The notes under the pieces are model-generated. The model searched no databases. It was not told where the DNA came from and saw only the letters and a list, made by a program, of their open reading frames with translations. A program made the position numbers and the translations under genes. From assembly GCA_903863935.1 (NCBI GenBank), contig CAIPDV010000043.1, positions 1 to 64,000 of the forward strand: a stretch of 64,000 bases of DNA. The letters are read 5' to 3'. Source of the stretch: an uncultured Bacteroidota bacterium. Its GTDB lineage: Bacteria > Bacteroidota > Bacteroidia > JABEUT01. This document shows, in pieces, positions 1-64,000 of the stretch. Position 1 is the first letter of the stretch. Every line of letters starts with the position of its first letter.

Positions 1-90
1 CTACTCCCCCATTTGCTCAGCATTAGCCATTAACCTTTTTAATCCTTACCCAATTTCCCCCGTTTTTTAATTATTACAACCTTCATATAA

Positions 91-261
91 GGGCTAAAGC
101 CCTCTGAATTATGGGGGTGATTTATCCCAACCACGGCTTAAAAGCCGTGGCTAATGAATGAAGACAAAATGAATGATAACAATTTGAATATTGGTTCATT
201 CATTAGCCCCACCATTTATGGTGGGGTTGCAGATGCCCCCCTTCCTTAGGGCTTTAGCCCC
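91..261. repeat. Nested palindromic REP-like element
   Basis: Two arms are related as imperfect inverted repeats. Each arm holds, in order, a short hairpin GGGCTAAAGCCC (91-102 and, inverted, 249-260), a G-run, a strong hairpin (CCACGGCTT/AAGCCGTGG at 131-150; CCCCACCAT/ATGGTGGGG at 207-226) and an inner 12-bp word CTAATGAATGAA (151-162, inverted at 195-206). The two central hairpins have the same size and loop but different sequence. This organisation is that of a paired REP element (BIME-like). No transposase is adjacent. It lies upstream of the promoter of the NHL gene. That it is multicopy in the genome is inference from its form. Confidence 0.7.
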
Positions 262-361
262 AAGCCTATTTGTATAAAACCTATCCGCTACTTTGAGTTA
301 GTTCCAACGGCAATAACTTACATCAGGAAAAAATCGGTAAGGAATGACAAAGAAATTCTCT

Positions 362-369
362 TATATTTG
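362..369 (+). promoter_or_regulatory. Bacteroidota -7 promoter element for the NHL gene
   Basis: The word TATATTTG fits the Bacteroidota sigma consensus TAnnTTTG and lies 30 bp before the start codon at 400. No clear TTTG box is seen about 20 bp upstream. Confidence 0.5.
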
Positions 370-399
370 TATTAGTTAATTAACAGTAAAACAAACGCC

Positions 400-1752
400 A
401 TGAAAAAACCATTACTTTATTTTTCGTTTTTCATTTTTCATTTTTCATTCGCCCAAACCATTAACACCATTGCCGGAACAGGCACTGGGGGATATAACGG
501 AGATAATATTCAGGCTACAGCCGCCGAGGTTTTTGTACCATCAGATGTGGCTACCGATAAAGCGGGCAATGTATACATCGATGATTTTTTAAATAACCGC
601 ATCCGTTTTATTGATATCTCCACCGGGATAATTTCTACTATTGTAGGCACCGGAGGCGGAGGTTATAATGGCGATAACATTGCCGCTACTGCTGCCACCA
701 TTAATGAACCAACAGGTGTAGCTCTTGACACATCAGGCAATATTTTTATTGCCGATTATCAAAATCACCGTATCCGCCGGGTTGATGCAGTAACACGAAT
801 AATTACCACTATTGCAGGTGATGGTACAGGTGCATATAACGGAGATAATATAGCAGCCACAGCGGCCGAATTACAGGATCCGGAAGGAGTAAGCACCGAT
901 GATTCAGGAAACGTATATATAGCCGACACCTATAACTACCGCATCCGTAAAATATGTGTGAAAACAGGCATCATTACAACCGTTGCAGGTAACGGAGTAA
1001 TGAGTTATTCGGGTGATGGAGGCATGGCAACAGCCGCTGAAATAAACCATACCGAAAAAATAAAATCAGACCACATTGGCAATCTGTATGTGCCCGATGA
1101 AAGCAATAGCCGTGTGCGTTATGTGGACGTTTCAACCGGAATGATAACCACGGTTGCAGGCAACGGGGTTTCGGGCCTGTATGGAAACGGAGGCCCTGCC
1201 ACAGCGGCCGAAATTGCCTCTCCGGAAGGCGTAACACTGGATGCTTCGGGCAATATGTATTTCGCCGATATCAGTAATGACATTGTGCAAATGGTGGATA
1301 AATCAACAGGTATTATTAGCCGTGTTGTGGGCATTCATATAAATGGCTTTTCGGGTGACGGTGGCCCGGCAATAAATGCCGAAATAAGTGCTCCTGTAGG
1401 TTTGCATATTGACAATATGGGTAACATGTACCTGGCAGATAACGGTAACGAACGCTACCGTAAAATTGCCCCAATAAGTACAGGTACAGTCCCAATTTAC
1501 AGTATAGAAGAAGTGAATGTTTACCCGGTTCCAAACTCAGGCCAAATGACTGTTGAACTTCCCGGCACCGGATATAAAACCATTAAAGTATATGATGTAT
1601 TGGGCAAAGAAGTCTATACCCAATTGCTAAATGTTTCTGCCAGTGACAAAACTCTGGAAATAAACCTTGGCAATGCTCCGAACGGAATATACATTATGCA
1701 AATTGCTACCGAAAAAGGCAATATTGGTAAGCGGATAGTCATTTCCCGCTAA
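400..1752 (+). CDS. NHL-repeat beta-propeller protein, T9SS cargo
   Basis: Exported 450-residue protein. A signal peptide (about 1-18, ending FSFAQ) is followed by about six NHL-type propeller blades with the pattern GV-x-D-x-x-GN-x-Y-x-AD-x-x-N-x-RIR (residues ~30-355), each joined by a TIAGxGxxGYxGDxxxAxAA linker. The last ~85 residues form a T9SS type A sorting domain with VYPVPNSG, VYDVLGKEV and PNGIYIMQI motifs, so the protein should cross the outer membrane by T9SS and be attached at the surface or released. The ligand is unknown; NHL propellers generally bind proteins or sugars. The signal peptide is encoded by a run of 7-bp DNA repeats (420-447). The next gene, 41 bp downstream, is another T9SS protein. 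Confidence 0.9.
   Translation: MKKPLLYFSFFIFHFSFAQTINTIAGTGTGGYNGDNIQATAAEVFVPSDVATDKAGNVYIDDFLNNRIRFIDISTGIISTIVGTGGGGYNGDNIAATAATINEPTGVALDTSGNIFIADYQNHRIRRVDAVTRIITTIAGDGTGAYNGDNIAATAAELQDPEGVSTDDSGNVYIADTYNYRIRKICVKTGIITTVAGNGVMSYSGDGGMATAAEINHTEKIKSDHIGNLYVPDESNSRVRYVDVSTGMITTVAGNGVSGLYGNGGPATAAEIASPEGVTLDASGNMYFADISNDIVQMVDKSTGIISRVVGIHINGFSGDGGPAINAEISAPVGLHIDNMGNMYLADNGNERYRKIAPISTGTVPIYSIEEVNVYPVPNSGQMTVELPGTGYKTIKVYDVLGKEVYTQLLNVSASDKTLEINLGNAPNGIYIMQIATEKGNIGKRIVISR
420..447 (+). repeat. Heptanucleotide repeat inside signal-peptide codons
   Basis: Four consecutive 7-bp words TTTTTCG, TTTTTCA, TTTTTCA, TTTTTCA encode the hydrophobic FFIFHFS-type core of the signal peptide. The word plus the next T is the exact reverse complement of ATGAAAAA, the first eight bases of this gene. 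Confidence 0.85.
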
Positions 1753-1793
1753 TGCAGGAAGTGAATAATTAAAAACTATAACCTACTGTAAAC

Positions 1794-3815
1794 ATGAAAA
1801 AACTTGCAATTTATTTTTCACTTTTCATTTTTAGTTTTTCATTCGACGCAGTTAAGGCCCAGGTAGTTTTTTCTCAAAATTTTGAAACCACCAAAACGGC
1901 AATGCCTGCCGGATGGCACCAACAACTTTCAACCTACGACCCGACAAATTTGGGTTGGCAGTTCGACACGATATTTTTACCTAATGGTGGAGGTATCAAC
2001 TCTTTCCTGAAAACGAACGGTTCTTATATAGCTTTCGTGAACGACCTTGATAATAATGGCTCCCGCAGTTGTAATTCCGATACATTGTATACATCTTCGT
2101 TTTCAACCATTGGGTATTCGCACCTCTTTGTTTCGATTGATGTTGATTTTATCGATTTCTATGAAGCGGCATCATTACTCGCTTCGAAAGACGGAGGCCT
2201 GACATGGAGCTTAGTCAGCAAGTTCCCGGGCAATGTAAATTCGTGGGGGCATTACAGCTATAATTTTGATGCTTTTACCAACCAGGCTAATGTAATGTTA
2301 GCCATGACCTATAACGATAATTGCGTTCAGGGCGCGGGACTGGCTATTGATAATATTTCTGTTCATGTACCAACCTATAATCTGGATATGGGAGTTACCA
2401 GCCAAACTACAAATATTTTTATTCGAAATAATGCACCTACTCCAATTCAGGGAATGGCTTATAATTATGGATCTGACAGCATAACCCACATGCACCTTAA
2501 TTATGCTATCGATGGAGGAGCACCGGTTACTGATGCCATGACTTCCATTTTAATACAACCCCTTACAAGTTTTGCTTTCAACCATTCCATTCCATGGACT
2601 CCTAAGGTAGCAGGAATACATACCATAAAAATATGGACCGATCAGCCCAACGGAGGAATTGACCAGAATATGCCAAACGATACATTAACTACAACCGTAA
2701 TGGTAGTAGACAGCATTGTGCCAAAACAAGTGGTTCTGGAAGAATTTATGCAGGCTTCATGCTCACCTTGTTTGTGGGCTACTCCAAATCTGGATGCTGT
2801 TTTAAGAACGTGCATTGGTGAAGGTATTTGCAACCCTATACGCTATCATGTTGACTGGCCCGGTGTAGACTATATGAATAATGAAATAGATGGCATTTTT
2901 ATGAATTATTTGGTTAGTTTTTACAATCTTTATGGAGTTCCGGAGGCTTTTGTAGATGGAAGCACAAATTACGATCCGGCCTATATGTATGTTCCGGATA
3001 TAGAAACCGAGGCCACCAAAGGTTCACCTATCAAAATTAATATTGCTTCGGCTACCTACGATGCTGCCACCAATTTATATAAAGCAACGGTAGAAATAAC
3101 ATCCTACACTCCCTTTCCATCAGGGTTAATTGCACGTTCCGTTTTAACAGTTGATACAATTAAATATGATACCAACCAAAGTTCGGAAGACCCTACCTAT
3201 GCTTTCAAACCACCAATAGGTACTTTTAGTGTAAACGGCGACCCGGATACCTTGTTCCAATACCTTGTGAATTTCCCAAATGTGGCAGAAGCTATTATGC
3301 CATCGGATACGGGAGCGATATTAAATTCATTCACTGCAGGGCAAACACAAACACTTCATTTAAGCTGGAAAAAGAACCATCCATGGGGGCTGCGGCCTGA
3401 TTCCCTGCATTATGATTCCCTTTTCCCGGGCGAACATCTGGTGGTATATGTTCAAACACTTACCGGTAATCCGGCACTTGGGCTGCAACCTTTATATATT
3501 TACCAATCGGCAAGTGAAGCATTTAATGCTCCAACCTCCATTGAAAAAATTCCGGATGGAATTATGCTGAATCTCTATCCAAATCCGACAAGCGGAAATA
3601 CAACCCTTCAATTTAAACTGGCTAAAGAAGAAAATGTGACGGTTGAGCTTTACTCAATGCTTGGAGAAAGATTGTGGACTCAGAGTCAAGGTAAAGTATC
3701 AAGCGGTGCCCACTTTATTACTATTCCTTGTAAGAATTTGCAGTCGGGAATCTATTTTGTAAAATTATCGACCGATAATACAACCTTAACTAAGAAATTG
3801 GTGATGGAACGGTAA
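1794..3815 (+). CDS. Choice-of-anchor J / Omp28-like T9SS cargo protein
   Basis: Exported 673-residue protein. After the signal peptide (1-23, ending VKAQ) comes a choice-of-anchor J-like jelly roll (FSQNFE...MPAGWHQQ, ~25-190), then an Ig-like stretch, then an Omp28-related thioredoxin-fold segment with EEFMQASCSPC; the CSPC pair falls at residues 323-326 and could be redox active. The C-terminus (LYPNPTSG at ~595, then YSMLGE and SGIYFVKL) is a T9SS type A sorting domain. Family knowledge suggests a surface or secreted protein; the substrate is unknown. The signal-peptide codons contain the same 7-bp DNA words as the upstream gene. It probably shares the transcript of the NHL gene (41-bp gap). 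Confidence 0.85.
   Translation: MKKLAIYFSLFIFSFSFDAVKAQVVFSQNFETTKTAMPAGWHQQLSTYDPTNLGWQFDTIFLPNGGGINSFLKTNGSYIAFVNDLDNNGSRSCNSDTLYTSSFSTIGYSHLFVSIDVDFIDFYEAASLLASKDGGLTWSLVSKFPGNVNSWGHYSYNFDAFTNQANVMLAMTYNDNCVQGAGLAIDNISVHVPTYNLDMGVTSQTTNIFIRNNAPTPIQGMAYNYGSDSITHMHLNYAIDGGAPVTDAMTSILIQPLTSFAFNHSIPWTPKVAGIHTIKIWTDQPNGGIDQNMPNDTLTTTVMVVDSIVPKQVVLEEFMQASCSPCLWATPNLDAVLRTCIGEGICNPIRYHVDWPGVDYMNNEIDGIFMNYLVSFYNLYGVPEAFVDGSTNYDPAYMYVPDIETEATKGSPIKINIASATYDAATNLYKATVEITSYTPFPSGLIARSVLTVDTIKYDTNQSSEDPTYAFKPPIGTFSVNGDPDTLFQYLVNFPNVAEAIMPSDTGAILNSFTAGQTQTLHLSWKKNHPWGLRPDSLHYDSLFPGEHLVVYVQTLTGNPALGLQPLYIYQSASEAFNAPTSIEKIPDGIMLNLYPNPTSGNTTLQFKLAKEENVTVELYSMLGERLWTQSQGKVSSGAHFITIPCKNLQSGIYFVKLSTDNTTLTKKLVMER
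1814..1841 (+). repeat. Heptanucleotide repeat inside signal-peptide codons
   Basis: Words TTTTTCA, CTTTTCA, TTTTTAG, TTTTTCA begin exactly 20 bases after the A of the start codon, as in the genes at 400 and 46913. The last word (1835-1842 with the following T) complements ATGAAAAA of the start. Confidence 0.8.
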
Positions 3816-3840
3816 GCTACTTTGATTGAAAAATGCCTTT

Positions 3841-3927
3841 TGCGTGAGGGATAGCAGCGGAAAGCCCGCAGCAAAGCGAGGACTTGCAGCGAATAGCCCG
3901 ACGGCTTGGTTATCAGCCGGCACGCCC
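3841..3927. repeat. Structured intergenic repeat (GCGTGAGGGAT...CACGCCC)
   Basis: A GC-rich island in AT-rich DNA. Its ends pair (GCGTG 3842-3846 with CACGC 3921-3925). Inside are the word pair GCGGAAAGCCC / GCGAATAGCCC and a hairpin CGGCT...AGCCG (3902-3919). Elements that begin GCGTGAGGGAT and end CACGCCC are, from memory, widespread between genes in Bacteroidota. It separates the T9SS cargo gene from the zapA operon. Role unknown: a mobile repeat, terminator or structured RNA are all possible. Confidence 0.6.
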
Positions 3928-3987
3928 AAAATATACAATCAGACCAATTTTATATTAATATTGTAACCGTAAATTAACACTGCGGTA

Positions 3988-4284
3988 ATGAAAGGCTTAG
4001 ACAAGCGATTGGAAAATATTCTGCACAGAACAGAAAAACTTATATCTTTGCAAAGCGAATCAACCCGCAAAATAACTGTTTTAGAATCTGAAAACCAAAG
4101 GCTTACGAGTGAAATTAAGAGCCTTGAGGAGCAAATTTTAAAGCTGAAAGACCATAACCAAACAACGACCTCTGAACAACAAAAAATAAATAACCAAAAA
4201 CAACGGGAAATAACCCATAAAATAAACGACCTCCTGAGTGAAGTAGATAAATGTATAATCCTGACTACAAACGTTAGGAAATAA
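3988..4284 (+). CDS. Small coiled-coil protein preceding zapA
   Basis: 98 residues, almost entirely predicted coiled coil (heptad-like leucines and isoleucines in ~10-75; SEIKSLEEQILKLKD). No signal peptide or membrane segment. The position directly before zapA, 18 bp away, is a common arrangement in Bacteroidota and suggests a role in division, perhaps like ZapB, but sequence similarity to ZapB cannot be claimed from reading alone. The start at 3988 is the first ATG after the intergenic repeat. Confidence 0.75.
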   Translation: MKGLDKRLENILHRTEKLISLQSESTRKITVLESENQRLTSEIKSLEEQILKLKDHNQTTTSEQQKINNQKQREITHKINDLLSEVDKCIILTTNVRK

Positions 4285-4302
4285 ATAGCGAGAAACAGAC
4301 AA

Positions 4303-4578
4303 GTGACGAACATTAAAGTGAATATTTCCGGCAGAGAATACCCTGTGAATGTGACCCCAGAAACGGAGGCAGCCATGAAGATGGCAGCAGCCCAGGTGAA
4401 TGAACAGGCTAAAAAATTTCAGACTGCTTATGCCATCAACGATCCACGCGATCTGCTGGCAATGTGCGCCCTTCAGCTTGCTTACCAAAACCTTGATTAT
4501 ACCCAAACATATACCGAAACTATTGAAGAAAAACTGGACGCGATAGAATCGGCACTGGATATTAAAGAACATACATAA
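4303..4578 (+). CDS. zapA: Cell division protein ZapA
   Basis: 91 residues matching the ZapA family: an N-terminal beta segment (IKVNISGREYPVNVTPETE), then a long helix (AAMKMAAAQVNEQAKKF) and the family-typical DPRDLLAMCALQLAYQNL segment. ZapA binds FtsZ and promotes filament bundling at the division ring. The start is GTG at 4303; no ATG is available upstream in frame. It sits between the coiled-coil gene and rny (37 bp before rny), the usual Bacteroidota order. Confidence 0.9.
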   Translation: MTNIKVNISGREYPVNVTPETEAAMKMAAAQVNEQAKKFQTAYAINDPRDLLAMCALQLAYQNLDYTQTYTETIEEKLDAIESALDIKEHT

Positions 4579-4615
4579 ACTGCATTCGCACAGGGGTTCA
4601 TAACAACAACCAACC

Positions 4616-6172
4616 ATGAACCTCGATTTAATGACCATATTAATTATTGCCGCCGCCGCCGTTATTGGCATTGGGCTTGGCATATTAATAACCAACATGA
4701 TGCTGAAAAAAGGCATCGAAGCTAAAGCCGCAGACATAATAAAAAGTGCCGAAAAAGAAGCCACTATTGCAAAGGAAAAGAAGATGCTCGAAACAAAGGA
4801 GTATTCCCTGAAAATGAAGGCGGAGCATGAAAGCTTTACTATAGAAAAGACTAAACAACTTACCAATACTGAAAACCGCCTGCGTCAGAAAGAACAATCG
4901 CTGAACCAGAAACTGGAACAAACCCAGCGCAAGGAAAAAGAATTGGAGACTGCGAAAAACAACTACACCGAGCAGTTGAAAAATGTGGAACGCAAAAACG
5001 AAGAGTTAGGCAAAATGCACGCAAGGCAGGTTGCACAATTGGAAACCATTTCGGAACTTTCCGCTGAAGATGCGAAGGCACAACTTATTGAATCACTTAA
5101 AGGAGATGCAAGAACCGAAGGTGCAATTGCTGCTAAAGAAATTCTGGAAGAAGCTAAGCTGACTGCCAATAAAGATGCCAAGAAGATAGTTCTTCAATCT
5201 ATTCAGCGTGTGGCGGTGGAAACTGCTGTTGAAAATGCAGTTACGGTTTTCAATATCGAGAACGATGAAATGAAAGGCCGCATTATTGGTCGTGAAGGAA
5301 GAAATATACGTGCATTGGAAGCAGCAACCGGAGTTGAAGTTATTGTAGATGATACACCGGAAGCAATTGTAATTTCTTGTTTCGATCCGGTAAGAAGGGA
5401 ATTGGCACGTATGGCTCTTCACCAACTTATTTCCGACGGACGTATTCACCCGGCGCGTATTGAAGAGGTAGTTGAAAAATGCCGCAAACAACTGGAAGAT
5501 GAAATTGCAGAAGTTGGTAAACGTACTGTTATTGACCTTGGAATTAACAACCTTCACCCGGAACTTATCCGTATTGTAGGTAAAATGAAATACCGTTCAT
5601 CTTACGGACAAAACTTATTACAACACTCTCGTGAGGTTGCCAACCTTGCCGCTACTATGGCATCGGAATTAGGATTAAATCCAAAATTGGCTAAACGTGC
5701 AGGATTACTCCACGACATTGGAAAAGTGCCTGATGAGGCTCCTGAATTACCTCACGCTATTCTTGGTATGAACTTGGCCGAAAAATATAAAGAACGTCCT
5801 GAGGTGTGCAATGCAATCGGTGCCCACCACGATGAAATTGAAATGACTGACCTCCTCTCTCCTATCATACAGGTTTGCGATGCTATATCAGGCGCACGCC
5901 CTGGCGCAAGGCGCGAAATGGTAGAACAATATGCTAAACGTCTGCGTGACCTTGAAGCACTTGCTCTTAACTATAAAGGTGTGGAAAAAACATACGCCAT
6001 CCAGGCAGGCCGTGAGCTCCGTGTTATTGTAGGCAGCGAAAAAATTACCGATAAAGAAGCAGAAGTTCTCTCCTTTGAAATAGCACAGAAAATTCAGAAT
6101 GAAATGACCTATCCCGGACAGGTGAGGGTTACTGTTATTCGTGAAACAAGGGCTGTGAATATTGCCAAATAG
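4616..6172 (+). CDS. rny: Ribonuclease Y
   Basis: 518 residues, the usual length. In order: an N-terminal membrane helix (~5-28), a long charged coiled coil (~30-190), a KH domain with [10 protein letters not shown] (~219-230), and an HD phosphohydrolase domain with HSREVANLA (His ~336) and the catalytic HDIGK (~366-370), followed by AHHDEIE. RNase Y is a membrane-anchored endonuclease that starts mRNA decay. All catalytic motifs are present. It follows zapA closely, so it is probably co-transcribed with it. Confidence 0.97.
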
Positions 6173-6177
6173 TCGGA

Positions 6178-6200
6178 GCCCGGTCGGATGCCCGACTGGC
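6178..6200 (+). terminator. Hairpin after rny (weak terminator candidate)
   Basis: The stop of rny is followed by GTCGG-ATGC-CCGAC (6183-6196) with an additional GCC/GGC closing pair. There is no T-run directly after it, so termination is uncertain. Confidence 0.35.
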
Positions 6201-6228
6201 CATTAAGCGATAGGGTAAGGTTTTTTTA

Positions 6229-6236
6229 TATCTTTA
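6229..6236 (+). promoter_or_regulatory. -7 element, first tandem outer-membrane gene
   Basis: TATCTTTA, close to TAnnTTTG, 11 bp before the start at 6248. The same context (CTTTACTGCA, then a start codon 11 bp on) is copied at 6969-6976 before the paralogue. Confidence 0.45.
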
Positions 6237-6247
6237 CTGCATAACGT

Positions 6248-6964
6248 ATGTGTAAACATATAACTTTCTGTTTTGTATTATTTTCATTTCTAATTAGCAC
6301 TACTCATGCAAATGCTCAAACTCAAGGTGGGCAAATTATAGTAAGTGTAGGACTAGGTTGGAGCCCTGAGTTTAATGGGAAATTATCGCCATTATATCCT
6401 GTAGGGGATAATTCAAACTTTTTCCAAAATAAGTTATATTTTAGTTGTTCATCGATTACGCCTAACATAAGCGAGATGATAGATATAGGATTAAGTAAAA
6501 AAATTAGTATTGGAATCGCTTCAAGTTATCAGACTGAAATTGTGAACTGGTCGACTGATTTTTTGGGGCCCTTCTCAGATAAAATTACAAGAACTAATTT
6601 TGCATTGAGGTTGTTTTATAATTTCCCTATAAATCCACAATTTGATATTTATGTTGGTGTTCGGGTTGGAGCATCTTATTGGGCAGATATTTCTTCATCA
6701 AACAACTATGTTCAAGTAGGTCATATGGCTTCAGGATATCCCATTTACGGGCAATTTTATTTTCTTAATGATAATTATATAAGTTCATTTGTCCCGAGTT
6801 TTCAAATTTTATCTGGTATTCGCTATTATCCTTTCAAGAATATTGGCGTTTATGCTGAGTTTGGTATTGGTTCACCCTATCTTGCGGAAGGTGGTTTAAC
6901 TTTTAGAATAAATACCAAGAAAGAGAAACCTACAAGTGATTCAGCTAATACCCCGAACAAATAA
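6248..6964 (+). CDS. Outer-membrane beta-barrel protein, tandem copy 1
   Basis: 238 residues with a signal peptide (1-23, ending ANAQ) and then amphipathic beta strands rich in aromatic residues (FALRLFYNFPINPQFDIYVGVRVGASYW). The C-terminal strand carries GSPYLAEGGLTFRINTK. This looks like an 8-10-stranded outer-membrane barrel; function unknown. It is a paralogue of the next gene: the first ~24 and the last ~20 residues are nearly identical while the centre has diverged. No operon partner other than the paralogue is evident. Confidence 0.75.
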   Translation: MCKHITFCFVLFSFLISTTHANAQTQGGQIIVSVGLGWSPEFNGKLSPLYPVGDNSNFFQNKLYFSCSSITPNISEMIDIGLSKKISIGIASSYQTEIVNWSTDFLGPFSDKITRTNFALRLFYNFPINPQFDIYVGVRVGASYWADISSSNNYVQVGHMASGYPIYGQFYFLNDNYISSFVPSFQILSGIRYYPFKNIGVYAEFGIGSPYLAEGGLTFRINTKKEKPTSDSANTPNK

Positions 6965-6968
6965 TTTA

Positions 6969-6976
6969 TACCTTTA
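6969..6976 (+). promoter_or_regulatory. -7 element, second tandem outer-membrane gene
   Basis: TACCTTTA, 11 bp before the start at 6988, in a context almost identical to that at 6229-6236. The duplication therefore included the promoter. Confidence 0.45.
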
Positions 6977-6987
6977 CTGCACAATGT

Positions 6988-7746
6988 ATGCGTAAACATA
7001 TAACTTTCTATTTTGTATTATTTTCGTTTCTAATTAGCACTATTCGTGCAAAAGCCCAACAAGAATTTGGGCAGATTGTTGTAAATATCGGCGTTGGCGA
7101 GAGTCCGGAATTTAGTGGAAACCTGAATGAGCTATTCTCATCAGATAAGATGTTTCCGATTCTAGCATATAATAACGATCCTTATTTTTCCTATGACTAT
7201 CCGAGAACATATAATACGTCGTCGATTATTCCAAATTTAGGTGCAACAGGAGATTTTGGTTTATTGAATTGGTTCAGTATAGGTATTGCAGCAAGCTACC
7301 AGAGTGAAGTAGTAAATTGGACTCCAGCAGATGACGGATATAATGGCGGGAACTTCATCTATCCTTATACTGATAAAGTAAGCAGGATTAATGTCGCTAG
7401 TCGCATTTTATTCCATATTAGCAAAAGTAAAATATGTGACTTTTATACTGGCTTTCGGATAGGGGTTTCTTTTTGGCATGATATACTCTATTCAAGTAGT
7501 TATGTAAACCCTAACAGCAATTTGTATATAAATCAACCTGCATATTTTATTTGTAAATCCAACATTATTGTTCCTAGCTTTCAATATTTGTGGGGTGTGC
7601 GGATACTACCGATTAACAATTTTGGATTTCATTTAGAGGTAGGTATCGGTTCACCCTATCTTGCGGAAGGTGGTTTAACTTTCAGAATAAACACAAAAAA
7701 GCCACAACCAACAGGTGATACTGGGGTAATGCTTATCACAAATTAA
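6988..7746 (+). CDS. Outer-membrane beta-barrel protein, tandem copy 2
   Basis: 252 residues, paralogue of the gene at 6248. The signal peptide (ending AKAQ) and the C-terminal GSPYLAEGGLTFRINTKK are almost unchanged; about 35 bases near the 3' ends (around 6869-6903 and 7648-7682) are identical. The centre has extra segments, including a tyrosine-rich loop (NNDPYFSYDYPRTYNT, ~52-67), as expected for surface-exposed loops that vary. The stop is adjacent to the convergent oxidoreductase gene at 7747 with no gap and no obvious terminator. Confidence 0.75.
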   Translation: MRKHITFYFVLFSFLISTIRAKAQQEFGQIVVNIGVGESPEFSGNLNELFSSDKMFPILAYNNDPYFSYDYPRTYNTSSIIPNLGATGDFGLLNWFSIGIAASYQSEVVNWTPADDGYNGGNFIYPYTDKVSRINVASRILFHISKSKICDFYTGFRIGVSFWHDILYSSSYVNPNSNLYINQPAYFICKSNIIVPSFQYLWGVRILPINNFGFHLEVGIGSPYLAEGGLTFRINTKKPQPTGDTGVMLITN

Positions 7747-8817
7747 TTACCGTTTCTTCTTAGCCCTTTCATACTGCACGGGCCAACTCACATCAACGCC
7801 TAATTCATTTGCCGCTGTTAGCGGGAAATAAGGGTTACGTAAAAACTCTCGTGCCATAAATACAAGGTCTGCTTTGCCTTCTTCAATAATACTGTTCGCT
7901 TCCTGCGGGGTTGTAATTAAGCCTACGGCTCCTGTCATAATGCCAGTGGCTCTCTTAATATTTTCTGCAAAACTGAGTTGGTACATAGGTTTCAACTGAA
8001 TTTTAATATCGGGTATATTCCCACCGGTGGAACAATCAATCAAATCAATGCCTTTTGTTTTTACAATCTCCGCCAGTTTAATTGAGTCCCCTTCGTTCCA
8101 TCCTTTGTCGCTCCACTCTGTTGCTGAAATGCGCAGGAATAAAGGCTTTTCTTCGGTCCATACTTTCCTAACACTTTCAATAATTTCCAATAAAAAACAG
8201 ATTCGGTTTTCAAATGAACCACCATATTCATCGGTTCGGAAATTACTTGCAGGTGAAAGAAATTCATTTATCAGGTACCCATGCGCGGCATGTATTTCAA
8301 TCACTTTAAATCCTGCTTCCATTGCCCTTTTTGCAGCATCCTGAAAATTCTGAATTATCTGCTTTATCCCGGCAATACTTAATTCAACTGGATTGCAGTA
8401 ACCGCTTTTATAAGCTACAGCACTTGGTCCTACCGCCTGCCAACCTCCATTTTCCGGAGTTACTAATTTACTTCCTTTCCATTCTGAGGCCATACTTGCC
8501 TTGCGGCCCGCATGGGCTAACTGAATTCCGGATAACGAGCCCTGTTGCTCAATAAAAGTTGTAATGCGTTTTAAAAACGGAATATGTTCATCTTTCCAAA
8601 TACCCAAATCATCCGGTGAAATTCTTCCTTCGGGAGAAACAGCAGTTGCCTCGGCAATAATAAGTCCCGCACCTCCAACAGCGCGGCTGCCCAGATGCAC
8701 CAGGTGCCAGTCATTGGCAAAGCCATCCACGCTGGAGTATTCACACATGGGCGAAACTACAATGCGGTTTTTCAGTTCAACGTTTTTTATTTTAAGCGGA
8801 GAAAATAGATTAGCCAT
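7747..8817 (-). CDS. namA: Old Yellow Enzyme family NADPH dehydrogenase (YqjM/NamA-like)
   Basis: 356-residue FMN-dependent ene-reductase. The N-terminus has the thermophilic-like OYE signature SPMCEYSS with Cys25 and Tyr27 (equivalent to Cys26 and Tyr28 of YqjM). The substrate-binding pair is His176/His179 in HAAHGYLINEFLSP, and FMN-binding segments QLAHAGRK and GAVGLITTP are present. Such enzymes reduce activated C=C bonds with NAD(P)H and act in detoxification or redox balance. It starts 5 bp after the stop of the lipoprotein gene at 8823, so it is probably the last gene of a three-gene minus-strand operon. Confidence 0.93.
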   Translation of the reverse strand: MANLFSPLKIKNVELKNRIVVSPMCEYSSVDGFANDWHLVHLGSRAVGGAGLIIAEATAVSPEGRISPDDLGIWKDEHIPFLKRITTFIEQQGSLSGIQLAHAGRKASMASEWKGSKLVTPENGGWQAVGPSAVAYKSGYCNPVELSIAGIKQIIQNFQDAAKRAMEAGFKVIEIHAAHGYLINEFLSPASNFRTDEYGGSFENRICFLLEIIESVRKVWTEEKPLFLRISATEWSDKGWNEGDSIKLAEIVKTKGIDLIDCSTGGNIPDIKIQLKPMYQLSFAENIKRATGIMTGAVGLITTPQEANSIIEEGKADLVFMAREFLRNPYFPLTAANELGVDVSWPVQYERAKKKR

Positions 8818-8822
8818 AATTT

Positions 8823-11126
8823 TTATTTTGAATTCAAATAGGTTTTAAAATACCCACATTCATTAATGATCTCATCGTAATATTTGGTTTTAGAATAATT
8901 GGCTTTCAGCATGGCAAAGTATTTTCCGGCTTTAAAATCGCCTTTGTAATCGCTCGGCTTATAAAGGAAAAACATATTCTGTTCGCATTTGGCAGCCATA
9001 AAACAGCACTTTGCTTTGAATTCAGGATCTTTTGTAGAATTCATGGCTTTGTTGTAGTATTCTTCCGCTTTGCTGCAATTACAATTTATTGGAAGCGGAT
9101 TAACCAACTCGCCTGTATTAGCTACCCTTTCGGTATATTGTGAAAAGCCAAAATATTGGTATACAACACCCGTGCCGGGTGATTCATATAAACTACGGTT
9201 GTTCCCGAAATAGGTCATATTATATAATGCATTTGCCATCAGGAAATAATTTTCTGCAAGGTGTTTAGGGTCAGTTTTAATTGAGTTTTCAAGCAGAACC
9301 AAACGAAGTACAAATTCCTTTTTGGTATGAAAAGAAGAAGTATCGGAAGCGGCTATGGGATCGACATCGCTGTCTCGTGCGGCATCGCATTCATGGCAAT
9401 CGTTAATTTGAATATCGAGTGGGTCATAGCCATAAAGTTCTGCACTTCCTGCGCTGTCATCTTCAGACAATTTTGAGTATGCTTCTTTATAACTTCCCTT
9501 ATATAACAATAGCGTTGCTTGAATATCTATCAAATCTCTTTTGGAATATTTAAACTCATCGCAGGCATATTGCTCAAATTCAGTTTTATTCTTTTTACCA
9601 ATAAATGTTTCTATTTTGTTCAGTAAAAATTCATCATCCAATACTTCATCGTCGATTGAACGGGTAAAGCAAACAGCCATAAGCGTGTCATCAATGTCCA
9701 AATATTTATGCCTCAGCAGATCTAAAATTTCATGGTGTGCATATTTTTGAGGAAAGTATGCCGTATGATTTAAGTTCTTTACCCATTTAAGCTCAGGTAC
9801 AATATTTTGTTCGAATGTTTTATCGCCGGCCTTACCTTCATTCAATTTATTGAAAAGCTCTATTAGCCTTGCCTCCTCCAAAACCAGCGAGTCTCCATTA
9901 CATTCTGCTTTAGCTTTATTTAAATATTTTTGAAAGTCCTTATCAGCTGTTGTCCAGCCAAGATATCCCGCAGCTAAATCCCACTCATACGGCTTGGACG
10001 TGTTTCCTTTATCGGCTACTATCTTTATGAATATCTGCAAATCCCTGTTCAGCGAATCGGATTGATATCTGAGCTCTTGCTTATTCATGGCTCTTGCCAG
10101 CATCAAGTCCATCAGGTCCGATTTTGGGTCGAGTGCATATATCTCCTTCATAGCTCTTATTGCATCTGCGTAAATTCCAAACATCTGCCATAATACTTCT
10201 TTCTCCCTGTTACTTTTTGCCATTGCCATAGTTTGCTTCCAATCGTTCTCCTCCTGCGGATGAAAACTTAAATAGGCATCAATCCTCATTATATTACTTT
10301 GATCATATAGCAGGGAATATAAATAGTCAGCATTGCTAAATTGCCCGCTCCCGTAGTAGGCCCCTGCAGCATATCCCATAGCACGATATTTCATACTGTT
10401 CGCATTTGTTTCAAGCATGCTTTTTTGGTTTGCATAAAGTTGAATGCATTTATCATATTGCTTGCTCATATAGTATAAACGTATCAACTGAAAAACATAA
10501 CGCTGTTGGACAAAAGAGCTGTTGGTATTGGTAATTTGTTTCAATCCACCCTCAATCAATATCCCCATCCCCGCTTTATCTTTGCGATGGTCCTTCGCCA
10601 GGTTTTCTTCATCATACCAGTATACGGGTTCGTATGTTACATACTTTTCACAGCGTTTGGCAAAGCCCATGTAATAAAGGAAATCAAGAGCAGCACGGCT
10701 TTCCTTTATTTTTAAAATAGAGTTCTTTTTCAACGTATCGCTAACGGGATAACCGGCTTTCTTAATGGAAAATATAAGCGTGTCTATTTCGCCGGGACGT
10801 GCTGCGTAAAGAATATAATTCAGATCATCCTCTGAAACTTTATTATTAAAATATTCTCCCCATTCTTGAATATTGACTTCAGAAAACCCTTTGCCATAGT
10901 AATCTGTATGTTCTGATTCATACAGTGCACGCGGGGTATAAAAAAAATCGGAATGTGCTGTGTCGCCTGTTATTTCAGGAGGAAAAAAGGAGGCAACATA
11001 ATCATCATCTTCATCGTAAGCATCGCCACAGGCAAAGCCAATAGCAATGGCAACACCAATTAAGGCCATCAGGAAAAATGGAGATCCAACCCAGGAAAAT
11101 CTCGACCCTTTTGTTTTACTGACCAT
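8823..11126 (-). CDS. Large putative lipoprotein, tandem paralogue B
   Basis: 767 residues from the ATG at 11126; this start overlaps the stop of the upstream paralogue by 11 bp, and a longer form from 11168 would extend 53 bp into that gene. A membrane-directing segment (GSPFFLMALIGVAIAIGFAC) ends in Cys and is followed at once by acidic residues (GDAYDEDDDY), resembling a lipoprotein with a Bacteroidota surface-export signal, although the lipobox is atypical. Then comes FFPPEIT and a long helical region reminiscent of TPR arrays (AYSKLSE, YYNKAMNS, MAAKCEQ). Function unknown. The last ~27 residues are almost identical to paralogue A. Confidence 0.7.
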   Translation of the reverse strand: MVSKTKGSRFSWVGSPFFLMALIGVAIAIGFACGDAYDEDDDYVASFFPPEITGDTAHSDFFYTPRALYESEHTDYYGKGFSEVNIQEWGEYFNNKVSEDDLNYILYAARPGEIDTLIFSIKKAGYPVSDTLKKNSILKIKESRAALDFLYYMGFAKRCEKYVTYEPVYWYDEENLAKDHRKDKAGMGILIEGGLKQITNTNSSFVQQRYVFQLIRLYYMSKQYDKCIQLYANQKSMLETNANSMKYRAMGYAAGAYYGSGQFSNADYLYSLLYDQSNIMRIDAYLSFHPQEENDWKQTMAMAKSNREKEVLWQMFGIYADAIRAMKEIYALDPKSDLMDLMLARAMNKQELRYQSDSLNRDLQIFIKIVADKGNTSKPYEWDLAAGYLGWTTADKDFQKYLNKAKAECNGDSLVLEEARLIELFNKLNEGKAGDKTFEQNIVPELKWVKNLNHTAYFPQKYAHHEILDLLRHKYLDIDDTLMAVCFTRSIDDEVLDDEFLLNKIETFIGKKNKTEFEQYACDEFKYSKRDLIDIQATLLLYKGSYKEAYSKLSEDDSAGSAELYGYDPLDIQINDCHECDAARDSDVDPIAASDTSSFHTKKEFVLRLVLLENSIKTDPKHLAENYFLMANALYNMTYFGNNRSLYESPGTGVVYQYFGFSQYTERVANTGELVNPLPINCNCSKAEEYYNKAMNSTKDPEFKAKCCFMAAKCEQNMFFLYKPSDYKGDFKAGKYFAMLKANYSKTKYYDEIINECGYFKTYLNSK

Positions 11127-13446
11127 TCGTATATTTTCTGAAATACCCACATTCATTAATGATCTCATCGTAATATTTCGTTTTAGAATAATTCGCTTTC
11201 AGCATGGCAAAATATTTCCCTGCTTTGAAATCACCATTATAGTCTTTCGGCCTGTGAGTAAAGAAGTAATTCTGTTCGCATTTAGCAGCCATGAAACAAC
11301 ATTTGGCTTTAAACTCCTTCGAGTTTGATGCATTCATAGCTTTAAGGTAGTACTCCATTGCTTTGCTGCAATCCATATAGAAAGGCCAGGGGTCGTTAAT
11401 AGTATCATTACTATAATATTTATATTCAAAACCTGCATAATGCATGTAAGTTGCTTTCGAATCGTAAAAGCTCCTATTATTCCCAAAATAACCCATGTTG
11501 TAATACCCGTTTGCAAGCATAAAATACGTGTGAGCTTTACGTGCGGGGTCGCTTTTTATTTTGTCCTCCAGCTTAATCATTGCTTCAATAAAATCTCTTT
11601 TATTATTAACCACAGGTAAATTGGGGTCGGGGTCCTCACCCGGATCACTTAGCCCATATCCATCATTATCGCAGTCGTGACAGTCTTTTATATGCGCTAT
11701 AAAAGGATCACCATAAAGGGATTCATAACCTGCACTATCAACTTCACTTAATTTAGCCAATGCATCTTTAAATTTATAATCATACAGCAAATTTGTTGCT
11801 TGTATTTCCACGATATCCTTCTTGCTGTATGAAAACACATTCAAAGCATACTGGTCAAATATGGTTTTTGTTTTTTTATCCATAAATTTTTCAATGGCTT
11901 CCAGGACATCTTCATCAAGCGACACTGTTTTGTGATTAGCGCAGGCAAAGCATTCCGATTTCACCATGTCATGTATTGCGGCGTATTTCACACTCAACTC
12001 ACCTAAAACGTACTGCCTTGCAAAGTCCCTTGGAAAATGCTGCGGATGCTGTGTTAGTTCAAGCCAGATAAGGTCGGGAACCAGACTTTGTTCAAATTGA
12101 AAATCGCCGGTTTTACCTCTGTTTACTTTATCCAGCAGATTTATTAACCTTACTTCCTCCAATACCAAGGAATCTCCCTGCGATTCGGATTTGGCTTTAT
12201 CGAGATAATTATGGAAATTTTTACCTCCTCTCGCAAACTCCAAATACCCGGCTGCCAGATTCCATTCGTATGTTTTGGCAGTATTTTCTTTATCGGCAAC
12301 AGTTTTTATAAACTTAACCAAGTTATCTTCAACAATCTCGCGTCCGATTCCGGCATTGCTGTCGGGAATATAACCACCAATCATTTCATCAAAACGAATA
12401 ACAAATTTTTCCTCTTCTTTATTAACCGTTCTTGCCAGTAACATATCAAGCAATTCCGATTTAGGATTGATGGCATACACTTCTTTTAATGCCCTGAAAG
12501 GGTCTTTGTAAATGCCGAGCATTTGCCATAACACGGCCTTCTCATTTGGTGTTTTTGCCATTGCCAAAGTTTGATTCCAGTCTTTTTCCTCCTGCGGATG
12601 AAAACTGAAGTAAGCACTTACACGCATAATATCGCTGTTAGCGTATATCAAGGAATAGAGATAGTCGGACTGTGCAAAATTCTTCTCGCCATAATATGCC
12701 CCTGCAGCATATCCCATGGTACGATACTTCATACTATTGGCATTTGTTTCCAATAACGTTTTTTGCTGAGCATAAAACTGAACGCATTTATCATATTGCT
12801 TGCTGATATAATACAGACGCAACAACTGAAATACATATCGCTGTTTTACAAAATTATTTTTCGGATTAGTCATTTGCTTTAATCCACCTGCTATCAAAGC
12901 ATTCATTCCGGCTACATCTTTTCTCGGGTCTTTGTTACTGTCCCGGTCATCATACCAATATTGGTATTCATACGTTCCATACTTCTCACATCGCTTTGCA
13001 AAGCCCATATAGTAAAGGAAATCAAGAGCAGAGCGAGTATCCTTTATTTTCAAAATTGAATTATCCCTTAATTTATTGCCTACGGGATAAAATCCTGATT
13101 TCTTTATAGAAAATATAAGCGAATCAATTTCTCCGGAGCGGGCTTTATAGAGAATATAGTCCAAATCCTTATCAGTAACCTGCTTTTGAAAATAAGCAGA
13201 CCATTCATCAATATTCACTTCATTAAAATCAGTAATGTAACCATCTTTCCTGCTTGAAACATACAGCGGATCCGGAGTGCAAAAAAACTCATTGAATTTT
13301 TCATCGTGTGTTATTTCAGGGGGAAAAAATGAGGATGTATAATAATCGTCAAAACCCATATCGCCACAGGCAAGTGAAATTATTACTGCGGCAATAACAA
13401 TACCTAATAAAGTAAAAGGTGATTTGAGCCAGGGATATTTTGCCAT
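11116..13446 (-). CDS. Large putative lipoprotein, tandem paralogue A
   Basis: 776 residues. The N-terminal hydrophobic stretch (FTLLGIVIAAVIISLAC) ends in Cys followed by GDMGFDDYY, again a plausible lipidation site with an acidic export signal. The family signature FFPPEIT is at ~40, and the helical, TPR-like C-terminal half contains CFMAAKCEQN and an ending GYFRKYTNGQ. Shared blocks with paralogue B include SILKIK(D/E)(T/S)R(S/A)ALDFLYYMGFAKRCEKY and MKYR(T/A)MGYAAGAYYG. First gene of the operon A-B-namA, with a promoter element at 13472-13479. Function not recognised. Confidence 0.7.
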   Translation of the reverse strand: MAKYPWLKSPFTLLGIVIAAVIISLACGDMGFDDYYTSSFFPPEITHDEKFNEFFCTPDPLYVSSRKDGYITDFNEVNIDEWSAYFQKQVTDKDLDYILYKARSGEIDSLIFSIKKSGFYPVGNKLRDNSILKIKDTRSALDFLYYMGFAKRCEKYGTYEYQYWYDDRDSNKDPRKDVAGMNALIAGGLKQMTNPKNNFVKQRYVFQLLRLYYISKQYDKCVQFYAQQKTLLETNANSMKYRTMGYAAGAYYGEKNFAQSDYLYSLIYANSDIMRVSAYFSFHPQEEKDWNQTLAMAKTPNEKAVLWQMLGIYKDPFRALKEVYAINPKSELLDMLLARTVNKEEEKFVIRFDEMIGGYIPDSNAGIGREIVEDNLVKFIKTVADKENTAKTYEWNLAAGYLEFARGGKNFHNYLDKAKSESQGDSLVLEEVRLINLLDKVNRGKTGDFQFEQSLVPDLIWLELTQHPQHFPRDFARQYVLGELSVKYAAIHDMVKSECFACANHKTVSLDEDVLEAIEKFMDKKTKTIFDQYALNVFSYSKKDIVEIQATNLLYDYKFKDALAKLSEVDSAGYESLYGDPFIAHIKDCHDCDNDGYGLSDPGEDPDPNLPVVNNKRDFIEAMIKLEDKIKSDPARKAHTYFMLANGYYNMGYFGNNRSFYDSKATYMHYAGFEYKYYSNDTINDPWPFYMDCSKAMEYYLKAMNASNSKEFKAKCCFMAAKCEQNYFFTHRPKDYNGDFKAGKYFAMLKANYSKTKYYDEIINECGYFRKYTNGQ

Positions 13447-13471
13447 ACTTTAATCAACAGGTTAAGGTTAT

Positions 13472-13479
13472 CAAAGGTA
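13472..13479 (-). promoter_or_regulatory. -7 element for the lipoprotein operon
   Basis: On the minus strand TACCTTTG, a full match to TAnnTTTG, 25 bp before the start at 13446. Confidence 0.55.
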
Positions 13480-13512
13480 TAAATAAGCGATTGAACTACG
13501 ATAATAGCCGGG

Positions 13513-13520
13513 TATATTTC
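13513..13520 (+). promoter_or_regulatory. Possible -7 element for the glycan cluster
   Basis: TATATTTC, one base off TAnnTTTG, 25 bp before the start at 13546. The 99-bp divergent gap would thus hold both promoters. Confidence 0.35.
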
Positions 13521-13545
13521 TAATAACAGCTATCTTAGCAGTTGA

Positions 13546-14769
13546 ATGAAGTTGATCATACTTACACAATACTTTCCGCCCGAAGTCGGAGCCCCGCAAA
13601 ACCGGCTTTACGAAATGGCTGTCCGCCTGCAAAAGATGGGTGTGGAAATTGAGATTCTAACGGCTATGCCGAATTACCCTTCCATGGAGATCCACAAGGA
13701 ATACAAGGGCAAATGGTATGTTAAAGAAACGATGGATGGCATGACGCTGCACCGTGCTTGGATATGGGTTGGCAAGAGTAAAAGTATTCTCCCGCGCCTG
13801 CTCAATTATTTCTCATTTGTCTTTTCATCCTTATGGATTGGAACCTTTAAATTATCCAAGACTGATTATTTACTTTGTGAATCTCCCCCACTCTTTTTGG
13901 GGATTTCAGGAGTACTTTTAAAGAAATTCAAAAAAGCAAAACTAATTTTTAATGTGTCGGACCTATGGCCCGAGAGTGCTGAAAAACTAGGATTGATAAC
14001 AAACAAATTCCTGCTGAAAAATACGACAAGACTTGAGGAATACCTTTACCGATCATCTGCAATCATTACAGGGCAAACACAGGGAATTGTGAAGAATATA
14101 AAAGACCGTTTTCCTGACAAACCGGTTTACTGGCTGCCAAACGGAGTTGATCTTTTATATTACGACCCGGATAAAATAACTTCGCAATGGCGTGAACAAA
14201 ATGGATTTTCAAAAGATGATTTTATTATTCTGTATGCCGGAATAATTGGCCATGCCCAGGCATTGGAAACGATTATTGAAGCTGCCGAACTGACTAAAAA
14301 CAACCAGTCAATAAAATGGATTCTTTTAGGCAGCGGGCCTGTGAAAGAAAAACTCGTAGCCATGCAACAGGAAAAACAATTGATGAATGTTTACTTTTAT
14401 CCGCCGGTTCCAAAATCAAGTATGCCGCAAGTATTGAAAGATATTAATGTTTCACTGGTTCCATTGAAAAATATCGAATTGTTCAAAGGTGCTTTACCTT
14501 CAAAAATATTTGAAGCTCTCGCCATGAAGAAACCTTTATTACTTGGAGTGGAAGGCGAAGCCAAAGATTTATTCATTGAGCAAGGCAAAGCCGGACTGGC
14601 TTTTAAACCGGAAGATGCAGAGGATTTGGTAAAAAATGCAATCCATTTGTATAACAACAAATCAGAAATTGCACAACTTGGAGAAAATGGAAGAAACTAC
14701 GTTGAAGCCAACTTTAACCGGGATACGATTGCAGAAAAATTCTACAAATTTTTGAATGGTGAAAAGTAA
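13546..14769 (+). CDS. Glycosyltransferase family 4, WbuB-like
   Basis: 407 residues with GT-B fold. The N-terminal domain begins LIILTQYFPPEVGAPQNRLYEMA, typical of the WbuB-type group, and contains the membrane-associated stretch LLNYFSFVFSSLWIGTFKL. The C-terminal donor-binding domain shows YAGIIGHAQALETIIEAA, ILLGSGPVKEKL and the E-x7-E-like region SKIFEALAMKKPLLLGVEGE. Family members add an amino sugar or deoxyamino sugar to a lipid-linked glycan in the cytoplasm. The exact sugar cannot be inferred. First gene of a tight four-gene cluster; overlaps the next gene by 14 bp. Confidence 0.88.
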   Translation: MKLIILTQYFPPEVGAPQNRLYEMAVRLQKMGVEIEILTAMPNYPSMEIHKEYKGKWYVKETMDGMTLHRAWIWVGKSKSILPRLLNYFSFVFSSLWIGTFKLSKTDYLLCESPPLFLGISGVLLKKFKKAKLIFNVSDLWPESAEKLGLITNKFLLKNTTRLEEYLYRSSAIITGQTQGIVKNIKDRFPDKPVYWLPNGVDLLYYDPDKITSQWREQNGFSKDDFIILYAGIIGHAQALETIIEAAELTKNNQSIKWILLGSGPVKEKLVAMQQEKQLMNVYFYPPVPKSSMPQVLKDINVSLVPLKNIELFKGALPSKIFEALAMKKPLLLGVEGEAKDLFIEQGKAGLAFKPEDAEDLVKNAIHLYNNKSEIAQLGENGRNYVEANFNRDTIAEKFYKFLNGEK

Positions 14770-15952
14770 AATAACAGGCATAAAATTTGGATTGCTTTGC
14801 TTAATAGGCTTTATGCTTACGTTTTACATTTTCTTAACTCCCTTGTGCATTGTACTGTTTTTGGCTTTCTGGCTACTGGAAGGTGATTTAAGCAGGAAAC
14901 TGACGGCCTGGGTTAAAAATAAATATGCATTATTATTTATGGCCTTGTACCTGATTTACCTAATCGGGATGCTTTATACGGTCAATACTAAACATGGTTG
15001 GTTTGATATGCAAATAAAACTCAGTATTATTTTATTTCCGTTAATTCTTTCATCGGAAGGGGAAATGGATTTCAGAAAACAAAAATGGTTCGGGTTTGCA
15101 TTTATTTTGGGTGCCGTGCTGCATGGTTTGGGATGTTTGATTTATGCATCCTACCAATATCTTTCGAATGGTATTACTGAGTTTACTTATATGCATTTTT
15201 CAAAGTTTGTGCATCCAACGTATTATTCAATGTATATTGATATGGCATTTGTATTTATTTATTATGCCCTTATGACGAAAGGGAATGAGCTGACTAAAAA
15301 CGAAAAACGCTTTCTTTATTTTTCCGCTCCATTTCTCCTTGTAATACTTATTCTACTTGAATCTAAAATGGGATTGATTGTAACTGCTTTGCTGGTACCT
15401 GCATTGCTTTTCAACTATTTTTTACGAAATCATTCCATTTTTAAAGCCGTTGCAACTGTTGTTGCAGTAATTGGTTTGCTGTTAATCGGAATTACTAAAA
15501 TGTCACGCTTTAGTGCTGTTGGTGATTTACTTTCAGGTAAAAACAGAAACGTGCAATCTGTTGAATCTACACAGGCCCGTTATTTTGTTTGGCAGGCCGC
15601 ATGGAAGGTTGTAAAAAACAAACCGGTTTTGGGACATGGAACAGGTGATACTACTGCTTTGATGCATCAATATATTGCAGACAGCATGACCGGAGCACAT
15701 GCGGAAAAACTTAATGCGCATAATCAATATTTGCAAACCGCCATCTCAGTTGGAATTCCTGGGATACTAATTCTACTGGCAAATCTGTTCATTCCACTCA
15801 TATTGGCAATTAAGAAAAAACGGTTTGTTTACACCATGTTTATTCTGATACTCCTGTTAAACTTTCTCACAGAATCAATGCTTGACCAACAGGCAGGCAC
15901 CATGTTCTATGGGCTCTTCAATTCCCTGCTAATGTTTAATTTTGTGATATAA
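14756..15952 (+). CDS. O-antigen polymerase/ligase family membrane protein
   Basis: 398 residues with about 10-12 hydrophobic helices, a large periplasmic loop at ~260-310 (LGHGTGDTTALMHQYI...AHNQYLQTAISVGIPG), which is the Wzy_C/WaaL signature. Such proteins polymerise O-antigen repeat units or ligate glycan to lipid A core or protein. Whether this is Wzy or WaaL cannot be decided from sequence. The start ATG lies inside the end of the glycosyltransferase gene, which suggests translational coupling. Confidence 0.85.
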   Translation: MVKSKITGIKFGLLCLIGFMLTFYIFLTPLCIVLFLAFWLLEGDLSRKLTAWVKNKYALLFMALYLIYLIGMLYTVNTKHGWFDMQIKLSIILFPLILSSEGEMDFRKQKWFGFAFILGAVLHGLGCLIYASYQYLSNGITEFTYMHFSKFVHPTYYSMYIDMAFVFIYYALMTKGNELTKNEKRFLYFSAPFLLVILILLESKMGLIVTALLVPALLFNYFLRNHSIFKAVATVVAVIGLLLIGITKMSRFSAVGDLLSGKNRNVQSVESTQARYFVWQAAWKVVKNKPVLGHGTGDTTALMHQYIADSMTGAHAEKLNAHNQYLQTAISVGIPGILILLANLFIPLILAIKKKRFVYTMFILILLLNFLTESMLDQQAGTMFYGLFNSLLMFNFVI

Positions 15953-15960
15953 TTTCCAAT

Positions 15961-17166
15961 ATGATAAATTTTGCTCCACCGCGAATAGATGAAAAAACAA
16001 TAGAAGCTGTTGCCGAAACGCTTCGTTCGGGTTGGATTACAACCGGACCCAAAACAAAGCTGCTCGAGAAAAAGATATCGGAATATTGTGGGATTCAACA
16101 GACGCTATGCCTTAATTCGGCTACTGCCGGGTTGGAACTTGCGTTGCGTTGGTTTGGTGTTGGCCCGGGAGATGAGGTGATTGTTCCCGCTTATACTTAT
16201 GCTGCAACCGCTAATGTGGTAATCCATTGCGGTGCTACACCAGTTTTAGCAGACGTGAACAACAGCGATTTTTGCATTTCTCTTTCAGCTATTGAAAAAG
16301 CAATTACTTCTCGAACAAAAGTTATTATGCCAGTTGATTTTGGTGGTTTACCCTGCGACTATGATGCCATAAACGCGTTGGTTGAAAAAGTAAAAAACAA
16401 ATTCATTGCAACTAAGCCCAACCAGGAAAAACTTGGAAGGATTTTAGTATTGTCAGATGCAGCACATTCAATGGGAGCCACATACAAAGGCAAAACAGCA
16501 GGTATACTTACGGATATTTCTGTGTTTTCATTCCATGCTGTGAAGAACCTTACTACTGCTGAAGGCGGAGCCATGTTGTTCAATCTTCCATCTCAATTTG
16601 ATAATGCAACTATCTATAAAGAACTTAGCATACTGTCGCTTCACGGGCAAACTAAAGATGCGATGGCTAAAATGCAAAAAGGCAATTGGAAATATGATAT
16701 TGTGGAAGCCGGCTATAAATGCAACATGACCGATTTAGCGGCTACCATTGGGTTGATTGAATTGGAAAGATATAAGGACGATACCCTGCTAAAGCGCAAA
16801 TCAATCATTGAGGGTTATGATGCTTTTTTTTCAAAATGCAAATGGGCTGAGATGCCTGTTAGTAAAGACATTAACAGGGAATCCTCTTACCATCTGTTTG
16901 CACTAAGAATAAAAAATATTACAGAACAACAACGGGATACTATCATTCAGAAAATATTTGACCGGGATGTAGCTGTTAATGTGCATTTCATTCCTATACC
17001 CATGATGAGTTTTTACAAGAACCTGGGATATAAAATGAGTGATTACCCGGTAACGTATGATAATTTCTCCCGCGAAATTTCATTACCAGTTTACTATGAT
17101 TTGACTGAAGAACAGGTTGGCATTGTTTGCAAGGCAGTACAAGATTCAGTAGAAGAAGTGATATAA
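15961..17166 (+). CDS. DegT/DnrJ/EryC1/StrS aminotransferase
   Basis: 401-residue PLP-dependent sugar aminotransferase. The PLP lysine is K195 in SFHAVKNLTTAEGGAM; NSATAGLELALR, VPAYTYAATANV and LSDAAHSMGA are the cofactor-binding and dimer segments. Members transfer an amino group from glutamate to a nucleotide-linked 4-keto (or 3-keto) sugar, giving for example UDP-4-amino sugars or GDP-perosamine. No dehydratase or acetyltransferase is next to it, so the keto-sugar donor must be made elsewhere. It begins 8 bp after the polymerase/ligase gene and overlaps the next start (TAATG). Confidence 0.93.
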   Translation: MINFAPPRIDEKTIEAVAETLRSGWITTGPKTKLLEKKISEYCGIQQTLCLNSATAGLELALRWFGVGPGDEVIVPAYTYAATANVVIHCGATPVLADVNNSDFCISLSAIEKAITSRTKVIMPVDFGGLPCDYDAINALVEKVKNKFIATKPNQEKLGRILVLSDAAHSMGATYKGKTAGILTDISVFSFHAVKNLTTAEGGAMLFNLPSQFDNATIYKELSILSLHGQTKDAMAKMQKGNWKYDIVEAGYKCNMTDLAATIGLIELERYKDDTLLKRKSIIEGYDAFFSKCKWAEMPVSKDINRESSYHLFALRIKNITEQQRDTIIQKIFDRDVAVNVHFIPIPMMSFYKNLGYKMSDYPVTYDNFSREISLPVYYDLTEEQVGIVCKAVQDSVEEVI

Positions 17167-17759
17167 TGGTAAAACGCCTTTTTGATATATCTTTTTCCAT
17201 TTTAGGCATCGTAATTCTATCTCCGTTTTTTGTTGCTATCTCCATAATCATCTCGCTAACATCGGCCGGAGGAGCTTTCTACAGGCAGATACGGGTTGGC
17301 AGGAATGGCAAAGAATTCAAACTGCTTAAATTCCGCACCATGCGGGTTGGGGCTGATAAATCAGGCTCTCTTACGGTAGGCATGCGTGATAACCGCATTA
17401 CCGGGATTGGGTATTATTTACGAAAATATAAAATGGATGAATTACCCCAGCTGTTCAATGTATTAATTGGTGATATGAGTTTTGTTGGCCCACGCCCGGA
17501 AGTACCCGAATATGTTGCTTTGTATGATTCCGAGCAAAAACAGGTATTGACTGTAAAACCCGGTATTACCGATTTTGCATCCATTGTTTATTCCGAAGAA
17601 AATGAATTACTTGCTAATGCTGAAAACCCGCGTGAACTATACATAAACAGGATTATGCCTGCCAAACTGAAGTTAAACTTGCGCTATATAAAAGAGATGA
17701 GTCTTTCAACCGACGTAAAGGTTATACTAAAAACAATTGGGAAAATTTTCAGGCATTAG
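17166..17759 (+). CDS. Initiating sugar-1-phosphate transferase (PglC/WcaJ-like)
   Basis: 197 residues from the ATG at 17166, which shares its A with the stop of the aminotransferase gene. An N-terminal reentrant hydrophobic helix (RLFDISFSILGIVILSPFF) is followed by KLLKFRTM, the catalytic Asp91-Glu92 pair in KMDELPQL, and GDMSFVGPRPEVPEY. This is the small monotopic phosphoglycosyl transferase family, which moves a sugar-1-phosphate to undecaprenyl phosphate to begin glycan assembly. It is the natural first step for the upstream three genes. The 3' end overlaps the convergent permease gene by 11 bp. Confidence 0.93.
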   Translation: MVKRLFDISFSILGIVILSPFFVAISIIISLTSAGGAFYRQIRVGRNGKEFKLLKFRTMRVGADKSGSLTVGMRDNRITGIGYYLRKYKMDELPQLFNVLIGDMSFVGPRPEVPEYVALYDSEQKQVLTVKPGITDFASIVYSEENELLANAENPRELYINRIMPAKLKLNLRYIKEMSLSTDVKVILKTIGKIFRH

Positions 17760-19092
17760 CCTTGGCATTCTTAGAAGCGAGCTTTAACAGAAGATATAGC
17801 GGATATCCGCCGAAAAACACACCCAATCCTATTAAGGCCTGATAAGGGTGCTCCAAACAAATACTAACACAGGCATATAGCAACACAAGAATAAAAATAA
17901 CAGGTAACAACGGAAACAATTTCATTTTATAGCCAGTGTAGACCTCATTCTTCATCCTCTTTCTGAGGACAAAAATGGTTACTACGGCAAAAATTAAAGC
18001 AAGATTATCAATGAAAATGATGTAATTGACGATCTTTTGAAAATCGTTACCTAAAAACAACGAGACTAAAATTACAATAAAGAAAAAAGTAAGCCCGAAG
18101 ACTTGTGTCTGGGTTTTTGGATTTACTTTTTTAAATATGGGCGGCAGTATTTTATCCTCAGCCATAGCATAGTAAATTCTGGGGTTACTCATAAATGAAG
18201 CATTTAAGAAACCAAGCACAGAAGTAAAAATTATAACCGAGGTAATTTTGAACCCGGCATCTTTAAAAAAACTCCTTGCCAATTCCGAAGCCAGGAGGGG
18301 AGTTGTCTTCATTTCTTCAAACCCAATAACCTGCACATACGCTAAATTAATAAGCATATATAATGTAACTACAATGGCCATTCCACCAAAAATGGCAAGT
18401 GGAATATTACGCTGTGGATTTTTAATATCCGCCCCCAGATTAATGGTATTCTGGTACCCACCGAAGGAGAAAAAAACATTCACAAGGCATAAGCCCAATG
18501 CTTTAAATCCATCAGATGCAGATTGTTGAATAATAACTTGGGAATGAATATGTGAATGATTGCCAAAAACAGCAAGACATAATAATAGCATCATTACTAT
18601 TTTAAGGCTGCTAAGCACGTTTTGAGCTCTTGAGCCCATTTTAATTCCTGCGTAGTTAAGCAAAAACAATGCTGTAATAACTATGAAAGCAATAACAGTT
18701 TTAATAGTATCAGGCGAATAAGCTGCCTGCCATGCTTCCGGCACAATAACAGGCCGGATATAATCTGCGCCTATCAACCCCACAGCCACGGCACTTCCTG
18801 CATTAATAATCACAAGGGCCCAGTTGAACATAAAAGCAAATGCCGGATGATATGAATAGGAAAAAATACGGTAATAGCCTCCTGCCGCCGGCAACCTTGC
18901 CCCAATCTCGGCAAAGGTGAGTGTACCACAAACACTTACAAATCCGCCAACGATCCATGAAACATAAAAGATAAATGGGGTGCCTGCATCGCGTGCAATA
19001 TCACTCGGTGCCCTGAATATTCCCACACCAATAATAAAACTTACTACCAGCATAGTAAGGTCCCCTCTTCCAAGTTTTGACTGAATACTCAT
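17749..19092 (-). CDS. APC-family amino acid permease
   Basis: 447 residues from the ATG at 19092. About 12 membrane helices; helix 1 holds the unwound substrate motif GVGIFRAPSDIA, and helix 6 the region FFSFGGYQNTINLGADIKNPQRN. This is an amino acid/polyamine/organocation carrier, likely exchanger-like of the LAT/YhdG type; the substrate is unknown. A longer frame reaches 19209, but a TAnnTTTG element (19098-19105, minus) lies just before the chosen ATG and the added residues look unlike protein of this family. Convergent with the glycan cluster. Confidence 0.9.
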   Translation of the reverse strand: MSIQSKLGRGDLTMLVVSFIIGVGIFRAPSDIARDAGTPFIFYVSWIVGGFVSVCGTLTFAEIGARLPAAGGYYRIFSYSYHPAFAFMFNWALVIINAGSAVAVGLIGADYIRPVIVPEAWQAAYSPDTIKTVIAFIVITALFLLNYAGIKMGSRAQNVLSSLKIVMMLLLCLAVFGNHSHIHSQVIIQQSASDGFKALGLCLVNVFFSFGGYQNTINLGADIKNPQRNIPLAIFGGMAIVVTLYMLINLAYVQVIGFEEMKTTPLLASELARSFFKDAGFKITSVIIFTSVLGFLNASFMSNPRIYYAMAEDKILPPIFKKVNPKTQTQVFGLTFFFIVILVSLFLGNDFQKIVNYIIFIDNLALIFAVVTIFVLRKRMKNEVYTGYKMKLFPLLPVIFILVLLYACVSICLEHPYQALIGLGVFFGGYPLYLLLKLASKNAKANA

Positions 19093-19097
19093 ATAGT

Positions 19098-19105
19098 CAA
19101 AAGTA
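19098..19105 (-). promoter_or_regulatory. -7 element almost touching the permease start
   Basis: On the minus strand TACTTTTG, ending 5 bases before the ATG at 19092. If used, transcription would begin at or very near the start codon, giving a leaderless or near-leaderless mRNA. Confidence 0.4.
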
Positions 19106-19423
19106 TAAATATTCATTAACCTAAACAGAAAACCCTTATAGAAACATAAGAGAATTCCTTCGTGCCTGTTGATTAACCGATTAAGCGAATACTTAATAAA
19201 TCTCCACACAATACATATACTTTAAATTGACTTCATAGTAATTCAATTAAATAAATTATTGTATCTTTCAAAACCCTATTACTTATCCTAATATCCGGCC
19301 CGGGAATTGTAGTGGGGTTTATTAGCCTTACCATACAATGATTTTAGAGTATATCTAAGAACCATTTAAATGAGAATTATATTTATTTATAACCCATCTT
19401 TAGCTTTATAATATCATAATTAT
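19106..19423. other. Divergent intergenic region
   Basis: 318 bp between the permease and the Cache-like gene, very AT-rich towards the right. A possible -7 element TAGCTTTA at 19401-19408 precedes the start at 19424. A GC-richer patch around 19298-19312 (CCGGCCCGGGAA) stands out. No ORF, RNA gene or strong hairpin was recognised. Confidence 0.4.
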
Positions 19424-21613
19424 ATGTTGAAAAGTACTTTTTCTTCTTTGCGGAAAAATTTGTTAGGTGTAGTAACCCTGATTGTTTTTGCACTCCTTTT
19501 GGTATCCTACTTTAAAGTTTATTTACCGGCAAGAACCAATAGTACCAATTCCGAAAAATTCCGTGTTCTTTCGGGCATAGCCAGCAATCTTCAAAACAAA
19601 GTAATTAACCTTAAGCAGCAGGGAAAGCTGATAAAAAGCTTATTGGATACCATAAAATATTCCAAAACCAATGACCCGCTGGAGTTTGACACTTTGGTTA
19701 AGAACGATTGGGATGAATATCATAACCCTCATATCAATAAATATATTTCAGAATCAAAGCTACATTACAAAATTGGCAAGGTTTGGACAACAGGAGAATC
19801 TGTTAATGAATCTATTTACAGCAAACAATTTGTTAAGGGAATAAAGAAGGATACAGTACTTTATCATTACCTGCTAATATCCTGGGCCTGGCGTGACTTC
19901 ATGAGTAATATGCTACGCAACGATTTCAATACTTACATGCTGGTTAATAATAAACGATTATTGTATTCCAGCGATAGCTCTCTTGGTTTATCCTTTGATT
20001 CTACCCTTACTAATACTACCACCTCATCTAAAAGTGTTAGTGCAGCTACTTTTGATACAACGTATTTCGACAGCCATCTTCATTTTATTACTCCTTACAT
20101 TCAGGAGATCTACGTGGGTGGCCAAGGTTATAAACTTTTTATTTTCCCATTCTCTTTTGATGGAGACAACACCATGTTCATTTGTGGCCTGGTTCCATTG
20201 AATACCTATAATGCCGAAATAAAAAAAATACCTTCTTCCACAGTATACCTGTTGGTTCTTATCATCGTATTATTCGTGCTTCTTTTCCCTTTTTTAAAGC
20301 TGGTATTCATAAATGAATCAGAACGGCTCGGAACTTCCGATCTGTTGATGGCCATTGGCAGTATGATGTTTATCTGTGTAGCCTTAACAACTTCTATAAT
20401 ATTCCATATTGAAAACACAAAACAACTGGGAGAAGAAACAGAACAAAAAAGAAATAAATTAAGGAATGATGTTTACTCCCAATTTACACAAACCCTTGAT
20501 TCCTGTTGTATTAACCTGCAACGTTGCGACAAAATAGTAAGTGCTGACAGCACTAAGTTCAGATTGATGAACCTCTACACAACAGATACCACAGTTAGGG
20601 CTCATGGCAAAGCCGATTCAGTTTTCAGAGGTTGGGCATATGATAATATAGGGACAAAGGATAACCCCGGGAAAAACAAAAAAAACAAACTGCGCCAAAG
20701 CGGAGGGGGTATTTATACGGACACTGATCATATTGTTAAAGACACGACACTGAGTAAATATTTATACAGCATATTGAACGTAAATACAATTCAATACTAT
20801 TGGTTAAATAAAGCAGGAACACAAATACGAGACTGGGCCAAAACAGCAGATGACACAACAGGCGGAAATTATGCGGGCAGGGAATACTTTCAACATGCTT
20901 TGAACAATAGTGGAAATTATACACCTTCAATTAAGTTGCTTTACCCGGCAACATTTTATATTTCGCCTATCCTTTCCTGGACTTCGGGTGATTTTGAAAC
21001 CGTTATCTCTTCTCAATCGCAGGCAAAAGGATTGAAGGTAGCATGTGTTTCACTCAAACTGCATCACTTCACCCCGTTCACACCACAGGGATATGGATTT
21101 AATATTATCGATAGTAAAGGAAAAGTTCAATACTCCTCGGAACCAATGAAAGGTCAGAACGAGAACATGATAAAAGAATGTTCCGACTCTTCGGATTTTA
21201 CCGGAGCAATACATTCTAAAACCATTCAGACCTTCGAACAGAATTATCACTCCGAACTTGTAGATTGTATGATAAGCCCTATTGGCGGCACCCCATATTT
21301 TCTTGTGGTTTATAATAAAAAGTCCAACGAGTCCGAACGCTTGTGGTATACTATTTTTTTCACCTATCCATGTATGATTGCTTTATTCGTTTTCGTTATT
21401 TTATTATTCGGAATGATAAATATTCTTAAACGAACATCTACCAACCACAACCTAAAAACAAAAAACCTTCAATTCGACTGGATATGGCCGAGAAAAGAAA
21501 ACAAAAAGCAGTATTGGCTAATATGTGCTTTCAATCTTTTCATCTTACTATTCACATCCCTGTATCTGGGTTTCGATTTCATTGCGGGATCAGTTACTGT
21601 AGAAACCCACTAA
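19424..21613 (+). CDS. Five-helix membrane protein with two extracytoplasmic sensor domains (dCache-like)
   Basis: 729 residues. Predicted order: helix 1 (~13-31), extracytoplasmic domain 1 (~32-272), helices 2 and 3 (~275-297, ~308-330), extracytoplasmic domain 2 (~335-645), helix 4 (~650-673), a basic cytoplasmic loop, helix 5 (~697-718). Domain 2 has the dCache pattern: GREYFQHAL (485-493), then FYISPILSW, then a closing strand YGFNIIDSKGKVQYSS. Domain 1 ends with a similar strand set before helix 2. There is no histidine kinase, methyl-accepting or cyclase domain, so the output must be another protein. The next gene starts 3 bp downstream and encodes a membrane protein with a cytoplasmic NTPase-like domain, the obvious partner. 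Family not otherwise recognised. Confidence 0.75.
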   Translation: MLKSTFSSLRKNLLGVVTLIVFALLLVSYFKVYLPARTNSTNSEKFRVLSGIASNLQNKVINLKQQGKLIKSLLDTIKYSKTNDPLEFDTLVKNDWDEYHNPHINKYISESKLHYKIGKVWTTGESVNESIYSKQFVKGIKKDTVLYHYLLISWAWRDFMSNMLRNDFNTYMLVNNKRLLYSSDSSLGLSFDSTLTNTTTSSKSVSAATFDTTYFDSHLHFITPYIQEIYVGGQGYKLFIFPFSFDGDNTMFICGLVPLNTYNAEIKKIPSSTVYLLVLIIVLFVLLFPFLKLVFINESERLGTSDLLMAIGSMMFICVALTTSIIFHIENTKQLGEETEQKRNKLRNDVYSQFTQTLDSCCINLQRCDKIVSADSTKFRLMNLYTTDTTVRAHGKADSVFRGWAYDNIGTKDNPGKNKKNKLRQSGGGIYTDTDHIVKDTTLSKYLYSILNVNTIQYYWLNKAGTQIRDWAKTADDTTGGNYAGREYFQHALNNSGNYTPSIKLLYPATFYISPILSWTSGDFETVISSQSQAKGLKVACVSLKLHHFTPFTPQGYGFNIIDSKGKVQYSSEPMKGQNENMIKECSDSSDFTGAIHSKTIQTFEQNYHSELVDCMISPIGGTPYFLVVYNKKSNESERLWYTIFFTYPCMIALFVFVILLFGMINILKRTSTNHNLKTKNLQFDWIWPRKENKKQYWLICAFNLFILLFTSLYLGFDFIAGSVTVETH

Positions 21614-21616
21614 ACC

Positions 21617-23761
21617 ATGTTCCTTCTCCTTATTTTCTCCATAAACATTTTATTCTCTCTTGGCTTCACTTATTTTAATCTCACCAAAAATGATGCGCCG
21701 AACAGTAATCCGAAATCAGTATTTATAGGTTTTGCGGTTGTGCTTATGATGCTATTCTTAACAGCTACTTTTTTCTATGGATTTTTTTGGGCTTTCTCTA
21801 CTTATATTCTGTTCCTGGTATCGGGAATGGTATTGGTGACTCTGGCATACAATTACACTAAAGGATTACTTGGATCATTGGTAGGATTCTCAAGAAAATT
21901 CCTTAACAGGATTACCGATACTGTGTTGAATGACCGATTGGGCGTGGCAAAACAAACTGACCCGCATAGCCGCACAACCACTTCTGCAAAGGAGACCCTT
22001 ACTGATATTAAAACCCTTAGTGAAAAAAAAACCGGTATTTCAGGTGAACTTTCCATAACATCCTTTAGTAGCATCATATTTCTTTCGTGGCTTCTGATAA
22101 GCTGCATTGCTCCTTCCTACTTCCTTCAGAAATATGCCTTTACTCAAATAAACACAAGGCTTCAAAAGGATTACCAGCTTTATTATGCAAACAATTATAC
22201 TCCTTATCTCAACCTGAATAAAGATAAAACAGATTTTAGTACCAAGGGCATTGCCACTGTAAATACAGATTCCGTTTTTCTAAGCAGGAAACCGGCTTCT
22301 ACAGGAGTTGCTGACTGCATTGGTAATGATGAGGAATACAATAGTATAATTGAATTTAGCGGAGATTTGATGAACCCCGGCATTGATAATTTGCTCCCGC
22401 TTGGTAAAAATTCATCCGATGATATACTCTATCATGCAAGCAATGAAAAAAACAATTTTGACTCAACAACATTTAACTGGGCTAAAGAAAACGACAAACT
22501 AACATTGCATTATTCCGGTAATAGCGACAAGCCCTTTTATATAAGCAGCAAGTTATGGACCTTTGTAAATCCTCTGAAATTCGGCGAATATTATATGATG
22601 TTCATGCTGCTTATGCTTATCATTTTCATGTTTACCCAATATATGCTGAGGCGTTTCTTTACAAAAGGATTTATTCAACCATGGAGCGATCAACACGACC
22701 TTATAAAAACGGAGGTTGCAACTTACAAACATCTCTTGGTAACCGGGATTCCATTAAGCGGTAAATATGAAGCAGTAAGGGAATTGATTAAAGATGCTTA
22801 CCTTAAAAATGAAGTATTAGAAATAGGAGCATTAGGAGCAATTAAAGACATGGCGGTTTCAAATCACAAAATATTTGTTTTCCGGAACTTGGAATATGAC
22901 CTTTCAAACCTGGCTGCAGAGCAGGTTCGCCTGGAATTAATTGAAAAGATGATCAGTTCCCAGGAAAATCCGCAAATCATTTTGTTATCTGATTCTGAGC
23001 CGCTGGTAGCTTTAAAAAATGCAATTGAATTACATCTTAAGTCGGCTGCAAAAACAGATGATAAGGATAGTAATGACGACACAATTAAAATGAATATTGA
23101 ACGGTGGAATAACTTGTTAGGCAAATTCCATAACTGTTATTATTTCAATAACGCCAAACCGCATATTAGTGAACGCAACAGGATTCCGAAACTATGGACC
23201 GATATTATAGAAAATGAATGCCGTATGGGGACATTTTTACCCCAGATAGCTGAAAAAATTGCTGAAGAAATAAAAGGAAAGCATCCCAAAGACTGGTATG
23301 AGATCATCTGGCTGATACAGTCACACTCCAAACTTTACTACCACAGCATTTGGAACTCCCTGTCGCCAGAAGAAAGATACATAGTTTATGATATAGCTAT
23401 CGACAATTTACTGAACACAAAAAATGCAAACCTGATAAATCTGCTCCACCAAAAAGGCGTATTTGTTTCAGACCATGAAATGGAAAAAATATCCCTGTTC
23501 AATGAGAGCTTCCGGAATTTTGTACTTACAGAAATTACGCAGCATGAAATAGATACCATGAATAAACGGGCAAAAAAAGACAGTGAGTGGAGCAACTTTA
23601 AAACACCTATTTTAATTGTAATTATTTCACTTGTTGTTCTGCTTACCATTGCCAATGGCTCCAGTTTGCTTTCATATGCGGCCATGTTGCTTACGGGTCT
23701 TTCCCTGCTACAGCGGATATTCACCGGCTTCAATCAGGTAGGGATAGGTAATTCCAAATAG
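21617..23761 (+). CDS. Membrane-anchored degenerate STAND/AAA-like protein
   Basis: 714 residues. Predicted helices at ~3-19, 36-58, 60-82, 154-177, 319-341, 663-683 and 687-706; a basic cytoplasmic loop (~83-150), a periplasmic domain (~178-318), and a cytoplasmic domain (~345-660). The last starts with VTGIPLSGKYEAV: a Walker A-like loop (G377-I-P-L-S-G-K383) whose usual Ser/Thr after Lys is Tyr384. IFVFRNLEYDL sits where Walker B is expected but lacks its Asp, and IILLSDSEP resembles sensor 1. The part ~565-630 (LLHQKGVF...LFNESFRNFVL) resembles the winged helix at the end of STAND NTPases. ATP hydrolysis therefore looks unlikely; nucleotide binding or scaffolding is possible. Coupled to the Cache-like gene. 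Confidence 0.7.
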   Translation: MFLLLIFSINILFSLGFTYFNLTKNDAPNSNPKSVFIGFAVVLMMLFLTATFFYGFFWAFSTYILFLVSGMVLVTLAYNYTKGLLGSLVGFSRKFLNRITDTVLNDRLGVAKQTDPHSRTTTSAKETLTDIKTLSEKKTGISGELSITSFSSIIFLSWLLISCIAPSYFLQKYAFTQINTRLQKDYQLYYANNYTPYLNLNKDKTDFSTKGIATVNTDSVFLSRKPASTGVADCIGNDEEYNSIIEFSGDLMNPGIDNLLPLGKNSSDDILYHASNEKNNFDSTTFNWAKENDKLTLHYSGNSDKPFYISSKLWTFVNPLKFGEYYMMFMLLMLIIFMFTQYMLRRFFTKGFIQPWSDQHDLIKTEVATYKHLLVTGIPLSGKYEAVRELIKDAYLKNEVLEIGALGAIKDMAVSNHKIFVFRNLEYDLSNLAAEQVRLELIEKMISSQENPQIILLSDSEPLVALKNAIELHLKSAAKTDDKDSNDDTIKMNIERWNNLLGKFHNCYYFNNAKPHISERNRIPKLWTDIIENECRMGTFLPQIAEKIAEEIKGKHPKDWYEIIWLIQSHSKLYYHSIWNSLSPEERYIVYDIAIDNLLNTKNANLINLLHQKGVFVSDHEMEKISLFNESFRNFVLTEITQHEIDTMNKRAKKDSEWSNFKTPILIVIISLVVLLTIANGSSLLSYAAMLLTGLSLLQRIFTGFNQVGIGNSK

Positions 23762-23765
23762 TGAT

Positions 23766-23788
23766 TTAACACTTTTAACATGTGTTAA
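23766..23788. promoter_or_regulatory. Inverted repeat after the STAND-like gene
   Basis: TTAACAC (23766-23772) and GTGTTAA (23782-23788) flank a 9-base loop. It follows a stop and precedes the PQQ-type gene by 59 bp, so it may be a weak terminator or an operator. Confidence 0.4.
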
Positions 23789-23847
23789 CTATTTCCCAAA
23801 GAGGTAATAGCTACTTTGTGGACCTTATTCATCTATACGATTTAATA

Positions 23848-25053
23848 ATGAAAAAAATATTTTTCGCTATACTTGCTGTTCTGCCGCTAACTGCATTTTG
23901 CCAGCCGAGTTCCTTAAAAGAATTGACACTTGCATGGAAAACCAGTTTCCACAAACCTATTATTTCCTCTCCGCTTGTGGATGGAGAAATAGCTTATGCC
24001 GGCTGCCTGGACAGTAATTTGTATGCACTGGATATAAAATCGGGAGAAATAAAATGGAAGTTCAAAACAAAGGGTGAGATTCGTTCCACCGTTGCCTTAA
24101 ATGGAGAAGTGCTCTATTTTACCAGCCGTGACGGAAATCTATACGCACTTTCTAAGGCAGATGGAAAACTTGAATGGGCCTTTAAAACCGGTGGTGATAA
24201 AAAGTACGACCCCTATGATTATTACGAATCAACTCCCATTGTAAATGATAACACCATTTATTTTGGAGAAAGTGACAGTACATTTTATGCATTAAATGCA
24301 ACAGATGGAAAACTAAAATGGAGTTATAAGTCTTCTGGTATTATACATACTACCCCTGCCATTGGAAAAGGGAAAATTTATTTCGGTTCATTTGACGGAT
24401 ACGTTTATGCCTTGTCTCTTACCGATGGGAAATTACTGTGGAAATTCAAATCATTGGGGCATGATTATTTTCTGAAAGGTGAAATGCAATTTTCGCCGAC
24501 CTATGCAAACGGAATGGTTTACATTGGCGGCAGAGACTACAACCTATATGCATTGGATGCAGAAAAAGGTTTCTGTCATTGGAACCGGGCTTTTCCACAA
24601 GGGTGGGTTACATCCATTACCTTATCACCAAGAACAGATTCAGTGCTTTTGATTGGAACTTCGGACCCTGAAGTTTTACTATGCATTGATGGGATTTACG
24701 GTTCGGATATTTGGAAATGTAAAACCGGAACCAATATTTTTAACAATGTAGCTTTTAACAAGACAACTTGTTTTGCAGGCACGGCCAATGGTAAATTATT
24801 GGGAGTGAATCGAACTGATGGTGTTTTGAAATATTCCTTTTCTGTTGATGGGTACAATGCAAACCATCTACAATACCTGAAGCCTGATGATACTTACCGG
24901 GATGATATTGGCAGCTTGATTAAATCGGGGGACGATTATATTACCTTTTGCACCAAACTTGGTTCAGTAATGGCGAAGCCAGTAGTTATAGGCAACAAAA
25001 TAATTTTCAGCAGTATGGACGGGAATATATACTGCCTGAATGTGCCGGAATAG
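23848..25053 (+). CDS. PQQ-like beta-propeller repeat protein, exported
   Basis: 401 residues from the ATG at 23848; the frame opens at 23782 but MKKIFFAILAVLPLTAFC is a clear signal peptide at the later ATG. Six to seven blades follow with the pattern G-x-x-YALD-x-x-x-G-x-x-x-W-x-x-K (LYALDIKSGEIKWKFKT, VYALSLTDGKLLWKFKS), as in the PQQ_2/BamB-like propellers. No catalytic residues of alcohol dehydrogenases or cofactor-binding Cys pairs are seen, so it is probably a binding protein of the periplasm or outer membrane rather than a dehydrogenase. The ligand is unknown. Confidence 0.85.
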   Translation: MKKIFFAILAVLPLTAFCQPSSLKELTLAWKTSFHKPIISSPLVDGEIAYAGCLDSNLYALDIKSGEIKWKFKTKGEIRSTVALNGEVLYFTSRDGNLYALSKADGKLEWAFKTGGDKKYDPYDYYESTPIVNDNTIYFGESDSTFYALNATDGKLKWSYKSSGIIHTTPAIGKGKIYFGSFDGYVYALSLTDGKLLWKFKSLGHDYFLKGEMQFSPTYANGMVYIGGRDYNLYALDAEKGFCHWNRAFPQGWVTSITLSPRTDSVLLIGTSDPEVLLCIDGIYGSDIWKCKTGTNIFNNVAFNKTTCFAGTANGKLLGVNRTDGVLKYSFSVDGYNANHLQYLKPDDTYRDDIGSLIKSGDDYITFCTKLGSVMAKPVVIGNKIIFSSMDGNIYCLNVPE

Positions 25054-25085
25054 GCTAAACACTCATACGGTCTAATGAAAAAAGA

Positions 25086-25122
25086 TTTAATAAGTATTTA
25101 TTAAACATATTTTGTATCTTTC
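25086..25122 (+). promoter_or_regulatory. Palindrome plus -7 element before the GldM-like gene
   Basis: A perfect palindrome TTTAATAA-GTAT-TTATTAAA (25086-25105) ends 9 bp before TATCTTTC (25115-25122), a near match to TAnnTTTG. The palindrome occupies the place of the -33 box, which would suit a repressor or activator site for the gene at 25156. Confidence 0.4.
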
Positions 25123-25155
25123 ATTGAATATTGCATTATGAATGCAGACATGTAA

Positions 25156-25620
25156 ATGAATAAAATGAAATCTATATTATTAAAATCTCGCTTCATTAAA
25201 TGCCTATTAGCAATAATTCTCATTGTTATTCATTTACCTGCTGTTTCCCAAACCAAGGACTCAATATCAAAATTCGTAATTAAAAAATCCTGTCCATGCC
25301 AAGTTATATTGGCAGGCAAATCAAGATCAGGCAAGGATTCAACCTATACCCCGCTACCAACAATGGATGAGATACTTAAAGACCCTTCTGTAAGAATTAC
25401 AGGGTGTGCCGATTATACAGTAACCTCATTTGAACTTGTATTAAATGCGAATCGCAATACGATTAATATAGTTTCTACCAGTAATCAGCTGACACCGGAA
25501 ATGATTAACTATCTTCAACAGACAGCTAAAGGTGCCTATGTAATTTTACAAAGAGTTCATTACAAATTACCTAGCGGGCAAAAAGGGGTCATGCCAGGTA
25601 TTAATTTTAAGGTCTATTAA
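25156..25620 (+). CDS. Small exported protein resembling the GldM C-terminal domain
   Basis: 154 residues. A hydrophobic N-terminus (FIKCLLAIILIVIHLPAVSQ) is a signal peptide. The mature part contains KKSCPC (~41-46) and then TSFELVLNA, SNQLTPEMINYLQQ, GAYVILQRV, KLPSGQKG and PGINFKVY, in the order and spacing of the last domain of GldM (T9SS motor shaft): strand, LTPEM helix, strand, PDG-turn, closing strand. It lacks the GldM membrane helix and other domains. Known family: GldM interacts with GldK/PorK-type ring proteins through this end. A role at the T9SS ring, or as a decoy or adaptor, is inference. MKSILLK at 25165 is an alternative start. Confidence 0.6.
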   Translation: MNKMKSILLKSRFIKCLLAIILIVIHLPAVSQTKDSISKFVIKKSCPCQVILAGKSRSGKDSTYTPLPTMDEILKDPSVRITGCADYTVTSFELVLNANRNTINIVSTSNQLTPEMINYLQQTAKGAYVILQRVHYKLPSGQKGVMPGINFKVY

Positions 25621-25638
25621 AAACATCTTAAACTCACT

Positions 25639-27120
25639 TTAAAGCCTCACCTCAATAAACTCCCGGCTGTTTTTTATATCCTCACTCAGTACTCTGTCAT
25701 GCGTATTGAAAGAAACCTTCTTTCCAAATTCAGAGAGCAATTTCTCTAAAGTTGGCGATGTTTTCGAAGGCCTTCGGAAATGCATAGCTTGAGCGGCATT
25801 TATCAATTCTATAGCAAGAATGGTTTTCAGATTATCCAGAATTTTATAACATTTTGTTGCTGCATTGGCCCCCATGCTCACATAGTCTTCTTGTCCGTTA
25901 GAGGATACAATACTATCTATTGATGCTGGTGTTGCCAATTGTTTGTTTTGGCTTACAACCGAAGCTGCAGTGTATTGCAAAATCATAAGGCCCGAGTTCA
26001 AACCTGCGTCTTTGGCAAGAAAAGCAGGTAATCCGCGTTTGCCGGAAATTAAACAATAGGTTCTGCGTTCCGAAATATTACCGAGATCGGCTAAAGCAAT
26101 GGAGAGATAATCGAGCGACATAGCAAGCGGATGCCCATGAAAATTACCTCCTGATATAATTTTATCTTCAATAGGAAACACCAACGGATTATCAGTAACC
26201 GAATTAATTTCAACTCCAAAAACGGAACTTACATGATCTATCACATCCCTTATTGCACCATGCACCTGGGGTATACATCGGAAAGAATAAGGATCTTGCA
26301 CATCCATTTTGGGTTGTGAAATAAGTTGGCTTCCTTTTAAAATATTTTGGATAAACAGAGCGCAATTCCTCTGCCCGTGATGTGGACGCACATAATGCAC
26401 CAACTCATCGAACGGTGCCAAATGACAATCATACGCATCAATAGAGAGTGCTGCTATAGTGTCAGCCATTTTGGAAAGGCCTTCAGCTTGCATTAACATC
26501 CACGTTCCGTAAGCACTCATAAATTGGGTGCCATTAAGTAACGCAAGTCCTTCTTTAGGTTTTAAGGAAAGTGGTTTCCATTTAAATTCTTTGTAGAGTT
26601 GAGCACAAGTAAGGCGTTTGCCCTTGTAGTAAACTTCCCCTTCTCCAATCAGGGGCAGGCATAAATGCGCCAATGGAGCTAAATCGCCGGATGCACCGAG
26701 AGAGCCTTGTTGATAAACTACCGGAGTAATTTGATGATTAAAAAAATCAACCAACCGTTCCACCGTTGAAATATCTACGCCTGAATGCCCATAGCTTAAC
26801 GATTGTATTTTCAGCAATAACATCAAACGCACAATTTCTTTGGGCACCTCCTCCCCTGCTCCACATGCGTGGGAACGGATTAGGTTAGTCTGGAGTTTAC
26901 TGTAATCTTTGGGCGCAATCTTCACATTGTGCAATGCCCCAAAACCCGTATTAATACCATAAAAAGGAGCATCGGAAGATTTAATTTTCTTATCTAAATA
27001 CTGCCGGCATTTGTTAATCCGTTTCTCGGCTTCTTCTGAAAGAGCAATCCTACCATTCTCCTGGAGAATATTTTTTATGGTAACAAAATCTAGCTTATCG
27101 TTTATTTGGTATAATTTCAT
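25639..27120 (-). CDS. hutH: Histidine ammonia-lyase
   Basis: 493 residues, a usual length. The MIO cofactor forms from Ala143-Ser144-Gly145 ([14 protein letters not shown]). Tyr54 (FYGINTGFG) and His84 (LIRSHACG) match the HAL-type active site; tyrosine ammonia-lyases usually carry a second His where Ser83 is here. [14 protein letters not shown] supplies the Glu seen in HAL rather than TAL. The reaction is L-histidine to urocanate plus ammonia. No hutU, hutI or hutG is nearby. The start codon overlaps the stop of hisS (ATGA), so it is translationally coupled to the histidyl-tRNA synthetase. Confidence 0.93.
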
Positions 27121-28511
27121 TTTATATGATTGATTAAATCACCTATCGGTACTTCAATTTGTTCTTTTGTTTGCAGGTTTTTCAATGCCGCCCTTCCACT
27201 TTCTATTTCCTTTTCGCCGATTGAAACAACATACGGAATACCACGTTTATCGGCATATTCAAATTGCTTGTTTATCTTTTTTGCATCGGGATAAAGTTCT
27301 GCGCTGATGCCTGCTGCGTGCAGGTCTTTCAGAACTTTCAGACAATATTGCGCTTCTTTATCACCGAAATTAATCAGCAATACTTTGGTGGTAGCAGCAA
27401 TTTCTTTAGGAAATAAACCCAACTCTTCCATCACATCATAAATCCTATCCGCACCAAAGGAAATACCAACCCCTGAAACATTCGGCAGACCAAATATTCC
27501 TGTGAGGTCATCGTAGCGGCCACCACCGACAAGGCTTCCGGTAAATTGCGAATTGCATTTTGAGGTATCTACTTTAACTTCAATTATAGTGCCGGTATAG
27601 TAGTTTAGGCCACGGGCAAGGGAAGGGTCGAATTGTAGGCTTGCTCTCATCCCCTCTAAGCAATTCAACATTTTTTCTAATTCATTAATTCCTTTAACAC
27701 ATATTTCCGAAACAAAGAAATCCGAAAATTTCAACATATCCAATTCAGGATATTTACTATTATTAAAATTGGGTGCCTTATCTTTTCCCAAAAAAACGAA
27801 TACATTCAATTTTTCCATTTGTTCAATGGAAAATCCTTTTCCAATCAACTCTGTTTTTACACCCTCAATACCTATCTTATCCAATTTATCGATTGCCGTA
27901 GCTATATCAACCATCCTATCAGGAGCACCAATTGTTTCTGCAATCCCCTGCAATATTTTCCTGTTATTTATTTTAATAATCACAGGCACCCCCAACTTAG
28001 TAAATACCTCATCAATTATCTGTATTAACTCCACTTCATTTAAGAGGGAATCGCTGCCAATAACATCGGCATCACATTGGTAAAACTCACGGTAGCGGCC
28101 TTTTTGGGGGCGGTCTGCTCGCCAAACGGGTTGTATTTGGTATCGCTTAAATGGAAAAGTAATATCGTTGCGGTGTTGAACTACATAACGGGCAAACGGA
28201 ACAGTCAAATCGTAGCGAAGGGCTTTTTCGGAAATATGTTTTGTAAGTTGTGCTAATGGGTTATTGCTAAGAGGCAAGTCTTGAGAAAGTCCATCTAAAT
28301 AATTTCCACTATTCAAAATTTTAAAAATTAACCTGTCACCTTCATCACCATATTTACCCATCAGGGTTTCGAAGTTTTCAAAAGCAGGTGTTTCTATAGG
28401 CTGGTAGCCATAACTCTGATACACCTTTCGTATAGTATCAAAAATATAATTGCGTTTCACCATTTCTTGTGGTGAAAAATCGCGTGTGCCTTTAGGTATG
28501 GAGGGTTTCAT
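27117..28511 (-). CDS. hisS: Histidyl-tRNA synthetase
   Basis: 464 residues from the ATG at 28511 ([13 protein letters not shown]). Class II synthetase: motif 2 in [20 protein letters not shown], the histidine-binding motif RGLNYYTG (with Asn as is usual in Bacteroidota), motif 3 in [12 protein letters not shown], and a C-terminal anticodon-binding domain (~370-460: [12 protein letters not shown]...YVVSIGEKE). It charges tRNA-His. An upstream extension to 28562 would be made of intergenic heptad repeats and is rejected. The mRNA leader contains a strong inverted heptad repeat (28516-28591) ending 5 bases before the start codon. Confidence 0.97.
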
Positions 28512-28515
28512 AGTT

Positions 28516-28591
28516 TTAGGAGTAAGGGGTAAGGAATAAGGCGTAAGGCGTCCGTCAAACATATTCCTTATCCCTTACTCCTTATCCCTAT
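28516..28591. repeat. Inverted heptanucleotide repeat in the hisS leader
   Basis: Left arm, five 7-bp words TTAGGAG, TAAGGGG, TAAGGAA, TAAGGCG, TAAGGCG (28516-28550); right arm, four words TTCCTTA, TCCCTTA, CTCCTTA, TCCCTAT (28564-28591). The arms pair over about 25-30 bp with a 13-base loop. In the hisS mRNA this would be a long hairpin right before the start codon. Confidence 0.8.
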
Positions 28592-28681
28592 TCCCCGCAA
28601 AAATACATTCATTTTCAGAAATACTGGTTTCTTTTCACAATTGTACGTAATATTGCCCTACTAATACAAGCTAAGAGCTAA

Positions 28682-28699
28682 TCCCGATAGGTATCGGGA
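28682..28699. repeat. Perfect hairpin TCCCGATA-GG-TATCGGGA
   Basis: An 8-bp stem with a 2-base loop, flanked by near-direct copies of a CTAAGAGCT word (28670-28678 and 28701-28709). It lies 27 bp before the peptidase start. Hairpins of this sequence recur between genes in Bacteroidota from memory. It could act in the leader or be a neutral repeat. Confidence 0.55.
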
Positions 28700-28726
28700 C
28701 TAAGAGCTTAGAGTAAATATCCAACC

Positions 28727-31700
28727 ATGAAAAAACTTATAATTATTGTACTTGCCTTTTTAACAAGCTTTATAAATGCTCAGACTTACAACTTTCCTGC
28801 CGATAATTACCGCACCACGCAAAACCGTTATTACTGGAAAAACCGCCCTCCCTTCAAAGGTTACTGGCAACAGGATGTTCATTATAAACTCATTGCGAAT
28901 TTGGATGATTCGCTGGATGTGATTGATGGTATTGAAACACTGGATTATTACAATAACTCACCAGATACCTTGAAAGAAGCTTTCTTTCACTTATACACAA
29001 ATGCTCAAAACAAAGACTCGTATTACAGTGACCTTTATAAGAACAACAAGCAGCCTCTGAAATTTGGCAAGTACGAAGCCCAGGATAGCGGATGCTATGT
29101 AAAGTCAATAAAAATAGGCGGCACTCATCTGAAAACCGAAGTAGATAATACAGTTATGAAAGTCAAGTTGCTTAACCCGCTTCCTCCAGGTGGAAAGGTA
29201 ACATTCAGTATTACTTTCCGCACCTATTACGACTCCAAAGGTGCCCGCAACCGTATGAAGATGTTTTATTCGTACGGCAAATTCAAACAATATGATGTGG
29301 TGCATTGGTACCCGCGCATTTGTGTGTATGATACCAAGTTTGGCTGGGATGTGGAACAACATATGGCCCATGAATTTTATGGAGATTTTGGCTCGTTTGA
29401 TGTGGCATTTACCTTGCCTAATAACTATGTGGTTGGAGCTACAGGCAATCTTTTGAATGAAGAAGAGGTTTTGCCGGATACTTTAATGCGTAAACTAGAC
29501 ATCCATAATTTCAGGGATAAGAAATGGGAGTCTGCCCCATCAATTGTTATTACAAGAAATAATACTCCTAAAACATGGCTCTTTCATGCGGAAAACGTGC
29601 ATGACTTTGCACTGACAGCCGACCCAACATACCGCATTGGTATTTCTAACTGGATGGGCGTGCAATGCGCAGCACTGGCGCAGGAAATGCATGCTGCAAG
29701 GTGGCAGAATGCGGCATCTTATACGGCAAAAATTATCTCAACCGATTCGAAATATTTTGGAATGTATGGATACCCTAAAATGATTGTGGCCGATGCCCGC
29801 GATGGCATGGAATACCCAATGTTAACCCTTGATGGTGGCGGAGATCCAGACTACCGTACGTTGCTTGCCCATGAAGTAAGTCACAATTGGTTCTTTGGAA
29901 TGGTGGGAAGCAATGAAACCTACCGTGCCGCACTGGACGAAGGTTTCACTCAGTTTGCCGAAAGCTGGATATGCCAGAAAATGGATGGCCCGTACGAGGT
30001 TTCGTACCCACTTGCAAGTTCGTATGTAAAGTCCTATTACAGGCCCGATCTATTACAAATGCAGGAAGTATTTTCCGGATATTTGATGAACAACAATGTT
30101 GGCATTGGTGACTTTACAGAAAACTACCAGGGCAAGCTGTATGCGGCCAGGGCTGCGGGACGTATGGGATATAAAAATGTAACACTCAATACTCAGTCAG
30201 ATGATTTTAGCAGCGCATTGGGCCACGATGGAGGCTATGGTCAGGTTTATTTTAAAACCGCTACCATGCTTTACAATTTGCAGTATGTGCTGGGTGATTC
30301 GCTCTTCTTTAGAGCCATGCAGCACTATTTCAACCAATGGAAATTTGCGCATCCTTACCTGAATGATTTCAGAAACTCGATTACAGAATATGTCCACACC
30401 GACCTCACCTGGTTCTTTGATGAATGGCTGAACACCGCTAAAACTATTGACTACAGTATTGACTGTGTAAAATACGGAAAGGTGAAAGACCAGTATTTAA
30501 TTACCTTTCACCGGAGAGGCGAAATGCAGATGCCTATTGACTTTACGGTAACTTCAAAAAAAGACAGTATCTATAGTTTTTATATTCCCAACTCCTGGTT
30601 TGAGAAAAAAACAAATGCAACCATTCTGCCACGCTGGATTGGCTGGGGAAAAGTACAACCTACTTACACAGCAACCGTTATTATTCCCGGAGGGATATCT
30701 AAAGTGGCGATTGATACTACTCACCGCCTTGCCGACTTGAACATGATGAATAACAGTAAGCCATTCCCTATAAAATATTATTTCGATTCGAAAATTGCGA
30801 ATACGCCTGACTGGACTAACTACGAAGTATTCATAGGGCCATCAATATGGTATAATCAATTCGATGGAATACAAATAGGAGCGCATATACATGGGGATTA
30901 CATGCTCTTTAAGAACAATTTGAATGCCACCTTTTATTTTAATACACACGTTGGCCAATCATTGGCATCAAGCACACCACATAAAGACGACAACCAACCC
31001 GTCGCATTTACCCTAGCTTACCAAACCCCTACCGATGGATTTATTAAGAACTCCTCTATCAATTTGTATGCACAAAGCCTCGATGGAATTGAAATAGGAA
31101 AACTTTTATACCAGGTAAAAGACAATTCATTGAAGAATACATTTTATGTTCAACTGAAAAGTATGTATCGCCCATATAGCTGGGATAGCTTGTACGATCT
31201 TGTTCCTTACATATACGATGCTGTTACCGGATATAAAGTCCCGGCCATGCAATACAAAATGTTCAACAACAGTATTTCAGCAGGTATAAAACACGAGTAT
31301 CACTACTCAGCTTATGGAAAAGGCACCTACGAGTTCAAATTCCGTTCGTCTGCATTTACCAATGATTACAACTTCAATCAGACCTCGTTTACCTGGCTGA
31401 ATACACAAACCATTTTCAAAAAACTGGTTTTAAAAACCCGTGTGTTTGGTATGTATGGAGCAGGCAGCAAAACACCAACCGAATCTTCTCTCTTTTTATC
31501 AGGAGCAAATCCGGAAGAAATGGCCGATAACCAGTTTTCCCGCGCTGCGGGAATTATTCCGGCAAGCTGGGCAAACTACAGTTATTTCGAAAACTATTAT
31601 CAGCAAGGTGGCGGCCTTAACGTTAGAGGTTATTCGGGATATACCTATTATACCTACGATTCAAAAGGCACCTCTTTGTTTGCATACCAAGGCACTTCCG

Positions 31701-32038
31701 GGGCTTCGGTCAATGCCGAATTGGAGTTCAATAAACTTATTCATTTTAATCCTAAATTTTTGCGCAATACCTTTGCATTAACAACCTATTTATTTGGCGA
31801 TGCTGGAATACTAAACCTTACCACCCCGGCGGGTGAAAAACTTCCGATGGAATTCTCCAATATTATTGCCGATGCAGGTGCAGGTGCCACACTTACCATA
31901 CAACGCTGGGGTCCGCTGCAACTTGTGAAGCCATTTACCATCCGGTTTGATGTGCCTTTCTTCCTGAACCGCTTGCCTTTCTACGACCAGAACTTTGTTC
32001 AGTATAGGTTTGTGGTAGGTATCGGAAGGTGCTTTTAG
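28727..32038 (+). CDS. M1-family metallopeptidase fused to an outer-membrane barrel
   Basis: 1,103 residues. Signal peptide 1-19 (ending NAQ). Residues ~40-660 form an M1 (gluzincin) peptidase: the zinc ligands are His382, His386 (HEVSH) and Glu405 (HExxH-x18-E), and GMEYPM at 360-365 stands for the exopeptidase GAMEN motif. The last ~420 residues are beta-rich with aromatic strand ends and contain NVRGYSGY (V966-Y969: the VRGY loop motif of the Omp85 superfamily) and a terminal strand FVQYRFVVGIGRCF. So it is probably an aminopeptidase tethered to its own outer-membrane barrel, perhaps displayed on the cell surface. The length is far above stand-alone M1 peptidases of ~600 residues. Confidence 0.88.
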   Translation: MKKLIIIVLAFLTSFINAQTYNFPADNYRTTQNRYYWKNRPPFKGYWQQDVHYKLIANLDDSLDVIDGIETLDYYNNSPDTLKEAFFHLYTNAQNKDSYYSDLYKNNKQPLKFGKYEAQDSGCYVKSIKIGGTHLKTEVDNTVMKVKLLNPLPPGGKVTFSITFRTYYDSKGARNRMKMFYSYGKFKQYDVVHWYPRICVYDTKFGWDVEQHMAHEFYGDFGSFDVAFTLPNNYVVGATGNLLNEEEVLPDTLMRKLDIHNFRDKKWESAPSIVITRNNTPKTWLFHAENVHDFALTADPTYRIGISNWMGVQCAALAQEMHAARWQNAASYTAKIISTDSKYFGMYGYPKMIVADARDGMEYPMLTLDGGGDPDYRTLLAHEVSHNWFFGMVGSNETYRAALDEGFTQFAESWICQKMDGPYEVSYPLASSYVKSYYRPDLLQMQEVFSGYLMNNNVGIGDFTENYQGKLYAARAAGRMGYKNVTLNTQSDDFSSALGHDGGYGQVYFKTATMLYNLQYVLGDSLFFRAMQHYFNQWKFAHPYLNDFRNSITEYVHTDLTWFFDEWLNTAKTIDYSIDCVKYGKVKDQYLITFHRRGEMQMPIDFTVTSKKDSIYSFYIPNSWFEKKTNATILPRWIGWGKVQPTYTATVIIPGGISKVAIDTTHRLADLNMMNNSKPFPIKYYFDSKIANTPDWTNYEVFIGPSIWYNQFDGIQIGAHIHGDYMLFKNNLNATFYFNTHVGQSLASSTPHKDDNQPVAFTLAYQTPTDGFIKNSSINLYAQSLDGIEIGKLLYQVKDNSLKNTFYVQLKSMYRPYSWDSLYDLVPYIYDAVTGYKVPAMQYKMFNNSISAGIKHEYHYSAYGKGTYEFKFRSSAFTNDYNFNQTSFTWLNTQTIFKKLVLKTRVFGMYGAGSKTPTESSLFLSGANPEEMADNQFSRAAGIIPASWANYSYFENYYQQGGGLNVRGYSGYTYYTYDSKGTSLFAYQGTSGASVNAELEFNKLIHFNPKFLRNTFALTTYLFGDAGILNLTTPAGEKLPMEFSNIIADAGAGATLTIQRWGPLQLVKPFTIRFDVPFFLNRLPFYDQNFVQYRFVVGIGRCF

Positions 32039-32088
32039 AAGCAGCTATGAACTATGAATATTTGACATTGTAATATCATAAGCAAATC

Positions 32089-32778
32089 GTGAAAAAAATC
32101 CTTCTGATATTATTTTCAATTTTACTGTTTACCGATATTTCAATTGGGCAAAAGGACAGTAATAAAAAATTCAAGGTTGATTTTTCCGCAGGTATCGGAT
32201 ATCCGTTATTAACAGGATATGAAGGTGAGGCTTTTGCACTTCCCGGTATTCATTGCGATATGACATTTATTTACAAACCTAAAATACATGGAGGATTCGA
32301 ACTTTATATAGGAGTTACCAGAAACCCTGTTAATACCAACTCATATGCGACCTCCAGGGGCATGGATGATGTTTCATCGGCTCCTTATTACACTTACGAA
32401 ACCATGTTTGGCTACTCCTATTTTTCAGGATCCAGCAAAAATCTTTCATGGCATATTAAATTTCTAATTGGATTGGCAACTGTCAAAGTTCCTTCATTAA
32501 ATGAAACCTTTGTTTTTAATAATGTGGGAAAAAATTATACTTATTCATCAGTTACAGGAAGCAGTTTAGCACTAGGTGCTTCAACCGGGTTAAAATACCA
32601 GTTTTCTACTCATTGGGGAGCATTATTCGATTTATCATATACCACTGCAACATTACTTTTTGATCCTTCTGTAATTACATTTTTAGGTGGAGGTGTCGAC
32701 TTTAAAGGAGATACAATGAAATATACAACTTATTTAGACCTACTACAAGGAACATTAGGCCTTGAATATAGTTTTTGA
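32089..32778 (+). CDS. Probable outer-membrane beta-barrel protein
   Basis: 229 residues. Signal peptide ~1-20 (ending SIGQ), then alternating strands (FKVDFSAGIGYPLL, GGFELYIGVTR, SWHIKFLIGLATVKV, LALGASTGLKYQF) and a C-terminal aromatic strand TLGLEYSF, all typical of a small 8-stranded barrel. No specific family recognised. It starts 50 bp after the M1-barrel gene and may be co-transcribed with it. The start codon used is GTG at 32089. Confidence 0.7.
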   Translation: MKKILLILFSILLFTDISIGQKDSNKKFKVDFSAGIGYPLLTGYEGEAFALPGIHCDMTFIYKPKIHGGFELYIGVTRNPVNTNSYATSRGMDDVSSAPYYTYETMFGYSYFSGSSKNLSWHIKFLIGLATVKVPSLNETFVFNNVGKNYTYSSVTGSSLALGASTGLKYQFSTHWGALFDLSYTTATLLFDPSVITFLGGGVDFKGDTMKYTTYLDLLQGTLGLEYSF

Positions 32779-32904
32779 CAACTAATTAGCAAGGCACCCC
32801 TGTATTATATGTTACATGATTGGCATTTGTTGCACAACAAATCAGAATAGTTACATCATTCACACTTTATTGATTTTTGAAGGATTTAAGGTATTTATTA
32901 ATAG

Positions 32905-32912
32905 TACCTTTG
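32905..32912 (+). promoter_or_regulatory. -7 element for the 64-residue coiled-coil gene
   Basis: TACCTTTG, a full match to TAnnTTTG, 16 bp before the start at 32929. It supports the small ORF as a real gene. Confidence 0.5.
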
Positions 32913-32928
32913 AGAATAAACTATCATT

Positions 32929-33123
32929 ATGCAAACGCCATCAAAGCAAGCTTCCTCATCACGCATGAAACAATTGGAAAAAGATATAGCAGGGCTTAAA
33001 TCTGAATTATTAAAACCACATATGGCTAAATCCCAGGAACAGGATTACGATATTAAAAGCCGACTAATAGATAAGCAAACCCAAATGATAGCATTGCTTT
33101 TAAAACAACGCGATGAAAAGTAA
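32929..33123 (+). CDS. Small coiled-coil protein
   Basis: 64 residues, charged, with a predicted helix or coiled coil through most of its length (KQLEKDIAGLKSELLK; SRLIDKQTQMIALLLKQRDEK). No signal peptide. It stands alone between its own TAnnTTTG promoter and a strong terminator (33143-33169), which makes it a discrete transcription unit of about 250 bases. Function unknown. Confidence 0.65.
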   Translation: MQTPSKQASSSRMKQLEKDIAGLKSELLKPHMAKSQEQDYDIKSRLIDKQTQMIALLLKQRDEK

Positions 33124-33142
33124 ACTGGACTTAGTCAACAAT

Positions 33143-33169
33143 AAAAAAGGGGCTTAAAAGCCCCCTTTT
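33143..33169. terminator. Bidirectional rho-independent terminator
   Basis: A-run, stem GGGGCTT/AAGCCCC with a 2-base loop, then T-run. It lies between the convergent coiled-coil gene (plus) and porP (minus) and can serve both. Confidence 0.85.
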
Positions 33170-33188
33170 CAATATTGTACATCAACAT

Positions 33189-34280
33189 TTAAAACATTGA
33201 ACGGTTTGAACCTGCTCCAGTTGTTTGGATGAAAGGATTAACATTCAGGAAATGCAAAGAGATCTCGAAACCTCCGGCACCATGAGATGCTGTAGTAAGT
33301 GCTGAAGTATTAAAGTCATAACTCACACCTAAAGCATAGTTACCATATTCCAGGCCAACCATTGCAATGGCAGCATCTGCAACACGGTAATAAATACCAA
33401 GGTCAAGGGCAGTTCCTTTACGGGTTCCTGTGTATTTACTTTCAGGGTTAAGAGTGTAACGAAGTTTTGTACCTACATTAAACTCCCATGCCGGTCCTTG
33501 TCTGTAGTAAATTAAAGCCGGAAGAACACTTAAATTGGTGTTAGGAACGCCAATTTGCATATTCATATATCCGGTGTATTTAATGTATAACTGGGTACCT
33601 GGTTGGGTTGTTTGTCCATAATAACTGATTGCAGGTTCGTTAACGTGGTACATTGCAGCACCTGCGCTAAAACGAATCGCATCATTCGATGACATATTGG
33701 TTTGTCCAGTTCCGTAGTGATAAGCGATACCTCCGGAAAAATCAGCATAATTGAAGGAATTACCAAAGTATGTTTCTCCTGTAGCAGCATTGGAATTATA
33801 CATTCCGTTGATGTACTGGTCATCCCATTGTAAACCACCAAGTGTAATACTGTTTTGAGACCATCCTGCCTGTAATCCCGCAGAAATACAACTGTTATCA
33901 TTCAGGTAAATACCGCTTGCCAGGGTAAAAGCAACTTCAAGCTGCGTTATTGCAGCATCGCCTGACTTATCATCGAAAATATAGAAGCCCGGAGAAAGGT
34001 AACCGCTTCCCCAATTCTTTAACATGTTGTGAAACTCCGCAGTTGCAGCCATGGTAGTATATCCATTACCATTCTGAGCCACACTGTTCCACTGATTTTT
34101 GTAGTTTGCCGAAGCATAAAAATTACCTGAGAAAGCCCCGCACAAAGCAGGATTCAGGGTGAGGGGATTTTCAAAAATCTGTGAAAAGTGTATATCCTGC
34201 GAAGTAGCAGAAAAACCCAACATTAAGCCGATAGCAGCAAACGCAAGTTTTTTAGAAACATTCAGAGTTGTTTTACGCAT
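33189..34280 (-). CDS. PorP/SprF family T9SS outer-membrane protein (orphan)
   Basis: 363 residues from the ATG at 34280 (MRKTTLNVSKK). Signal peptide ending SATSQ, then DIHFSQIFENPLTLNPAL, the N-terminal signature of PorP/SprF, followed by barrel strands to the C-terminus (GAGGFEISLHFLNVNP). In the type B secretion route, SprF-like proteins are needed to secrete and anchor the large CHU_C-terminated partner. This copy has no adhesin gene next to it, unlike the second copy at 42382. It has its own promoter at 34309-34316 and ends at the bidirectional terminator. Confidence 0.9.
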   Translation of the reverse strand: MRKTTLNVSKKLAFAAIGLMLGFSATSQDIHFSQIFENPLTLNPALCGAFSGNFYASANYKNQWNSVAQNGNGYTTMAATAEFHNMLKNWGSGYLSPGFYIFDDKSGDAAITQLEVAFTLASGIYLNDNSCISAGLQAGWSQNSITLGGLQWDDQYINGMYNSNAATGETYFGNSFNYADFSGGIAYHYGTGQTNMSSNDAIRFSAGAAMYHVNEPAISYYGQTTQPGTQLYIKYTGYMNMQIGVPNTNLSVLPALIYYRQGPAWEFNVGTKLRYTLNPESKYTGTRKGTALDLGIYYRVADAAIAMVGLEYGNYALGVSYDFNTSALTTASHGAGGFEISLHFLNVNPFIQTTGAGSNRSMF

Positions 34281-34308
34281 GTTCAATAGTATATGAATAT
34301 TTAATTTG

Positions 34309-34316
34309 CAAAAATA
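34309..34316 (-). promoter_or_regulatory. -7 element for porP
   Basis: On the minus strand TATTTTTG, a full TAnnTTTG match, 28 bp before the start at 34280. Confidence 0.5.
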
Positions 34317-34539
34317 GTAACTTATTTGGAACCTAAACGATTTTTTACGGATTTAACAGTTTTTCTTTCGTACAGAATCGCAGTAACCGGATGCTAGCTA
34401 TAACGTTTCAAGTCATACAAGTGTTGGGTGCACCGAGGATATATATTAATCAAATTATTATTTATCAGTTAATTATATACAATTTTCCGGTAAAAAAATG
34501 GAGACTTCCTAGCTGTTCGTATCCGATTACACGGGCGCA

Positions 34540-34572
34540 TTTGCAGTACCAAGTGAAAATAGATTACCTTTA
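34540..34572 (+). promoter_or_regulatory. Promoter TTTG-N21-TACCTTTA before the DUF2157 gene
   Basis: A -33 box TTTG (34540-34543) and a -7 box TACCTTTA (34565-34572) with a 21-bp spacer, within the range known for the Bacteroidota primary sigma factor. The start codon is 30 bp on. The rest of the 316-bp gap 34287-34602 holds no other recognisable feature. Confidence 0.6.
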
Positions 34573-34602
34573 CCTTACTAAATGTGGCTATAGCATTGAT
34601 TG

Positions 34603-35961
34603 ATGAGTAAGGACAAAGAAATAGGCTGGCTTTACGAAGAATTACCCGGACTAGTTGAAAAGGGCATAATTCCTGAAGAAACGGCTGTAAAACTTAGGGA
34701 GCATTATGGCGAGCCGGACCGAGCCCACTCACGCAATCTGATTTTTATTATCTCGGCAATACTCGGGTCCATACTTATTGGGTTGGGAATAATTCTGTTG
34801 TTTGCTTATAATTGGGATGAGTATTCAAGGCTCACCAGAACGATCATAACATTCATTCCACTTATTGCAGCCGAAATAATTTTCGGGTATGCCTTTTTCC
34901 GCAAACGCGATTCCGTGGCTTGGATGGAAAGTGCTTCCGGTTTTCTTATGCTTATGGTTGGCGCAGCCATAGGCCTTACCGGTCAGATATATAACATGGG
35001 CGGAACATTGAGTGAACTTTTATTTACGTGGCTGGTCCTTAGTCTTCCTTTGATATATATAGCAAATAGCGTACTTACTTTTTCACTTTATATGATACTG
35101 CTTATCTGGTGGTCATTCACTACCTCTGATATGGCATATAGATGGATAATTGCAGATGATTACCTCACAACCAATAAGCTTACATTTTTAGTGCTTATTC
35201 TGGCCGCAGTTCCTTATTTATGGCGGAATATAGACCGAACCCGCTTCACCGCAAAAGGTAATATTATTGGTTGGTTCTTTGCAGTATCGGCTCTTTTGTC
35301 ATCTGTAAACTTCCTCAATTTCAACGGAGGATTATCGACCCTGTTTTACTGCACTTGCATGACTACCCTGCTATATGCTTCGGGCAAAATATTCTATAAC
35401 AAGGGCCACGCACTATGGCAAAAGCCTTTCCAGGTAGGCAGTTTGGTTCTTATCTATGTAATTGCCATTATGTGCACTTTTGACTGGTATTGGAGGGATT
35501 TTGCGCACTATTCCTGGTTTTTTAATTTCGAGAATATACCCCACCGTTCCACTCACTTAACTTTATATCTTCTTTCCTTTGTATTTGTAGGTTTAACGGG
35601 CAGGATTCTCTATAAACAAATTAAAAGTAATGCACCCGTAAATTACTTCCCTTTTTTACTTCCGGTAATTATAGGTACAGGTATTTTTATTTCACACATT
35701 TGGGCTGATTTTTTAATAGCAATAATTTTGAGTAATTTGTTTATACTTTCCTACAGTATTTACTATATTTATTCAGGAATAAAACTGGACAAAACAAGCC
35801 TTGTGAATGCAGGCATGTTATTCCTGTCAGTACTAATCGCTGTTAGGTTCATATCGAGTGATGCAGGCTTTTTATTGAAAGGGATCGTATTCATTTTAAT
35901 TGGCTGTTGTTTCCTGGCAGTGAATTATGTTCTTATGAAAAAACAAAAGAGAAATGGATAG
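34603..35961 (+). CDS. DUF2157-family multi-helix membrane protein
   Basis: 452 residues from the ATG at 34603 (a TTG directly before it gives a longer reading). A soluble N-terminal helix pair (GWLYEELPGLVEKGIIPEETAVKLREHYGE) precedes about 12-14 membrane helices, as in DUF2157 proteins. Function unknown in the family. The next gene, overlapping by 8 bp, encodes a GDYXXLXY-domain protein; these two families are commonly neighbours or fused, so they probably form one membrane complex. Confidence 0.85.
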   Translation: MSKDKEIGWLYEELPGLVEKGIIPEETAVKLREHYGEPDRAHSRNLIFIISAILGSILIGLGIILLFAYNWDEYSRLTRTIITFIPLIAAEIIFGYAFFRKRDSVAWMESASGFLMLMVGAAIGLTGQIYNMGGTLSELLFTWLVLSLPLIYIANSVLTFSLYMILLIWWSFTTSDMAYRWIIADDYLTTNKLTFLVLILAAVPYLWRNIDRTRFTAKGNIIGWFFAVSALLSSVNFLNFNGGLSTLFYCTCMTTLLYASGKIFYNKGHALWQKPFQVGSLVLIYVIAIMCTFDWYWRDFAHYSWFFNFENIPHRSTHLTLYLLSFVFVGLTGRILYKQIKSNAPVNYFPFLLPVIIGTGIFISHIWADFLIAIILSNLFILSYSIYYIYSGIKLDKTSLVNAGMLFLSVLIAVRFISSDAGFLLKGIVFILIGCCFLAVNYVLMKKQKRNG

Positions 35962-36523
35962 AGGAAAAATACGCATATTGATGTTCTCTCTCCTGGTCCT
36001 TTTATTTACAGGAGTACCTGCTTTTATGGTTTTCAGGTATCAGGATGTATTGGCCAATGGAACGCGTTACCGTTTCCGATGCGAACCCGTAGACCCAAGT
36101 GATGCCTTCCGTGGTAAATATGTTCAGTTAAGGTTTAGCCAGCAAGAGGTGGAACACAGTGACACAAATTCCGATTTTAAGACTGGGCAAAGTGTGTATG
36201 CTTACCTTCGGGTAGATTCAGCCGGGTATGCCCATGTTTCCAAAATATCTGTCCTGGGCAATAGCCAAAATGATAACTTCAGTACTAAAATAGAATACGT
36301 TTCTACATATAGCGGTACCCGTATCTATTTTCCCTTCGAACGCTATTATATGAATGAAAAAACAGCCCCTATGGCCGAAAAGGCATACCGGCATGAGGCA
36401 AGGATTGATTCTGTTTACCTTGATGTACGCGTTTATCATGGTAAGGCAGTAACCGAAGAGCTTTATATGAATGGAATGCCTGTAAGGGAATATCTCGAAA
36501 AGCTGCCTGTCTCAGATAATTAG
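35954..36523 (+). CDS. GDYXXLXY-domain membrane-anchored protein
   Basis: 189 residues. One N-terminal membrane helix (RILMFSLLVLLFTGVPAFMVF), then an extracytoplasmic domain with GTRYRFRCEPVDPSDAFRGKYVQLRF, where GKYVQLRF corresponds to the signature GDYXXLXY. A partner of the DUF2157 protein. Function unknown. The gene is followed by two weak 7-bp words (36526-36539). Confidence 0.85.
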   Translation: MDRGKIRILMFSLLVLLFTGVPAFMVFRYQDVLANGTRYRFRCEPVDPSDAFRGKYVQLRFSQQEVEHSDTNSDFKTGQSVYAYLRVDSAGYAHVSKISVLGNSQNDNFSTKIEYVSTYSGTRIYFPFERYYMNEKTAPMAEKAYRHEARIDSVYLDVRVYHGKAVTEELYMNGMPVREYLEKLPVSDN

Positions 36524-36677
36524 ACTGAAAAATTAAAAATTCCGGAGGAAAGGATAAGAAAGGTCTTTTCATTCTATTTATTGCAATTAATCGCTGATTA
36601 TCATAAAGTTCCAAATTAACTACACATCTTTTTTATATTCTTAAAAAAAAATTTATCAACAATTTGGCAACCTAAAA

Positions 36678-36709
36678 TTTGTTGTGATTATAAAAAATCC
36701 TTACATTCG
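36678..36709 (+). promoter_or_regulatory. Promoter TTTG-N20-TACATTCG before the adhesin gene
   Basis: TTTG at 36678-36681, a 20-bp spacer and TACATTCG (36702-36709), one mismatch from TAnnTTTG. The mRNA leader to the start at 36788 would be about 70 bases. Confidence 0.55.
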
Positions 36710-36787
36710 CACTCCCTATGAGACCTGTTGGTAAATAAATTTAAAAGAAAAGAGGACTTTTTTTTGTTAATAACTTTAATAGAATCC

Positions 36788-39700
36788 ATGAGAAAAATTC
36801 TACTGTATTTATCCTTGTCATTACTTTTTGCTGCAAAGACTGACGCGCAAACCAAGTGCCTTACATGTAAGGATGGAATGCATGACGGAATTAACTTTTC
36901 CGCATCGAACAATCAATCTAATACCCTGGTTAAAAAAACCGGGAATGGTAATGCTGCACTCGGACAATCCTATGTTCAGCAGAACTTATGCGGTATGAAC
37001 TTTGTTCAGTCGTCTGTTCAAACCACTACCCGTTACACATCTACAATTGGTACAGGCTTTCCTACAACCCTGAATATTGCAGGTTTACCTGCTGGTTTCA
37101 CGGTTCAAAAGGCGTATTTATATTACGGAGCTTCTTATACTGAAGCAACTCCGCCTGCTACTTCCGCTAATGTTACAAATCCTGCTTTAGCGAACAGTAC
37201 CATAGCTTCCACTACGATCGGGTCAGACGTTGCAGTATGCTGGGGTGAAACCGGAACTGCCTGTTACCGCACCGATGTAACTGCTATGATCTCGGGTAAC
37301 GGAACTTATACAATTGACCTTCCGGGCTTTGCTAATGAAGGGTATGAGGTAGATGGTATCACACTCATCATTATTTATGTTGATCCTGCTGCTACTTATA
37401 GCGGAAATATCTCTCTTTGGGATGGTGACATTGCCAACTTTACAGGTGCACCTATCACTACTACCGAAACAGGAATTACAGCATGTACCAATAGTATTGC
37501 CGCTTCAGGCTTTGGTATTTACGGAGATATGCAAAGCAACGTTAACGGTGGTACCAATACAGAAATATTCAATGGTACATCGCAAACCTTCAATAATAAC
37601 TTCTGGAACTGTAATGTTATCAATTCAACGGCCAACTTAACAGCTTGCCAAACCTCACTAACCTATAATTCTTATTCCAATAACACGAGCGACTGCTTCT
37701 TTATTACTGCCTTGGGTGTTTACTGGCAATATACTACCTGTAACGCATGTAGTTCTGTCACCTATACACAATCTCAGGTTAATCCAACCTGCGGAAACAG
37801 CAACGGCAGTGCAACTATTAATGTTACAGGCGGTACACCACCTTACACCTATTTATGGAACCCAAGCGGACAAACCACGGCTACAGCAACAGGCTTAAGT
37901 GCAGGAACCTATACGGTTACTGTAAACGATGCCGGATGTAACGTTATCACTGCAACTTACACATTAGTAAATACGGGCGGACCTACCTTAACCACAACAG
38001 TTAACACCAACAATATTTGTAATGGAGGTACTAACGGAAGTGCTACTGTTACTGCAACCGGAGGAAATGCACCATATACCTATTTATGGAACCCAAGTGG
38101 ACAAACCACTGCTACTGCTACCGGATTAAGCGCAGGAACATATACTATTACAGTTACGGATATTAATGGTTGCACAGGAACAACTACAGTTACCATTTCA
38201 CAACCTGCAGGTTTAAATGTTACCACAACTTCCACTTCCGCTACATGCGGAAAAAACAATGGAACGGTTACTTTTACCGCGTCAGGCGGAACGGGACCTT
38301 ATACTTATTTATGGTCTCCCGGCGGACAAACCACTACAACTGCAACAGGATTAAGCGCAGGAACCTATACGGTGACTGTAACGGATGCCAATGGCTGTAA
38401 TATTTTTGCTACAGCTACAGTGGCTAACTCATCAGGAATTACAACTTCTATCATTAATAAAACCAATGTACTCTGTAATGGCAGCAACACCGGAAGCGCA
38501 ACCGTTGGTGTTAGTGGCGGAACATTACCATATACCTATTTATGGAACCCAAGCGGACAAACCACAGCAACTGCTACCGGATTAAGTGCAGGGACATATA
38601 CGGTTACGGTTACAGACAGCAATGGCTGCTCTACCCCTGCTATTGTTACAATTACACAGCCTAGTGCAGTAAGAGATTCGATCAGTTCAGTTACATACCC
38701 GAAATGTAATGGAGGCACGGGAAGCGCAACCGTCGGCGTAAAAGGTGGAACAGCCCCTTATACCTATTCCTGGAACCCCGGCGGCCAAACAACACCAACA
38801 GTTAGTGGATTAACAGCCGGAACCTATACCATTACTGTAACCGACCACAATGGTTGTACGAGTACAGTTTCAGTAACTATTACCCAGCCTACCCAAATTA
38901 CAGTTACAACTACCATAACAAGGACTACCTGCTCAAATAATAATGGAACTGCTACGGCAACCGTTTCAGGTGGAACAGCTCCATATACTTATTTATGGAC
39001 ACCCGGAGGACAAACTACTTCTACCGCTACTGGTTTAAGTGTTGGAACCTATACAATTACTATTACAGATAATAATGGCTGCACAGGGACTGCTACTGCA
39101 ACAATAACAGCCATTAACCCTCCGGTTGTTAAAGACTCACTTATCACCAATGAAAAATGCGGTGGTGGAAACACAGGCAGTGCTACCGTAACAGTTTCAG
39201 GTGGAACTGCGCCTTATACGTATTTATGGAATCCGGGTGGTTATACAACCGCTACAGCAACAGGACTGACAGCAGGAACGTATACTGTTACAGTTCATGA
39301 TGCCAATGGTTGTATTACAACAACAACGGTTACAATTACCCAACCAACGCCTGTAACAGGTACAGCAACCAGTACTGGAGTGTTATGTAATGGAGGCAGC
39401 ACAGGAACAGCTACGGTTACCGCAAGTGGCGGAACGGCACCTTATACTTATTTATGGAACCCAAGTGGAAAAACCACGGCAACCGTAACCGGAATGAGTG
39501 CCGGAACATATACTATCACAATAACTGATAACAATGGTTGTACCGGAAGTGCTACAGTAACTATTACACAACCGGCTCCGCTTGCTGCCAATGCCTCAAA
39601 TATTATTGACCCTAAATGTAATGGCGGTCAAGGAAGCGCAACTGTTGCCGCATCCGGTGGAACTGCTCCGTTCACCTATTTATGGAATCCGGGCGGGTAC

Positions 39701-42370
39701 ACAACAGCCACTGTTTCTACCTTATCAGCCGGAACCTATACGGTTACGGTTACTGATAACAACGGTTGTAATCAAACCGTTTCAGTTACAATAACTCAAC
39801 CGACTGCAATTACTACTACCGTATCTTCCACCACAACCCCTTGCGGAAAAGACACCGGTACAGTTTCAGTTACTGCCAGCGGAGGAACAGCACCATACAC
39901 TTACTTATGGGCCCCGGGCGGATATACAACCGCTAATGTAAGCGGGTTAAGTGCCGGAACATATACCATCACAGTTACTGATAATAATGGTTGTACTGCA
40001 ACAAATACAGTTACTGTCACAACCGTTTCATCGATCGTTCTAACTATAACTGCGCATAAAAATGTATCCTGCAATGGAGGCAGTAACGGAAGCGCAACTA
40101 TTTCAGCCTCTGGCGGAACTGCACCATATACGTACGCATGGAGCCCCGGTGGATATACGACTGCAACGGTTTCTACCTTATCAGCAGGAAGCTATACGGT
40201 AGTGGTTACTGACGCTAAAGGTTGTAACGCTCAAATTATTGTTATTATCGGTCAGCCTCAACCGCTTACTGCTCCTATTACAACTACAGGTGTATCCTGT
40301 AACGGAGGCACTAATGGCGACGCAACTGTTACACCAACAGGAGGTACTGCGCCATACACCTATTTGTGGGTACCAGGTGGACAAACAACCGCATCCATTT
40401 CTAATTTAAGTGCCGGAACCTATACAGTTATTGTTGCTGACTCAAACGGTTGTTCTGCAACCAATACGGTTACTGTAACGCAACCACAGCCTTTAACCGA
40501 TAAGCTTACTTCAACGATATCTTCCTGTGCGAATGATGGAACTGCGACTGCAACAGTAAATGGTGGAACTTCTCCATATACCTATTTATGGACGCCGTCC
40601 GGCCAGACAACATCCACGGCTACGGGCCTAAGTGCTGGATTATATACAGTAACGATAACGGATAATAAGGGTTGCTCCATTGTGGATACAATTACGGTTC
40701 ATAGTACATCCACGTTAAATATTACAGTTACCGGAACGGATGAACTATGTAATGGAGGAACTACAGCAACTGCTAGGGTAACTGCTACGGGAGGAACGGC
40801 CCCATATACATATCTCTGGAGCCCAAGTGGTCAAACTACTGCTACTGCCACAGGATTAAGTGCAGGTACCTATACGATTGTTGTAACTGATAATGCAGGT
40901 TGCACCCAGTTTGCAACAATTACAATCACTGAGCCTAGTGCTATTAATCTTACAACAACAACAACCGGATCGGGATGTGCCAACAATACCGGCAGTGCAA
41001 TCGTTAGCGCCAGTGGCGGAACGGGCGCATATACTTATTCATGGAGTCCGGGTGGAGGAACAACAACAACTATATCCGGCTTAGGTAATGGAAGTTATAC
41101 CGTTACAGTAACCGATGGTAATGGATGTAACGCAACGGCAGTGGCTGTTGTAGCTTCAGGCGGTGTTACAGGCTCTATAACTTCATTCACAAATATTGCC
41201 TGCTTCGGAAATAATAACGGAAGTGCAACTGTTACCGCTACCGGCGGAACAACACCATATACGTATCTGTGGACTCCGGGCGGACAAACAACTGGTACAG
41301 CTACTGGCCTCTCAGCAGGAAGCTACACTGTAACTGTTCAGGATGCCAATGGATGTACCTTCAGCACTACAGTCACCTTAACTGGCCCATCAGCAGCACT
41401 TGCTGAAACAAATTCAGTTACCAACGCTTCATGTAACAGTACAAGCAATGGTTCTGTAACCCTTACAGTAACTGGTGGCACACCTCAATATACGTTCAAC
41501 TGGTCGAATGGTAATACTAATCAAAATCTAACCAATGTATATCCGGGTACTTATACCGTAGTGATAAGAGATTCCAATGGCTGTACCTTTATTGATTCAA
41601 TGAAAGTAGGTTATGATTCTTCCGTATTTGCGAATGCAGGAAAAGACACAATTATTTGCCACAATTCAGTAATTGAATTGAATGGAACCGGTAGTATAAA
41701 TGCAACATCTTACCAATGGTTCCAAATGCCGGGAATGGTTCTTATAAAAGATACTTCAGTAGTATTTGTAACTCCGACTGCTGACACTACAACCTATGTT
41801 TTAGTTGTAGAAAACGGAACCTGCTTTGATACCAGTAGAATTACTGTTATTCAAGCCGCAGCCGTGACTGCCGATGCTGGACCAGACCAATCTATATTCG
41901 GAAGCGGAACAGTAACCTTAGGAGGTTCACCAACCGGCCCTGCAGGTTCATCCTACTTCTGGAGTCCAACCTTCACTCTGAATGACAGCACTTATTCAAA
42001 CCCTGCGGCAACACCAACAATTACTACTATTTACACGGTAACCGTTAAAAATTCTGCCGGATGTACAGCAACTGATACTGTTACTATTTTCATCTTCCCC
42101 GGTGTTACAGTACCTTCCGGATTTACGCCTAACGCAGATGGAACGAACGATTACTGGGTTCTTCCATTCGCAGGGGAATTCCCGAATATTGTAGTAGAAG
42201 TATATAATCGCTGGGGTGAACTTATGTTCCATTCCGACGGATATAATGTTCCATGGGATGGTACTTATCAAGGCAAAGCGTTGCCAGTTGGTACATATTA
42301 CTACATAGTGAACCTGAACGACCCACGCTTCCCGAATGCAATGACAGGCCCTGTAACAATAATGAGATAA
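36788..42370 (+). CDS. Giant SprB-like repeat adhesin, T9SS type B cargo
   Basis: 1,860 residues from the ATG at 36788; the frame opens at a TTG at 36728, but MRKILLYLSLSLLFAAKTDAQ is the signal peptide. An N-terminal domain (~25-330; DGMHDGINFSAS, DLPGFANEGYEVDGITLIIIYVD) resembles DUF3344-like lectin or adhesin folds. Then come 17 SprB repeats of ~75 residues with the core GGTAPYTYLW-x-P-x-G-x-TT-x-T-x-x-GL-x-AGTYTVTVTD-x-NGC. Two PKD/Ig-like domains follow, then the type B CHU_C sorting domain (VPSGFTPNADGTNDYW, VEVYNRWGE, VGTYYYIVNL). It should be a surface filament for adhesion or gliding. Its secretion partner SprF is the next gene (11 bp). Confidence 0.95.
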   Translation: MRKILLYLSLSLLFAAKTDAQTKCLTCKDGMHDGINFSASNNQSNTLVKKTGNGNAALGQSYVQQNLCGMNFVQSSVQTTTRYTSTIGTGFPTTLNIAGLPAGFTVQKAYLYYGASYTEATPPATSANVTNPALANSTIASTTIGSDVAVCWGETGTACYRTDVTAMISGNGTYTIDLPGFANEGYEVDGITLIIIYVDPAATYSGNISLWDGDIANFTGAPITTTETGITACTNSIAASGFGIYGDMQSNVNGGTNTEIFNGTSQTFNNNFWNCNVINSTANLTACQTSLTYNSYSNNTSDCFFITALGVYWQYTTCNACSSVTYTQSQVNPTCGNSNGSATINVTGGTPPYTYLWNPSGQTTATATGLSAGTYTVTVNDAGCNVITATYTLVNTGGPTLTTTVNTNNICNGGTNGSATVTATGGNAPYTYLWNPSGQTTATATGLSAGTYTITVTDINGCTGTTTVTISQPAGLNVTTTSTSATCGKNNGTVTFTASGGTGPYTYLWSPGGQTTTTATGLSAGTYTVTVTDANGCNIFATATVANSSGITTSIINKTNVLCNGSNTGSATVGVSGGTLPYTYLWNPSGQTTATATGLSAGTYTVTVTDSNGCSTPAIVTITQPSAVRDSISSVTYPKCNGGTGSATVGVKGGTAPYTYSWNPGGQTTPTVSGLTAGTYTITVTDHNGCTSTVSVTITQPTQITVTTTITRTTCSNNNGTATATVSGGTAPYTYLWTPGGQTTSTATGLSVGTYTITITDNNGCTGTATATITAINPPVVKDSLITNEKCGGGNTGSATVTVSGGTAPYTYLWNPGGYTTATATGLTAGTYTVTVHDANGCITTTTVTITQPTPVTGTATSTGVLCNGGSTGTATVTASGGTAPYTYLWNPSGKTTATVTGMSAGTYTITITDNNGCTGSATVTITQPAPLAANASNIIDPKCNGGQGSATVAASGGTAPFTYLWNPGGYTTATVSTLSAGTYTVTVTDNNGCNQTVSVTITQPTAITTTVSSTTTPCGKDTGTVSVTASGGTAPYTYLWAPGGYTTANVSGLSAGTYTITVTDNNGCTATNTVTVTTVSSIVLTITAHKNVSCNGGSNGSATISASGGTAPYTYAWSPGGYTTATVSTLSAGSYTVVVTDAKGCNAQIIVIIGQPQPLTAPITTTGVSCNGGTNGDATVTPTGGTAPYTYLWVPGGQTTASISNLSAGTYTVIVADSNGCSATNTVTVTQPQPLTDKLTSTISSCANDGTATATVNGGTSPYTYLWTPSGQTTSTATGLSAGLYTVTITDNKGCSIVDTITVHSTSTLNITVTGTDELCNGGTTATARVTATGGTAPYTYLWSPSGQTTATATGLSAGTYTIVVTDNAGCTQFATITITEPSAINLTTTTTGSGCANNTGSAIVSASGGTGAYTYSWSPGGGTTTTISGLGNGSYTVTVTDGNGCNATAVAVVASGGVTGSITSFTNIACFGNNNGSATVTATGGTTPYTYLWTPGGQTTGTATGLSAGSYTVTVQDANGCTFSTTVTLTGPSAALAETNSVTNASCNSTSNGSVTLTVTGGTPQYTFNWSNGNTNQNLTNVYPGTYTVVIRDSNGCTFIDSMKVGYDSSVFANAGKDTIICHNSVIELNGTGSINATSYQWFQMPGMVLIKDTSVVFVTPTADTTTYVLVVENGTCFDTSRITVIQAAAVTADAGPDQSIFGSGTVTLGGSPTGPAGSSYFWSPTFTLNDSTYSNPAATPTITTIYTVTVKNSAGCTATDTVTIFIFPGVTVPSGFTPNADGTNDYWVLPFAGEFPNIVVEVYNRWGELMFHSDGYNVPWDGTYQGKALPVGTYYYIVNLNDPRFPNAMTGPVTIMR
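37780..41590 (+). repeat. 17 tandem SprB repeat units in coding DNA
   Basis: Units of about 225 bp with highly similar DNA in the core (words such as CCATATACCTATTTATGG and AGTGCAGGAACCTATAC). Cores begin near 37829 and the last ends near 41590. The first 14 are most alike; units 15-17 diverge. Expected to vary in copy number by recombination and to be hard to assemble. Confidence 0.9.
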
Positions 42371-42381
42371 TCTGATTACCG

Positions 42382-43296
42382 ATGAAAAAAACTAAATTAC
42401 TCTTAGTAGGAATCTTTGCAGCATTTTGTGGGCTTCAAGCTCAGCAGTTGCCATTGTACAGCCAGTATATGCTGAATGATTTCTCCATGAACCCAGCTGT
42501 GGCGGGCACCCAGTCTTACTTTAATGTGAAGTCGGATAACCGCTTTCAATGGATGGGAATAACAGATGCTCCGCGCACCTATATTCTTACTTTTGACGGC
42601 CCCATCAATCCGCAGCATATTGGTATTGGTTGCTATGTTTTTACCGATATCACCGGGCCAACCAGGCGTACTGGTTTTACAACCACCTATTCCTATCACA
42701 TGAAATTAACCAATGACCTTAACCTGTCATTTGGTATTTCTGCGGGTATATTGCAATTTGCTGTAGATGGCCAGGCAATCACGGTAATTACACAAAACGA
42801 TCAGGCTTTATTAACTCAATTCCAATCAGCGATTGTTCCTGATTTTGGAGCAGGTGCTTATTTGTATGGATCTAAGTTTTATTTCGGAATTGCAGCCCCA
42901 CAGGTTGTTCCTATGAATGCAAAAATCAACTCCTATTCAAATGCACAGGATATCATGGTTACCCACCTTTATGCTACCGGTGGCTATAACTTTGATTTGG
43001 GAAATAATTTTAGTGTAGATCCTTGCATTGTAGCTAAATATGTATACCCTGCCCCACCTCAGTTTGATTTGGGTGCCAGAGTGCTATACGAGCAAAAATT
43101 CTGGTTAGGTGCAGGTTACCGCACGTTGGATGCAGCCTATGCCATGATAGGGTATGTTTACCAGAAGAACCTGACATTCGGTTTTTCGTATGATTATTCG
43201 GTAACCGATATTCATAAATACAGTTCAGGAACTACAGAGTTTTACATTGGTGTACGATTTAACAAACATAAGTCGCCTGATCACCCGATGATGTAA
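42382..43296 (+). CDS. sprF: PorP/SprF family T9SS outer-membrane protein (adhesin partner)
   Basis: 304 residues. Signal peptide 1-20 (AAFCGLQAQ), then QLPLYSQYMLNDFSMNPAVAG, the PorP/SprF signature, and barrel strands to VTEFYIGVRF-like C-terminal sequence (GTTEFYIGVRFNKHKSP). Genes of this family directly downstream of large type B cargo are needed for secretion and surface attachment of that cargo, as SprF is for SprB. It follows the adhesin by 11 bp and must share its mRNA. A heptad inverted repeat after the stop (43311-43383) may end the transcript. Confidence 0.93.
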   Translation: MKKTKLLLVGIFAAFCGLQAQQLPLYSQYMLNDFSMNPAVAGTQSYFNVKSDNRFQWMGITDAPRTYILTFDGPINPQHIGIGCYVFTDITGPTRRTGFTTTYSYHMKLTNDLNLSFGISAGILQFAVDGQAITVITQNDQALLTQFQSAIVPDFGAGAYLYGSKFYFGIAAPQVVPMNAKINSYSNAQDIMVTHLYATGGYNFDLGNNFSVDPCIVAKYVYPAPPQFDLGARVLYEQKFWLGAGYRTLDAAYAMIGYVYQKNLTFGFSYDYSVTDIHKYSSGTTEFYIGVRFNKHKSPDHPMM

Positions 43297-43310
43297 GCCG
43301 AAAGTATGAA

Positions 43311-43383
43311 GTAGTCAGTGGTCAGATTAAATTCATTTATATAAGCTATAACCCAGGACTGACCACTGATTACTGACCACTGA
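43311..43383. repeat. Inverted heptanucleotide repeat between sprF and bamD
   Basis: Left arm words GTAGTCA, GTGGTCA (43311-43324); right arm words GGACTGA, CCACTGA, TTACTGA, CCACTGA (43356-43383), which are complementary in sense. The loop is about 31 bases. The stem ends 45 bp before the bamD promoter. Confidence 0.75.
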
Positions 43384-43428
43384 CTACTCCACTTAACATT
43401 ATTTAACCCCTACTGTTGATTTTTTTTC

Positions 43429-43436
43429 TACCTTTG
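43429..43436 (+). promoter_or_regulatory. -7 element for the bamD operon
   Basis: TACCTTTG, a full TAnnTTTG match, 20 bp before the bamD start at 43457. Confidence 0.6.
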
Positions 43437-43456
43437 CAAGTCTTTTAATAAAACGA

Positions 43457-44278
43457 ATGCGGGGATTTCTTAATATTTTACGTTTCACAGTGATTGCCTG
43501 TGGAATATTATTCTTTGCATCTTGCGGTGGTGACTACAAGAAAATTCAGAAAAGCACCAATAGTGAAGTAAGGTATAATGCAGCTGTTGCATACTATAAA
43601 GCAGGTAATTACCTGAAAGCCCTTCCACTTTTTGAAAGTTTATTATCTGTTTACCGTGGAACTGAAAAAGAACAGGAAGTATATTATTTCTATGCTTATA
43701 CCAATTTCAGGCTCAATGACTTTGTAATGGCAGGGTATTATTTTTCAAGCTACTACCACACCTTCCCACACACCGAAAGGGCTGAAGAATGTGAGTTTAT
43801 GCATGCTTACTGTGAATACTTAGGTTCACCGACCTATAACCTGGACCAAACCGATTGTAAAAAAGCAATTGATGCTTTTCAAACCTTTATTGACGATTTC
43901 CCAAATAGCCCAAGGGTAAAAGAAGCAAACCATTATATGGACCTGATGCATTCGAAACTTGAAAAGAAATATTTCGAAATTTCAAAACTGTATTATACCA
44001 CTGAATATTATCATGCTGCCAGTGTTTCGTTAACCAACTATATAAAAGCATATCCGAATAGCCGCTATGATGAAGAAGCCAGTTACCTGATCATTAAATC
44101 CGATTACAAATTTGCTATCAACAGTGTTGATAACCGTAAAGGAGAAAGGCTTCAAATGGTAATTGACGCCTACCTTAAATTTGTAGATACGTACCCTAAA
44201 AGCGATTATCTGAAAGAAGCGCAAAATATTTACGATGCATCTGTTAAATTAAAAAGTCAAATAAACACCAAAAATTAA
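43457..44278 (+). CDS. bamD: Outer membrane assembly lipoprotein BamD
   Basis: 273 residues. Lipoprotein signal peptide with a lipobox FFASC (Cys ~22). TPR-rich body: RYNAAVAYYKAGNYLKALPLFESLLSVY, ECEFMHAYCEYLGSP, AIDAFQTFIDDFPNSPRVKEA, AASVSLTNYIKAYPNSRYDEEA. BamD works with BamA in the insertion of outer-membrane barrels. The length and the TPR pattern match the Bacteroidota version. First gene of the bamD-rpoZ-coaBC-porD order that is conserved in the phylum. Confidence 0.93.
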   Translation: MRGFLNILRFTVIACGILFFASCGGDYKKIQKSTNSEVRYNAAVAYYKAGNYLKALPLFESLLSVYRGTEKEQEVYYFYAYTNFRLNDFVMAGYYFSSYYHTFPHTERAEECEFMHAYCEYLGSPTYNLDQTDCKKAIDAFQTFIDDFPNSPRVKEANHYMDLMHSKLEKKYFEISKLYYTTEYYHAASVSLTNYIKAYPNSRYDEEASYLIIKSDYKFAINSVDNRKGERLQMVIDAYLKFVDTYPKSDYLKEAQNIYDASVKLKSQINTKN

Positions 44279-44290
44279 AAATCAACAACC

Positions 44291-44617
44291 ATGGACTATA
44301 AAAAAAGCAGCGCGCCTCAATCCACAGTAACCAGAGATGTAAGGAAACTTGAATCTCAGACTGGAAATATTTACGAAACCATTTGTATTATTTCCCGCCG
44401 TGCTAACCAGATCAGTTCGGAAATGAAAGAAGAACTGGATAGCAAACTGGAAGAGTTTGCTACCAAAACAGATACCCTTGAAGAAGTATATGAAAACGTT
44501 GAACAGATTGAAATTTCAAGAATGTACGAACGTTTCCCAAAACCATCATCCATAGCGGTTCAGGAATATGTAGACGGTAAGATCTACTACCGTTTGGCTG
44601 ACGATAAGAAAGAATAG
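44291..44617 (+). CDS. rpoZ: RNA polymerase omega subunit, Bacteroidota type
   Basis: 108 residues. The core NIYETICIISRRANQISSEMKEEL matches the omega fold (helix with the R-A-x-Q-I motif), followed by an acidic helix and the Bacteroidota-specific tail (PSSIAVQEYVDGKIYYRLA). Omega helps assemble and stabilise the beta-prime subunit. It starts 12 bp after bamD. A perfect heptad hairpin follows 3 bp after the stop. Confidence 0.88.
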   Translation: MDYKKSSAPQSTVTRDVRKLESQTGNIYETICIISRRANQISSEMKEELDSKLEEFATKTDTLEEVYENVEQIEISRMYERFPKPSSIAVQEYVDGKIYYRLADDKKE

Positions 44618-44620
44618 TAT

Positions 44621-44699
44621 TTAGTTATGAGTTATAAGTTATGAGTTATTTACGAATTGTCTCGTATAGTCATAACTTATAACTCATAACTTATAACTC
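44621..44699. repeat. Perfect inverted heptanucleotide repeat between rpoZ and coaBC
   Basis: Left arm TTAGTTA, TGAGTTA, TAAGTTA, TGAGTTA (44621-44648); right arm ATAACTT, ATAACTC, ATAACTT, ATAACTC (44672-44699). The arms pair over ~28 bp in several registers because of the 7-bp period; the loop is ~23 bases. It starts 3 bp after the rpoZ stop and ends 7 bp before the GTG start of coaBC. Confidence 0.85.
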
Positions 44700-44706
44700 C
44701 TTTAAA

Positions 44707-45906
44707 GTGCTTGCAGGTAAAAAAATCATCTTAGGAGTTTCCGGCAGCATAGCCGCGTATAAGGCTGTTTTTCTCTTACGCCTTCTTACCAAAGCCGGAG
44801 CTGATGTGAAAGTACTAATGACACCATCAGCAAAGGAATTTGTTGCACCCCTCACCTTCTCCGCCCTCTCCCACAACCCAGTATTAATTGATTTCAGCAC
44901 ACCTGATGGCTCCTGGAACAACCATGTTGATCTGGCTAATTGGGCTGACTTTATTATTCTTGCACCAGCCTCTGCCAACTCACTTGGTAAGTTTGCACTT
45001 GGCTTATGCGACAATCTTTTACTCGCTACCTTTTTCTCTGCTTCCTGCCCTGTTTACATAGCCCCAGCCATGGATAGGGAAATGTACACCAGTGCTTCTA
45101 TTAAAGACAATATTGCTCTTTTAGCTAAACAAAAACGCATCATAATTCCTTCGGAAGAAGGTGAACTGGCAAGCGGACTGCATGGAGAAGGCCGTATGGC
45201 TGAACCAGAGAACATAGTTACGTTTATCACCGGACACCTTGCAAAATCATTGCCACTATATGGTAAAAAGGCATTGGTAACGGCAGGTCCAACCTACGAA
45301 GCTATAGACCCCGTACGTTTTATCGGTAACTATTCTTCCGGGAAAATGGGTTTTGCCATTGCAGAAGAGCTTGCCAATAAAGGCGCAGAGGTTACCCTTA
45401 TCCATGGGCCTGTGAGCATAACGAATACTAATTCATCTATTAAAAAAATAAGTATAACATCAGCTGATGAGATGTATCAGTCATGTGTGAAGCATTTTCC
45501 GGAAATGGATATTACTGTGATGTCGGCTGCAGTGGCAGATTACAAGCCTGCCAAAGCAGCGAAAGAAAAAATAAAGAAAAGTGGTGAAAACCTGCAATTG
45601 GACCTAATTCAAAACCCGGATATTGTTGCAGCCCTGGGAAAAGTAAAAAAGGCCAAACAGTTACTGATTGGTTTTGCACTTGAAACACACGATGAATTGA
45701 AAAACGCTTCAGCCAAACTTAAAAAGAAGAACCTGGATGCTATTGTTTTGAACTCCATGCGCACAAAAGGCGCAGGGCCGGGTGGTGATACCAATAAAAT
45801 TACTATTATTGACAGACAAAATAAAAATACTACTTTTGAGTTAAAAGCTAAGACAGAGGTAGCAAGCGATATTGTAACTTATATATTAAAATGTTTAAAA
45901 AAGTAA
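44707..45906 (+). CDS. coaBC: Bifunctional PPC decarboxylase/synthetase CoaBC
   Basis: 399 residues, start GTG at 44707. The N-terminal flavoprotein CoaC domain has GVSGSIAAYKA, the catalytic His in NNHVDLANWAD and the APAMDREM substrate motif. The C-terminal CoaB domain has VTAGPTYEAIDPVRFIGNYSSGKMG and the EKIKK lysine motif. It makes 4'-phosphopantetheine from 4'-phosphopantothenate in coenzyme A synthesis. In the CoaC motif GELASGLHGEGRM the place of the usual catalytic Cys (LACG) is Ser, which may be a lineage trait. It overlaps porD by 16 bp. panB of the same pathway lies at 60205. Confidence 0.95.
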   Translation: MLAGKKIILGVSGSIAAYKAVFLLRLLTKAGADVKVLMTPSAKEFVAPLTFSALSHNPVLIDFSTPDGSWNNHVDLANWADFIILAPASANSLGKFALGLCDNLLLATFFSASCPVYIAPAMDREMYTSASIKDNIALLAKQKRIIIPSEEGELASGLHGEGRMAEPENIVTFITGHLAKSLPLYGKKALVTAGPTYEAIDPVRFIGNYSSGKMGFAIAEELANKGAEVTLIHGPVSITNTNSSIKKISITSADEMYQSCVKHFPEMDITVMSAAVADYKPAKAAKEKIKKSGENLQLDLIQNPDIVAALGKVKKAKQLLIGFALETHDELKNASAKLKKKNLDAIVLNSMRTKGAGPGGDTNKITIIDRQNKNTTFELKAKTEVASDIVTYILKCLKK

Positions 45907-46808
45907 TTTTCTTTATTCTGTTGGTGTTAAGTCCAATGCTGGCAATGGTTTCCAATGCACAGGAACTTAACTGCAGAGTTGATATTGTTTCTCCTCAAAT
46001 TCAGGATGCATCGGCACAGGCCTTATTTAAAAACCTGAAGGATGCTATTTACCAGTTCATGAACAACACCAAATGGACGAACGATAACTTTATGCCAACC
46101 GAACGTATTGAATGCAGTATATTCATTAATGTTACTACACAGAACTCCCCCAGCGATTTTAATGCAACCATGCAAATTCAGGCGAGCAGACCGGTTTATA
46201 AAGCTTCTTATAATAGCCCTCAACTTAACTTTCAGGATAATAACGTTCACTTGCTCTACACCCTGAACCAACCTATGCTATTTAATATCAATACCTTTTC
46301 TGATAATATCACCTCTATGCTGGCTTATTATGCCTACATCATTATTGGAACGGATTATGATACCTATTCCATGAACGGCGGAAGCCCTTATTATCAGAAA
46401 GCACAGAATATAGTTGTGAATGCACAGCAAGCTGGTGAAAAAGGCTGGAACCCTCAGGATGGTGACCAAACCCGTTATTGGCTTGTAAATAACTTGATGG
46501 ATGAAAGTTATTATGCTCCGTTACGCAAAGCTGCCTATATCTATCACAAACAAGGCATGGATATGATGTCGCAAGACCCGGTAAAAGGCCGTGCGCAGAT
46601 CATGGAGGCATTATTGCAGGTTCAGCAAGTATACAATGTGCGTCCGGCAAATTACAATGTTCAGTTGTTCTTTAACGCAAAAGCAGCCGAGATAGCCAAT
46701 ATCTTTTCGGAAGCACCAAACGAGGAAAAAAGCAGAGTCTTTTCTATCGTTTCTGCCATCGACCCTACCGAGCTTGAAAAGTACGCCAAGCTGAACGTGG
46801 GAGAGTAA
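45891..46808 (+). CDS. porD: DUF4835 protein, T9SS-associated PorD
   Basis: 305 residues. Signal peptide 1-24 (MVSNAQ), then ELNCRVDIVSPQIQDASAQALFKNLKDAIYQFMNNTKWT and the family blocks FISEF-like region IECSIFINVTTQ, MLAYYAYIIIGTDYDTYS and NWNP-like KGWNPQDGDQTRYWL. DUF4835 proteins have been named PorD and linked to T9SS in Bacteroidota; they are periplasmic. The start lies within the end of coaBC, so translation is coupled. In many relatives recN follows; here a T9SS cargo gene follows instead. Confidence 0.88.
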   Translation: MFKKVIFFILLVLSPMLAMVSNAQELNCRVDIVSPQIQDASAQALFKNLKDAIYQFMNNTKWTNDNFMPTERIECSIFINVTTQNSPSDFNATMQIQASRPVYKASYNSPQLNFQDNNVHLLYTLNQPMLFNINTFSDNITSMLAYYAYIIIGTDYDTYSMNGGSPYYQKAQNIVVNAQQAGEKGWNPQDGDQTRYWLVNNLMDESYYAPLRKAAYIYHKQGMDMMSQDPVKGRAQIMEALLQVQQVYNVRPANYNVQLFFNAKAAEIANIFSEAPNEEKSRVFSIVSAIDPTELEKYAKLNVGE

Positions 46809-46900
46809 TAAGCTCAATTAGGAATTAATAATCTTTAGAACTTTTGGGAAAGAGATGTGAAGGCTATGATTATCAGGCAAATTATTATATGATTTTTTGT

Positions 46901-46908
46901 TATATTTG
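46901..46908 (+). promoter_or_regulatory. -7 element almost touching the start of the propeller gene
   Basis: TATATTTG, a full TAnnTTTG match, ending only 4 bases before the ATG at 46913. Use of this element would give a leaderless mRNA. Confidence 0.5.
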
Positions 46909-46912
46909 TTAG

Positions 46913-48496
46913 ATGAAAAAAATTATTCTTCTTTTTTCCGTTTTAGTTTTTAGTTTTTCATTCTCGAATGGACAGAATTGGTTGTGGGGAAGAGAGGGTG
47001 AAGTTATCGGAACGAAAAACTCGTTATCAATTGACGTGGCTACAGATATTGCAGGCAATGCGTTTATAACCGGAGTATATACACCGGGAATTATTTTTTG
47101 GCCGGATACATTAATTGCTACTAATCTAGATGACATTTATTTTACGAAATATAATTCTGCAGGAACTTTGCTTTGGGTCAAAGACTTCCCTGAAGATGGA
47201 GGCCCCAGAATCTGTAGTGATGTGTCAAATAATGTAATAATTATCGGAATGAATGGGTCCTCTATAACAAAATGTGATAATAATGGAAATGTAAAATGGA
47301 GGATTGGAGCTAGGGACAGTTTAGGATATTCAAGCCCTACAGGGGTAACAACCGATAAATTTAAAAACATTTTTATTACAGGCGTGTTTTATGGATACTT
47401 GAAATTGGGAACAATTATCTTGAACGGTAATAATAGAACCAATAATATCTATACTATTAAATGTGACAGTAATGGAAATGCTTTATGGGGGACAATGGGA
47501 AAATGCATAACTCATAGGCGTAACTATGTCAATCAAAGTTATGGAGTTGCAACTGATTTAAACGGCAATTCCATAATCACGGGTAACTATATTGATTCAT
47601 TGGTATTTGGACAGGATACACTTACTTCAGATGTTTGGCATAGTACCCAAGCAAACCGGTTGTATCTGGTAAAATATGATACGGCTGGAAGCGTACTTTG
47701 GGCAAATCAAACTAATTTACCCTCGGCAAGCAGTTGTGACTTCGGATACTGTATTACAACCGATGACGTTGGAAACATATATCTTGGAGGTTCCTATGTT
47801 GATACAGCTTCTTTCGGCCCTTATACTATAACCGGAGGTTTTACATACGGGGACGGAAGCTCTTTTTTGGCAAAATATGGGTCAACGGGAAATATTATAT
47901 GGGTTAAAAATGTAAATGCTTTACTCCCAACTATAAACTCACTTTGTTCAGATGAATATAATTATATATACATGGCAGGGCCGGGAGGCATTGTTAAAAT
48001 GGATACCTCGGGAAATTTAGTATGTAAATCTGCGCTTAGTGGTGATAGTTATATGGCAGTGGATAAAACGGGAAATTTTGTTTATCAGGTAGGTGAATTT
48101 GTAAATGTTTTTTCACCGGATACTTTATTTATAGGCTCTGACACGCTCCTTGCAACCCCTGATGAATTAAATCCCTATTTAGCTCGTTGGCAAAATTGTG
48201 GCACGCTTGATGCAACAAATCCTATTCAATCCCCTACTCCAACTGTTACTGTTTTCCCCAACCCGAGCAATGGAGTTTTTACGGTTGCATTCAGTCATGA
48301 AGAACTTGTTTCAGCATCCCAAATAATAGAAGTATATAACACCCTTGGAGAAAAAGTATTGATTGAGACCCTTCGCTCTGCTCAGGGTGACAATCTCATT
48401 GACATTAGTAATGAGCCGAACAGCATTTACCTTTACCGCGTTTTAAATGAAAATGGCCGTTTGCTTGGAAGCGGAAAAATGATTATTGAGAAATAA
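46913..48496 (+). CDS. SBBP-type beta-propeller protein, T9SS type A cargo
   Basis: 527 residues. Signal peptide 1-20 (VFSFSFSNGQ) coded by 7-bp DNA words. Residues ~22-420 carry repeats of the type ATDIAGNAFITGVYTPG ... YFTKYNSAGTLLWVKDF, the SBBP (beta-propeller) pattern. From ~435 a T9SS type A sorting domain: VFPNPSNGVFTV, VYNTLGEKVL and SGKMIIEK at the end. Within it, the piece LRSAQGDN is encoded by a mobile-looking repeat (48365-48397). Probably secreted to the surface; ligand unknown. Confidence 0.88.
   Translation: MKKIILLFSVLVFSFSFSNGQNWLWGREGEVIGTKNSLSIDVATDIAGNAFITGVYTPGIIFWPDTLIATNLDDIYFTKYNSAGTLLWVKDFPEDGGPRICSDVSNNVIIIGMNGSSITKCDNNGNVKWRIGARDSLGYSSPTGVTTDKFKNIFITGVFYGYLKLGTIILNGNNRTNNIYTIKCDSNGNALWGTMGKCITHRRNYVNQSYGVATDLNGNSIITGNYIDSLVFGQDTLTSDVWHSTQANRLYLVKYDTAGSVLWANQTNLPSASSCDFGYCITTDDVGNIYLGGSYVDTASFGPYTITGGFTYGDGSSFLAKYGSTGNIIWVKNVNALLPTINSLCSDEYNYIYMAGPGGIVKMDTSGNLVCKSALSGDSYMAVDKTGNFVYQVGEFVNVFSPDTLFIGSDTLLATPDELNPYLARWQNCGTLDATNPIQSPTPTVTVFPNPSNGVFTVAFSHEELVSASQIIEVYNTLGEKVLIETLRSAQGDNLIDISNEPNSIYLYRVLNENGRLLGSGKMIIEK
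46933..46960 (+). repeat. Heptanucleotide repeat inside signal-peptide codons
   Basis: Words TTTTTCC, GTTTTAG, TTTTTAG, TTTTTCA, starting exactly 20 bases after the A of the start codon as at 400 and 1794. The last word plus T complements the ATGAAAAA start. Confidence 0.8.
48365..48397. repeat. Small palindromic repeat inside a T9SS sorting domain
   Basis: GAGACCCTTCGCTCTGCTCA and the following AGGGTGACAATCTC form an imperfect hairpin (CCCT/AGGG, GAG/CTC). The piece CTTCGCTCTGCTCAGGGTGAC is, from memory, a very common intergenic repeat in Bacteroidota; here it is in frame and encodes LRSAQGDN. Confidence 0.6.
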
Positions 48497-48564
48497 AGTT
48501 TCACTAATTAAATTCTTTATGCACCTTCATCGACTTTCCTGATGTTCTATGTGGCAAAAAGCAA

Positions 48565-49854
48565 TTACATCCCTCCGCCTTCTTCTTCCTTATCTGCGTC
48601 CGGCATATCATTCAGAGAAGTTTTACGGAAGAGTCCAATTAAATTACAGCATTGATTAATGGACCAGTTAATGTGGTTACTGAGCACAATAATCGTATTG
48701 CCTTTCTTTACGTCTCTTATAAAGTTGCAATTGAACCCATGCCACCATCCACCGTGGTAAATAATAGTATCTCCAGCGTATAATAGCAAATGCCAGCCAA
48801 AGCCATAACTCTTTCCACCCATCCAGCGGGTGTGTGGTGTGTAAGCTTCTTTAAGCGTAGCCTGGCTCACCAATTGGTTACCATATAATGCCTGATCCCA
48901 TTTCAACAAGTCAGTAACTGTTGAATAAACACCTTTATCGCCGGCAACACCATCTAAAAAGTCGGTTCCGGCCCTGCGGTAACCTGCATTGTACCCTGTT
49001 ACCTTATTCGGAATTGCAGTATCATGTTTATCAAAAATAAATGTATGGGTCATGTGCAAAGGCTCAAATACATTCTTCTGCATATATTCCGCAAACCTTA
49101 CTCCGCTTATATTTTCAACAATAGCAGCCAGAACAGCATAATTTGTATTGCAATAATTGTATAAGTGGTTAGGTTTAAAATAACAACGAGGTTGATATTT
49201 CGCCAGCATATCCATCATTTGTGTATTATCAATAAGGGTAGCTTGGTCGCGGGTTTCGGCGCAACAGGTGAACATATAGTTCGGTAAGCCGGAACGATGG
49301 TCGAGGCACATGCGTATGGTTACACCTTTGTATGGAAAATCAGGAAAGTATTTTGCAACAGCATCATCGTAATCCAAAAGGCCTTTTTCTTTCAGCATCA
49401 TAATAGCCACAGCAGTGAATTGTTTGGAAACCGAACCTAACTGAAATGCGGAGGTATCGGTTAATACTTCCTTGGTTTTAAAATCGGAATACCCAAACAG
49501 GTGCTGATATAATATTTTACCGTTGTGTGCAATAAGTGCACTTCCGTTAAACCGGGCTCTGGTGTAAAGAATATTAAATAATGAATCGGCCGACTGAGCT
49601 TCATATTTTTCCAGCGGACTGAAAGCGATAGTATCTTTGAATTTCCGCATTTTACCCGCTACTGTATCTTTCTTGACTATGTAGGTTGAAAGGGATGTGG
49701 CAATTTTGTGACCGCGCCCCATATCAATAGCTTCGCCACTGGTGAACAATGACCAAACCCCTCCTCCAACTATACTAAGACCGAAAGCCTGCCCGATAGT
49801 CTTAAAAAAACTTAAGCCTGACCCCGGGAAGAAACTCTTTTTTACTTGCGCCAT
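48565..49854 (-). CDS. Serine hydrolase, beta-lactamase (class C/PBP) family
   Basis: 429 residues. Active-site motifs: Ser141-V-S-Lys144 (GSVSKQFTA), Tyr234-C-Asn236 (YNYCNTN) and HGGWWHG near the C-terminus in the place of KTG. The N-terminus has a short hydrophobic segment (~20-37) that may anchor it. Family members are peptidases, esterases or D-amino acid hydrolases rather than true beta-lactamases; the substrate is unknown. It starts 10 bp after the stop of the coiled-coil lipoprotein gene, so the two form an operon. Confidence 0.9.
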   Translation of the reverse strand: MAQVKKSFFPGSGLSFFKTIGQAFGLSIVGGGVWSLFTSGEAIDMGRGHKIATSLSTYIVKKDTVAGKMRKFKDTIAFSPLEKYEAQSADSLFNILYTRARFNGSALIAHNGKILYQHLFGYSDFKTKEVLTDTSAFQLGSVSKQFTAVAIMMLKEKGLLDYDDAVAKYFPDFPYKGVTIRMCLDHRSGLPNYMFTCCAETRDQATLIDNTQMMDMLAKYQPRCYFKPNHLYNYCNTNYAVLAAIVENISGVRFAEYMQKNVFEPLHMTHTFIFDKHDTAIPNKVTGYNAGYRRAGTDFLDGVAGDKGVYSTVTDLLKWDQALYGNQLVSQATLKEAYTPHTRWMGGKSYGFGWHLLLYAGDTIIYHGGWWHGFNCNFIRDVKKGNTIIVLSNHINWSINQCCNLIGLFRKTSLNDMPDADKEEEGGGM

Positions 49855-49864
49855 TCCTGTAATA

Positions 49865-50725
49865 CTATTTTTGTTTTACAACTATTACCAAATATTTCGA
49901 TTCGCTCCAAAATAATTTTTGGTTTGTAATGATAAGTGAATCTACTTTTTTATCACCTTTTATTGTATACGAGCCAGTGGGGTGAGAAGTTATGATTTTA
50001 TCAAGTTTACTGAACAATGGAATAGAATGCACACTATACATGTCGGCTGAGGTGAAGTATGAAGTGTTTGTATTCGATTTTAATGTTTCCGTTCCGCCAA
50101 TGCCAAGCACACCGCCTTTCTTTACTATCACCCCTTTATTCTTAAGTTCTTTGGTAGTGCCCATTGCATAGTAAACCGTATTCTGTTCAGCAATAACCTG
50201 GTGTTGCGAATTGATAACTTTCATGCTGTCGTCAAACTTCCTCATTTCAGCTTTCAGGTTGGCATTTGCTTCCGCAAGTTTGCTGGAGAGGGCAGCAATG
50301 TCAGCATCCTTTTCAGTAAGTTCCTGGGTAAGGTGAGCAATCATTTTTTCCAATTCGGCATTCTTAACTCCCGAACCCGCCAGTTTGCTTTTCATTTTAT
50401 CCAGTTCCTCTTTATTTTTCATCATCAGGTCGGCAATAAAATGCATATCTGCAATGATCATTGCTTTTTTATCCCTGCCTTCGGCTCCGCTTCCAAGGCT
50501 CATTATCTTAGCTTTCATTTTAATGGAATCCAGATTGTCCTGAATTTCATTAAATGATTTTATGTAAGCCGTGATAGTGGAATCCTGACCCTGACTCTTT
50601 AAAGCCAATAAGGAATCCTGTGCTTTCATACTTTTCATTTGAGCTTGCTGCTGCATTTCTGCTTCCTTGTTTTTGCATCCGAAAAAAAGAAAGAGAACTA
50701 CGGGGATAACTAAATATTTTTTCAT
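49865..50725 (-). CDS. Coiled-coil lipoprotein
   Basis: 286 residues. Lipoprotein signal with LFFGC (Cys ~17), then a long coiled coil (~20-180: KMKSKLAGSGVKNAELEKMIAHLTQELTEKDADIAALSSKLAE) and a small C-terminal domain (MGTTKELKNKGVIVKKGGVLGIGGTETLK ... TGSYTIKGDKKVDSLIITN) that recurs in Bacteroidota lipoproteins of unknown role. Its promoter is at 50754-50761. It precedes the serine hydrolase gene. Confidence 0.8.
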   Translation of the reverse strand: MKKYLVIPVVLFLFFGCKNKEAEMQQQAQMKSMKAQDSLLALKSQGQDSTITAYIKSFNEIQDNLDSIKMKAKIMSLGSGAEGRDKKAMIIADMHFIADLMMKNKEELDKMKSKLAGSGVKNAELEKMIAHLTQELTEKDADIAALSSKLAEANANLKAEMRKFDDSMKVINSQHQVIAEQNTVYYAMGTTKELKNKGVIVKKGGVLGIGGTETLKSNTNTSYFTSADMYSVHSIPLFSKLDKIITSHPTGSYTIKGDKKVDSLIITNQKLFWSESKYLVIVVKQK

Positions 50726-50753
50726 CTTCGAAACCTTTATTTTCTAAACATTG

Positions 50754-50761
50754 CAAATATA
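50754..50761 (-). promoter_or_regulatory. -7 element for the lipoprotein-hydrolase operon
   Basis: On the minus strand TATATTTG, a full TAnnTTTG match, 28 bp before the start at 50725. Confidence 0.5.
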
Positions 50762-50945
50762 AAATTTGTAACCTATTAGTCTAACGCTGCCCTGTTACTT
50801 TTTTATACACACTTTTTTCAACATGACATCCGTCATCTTTATGAACGAACGAGATGCAATTTAACTGTTTTAATTCAACACAAACTGAATTGGTTTTCTG
50901 CTTGTACAATCTCTTATTTACCCCGGAAAACCCTGTTGAAAGGCC

Positions 50946-52580
50946 TTAGTAGACGGGATATGACTCGAGTATCGCATTCAATGCAACCTGGTGTGCATTG
51001 GCCATTAAGGTAAGTGAAGGATCTTTAGCAGGAAGGTAGCGGAAACCTGAGCCATCGGCAACATACACATTTTTAGTTCCATAAATCCGTCCGGACGGAT
51101 GCAGGTGAAAATCCCTTTTATATGCACTGAAAGGCAGACAGCCGGCATAATGACCACCTGAACCGAACCCTGGATCGGTTTTACGCAATGTGTAACATCC
51201 CATGGCACGCATGGTGGCTGAAAACTTAGCTTCACGCTTGCGAATATTCTTTTGTTCTTCCGGTGTTAAGGCATAGGCAATTTTCAACGCATCTTTTGAT
51301 ATGGATGCTGGCGAAGAGATCAGTTCAACAAATTTTACGGGTGAATTTGCATCGGGATGGTGAACATCCATTATGGAAATAGCGGGAAGAAAATATTGAA
51401 GCAACATACGCCCCTCCCTGAAATTGAGCGGAATATCTTTCATTATCCTGAACATCATAAGTGTACGGTAGGAATAGATGGATGCCGCACTAACAGCAGA
51501 ATTCGAGCCATCCGGATCGTGAAAGAGCATTAACTGTGCCAGCGCGGTGCGTGGTTCTGTGTCATTCATTCCTAGCACCGAAGGTTGAATTAGTGTAAAG
51601 AATTTTTGGGTATCGCTCAGCAGCGGTAGCTTCACTTCGCGTTGCCCTCCCATCGACCTAAGCACAATTCGTGCAGTGCTTAAAGCACCTGTGCATAAAA
51701 AAAGCTTTTTGCATTTCAAAGTTCGGCGTTCACCCGACGCAATATCGAAATAATCGGCAACGGTATATTCTCCGTCCTCTGAAAAACTCAGCAATAGCGC
51801 ATGAGGCACATACCTGAAACTTGGGTTCTTCTGCAATTGCTCAATGGTAACAGCAGGCCTGTATGCCGAATCGCCCTGATTGGAATAAAACTCCATTTCA
51901 TCATACGCCACGGATTGCCTTATTCCTTTCCTGTCTGTTAATAATGCCAGTGATGGCTTACCTAACATGAATCCCCTGCTATTTATTAATTTCTTTTTAT
52001 TGAGGTATTTTTGATATATTGAACGGCTGTTTGCATCAATTTTAACAGGTTCCTGAATATTGTTCAAGCCTTGCAGTGTGTAAGGTAATGCATCATCCTG
52101 CCCTGCACTCAAACCAATCCTGTCGGCTATAGCCTGGTAGGCAATTTTTATGGATGGAGGCAACCCTACCTGCTTCAACTCACTATCCGAATACATATGC
52201 GCGCCCAAATTCCATGCCCCTCCCAGCCCGCCATAACTAAGGCTTTGCACTGTATTGAACGATTCCGAGATTACAGGCAGCAATTTAGATGCACCCTCCA
52301 GCACATAGCTGCGCAAGGGTGTGAACCGGGGTGTGCTAATTGACCGGATATTGGCAACCGCTTCAAAATTTTTCCCCAGCCATAATTTATATTGCATGGA
52401 GTTTTCCGTTCGTATTTTTAAAAAATTTTGTTGTGGACTGGCAGATGTTTCAGCAGGTTTTAAACCGATATCAAGCATAAGCACACGACAACTGTTTTCA
52501 AGCAGTGTTTGAGCTGCCATGGCTCCGGTAAATCCAGAACCCACCACCACCATTTCATGTATTTCCTGTTTTATATCCAC
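50946..52580 (-). CDS. GMC-type FAD-dependent oxidoreductase
   Basis: 544 residues from a GTG at 52580, which overlaps the stop of the preceding gene by 10 bp; an ATG at 52613 would overlap by 43 bp and one at 52553 would cut close to the FAD motif. FAD binding: EMVVVGSGFTGAMAAQTLLE at the N-terminus and YVADGSGFRYLPAKDPSLTLMANA at the C-terminus (GMC C-terminal motif); CTGALSTARIVLRS in between. GMC enzymes oxidise alcohols, sugars or sterols. The substrate is unknown. The small upstream gene may provide an accessory subunit, as in gluconate and fructose dehydrogenases. Confidence 0.85.
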   Translation of the reverse strand: MDIKQEIHEMVVVGSGFTGAMAAQTLLENSCRVLMLDIGLKPAETSASPQQNFLKIRTENSMQYKLWLGKNFEAVANIRSISTPRFTPLRSYVLEGASKLLPVISESFNTVQSLSYGGLGGAWNLGAHMYSDSELKQVGLPPSIKIAYQAIADRIGLSAGQDDALPYTLQGLNNIQEPVKIDANSRSIYQKYLNKKKLINSRGFMLGKPSLALLTDRKGIRQSVAYDEMEFYSNQGDSAYRPAVTIEQLQKNPSFRYVPHALLLSFSEDGEYTVADYFDIASGERRTLKCKKLFLCTGALSTARIVLRSMGGQREVKLPLLSDTQKFFTLIQPSVLGMNDTEPRTALAQLMLFHDPDGSNSAVSAASIYSYRTLMMFRIMKDIPLNFREGRMLLQYFLPAISIMDVHHPDANSPVKFVELISSPASISKDALKIAYALTPEEQKNIRKREAKFSATMRAMGCYTLRKTDPGFGSGGHYAGCLPFSAYKRDFHLHPSGRIYGTKNVYVADGSGFRYLPAKDPSLTLMANAHQVALNAILESYPVY

Positions 52581-52978
52581 GTTAATATTACTAATCCGAC
52601 AGGTATACGGCATAAGGCAATAAGCAACCTGGAAACAGCAGAATAGATATATTTTTTAGTCCTTGCCTGTGGTAAAAAACCGGAGCTGAATGCAGGAATA
52701 CTTTCCGTAATGCTGAACATTACAAAAAGTTTACGGCGAATACCGCCTTTCGGGTAGCTTATAGCAAGAGCAGAATCTACCCATGGTAACAAACCCGGAT
52801 TATCAATCAGGTGATTGATCTGCCTGCGTTCTCTTGGGGTTACTTCAATTTTCAGTTTGGTATTAGCAGCAATATATAGTTGAATGGTTTGCTCGTTGGC
52901 TTCCTCACCCATGATGTATTTGCAAAAAAACTTTGCCTCTTCCTTTAAAACTTCTTCACCTGTATAATTATAATTCAT
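52571..52978 (-). CDS. Small protein preceding the GMC oxidoreductase
   Basis: 135 residues, helical, with EVTPRERRQINHLIDNPGLLPWVDSALAISYPKGGIRRKLFVMFSI in the middle and a hydrophobic C-terminal segment (RLLIALCRIPVGLVILTWI) that could insert in the membrane. Not recognised. The position and size recall the small subunit 3 of gluconate 2-dehydrogenase-type enzymes, but the sequence shows no Tat signal, so this is only a contextual suggestion. Confidence 0.65.
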   Translation of the reverse strand: MNYNYTGEEVLKEEAKFFCKYIMGEEANEQTIQLYIAANTKLKIEVTPRERRQINHLIDNPGLLPWVDSALAISYPKGGIRRKLFVMFSITESIPAFSSGFLPQARTKKYIYSAVSRLLIALCRIPVGLVILTWI

Positions 52979-53049
52979 TTATCACCCTATTAGGGGAAGG
53001 TAAAAATAAGGTAATTAGTTTAATTACAGATTATGTGCTAATAAACTTA

Positions 53050-53925
53050 TCAGGCAGAAGCTTCGTACGACACCATAGGCTTAATGCTTAAAACCGGTGT
53101 TTTGGAATGGTTTACAATCTGCCTTGCAAAAGCACCCATAAAAATCCCTGTCATATTCGATTCATGGTCGGTCATAATACTAAGCAGGTCAGCATTTACC
53201 TCTTCGGCATATTTCATAGCTTCCATTGCAATGTTCGTTCCTTTCACAATTTTTCTAACGCATTTCAGCCCTGCTTTATGAATCATTTCTTCAACGGTAC
53301 TCATTTTAATATTGAACTTGGCAATATCCGATTTATCGGAACTGTTCATCAGCCCAACCAAATGTACCTCAGCATTGCATTTGGTTGCAATAGGCAGAAT
53401 ATTACTTACCTTTTGCCTGGAGTGCAGGGTTTCATCAATAGGCAGTACAATAGATTTAATAACACTTGACTTATATCCTTCACGCACGGTTATTACCGGG
53501 CATGGTGAAAGGTTTACCACTTTATGGGCGGTGCTGCCCACAAAAAATTCCTCAAGTCCGCTGGCACCATGGGTTCCCATAACTATCATATCGATATCAT
53601 GTTCAACTACGGCTTCCGAAATTTTAGCTGAAGGTTTCCCGTTGGTCATAATACTTTTAACAAAAACCCCATATTTCTTCGTGATATTTTCGGCATAGTC
53701 ACCCAATTTCTGGTTGACTATGGACTGAAGCAGTTCTTTATCGTTTGCCGCATTGCTATTAATGAACCAGGCATGCGGATATTCATGCAATGCACCCATG
53801 GCATGCAATAAAACAATATCGGCCCGGCAACCATTGGCTAAAGAAGCACCATAATCTACGGCACATTCTCCTGCAGGTGAAAAATCAACAGGGATAAGGA
53901 TCCGGTGTACGTTTGTGCTATTCAT
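53050..53925 (-). CDS. Tandem-domain universal stress protein (UspA family), copy 1
   Basis: 291 residues with two Usp domains (~5-150 and ~160-285). Domain 1 has the start ILIPVDFSP and the ATP-loop GTHGASGLEEFFVGSTAHKV (G-2x-G-9x-GS). Domain 2 starts IVLPIDETL, but its loop is TDHESNMTGIFMGAFARQ, without the glycine pattern, so it probably does not bind ATP. Usp proteins respond to starvation, oxygen or redox stress. A homologue of the gene at 54215, which lies upstream. Confidence 0.92.
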   Translation of the reverse strand: MNSTNVHRILIPVDFSPAGECAVDYGASLANGCRADIVLLHAMGALHEYPHAWFINSNAANDKELLQSIVNQKLGDYAENITKKYGVFVKSIMTNGKPSAKISEAVVEHDIDMIVMGTHGASGLEEFFVGSTAHKVVNLSPCPVITVREGYKSSVIKSIVLPIDETLHSRQKVSNILPIATKCNAEVHLVGLMNSSDKSDIAKFNIKMSTVEEMIHKAGLKCVRKIVKGTNIAMEAMKYAEEVNADLLSIMTDHESNMTGIFMGAFARQIVNHSKTPVLSIKPMVSYEASA

Positions 53926-54154
53926 ATTCTTTCATTTTAGGGTTCGTACTTTCTGCAAGCTTTCTGCCGTATTGAATCAACAGGATATGTCCAAGGGGTT
54001 TGATTTCCTGTATACATCTGAACCAATACTTGCATACAAATATAACAAGTAAGTTTTCCCGAAACAAATTTTCTCTCCGTTTTTTTCAACTGTATATAGG
54101 TAACAACATTTAAAACAGATGTCGCATAAACACCAGAAAACGAACATAAATCAT

Positions 54155-54174
54155 TTATAACCAAAATGTTATAA
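54155..54174. promoter_or_regulatory. Palindrome between the two usp genes
   Basis: TTATAAC (54155-54161) and GTTATAA (54168-54174) flank CAAAAT. It lies 41 bp after the stop of usp copy 2 and 230 bp before the start of copy 1 (both minus strand). It might end the first transcript or bind a regulator. The rest of 53926-54214 holds no convincing gene. Confidence 0.4.
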
Positions 54175-54214
54175 TGAAAACAGGAAGATGAAAAATAAAA
54201 CTATTGGAAGCCCC

Positions 54215-55105
54215 TTAAATAACCCCGGTTCCTCCCGCAGGATCGAAGTCTTCTACATTATCGTGTTCCGGACGTATGCTCATAACCGGAATTTTGGAGT
54301 GGTTTACTATCTGCTTGGCAACCGTACCCAGGAACATACCTGTAAGGTCTGATTCATGGTCGGTCATAATAACGATCAGGTCGCCGTTCACTTCTTCCGA
54401 AAACTTCATGGCTTCAACAGCAGGGTTGTGGCCTCTTACATGTTTAACAGTGTACTTAACACCCGCTTTTTCTAATGTATGCTTTACGGTTTCCAGTTTA
54501 ATTTCAAATTTCTTATCCTCTATTGGGTCGTTGGTTTCAAGAAGGCCAAGCACATGCACAGTTGAATTGTATTTTGATGCAATATCAATTACGTTGTTCA
54601 CTTTTTGGCGACTATGCAGACTGTTGGACACAGGCATAATAATATTTGAAAACCCGATATTTGTAGTAGTAATACGTATGGAAATCACAGGAACCGTGGA
54701 CAGGTTAACAACTTTATGCGCATTGCTACCCATAAAGAATTCTTCGAAGCCGCTTGCACCGTGCGTACCCATGATAATAATATCAATATTATTGTCTTTA
54801 ACCGCCTGAGTAATTGAAGCAGCAGGTTTACCACTAACTGTTAAGGTTGTTATATCCACATCATATTTGGCTGTAATATCAGCAGCTACACTCTTCAATT
54901 GTTCCAAACCCATGGTATAAAGCTTCTCAGCTTCTTTCACCATTACCGGTTCACCGGGGCCTCCTGTATACATTGTAGTTTCCACCGAGTGAAGCAAATA
55001 TATTTTTGCTTTGTAAAGGTGAGCCATATGTGCGCCATGAGCCACAGCCAGTTCAGCGGTTTCGGAAAAATCGGTGGGGATTAGAATGCTTTTAATGGTA
55101 GACAT
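54215..55105 (-). CDS. Tandem-domain universal stress protein (UspA family), copy 2
   Basis: 296 residues, two Usp domains. Domain 1: ILIPTDFSETAELAVAHGAHMA and GTHGASGFEEFFMGSNAHKVV (full G-2x-G-9x-GS loop). Domain 2: IIMPVSNSLHSRQKVNNVIDIA with a degenerate loop TDHESDLTGMFLGTVAKQIV. It shares long identical stretches with copy 1 (VMGTHGASG, VNHSK-PV-SI-P) and the same loss of the second loop, so the duplication followed that loss. Promoter at 55137-55144. Confidence 0.92.
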   Translation of the reverse strand: MSTIKSILIPTDFSETAELAVAHGAHMAHLYKAKIYLLHSVETTMYTGGPGEPVMVKEAEKLYTMGLEQLKSVAADITAKYDVDITTLTVSGKPAASITQAVKDNNIDIIIMGTHGASGFEEFFMGSNAHKVVNLSTVPVISIRITTTNIGFSNIIMPVSNSLHSRQKVNNVIDIASKYNSTVHVLGLLETNDPIEDKKFEIKLETVKHTLEKAGVKYTVKHVRGHNPAVEAMKFSEEVNGDLIVIMTDHESDLTGMFLGTVAKQIVNHSKIPVMSIRPEHDNVEDFDPAGGTGVI

Positions 55106-55136
55106 GAATAAAAATGGGTTTGAGTTTTAAGGTTGC

Positions 55137-55144
55137 CAAAAGTA
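55137..55144 (-). promoter_or_regulatory. -7 element for usp copy 2
   Basis: On the minus strand TACTTTTG, a TAnnTTTG match, 31 bp before the start at 55105. Confidence 0.45.
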
Positions 55145-55353
55145 ATATTAAACCTAAGACATGAATATTTTTTCAGGCTTTTTTAATGTGCCTTTAAGCT
55201 TCGGTTTATCCATTTATTACAACACACTGAAAAATATCACCTTACAGATTACAATGTTTATTTCCGGCAATAACGCGTTGCTTCGGCTTCAGTAATTGCA
55301 AGGTTTTATGAAGCTGCCTTGCCCGGTAAATTTGTAGTGTTTAGAATTCCCAA

Positions 55354-55406
55354 ATCCCTGAAGAGGCTTCAGACAAAAGCCTGACCTGTGGTGCCTCTTC
55401 GGGGAT
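55354..55406. terminator. Strong hairpin between the small membrane gene and usp copy 2
   Basis: ATCCCTGAAGAGGC (55354-55367) and GCCTCTTCGGGGAT (55393-55406) pair over 14 bp with one G-T pair; the loop is 25 bases and has an inner TCAG/CTGA word. There is no T-run, so it may be a processed structure, an attenuator or a terminator aided by Rho. The rest of 55145-55451 holds nothing recognised. Confidence 0.5.
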
Positions 55407-55451
55407 CTTATACGGGTTATCCGTTTTTAAAAATAAAACGTTTTGGAATGC

Positions 55452-55601
55452 CTATTCAGGCAAGTGGTCGTGTTTCTGGTGAGAGAAATACTCATCCATT
55501 TTTTCCTTAATAAAGATAAAGGTTGTTGATAACAGAAGCACCGGTAGCGGGGCCATAAGTATCACAATGAATGTCCATTTTACAATTTCTGCCATGTTCA
55601 T
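55452..55601 (-). CDS. Small single-helix membrane protein (49 residues)
   Basis: Starts at the ATG at 55601 (MNMAEIVKW), with a hydrophobic helix TFIVILMAPLPVLLLSTTFIFI and a charged tail ending KHDHLPE; the stop is TAG at 55452-55454. It lies 49 bp after the receiver gene on the same strand and before a strong hairpin. The helix plus His/Asp-rich tail looks like a real small membrane protein, but the family is not recognised. Confidence 0.6.
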   Translation of the reverse strand: MNMAEIVKWTFIVILMAPLPVLLLSTTFIFIKEKMDEYFSHQKHDHLPE

Positions 55602-55650
55602 AGTTTGAGGGGGTTGTTAGGGAGTTGTTTATTCTATAGTTCTGAGGGTT

Positions 55651-56022
55651 TTACGCAACTTGAATGTTACTTTGACATTGGTCTATCCGTTCAAAGAGGC
55701 GGGTGTAGTCAATAGGTTTCGAAAAGAAACTTGGTGAATCCACTCCGTGGGAATTGAGTATTACTTTTTCCTGGTCGTTGGCCGACATGAGCAACACCGG
55801 GATATTGATAAAGTAGAAACTCTTAAGCATGGTTATTAGTGTGAAGCCCGAGATGCAGGGCATCATAACATCACTTATAACAAGATCTATCTTTTGTTCC
55901 GATATAATACGCAGCGATTCTACCCCATTGTTCGTCGAGAACACTTCGTACCCTTTACCCGTCAATTTTTTGGTGAGCACCGCCAGCATTACCTTATCAT
56001 CATCTACTACTAATATTTTCAT
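55651..56022 (-). CDS. Stand-alone response-regulator receiver domain
   Basis: 123 residues, one CheY-like receiver and nothing else. The acidic pocket is Asp7-Asp8-Asp9, the phosphorylated residue Asp51 (VISDVMMP), the switch Ser80 (LLMSAND) and Lys102 (FFSKPID). All key residues are present, so it should accept phosphate from a histidine kinase encoded elsewhere. It lacks a DNA-binding domain. Neighbours are a 61-residue protein 18 bp upstream and a small membrane protein downstream. Confidence 0.92.
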   Translation of the reverse strand: MKILVVDDDKVMLAVLTKKLTGKGYEVFSTNNGVESLRIISEQKIDLVISDVMMPCISGFTLITMLKSFYFINIPVLLMSANDQEKVILNSHGVDSPSFFSKPIDYTRLFERIDQCQSNIQVA

Positions 56023-56040
56023 ATACTTATTTTCGGTTAC

Positions 56041-56226
56041 TTAATTCTTGTTGAATGGAAACATGAATGCGTGCATGAACTCTGCGTCGTATTTTCCTTT
56101 ATCCATATAAGGCATTATTTCCTTTATTCCCCGGAAGGGATAGGTTAGTAAATGTTCACTTTCCTGCTTGTACAGGTCATTTACTAAAGAATGGAAGGTT
56201 TCAACTTCTGAGGAGTTCTGCTCCAT
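56041..56226 (-). CDS. Small acidic protein upstream of the receiver gene
   Basis: 61 residues (EQNSSEVETFHSLVNDLYKQESEHLL...), soluble, with a helical first half and an aromatic C-terminal half (KYDAEFMHAFMFPFNKN). Not recognised. The 18-bp gap to the receiver gene suggests one operon. Confidence 0.6.
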   Translation of the reverse strand: MEQNSSEVETFHSLVNDLYKQESEHLLTYPFRGIKEIMPYMDKGKYDAEFMHAFMFPFNKN

Positions 56227-56288
56227 AGCTTGTTTTTAATTTTATACAGCTATTGCAGGCAAATAGTTACAGAAATCTAAATAAATAG

Positions 56289-56323
56289 TAATGAGTGATA
56301 AGAGATAAGTGATAAGTGAATGA
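56289..56323. repeat. Heptanucleotide repeat, intergenic
   Basis: Five 7-bp words TAATGAG, TGATAAG, AGATAAG, TGATAAG, TGAATGA. Unlike the loci at 28516, 43311 and 44621 there is no inverted partner nearby. Lies in the 224-bp gap between two minus-strand genes. Confidence 0.75.
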
Positions 56324-56450
56324 TACAACAAATTGATTATGTGCAATATCGCAACATCTATTCGTGTTCTTAATTATGTTGGTAATTGCAAGGCATTGTT
56401 GAGCCTTATAGTGAAGTATATTAACTTTACGATAGACGTACTTTATTGCA

Positions 56451-57110
56451 TTACTGCAAAAAGTGGTATTGAACACCCACGTTAAGTCCTGTTCCCGATA
56501 GTTTAAAAGAAGAAAGAACATACTGGTTATAGGTGGGAACGTTACTGGTAAGGTTTGGATAATTCATATTGGGGAATACCAATGTGATATTGAAACCAAA
56601 CCGCCCTACATAAATTCGTGAAGTTAAGTGAACATCGAACCAACTTCCGGAACCATATATCTGGTCATTGGTTCCATCACTTGAGGTTACTGTAAGGTTT
56701 GAATATCCAACATTGAAACCGGCAAGCAAATCAAAATGGGTATGCCTTATTATGTGAAAATTAATGATGGCACCAATTTCAAAAGCAACGGCAGTAGAAA
56801 CTCCACTATTCGTGTCATTCTTTCCATGTATATACTCATCAAATTGCCCGGCAAGGCCCAGGCCCAACCAGTTGGTAACACCATACTCTGCACCCAGCTG
56901 TGGGGTAGATGCAGCTGCGGAACCAGTGTTGCTTTGTGTATTACTCTTTAGTCCATAATAATTAATAGTCTGTGAATAAGTGGTATGAAGAATATCAATG
57001 CCAAAGCTTCCATAAGCAATTAACGAACCAGCCTGGAAGGATTGTGCTTTTACAAAAGTAAAGAAGGAAGAACTAAGAGTGAAGAGGGATATTACGATTA
57101 GTTTTTTCAT
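56451..57110 (-). CDS. Outer-membrane beta-barrel protein
   Basis: 219 residues. Signal peptide 1-23 (FTFVKAQ), coded in part by 7-bp words. Then amphipathic strands (GSLIAYGSFGIDILHTTY, AVAFEIGAIINFHI, FDLLAGFNVGYSNLTV, SRIYVGRFGFNITLVFP) and a terminal strand LNVGVQYHFLQ. Probably an 8-stranded barrel of the OmpW/OmpA-barrel kind; specific function unknown. Confidence 0.75.
   Translation of the reverse strand: MKKLIVISLFTLSSSFFTFVKAQSFQAGSLIAYGSFGIDILHTTYSQTINYYGLKSNTQSNTGSAAASTPQLGAEYGVTNWLGLGLAGQFDEYIHGKNDTNSGVSTAVAFEIGAIINFHIIRHTHFDLLAGFNVGYSNLTVTSSDGTNDQIYGSGSWFDVHLTSRIYVGRFGFNITLVFPNMNYPNLTSNVPTYNQYVLSSFKLSGTGLNVGVQYHFLQ
57059..57086 (-). repeat. Heptanucleotide repeat inside signal-peptide codons
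   Basis: Read on the minus strand: CTCTTCA, CTCTTAG, TTCTTCC, TTCTTTA, encoding the LFTLSSSFF core of the barrel's signal peptide. A different word from the TTTTTCA set but the same 7-bp period. Confidence 0.65.
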
Positions 57111-57143
57111 GGGGTTGATTTATTTTACAAAACTATATATGAA

Positions 57144-57167
57144 AAGGAGGTGAATATTCACCTCCTT
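57144..57167 (-). terminator. Perfect hairpin after the SprB-repeat gene
   Basis: AAGGAGGTGAAT/ATTCACCTCCTT is a perfect palindrome 24 bp downstream of the stop at 57192 (minus strand), followed on that strand by a short T-containing stretch. It separates the SprB-repeat gene from the barrel gene. Confidence 0.7.
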
Positions 57168-57191
57168 CATTAAAATATTAACAATAGCTTC

Positions 57192-59066
57192 TTAAAGCTT
57201 GGTCACCTTCTTAACAATCTTTTGTCCGTTTGTTTCAATAGTGAGAAAATAAACTCCTGGCTGCAACGATTCTATATTCATACTAATTTTTGATCCGTTA
57301 CCTGAAAGCTTATAACTGTTAGATACAACTCTCCTGCCAAGTACATCTGTTATATAAATGTTAGCATTTCCCACTACTCCATTAACAAGCACATTCAGCA
57401 CATTATTGGCAGGATTTGGATAAATATTTACGGTACCCGGGAAATTGTTTTTATTTTGAATTCCGGTAAGTGTGCCGGTATTAAATCCATTGGATAATGC
57501 ACCTGAAAGTGGAGATGAAGAACCAAGTTTACTCTTCCTGACAGGAACGCATGGACTCGATGGATTTACTGCTTCCAGTAAATAATATGAACCTAAGGGA
57601 GGCAAGGTATCGTGGTATGTGAAAACAGTATTTGACACGGAATCGAGCAACGTAAGCGTGCTGAGTGTTGGACCGCGGTAAATGCGGTATTTTGATGGAG
57701 AGAACCCAACATAGGATGTCCAATTTAAAATATAAACATTGAACCCCGATGTTGTGGTAAGAAAAATGGAAGTATGCATTGGGCTCAACGCAGATTCTCC
57801 ACAGGAGTCGACGGTAGATATTTCATAGCTTACTGGCCCTGCTGAAGGGTTTGAACCTGCATCCACATAATCACTGAAAAGACTGGCACTCTGATTGTGA
57901 ATTAACACCCATGTTGAACTGGAATCTCTGTATATATTATATGAACTGGTGGCTGTGTCTGGAGGAGAGTTGTTTACCCCCCATATCACTTCACATTTAT
58001 TGGTAGCTGTATCAAGGGTAACAATACAAATAGGTTCGGTAAACGTATTGCTGCTGCAAGGAAATGGAACTACAACTACAGTAACAGTTGCAGTATCATT
58101 ACCGCAGGTAGAAGTGGCTATTAACGTATATGTAGTAGTTACACTTGGATTAACAATAATAGTGGATGTTGTTGCTCCTGTGCTCCACAAATAGGTAGCC
58201 GTCATATTGCAATTCGCAACAAGAATACTTAAGCTGGCAGGATAAATGGTATCAGGCGTGGCTGTAGCCGTTAAAGTCATACCCGGAAGTCCGCTTACAG
58301 TGGCTGTTAGCGGACCACCTATTGGTATACAGCCACTGTTATCGGTTACTGTTAACGTATATGTTCCCGCACCCAGGCCTGTTGCGGCGGCATTGGTTTC
58401 TCCCGAAGGGCTCCATAAATAGGTATATGGGGGAGTTCCTCCGGCAACATTGTATGTTGCACTGCCATTCGGATTGAGGCAACTTATATTGTTTGTTGAA
58501 CCCATATAAACGGCTGTAAGAACAGATGGTTGAGTAATTGTAACCGTTGTGGTGGCGGTACATCCATTATCATCAACTACTGTAATTGTGTACACTGCCG
58601 ACGTAAGCCCACACGTACTGTCGCTGGTTGATCCGTTCGGTGTCCACAAATAAGTATAAGGAGGTGTTCCTCCTGTTACATTAACACCTGCACAACCGTT
58701 ATTGTCACCATTGCACAACACATTACTATAAACATATGAGGATGCAGAAAACGGTGCAGGCTGAGTGATGGTTATAGTAGCCGAAGCAGTTGCGCTTAAA
58801 GCATCGGTAACAATTACAGTATAGGTACTGGCACTAAGCCCGGTTGCTGTGGCAGTGGTTTCTCCGCCAGGCAACCATAAATAGGTATAAACAGGTGTGC
58901 CGCCGCTTACGTTTGAAATTGCTACTCCATTATTGCCTCCGTTACAGGAAAGGTTGGTGCTGCTAATAGTTACAGTGAGTGCAGATGCGACCCTTCCATA
59001 ACTGTTTGCTGAGAATGCAAGCATTGCAAGTGTTAAAGCAAATACAGAATAAAATTTGTTTTTCAT
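57192..59066 (-). CDS. SprB-repeat protein with T9SS type A sorting domain
   Basis: 624 residues. Signal peptide 1-24 (LAFSANSYG). Three SprB repeats (~30-255: GGTPVYTYLWLPGG, GGTPPYTYLWTPNG, GGTPPYTYLWSPSG), one Ig/PKD-like domain (~260-335), then two fibronectin III-like parts (~345-530: SYNIYRDSSSTWVLIHN, KYRIYRGPTLSTLTLLD) and a type A sorting domain (VNIYPNPANN, ITDVLGRRVV, LQPGVYFLTIE). SprB repeats usually occur in type B cargo such as the 36788 protein, so the domain mix is uncommon. No SprF gene is adjacent, as expected for type A. Confidence 0.9.
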   Translation of the reverse strand: MKNKFYSVFALTLAMLAFSANSYGRVASALTVTISSTNLSCNGGNNGVAISNVSGGTPVYTYLWLPGGETTATATGLSASTYTVIVTDALSATASATITITQPAPFSASSYVYSNVLCNGDNNGCAGVNVTGGTPPYTYLWTPNGSTSDSTCGLTSAVYTITVVDDNGCTATTTVTITQPSVLTAVYMGSTNNISCLNPNGSATYNVAGGTPPYTYLWSPSGETNAAATGLGAGTYTLTVTDNSGCIPIGGPLTATVSGLPGMTLTATATPDTIYPASLSILVANCNMTATYLWSTGATTSTIIVNPSVTTTYTLIATSTCGNDTATVTVVVVPFPCSSNTFTEPICIVTLDTATNKCEVIWGVNNSPPDTATSSYNIYRDSSSTWVLIHNQSASLFSDYVDAGSNPSAGPVSYEISTVDSCGESALSPMHTSIFLTTTSGFNVYILNWTSYVGFSPSKYRIYRGPTLSTLTLLDSVSNTVFTYHDTLPPLGSYYLLEAVNPSSPCVPVRKSKLGSSSPLSGALSNGFNTGTLTGIQNKNNFPGTVNIYPNPANNVLNVLVNGVVGNANIYITDVLGRRVVSNSYKLSGNGSKISMNIESLQPGVYFLTIETNGQKIVKKVTKL

Positions 59067-59299
59067 GACCTGTTATTTTTAAGGTTGTTCTTTAAGCATC
59101 AAAAGTCACATTTTCAATGATATATAATACAATTAGAGTCAAATTACTTGCTACTTTTTTTATACAATACGGAGAATGTTTGCTAAAGGTTGGGTGGAAA
59201 GAAAAATAACGGCATTGCGAATGCAGTGAAGGGTTGACATAAACACATTCGAAATCTTTCTTTCTGTCACTGAAAGGTTCAACAGGTAAGTTATTTGAT

Positions 59300-59354
59300 A
59301 AGCAATCTTGCCACAATAAGTACATTCATATTAGTAAGATTGCTTCGCAATGAC
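59300..59354. repeat. Inverted repeat with the AGATTGCTTCGCAATGAC word
   Basis: AAGCAATCTT (59300-59309) and AAGATTGCTT (59336-59345) pair over 10 bp; the right arm continues into AGATTGCTTCGCAATGAC (59337-59354), itself a small hairpin (ATTGC/GCAAT). From memory this word is a common intergenic repeat in many bacterial genomes. The rest of the 313-bp gap 59067-59379 holds nothing convincing. Confidence 0.6.
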
Positions 59355-59379
59355 AAGCCTGGGTTTTCATTCCTAATTA

Positions 59380-60180
59380 CTAATCCTTACATACCGCTGC
59401 CGCATTCTTCAACCCCGACCAAGATAGAATATCCATTTTAATTGATCCCACTAGTATATTGGCTTGTGCGCGGATTGGAATGTGGTTTTTATCGTCTGAG
59501 ATCCATACTTGCAGGTCGTCGTTATGTTTGAATATACGGCCTTTCTGCACCATAGGTTCGAACACCATGCAGGCTATTTTGCCAACATCACTATTTATCG
59601 TATCACGTTTTACAAATTTTATTTTCAGGGTCCACACCTGGTCATCTACAAAGGTTACAATACTGTCAACCTTTCCGGGGGTTTCGTTGCTATAATTGAA
59701 TGTGCGTGAATAGTAAAACGCTGATAGCATATCCTGTATGAAGGGTTGCGTTTTAATGCGCTTTCCGTTGCTGTTTACAACGTGGTAATCCTGATCGTAA
59801 AGCTGGTCTTGTTTTATTTTAAAGCCTCCTTCATCCACCCTTCTTATAAACATCAACGGACAAATTGCTTTGGCGTCAATGTAGGTTTCATATTTGTCGT
59901 TCACTTTGAACACGAGGCCTACCATACCTGTTGATATACCTTTCCCTACTACATGATAGGCCTTTCTTCCCATCACTGAAGTGAGTGAATCATCAATTTT
60001 TATGGTTGCCTGTCCGGCATCTATAATCCCGTAGTGGATTCGATACACAAGCTCTTCCCCGCATTTGAATGCTTCGTTTTTTATTGTTCTGCTTTTATCC
60101 AGCGTGAAACCACTCAAACTAAAAATGAAAAATGAAAAACTAAAAATTATAAAAACCCAATATGACTTTCTTTTTTTCAC
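59380..60180 (-). CDS. DUF3108 domain protein, exported
   Basis: 266 residues. N-terminal signal peptide or anchor (VFIIFSFSFFIFSLSGF) and a DUF3108 domain: EELVYRIHYGIIDAGQATI, KAYHVVGKGIST, VNDKYETYID, QDMLSAFYYSRTF, ISDDKNHIPIRAQANILVGS. Family proteins are periplasmic or outer-membrane associated, with a beta-rich lipid-binding-like fold; function unknown. The start is GTG at 60180; a stop lies in frame just upstream and no ATG is available before the hydrophobic core. The start region and signal peptide are the two arms of an inverted heptad repeat. Follows panB by 24 bp. Confidence 0.85.
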   Translation of the reverse strand: MKKRKSYWVFIIFSFSFFIFSLSGFTLDKSRTIKNEAFKCGEELVYRIHYGIIDAGQATIKIDDSLTSVMGRKAYHVVGKGISTGMVGLVFKVNDKYETYIDAKAICPLMFIRRVDEGGFKIKQDQLYDQDYHVVNSNGKRIKTQPFIQDMLSAFYYSRTFNYSNETPGKVDSIVTFVDDQVWTLKIKFVKRDTINSDVGKIACMVFEPMVQKGRIFKHNDDLQVWISDDKNHIPIRAQANILVGSIKMDILSWSGLKNAAAVCKD

Positions 60181-60193
60181 TTTTCGTTTTTAA
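60119..60193. repeat. Inverted heptanucleotide repeat spanning the DUF3108 start
   Basis: Left arm on the plus strand CTAAAAA, TGAAAAA, TGAAAAA, CTAAAAA (60119-60146, coding for the signal-peptide core on the minus strand); right arm TTTTTCA, CTTTTCG, TTTTTAA (60173-60193, covering the GTG start codon and the bases before it). In the mRNA the start codon would pair with the signal-peptide codons. Confidence 0.75.
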
Positions 60194-60204
60194 CATTTCG
60201 TTTA

Positions 60205-61020
60205 TTAGTACTGCTCTTTTTCATTGGGGAAATCCTTACTCTTCACATCGGAAATATAATTGGTCACAGCTCCGGTTATGTCCTGATAAAGGTTGGCATA
60301 GCGGCGTAAAAACCGTGGATGAAATTCGGTGGTAAGCCCCAACATATCATGCAGAACCAGCACCTGTCCGTCGACCATATTACCCGCTCCAATACCAATG
60401 GTAGGAATGGACAGCCGTTTGGTTACTTCACCAGCCAGCGTAGCAGGAATTTTTTCAAGCACCAGTCCAAAGCATCCTGCTTCCTGTAATATGGCAGCAT
60501 CTTCCAATAGTTTGTTGGCTTCGGCTTCTTCCTTAGCACGCACAGTATATGTCCCGAATTTATAAATAGATTGTGGTGTTAAGCCCAAATGCCCCATCAC
60601 CGGAATACCGGCTGAGAGTATACGCCTCACCGAGTCCTCCACTTCTTTTCCACCTTCCAGTTTAACGGCATGTGCACCCGATTCTTTCATTATTCTTATG
60701 GAAGAATTCAACGCCTCCTTACTATTTCCCTGGTAAGTACCGAAAGGCAGGTCTACTACTACCAAAGCCCGCTTCACCGCCCTGATAACCGACTGTGCAT
60801 GGTATATCATGTGTTCAAGCGTAATAGGCAAGGTGGTTTCATGACCTGCCATAACATTCGAGGCAGAGTCACCCACCAGAATTACATCAATACCTGCGGC
60901 ATCAATAGCAAGTGCCATGGAGTAATCGTAGGCAGTAAGCATAGCTATCTTCTCGCCCGATTGCTTCATTTGCTGCAATACGTGCGTAGTTATTTTATGA
61001 GGTTCCTTTTTTTCTGCCAT
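60205..61020 (-). CDS. panB: 3-methyl-2-oxobutanoate hydroxymethyltransferase
   Basis: 271 residues from the ATG at 61020 ([13 protein letters not shown]); a TTG at 61029 would add three residues. Motifs: [19 protein letters not shown] (VGDS at 49-52, metal binding), [26 protein letters not shown], and [20 protein letters not shown]. The enzyme makes ketopantoate from 2-oxoisovalerate with methylene-THF, the first step to pantothenate and CoA. panC and panD are not in the window; coaBC, later in the path, is at 44707. The downstream DUF3108 gene is 24 bp away. Confidence 0.97.
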
Positions 61021-61122
61021 AGGGTGCAATTATATTAACAGCAATACTATACAAATTTACGAATATCTGCTGTGCTTGTTACCAATTTAACGTTTGTTAG
61101 GAATAGAGGTTAAATGGCATAT

Positions 61123-61203
61123 CTTGCAAAGACGCTAAGACACAAAGGGAAGAAAATATCATTCTAAAAATACCAAGGTTTAGCGACTTGGCGTCTTTGC
61201 GAG
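61123..61203. repeat. Inverted repeat of the GCGTCTTTGCGAG type
   Basis: GCAAAGACGC (61126-61135) and GCGTCTTTGC (61191-61200) are exactly complementary; CTAAGACACAAAGG and CCAAGGTTTAGCGACTT next to them pair in part. From memory, the words CTTAGCG and GCGTCTTTGCGAG form a frequent intergenic repeat in Bacteroidota and Cyanobacteria. It fills the gap between the DUF4337 gene and panB and may act as a terminator or leader hairpin. Confidence 0.65.
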
Positions 61204-61213
61204 AAATTCCGAC

Positions 61214-61804
61214 CTAAAAGAACAAAAAGAAACCATTGGCAAAGTACAGCAGCCCAATAATTCCGGGAAGCATACTTACATACCAAATAGGTTTCTTCTT
61301 TAAAAGGGCAGCAATGGCTGAAAGTAGAATTGACACTTGCAAGAATACCGCCGCAAACCCAAAAGGCTTACCGTGCTTAGCGGCATCATCGCGCAGTGTT
61401 TCCAATGCTTTTGCATCTTCGCTTATTTTCTCCTTCTCCACTTTGTAACGGGCTACGCTTTTGGTATAGTTATCTAAATACTTTTTACTGCTGTCCTGAA
61501 CAACTGAAGATTGATTATTCAGCATCTGAAGTTTCAAATTATCAATCTGTATTTCATACAAATATTGTTTTACCCCTTTAGCCTGGTAAAATGCCCATTG
61601 GTCACTGGCTTTAATCTGGCTCCCCATTGATTTACCGCTATTACTTGTAGCATTAAATGTGGAGAGTGTAGCACACAAAGAAAACAAAATAGTGGTGATT
61701 GAAAGATAATTTAACCACTTGGCTTTCTGTTTATCAGCTTTATCTTTTTCAAGCAGTTCAGCTTTTATTTCTGCCGTTACTTCTTTCTTTTCTTGTTCGT
61801 TCAT
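61214..61804 (-). CDS. DUF4337 family membrane protein
   Basis: 196 residues. A charged N-terminus, helix 1 (YLSITTILFSLCATLSTF), the family motif SQIKASDQWAFYQAKGVKQYLYEIQ, a long coiled coil (~95-150), and two C-terminal helices (FAAVFLQVSILLSAIAALL, MLPGIIGLLYFANGFFLF). Function unknown. It starts 11 bp after the gcvP stop, so they are likely co-transcribed. Confidence 0.87.
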   Translation of the reverse strand: MNEQEKKEVTAEIKAELLEKDKADKQKAKWLNYLSITTILFSLCATLSTFNATSNSGKSMGSQIKASDQWAFYQAKGVKQYLYEIQIDNLKLQMLNNQSSVVQDSSKKYLDNYTKSVARYKVEKEKISEDAKALETLRDDAAKHGKPFGFAAVFLQVSILLSAIAALLKKKPIWYVSMLPGIIGLLYFANGFFLFF

Positions 61805-61815
61805 GTGCTATATGA

Positions 61816-64000
61816 TTAGTGTACCATTCCACCTTCCACTGTCATATACTCCTCAATTGGCGGACAGGTACAAATAAGATTTCTGTCTCCGGCAGCATTA
61901 TCGGCACGTGCAACAGAAACCCAGAATTTATTTTCCTTAAGCCATTGTAAAGGATATGCAGCTTTCTCGCGGCTGTAAGGATGATTCCAGTCAGTCGCAA
62001 TAAGCCTTTTAGCAGTATGCGGAGAATTCTTCAATACGTTGTCGGTTCTATCGGCAACACCTGAAGCTACTTCATCAATTTCTGCATGTATCGAAATCAT
62101 GGCTTCTACAAAACGGTCAAGTTCTTCTTTGCTTTCGCTTTCAGTTGGTTCTACCATCAGTGAATCATGGACAGGGAAAGAAACCGTTGGTGCGTGAAAG
62201 CCGTAATCCATAAGCCTTTTAGCTATATCGGTTACTTCAACACTGGCACTCTTTTTAAATTCGTTGCAATCGAGAATTAATTCGTGTGCTACATTGCCTT
62301 TGCTACCTGTGTATAATATAGTATAGTGGTCTTTCAAACAAACTCTAATATAGTTTGCATTCAAAATTGCATACCGTGTAGAGTCCGTCAATCCTTGGGT
62401 TCCGAGCATTCTTATATATCCGTAAGAGATAAGCAGAATGAGCGAGCTGCCCCATGGAGCAGCAGAAACAGCAGTTGTATGATTATCATTCGGAGCAATA
62501 ACAACATGTGAAGGCAGGAATGGTTTTAAATGCTTTGCAACGCAAATTGGACCCATACCCGGACCTCCTCCGCCATGCGGAATGGCAAAGGTCTTGTGCA
62601 GATTCAGGTGGCATACGTCAGCACCAATGTTGGCAGGGTTTGTTAGCCCTACCTGTGCATTCATGTTAGCGCCATCCATATAAACCTGTCCGCCGTGTGA
62701 GTGAATTATTTTGGTTATCTTTTTAATATCCTCTTCAAAAAGGCCATAAGTTGAAGGATAAGTAACCATCAGGCAAGAAAGGTTGTCCTTATATAGTTCT
62801 GCTTTTTCCTGTAAGTCTTTTGCATCCACATCACCATTCTCAGTACATTTCACAACAACTATTTTCATGCCGGCCATAGCTGCTGACGCAGGATTGGTAC
62901 CATGTGCAGAGGCAGGGATCAAGACCACATCGCGGTGATGTTCTCCACGGCTGTGGTGATAAGCACGAATAACTAACAGCCCTGCATATTCGCCTTGTGC
63001 GCCACTGTTAGGTTGCAGTGATGCACCTGCAAAACCGGTAATGGTACAGAGGTATTTTGAAAGGTTGTCAATCATTTTAGTATAACCTTTCACCTGATCG
63101 AGAGGAGCAAACGGATGTATGTTTGCAAAACCCGGCATGGTGATTGGATACAGTTCCGATGCGGCATTCAGCTTCATAGTACATGAGCCTAATGATATCA
63201 TGGAATGTGTTAACGAAATATCCCTGTTCTCTAATTTCTTAATGTACCGCATCATTTCCGTTTCGGAATGATAAGTGTTAAAGACAGGATGGGTAAGGTA
63301 TGCGCTGCTACGAGATACTGTATTAAGATTAAATGTTTCTAAAAAATTATTTATTTCATTAGCCACATAAGTTTTCCCCGCTGCCGAAGCGAAGATTGAA
63401 ATAATATCATTCACATCGTTCGCATTTGTTGTCTCATCCAAACTGATACAAATTACATTAGCTTCAGGATAGTAAAAGTTGAAACCATTTTTTAATGCGG
63501 CAGCTTTAATTCCCTCTATCCCTTGCTGAACACTAATTTCCAGTGTATCAAAAAAATGGTGGTTGTTTACGGAATATCCTAAGTCAGTTAATGAACCTGC
63601 CAGATGCACTGCATTGGCATGTACTTTTTTAGCAATGTTCTTAATTCCCTGAGGACCGTGATACACGGCATACATGCTAGCCATAACTGCCAGTAAAGCC
63701 TGTGCGGTACATATATTAGAGGTAGCCTTTTCTCTGCGAATGTGTTGTTCGCGGGTTTGCAATGCCATGCGCAAAGCATGGCCTCCATCAGCGTCTATCG
63801 TTACACCAATAATGCGTCCAGGCAAAACTCGTTTGAAATTTTCACGTACTGCAAAGAAAGCAGCATGAGGACCACCATATCCGAGTGGAACACCAAAACG
63901 TTGTGAATTACCCAGCACAACATCAGCACCCCATTCTCCGGGAGGAGTTAAGAGAGCAAGAGCTAATAAGTCAGTTGCAACAGCAACATATACTTTATTA
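61816..64000 (-). CDS. gcvP: Glycine dehydrogenase (decarboxylating), 3' part
   Basis: The frame runs off the right edge of the window; about 728 residues are visible of the usual ~950. The visible part begins within the N-terminal half ([22 protein letters not shown], then [20 protein letters not shown]) and includes the PLP lysine in [21 protein letters not shown] of the C-terminal half. It is the P-protein of the glycine cleavage system, which decarboxylates glycine and passes the aminomethyl group to the H-protein. No frameshift is seen. No gcvT or gcvH is in view. Confidence 0.97.

Follow-up and report, generated by a model that had tools for sequence, protein, structure and literature searches.

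Do the two long genes at 19424-23761 form a two-protein signalling system, or do they have another origin? The window (the whole stretch of 64,000 nucleotides analysed, from contig CAIPDV010000043.1 of an uncultured Bacteroidota bacterium) carries genes A and B, separated by 3 bp. The earlier note on this DNA proposed them as a candidate new system in which an external double-sensor protein is coupled to a membrane-anchored, degenerate STAND/AAA-like protein. Its coordinates and its 3-bp gap were exact, and it missed that A and B lie in one reading frame. With stop and start included, the junction reads TAA ACC ATG, and the joint frame is otherwise open over about 1444 codons:

19424-21613, + strand: gene A, 729 aa, the N-terminal half of the putative receptor (TM1, extracytoplasmic domain 1, TM2-3, dCache domain, TM4-5)
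21611-21619, + strand: TAA ACC ATG, the one place where the joint A+B frame is broken, within a short loop that connects two TM helices
21617-23761, + strand: gene B, 714 aa, the C-terminal half of the putative receptor (TM helices, variable extracytoplasmic domain 3, STAND-like NTPase core, winged helix, C-terminal TM pair)

The relatives of A and B bear directly on this question. In a first search, which covered 60 related genomes, two distant matches came up, each lying inside a single long frame, and the full open reading frames of these two relatives (1473 and 1107 aa) span A and B end to end. A scan of genome contigs with window B alone gave no relatives; alignments were needed to find them, and with these we collected 24 distinct relatives across the phylum Bacteroidota, including Mucilaginibacter, a Flammeovirgaceae MAG and an Ignavibacteriae MAG. 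The counterparts of A and B make up a single protein, 1107-1579 aa long, in all 24. Both half-profiles are matched by 23 of these proteins, and the remaining one (L031) is matched by the B profile and can be aligned from end to end. Because A and B are continuous in every relative, they appear from their sequences to be two halves of one receptor family with a single stop here, and not a general two-gene system. Thus, the idea of one transmembrane receptor that combines a Cache sensor with a STAND/AAA-like module holds, since the two are fused in 24/24 relatives, and the case that the note named as a refutation, homologues of the two parts never lying together, did not arise. The pairing of two proteins as a system does not hold, as the split form is seen only in the window copy among the 25 members. 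Members of the family are scattered: 13 of 395 genomes in the class have one, and a search of ten congeners, several of them with incomplete genomes, found none. The NTPase-winged-helix core was not found in other architectures, at this sensitivity, among 296 genomes of the phylum.

Hydropathy gives five helices in A, and hydropathy together with the AlphaFold2 helices gives about seven in B, as the earlier note had counted. The topology derived from hydropathy and models also agrees with the positive-inside rule, with Lys/Arg-rich loops at B residues 82-142 and A residues 674-695, as expected of inside loops. Three domains of the two genes are predicted to lie outside the cytoplasm:

19535-20215, + strand: first extracytoplasmic domain, A residues 38-264, PAS/single-Cache-like by model
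20414-21340, + strand: long helix and dCache sensor domain, A residues 331-639 (Pfam, PDB profile, Foldseek)
20879-20881, + strand: codon of Arg486, invariant in 25/25 members and aligned with KinD R131
22130-22573, + strand: third extracytoplasmic domain, B residues 172-319, variable and of low model confidence

In the model, the first external domain resembles a PAS fold; support from the sequence is weak, as is the similarity of this domain to the second (hhalign P=0.0012). The second is a dCache domain, on which Pfam, a PDB profile search and Foldseek concur. Pfam dCache_1 matched in 7 of 17 members (best 2.2e-12), and window A alone gave only a sub-threshold Pfam match, to sCache_like. 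The family profile found KinD in the PDB (E=1.9e-5), along with other Cache structures, and Foldseek with the AlphaFold2 model of A (pLDDT 68) retrieved DctB, McpH, PctA and other dCache sensors, from E=4e-7. No PDB entry was matched when the sequence of window A or of window B was searched directly. KinD R131, with which Arg486 aligns, is a ligand residue and is the residue mutated in 4jgq. Both marks of a dCache domain are therefore present: the fold or profile match and, in Arg486, the ligand-binding arginine of the membrane-distal module.

The cytoplasmic part of B models as a STAND/MNS (archaeal-ATPase)-like P-loop core followed by a winged helix:

22721-23011, + strand: degenerate STAND/AAA+-like P-loop core, B residues 369-465 (AlphaFold2, Foldseek)
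22745-22768, + strand: Walker-A-like GIPLSGKY, B residues 377-384 (K383, Y384)
23330-23536, + strand: winged helix, B residues 572-640, the most conserved domain of the family
23585-23737, + strand: C-terminal TM helix pair, B residues 657-707

The combination that characterizes STAND proteins, a P-loop core with a C-terminal winged helix, is found with AlphaFold2 and Foldseek at middling model confidence (mean pLDDT 63 for B, about 65-82 in the core). The best Foldseek match of the B model is 2qen (E=4.6e-5), followed by Avs4, AAA+ proteins and 2fna. A match to nSTAND3 (PF20720; 17.4 bits, below the Pfam cut-off of 27.2) was rejected, as that model matches P-loops in all 14 control genomes. 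Structure prediction thus recovered the Cache fold, the P-loop fold and the winged-helix-like end that had been read from the letters, and the earlier observations of a G-x4-GK whose Ser/Thr is Tyr384 and of a missing Walker B Asp (the window reads FVFRNLEY) were accurate.

The P-loop has decayed through much of the family. The full Walker A pattern G-x4-GK[ST], which GIPLSGKY does not satisfy, occurs only in L058 (GPPGSGKT), which also gives weak NB-ARC and AAA matches, and in L060 (GLPGSGKS). Five members of one clade (L022, L023, L028, L055 and L056) have GxPG[SA]GKL and L062 has GLPFTGKR; with the window copy, G-x4-GK is kept in 9 of 25 members, two of them with Ser/Thr. The loop is altered in three members (L019, L021 and L059) and unrecognisable in 13, four of which (L005, L026, L030 and L061) have lost most or all of the core. 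An Asp stands at the Walker B position only in L060 (VVIDHFEY) and L033. Because the family tree separates L058 from L060, it fits repeated decay of the P-loop from an active ancestor; long branches make this unsure. Conservation lies elsewhere: 16 of the 69 winged-helix columns, and none in the NTPase core, are at least 80% conserved. Because the winged helix is the most conserved domain and the P-loop is lost in 13 of 25 members, NTP hydrolysis does not appear to be the conserved function of the family. Signalling through nucleotide binding, as suggested before, is likewise not supported as a family-wide means, and K383 belongs to a motif, G-x4-GK, that a minority of members retain.

The losses that argue against a family-wide role for nucleotides leave the window copy itself to be considered. 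GIPLSGKY retains the glycines and the lysine, and other members keep G-x4-GK, so a STAND switch might still work here by binding alone, with ATP or ADP bound without hydrolysis and setting the state of the receptor. We consider this unlikely. The window has neither the Ser/Thr nor the Walker B acid, and the rest of the receptor persists in the 13 members without a recognisable P-loop, including the four without most of the core. The high conservation of the winged helix, which is kept even where the NTPase core is gone, would suit a membrane-bound one-component transcription regulator resembling ToxR or CadC, in which the Cache domain senses, the winged helix binds DNA and the NTPase remnant is a spacer. 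However, the net charge of the winged helix is near zero or negative in most members, which makes it unlike a typical DNA binder and disfavours DNA binding; the winged helix also follows an ATPase core in the matching fold family, and here it has TM helices on both sides. We regard such a regulator as improbable.

The remaining alternative concerns only the window locus, which could be a broken gene whose stop arose by nonsense mutation or through an error in sequencing or assembly, with B not made separately. This is a possibility that we take seriously, while leaning against it. The uniqueness of the split among the 25 members and the long frame that is otherwise open both fit a broken gene, and congeners are without the gene, so constraint on the split form cannot be shown. 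However, the stop falls where a short loop joins two TM helices, with an in-frame ATG immediately behind it, a placement that by our own estimate would befall a random stop in only a few per cent of cases, and no other damage is seen. The immediate ATG and the break between helices make a functional split possible, and thus the split may be functional or a defect.

The genes next to the receptor in relatives suggest what it might act on. In 8 of 24 relatives there is a same-strand gene within about 60 bp upstream of the receptor, an operon-like arrangement in which the neighbour is mostly a hydrolase. It encodes a patatin in L019, L056 and L028, a Tle1-like phospholipase (lipase) in L033, an alpha/beta hydrolase in L061 (sub-threshold Pfam matches; subtilase and papain genes lie farther upstream), an M19 peptidase in L058 (with papain and caspase genes downstream), a DUF5675 protein in L055 and, in L026, an 899-aa secreted protein preceded by a trypsin-like gene. 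The other 16 relatives have no close same-strand upstream gene of such a kind. Among 21 genomes, a patatin within 3 kb of the receptor was seen three times against 0.07 expected, a papain within 10 kb twice against 0.07, and a caspase near it once against 0.13. We chose these families once we had looked at the loci, and the patatin cases, which all three fall in one taxonomic family (f41), are not independent, so the numbers serve only as a guide. Caspase as a general partner was rejected, being not above chance. One genome that carries the receptor family has seven caspase-domain matches within 34 kb of a single contig (G719:C10:446875-480233). The L019 patatin matches PADLOC phospholipase effector models (best 9e-48), and no PADLOC anti-phage model matched window A or B. 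At four loci, an unnamed membrane protein of 338-414 aa, with a C-terminal motif near GAPFWFDLLNKL and no Pfam match at E<=0.01, is encoded three or four genes upstream of the receptor (L055:2159-3340, L028:1828-3069, L026:829-2001 and L058:1691-2704) and is the sole copy in those genomes.

In the window, A and B are part of a block with two further genes and no hydrolase gene:

23848-25053, + strand: PQQ/BamB-like beta-propeller with an N-terminal signal-like stretch
25156-25620, + strand: small protein with the GldM C-terminal (4th) domain

The block is flanked by a permease gene at 19209 and hutH at 25639. In congener G005, which is syntenic on both sides, permease and hutH adjoin, 133 bp apart, and the four-gene block is absent; the four genes were thus gained or lost together. 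No relatives of the beta-propeller and GldM-domain genes were found among the neighbours of other members, and both were rejected as conserved partners. Congeners G009 and G003 have two-gene loci next to hutH with a similar layout; these were also rejected, as they encode unrelated membrane/TPR proteins. The GldM-domain protein, 154 aa long, stands alone; its second half matches TIGR03517 (E=3.3e-5), and in the stretch examined no gliding/T9SS operon adjoins its gene. Nothing convincing was found in the way of repeats at the ends of the window block. The 133-bp gap of the empty site in G005 (L098:12921-13054) contains an imperfect inverted repeat (CGTCACTGCGAGG... / ...CCTCGCAATGACG), and its core words are absent from the window.

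Several known systems share parts of this architecture. The STAND/MNS archaeal ATPases (2qen, PABY2304; 2fna, SSO1545) and Avs4 (8dgf), the best Foldseek matches, have a P-loop core and then a winged helix, as B does. However, they are soluble NTPases, whereas the core of the receptor lies between TM helices, belongs to a protein with external Cache domains and in most members has degenerated. The dCache histidine kinases and chemoreceptors (KinD, DctB, McpH and PctA) have the dCache fold and the conserved ligand arginine in common with the receptor, which differs in having no kinase, methyl-accepting or cyclase output and instead a STAND-like core with a winged helix. The iSTAND/EAD-type conflict systems, as described in the main texts of Kaur et al. 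2020 (PMC7159879) and Kaur et al. 2021 (PMC8195603), include inactive STAND modules and caspase, trypsin, subtilisin, papain-like and alpha/beta-hydrolase domains, and in both respects resemble the receptor family and its neighbours. None of the EAD adaptor or MoxR-vWA-VMAP partners of those systems was found in the part of the receptor neighbours scanned with general Pfam models. The word "Cache" is absent from the main text of both papers, and "patatin" from that of PMC7159879. A Cache-STAND receptor architecture was not described in the literature searched, including these main texts, nor were "STAND NTPase" and "Cache domain" found together there, in keeping with the earlier view that the pairing might be new.

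Our best reading, which we hold tentatively as a whole, is a membrane receptor that senses through its Cache domain and whose STAND switch, now in decay, either gates hydrolases or serves as a platform for signalling; its parts and their fusion are well supported. A and B would together make up a single receptor of about 1440 aa in the inner membrane. A small-molecule ligand outside the cytoplasm would bind the dCache domain at Arg486, and the resulting change would travel through a bundle of about twelve TM helices to the STAND-like core and winged helix, which TM helices on either side keep at the membrane. The ancestral form was probably an NTP-dependent STAND-type switch, and most living members, including that of the window, would have a weakened or dead NTPase. 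We suspect that the winged helix is the conserved, protein-binding output, and that in some relatives it gates the co-encoded hydrolase (a lipase or peptidase). For orphan members such as the window copy, the partner might be encoded elsewhere or be one of the envelope proteins of the same block. Provided that the stop is neither a recent nonsense mutation nor an artefact of assembly, translation in the window most likely terminates and re-initiates at the junction, and the two halves would then come together in the membrane.

Most STAND switches are soluble proteins that respond to cues in the cytoplasm, and Cache is a very common external small-molecule sensor in bacteria. A family that fuses such a sensor to a STAND-like core in the membrane, next to genes for lipases and proteases, would carry an outside signal straight to effector enzymes with no phosphotransfer step. 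Members also range from a canonical P-loop to none at all, and this series displays a signalling NTPase in the course of becoming a scaffold. We also speculate, as a rather doubtful extension, that this is a new Bacteroidota family of immune- or stress-type receptors spanning the membrane. In these, a Cache domain on the outside would control a (pseudo)STAND platform anchored at the membrane, and the platform would turn on lipases and proteases dedicated to it, with receptor, switch and effector recruitment in one polypeptide.
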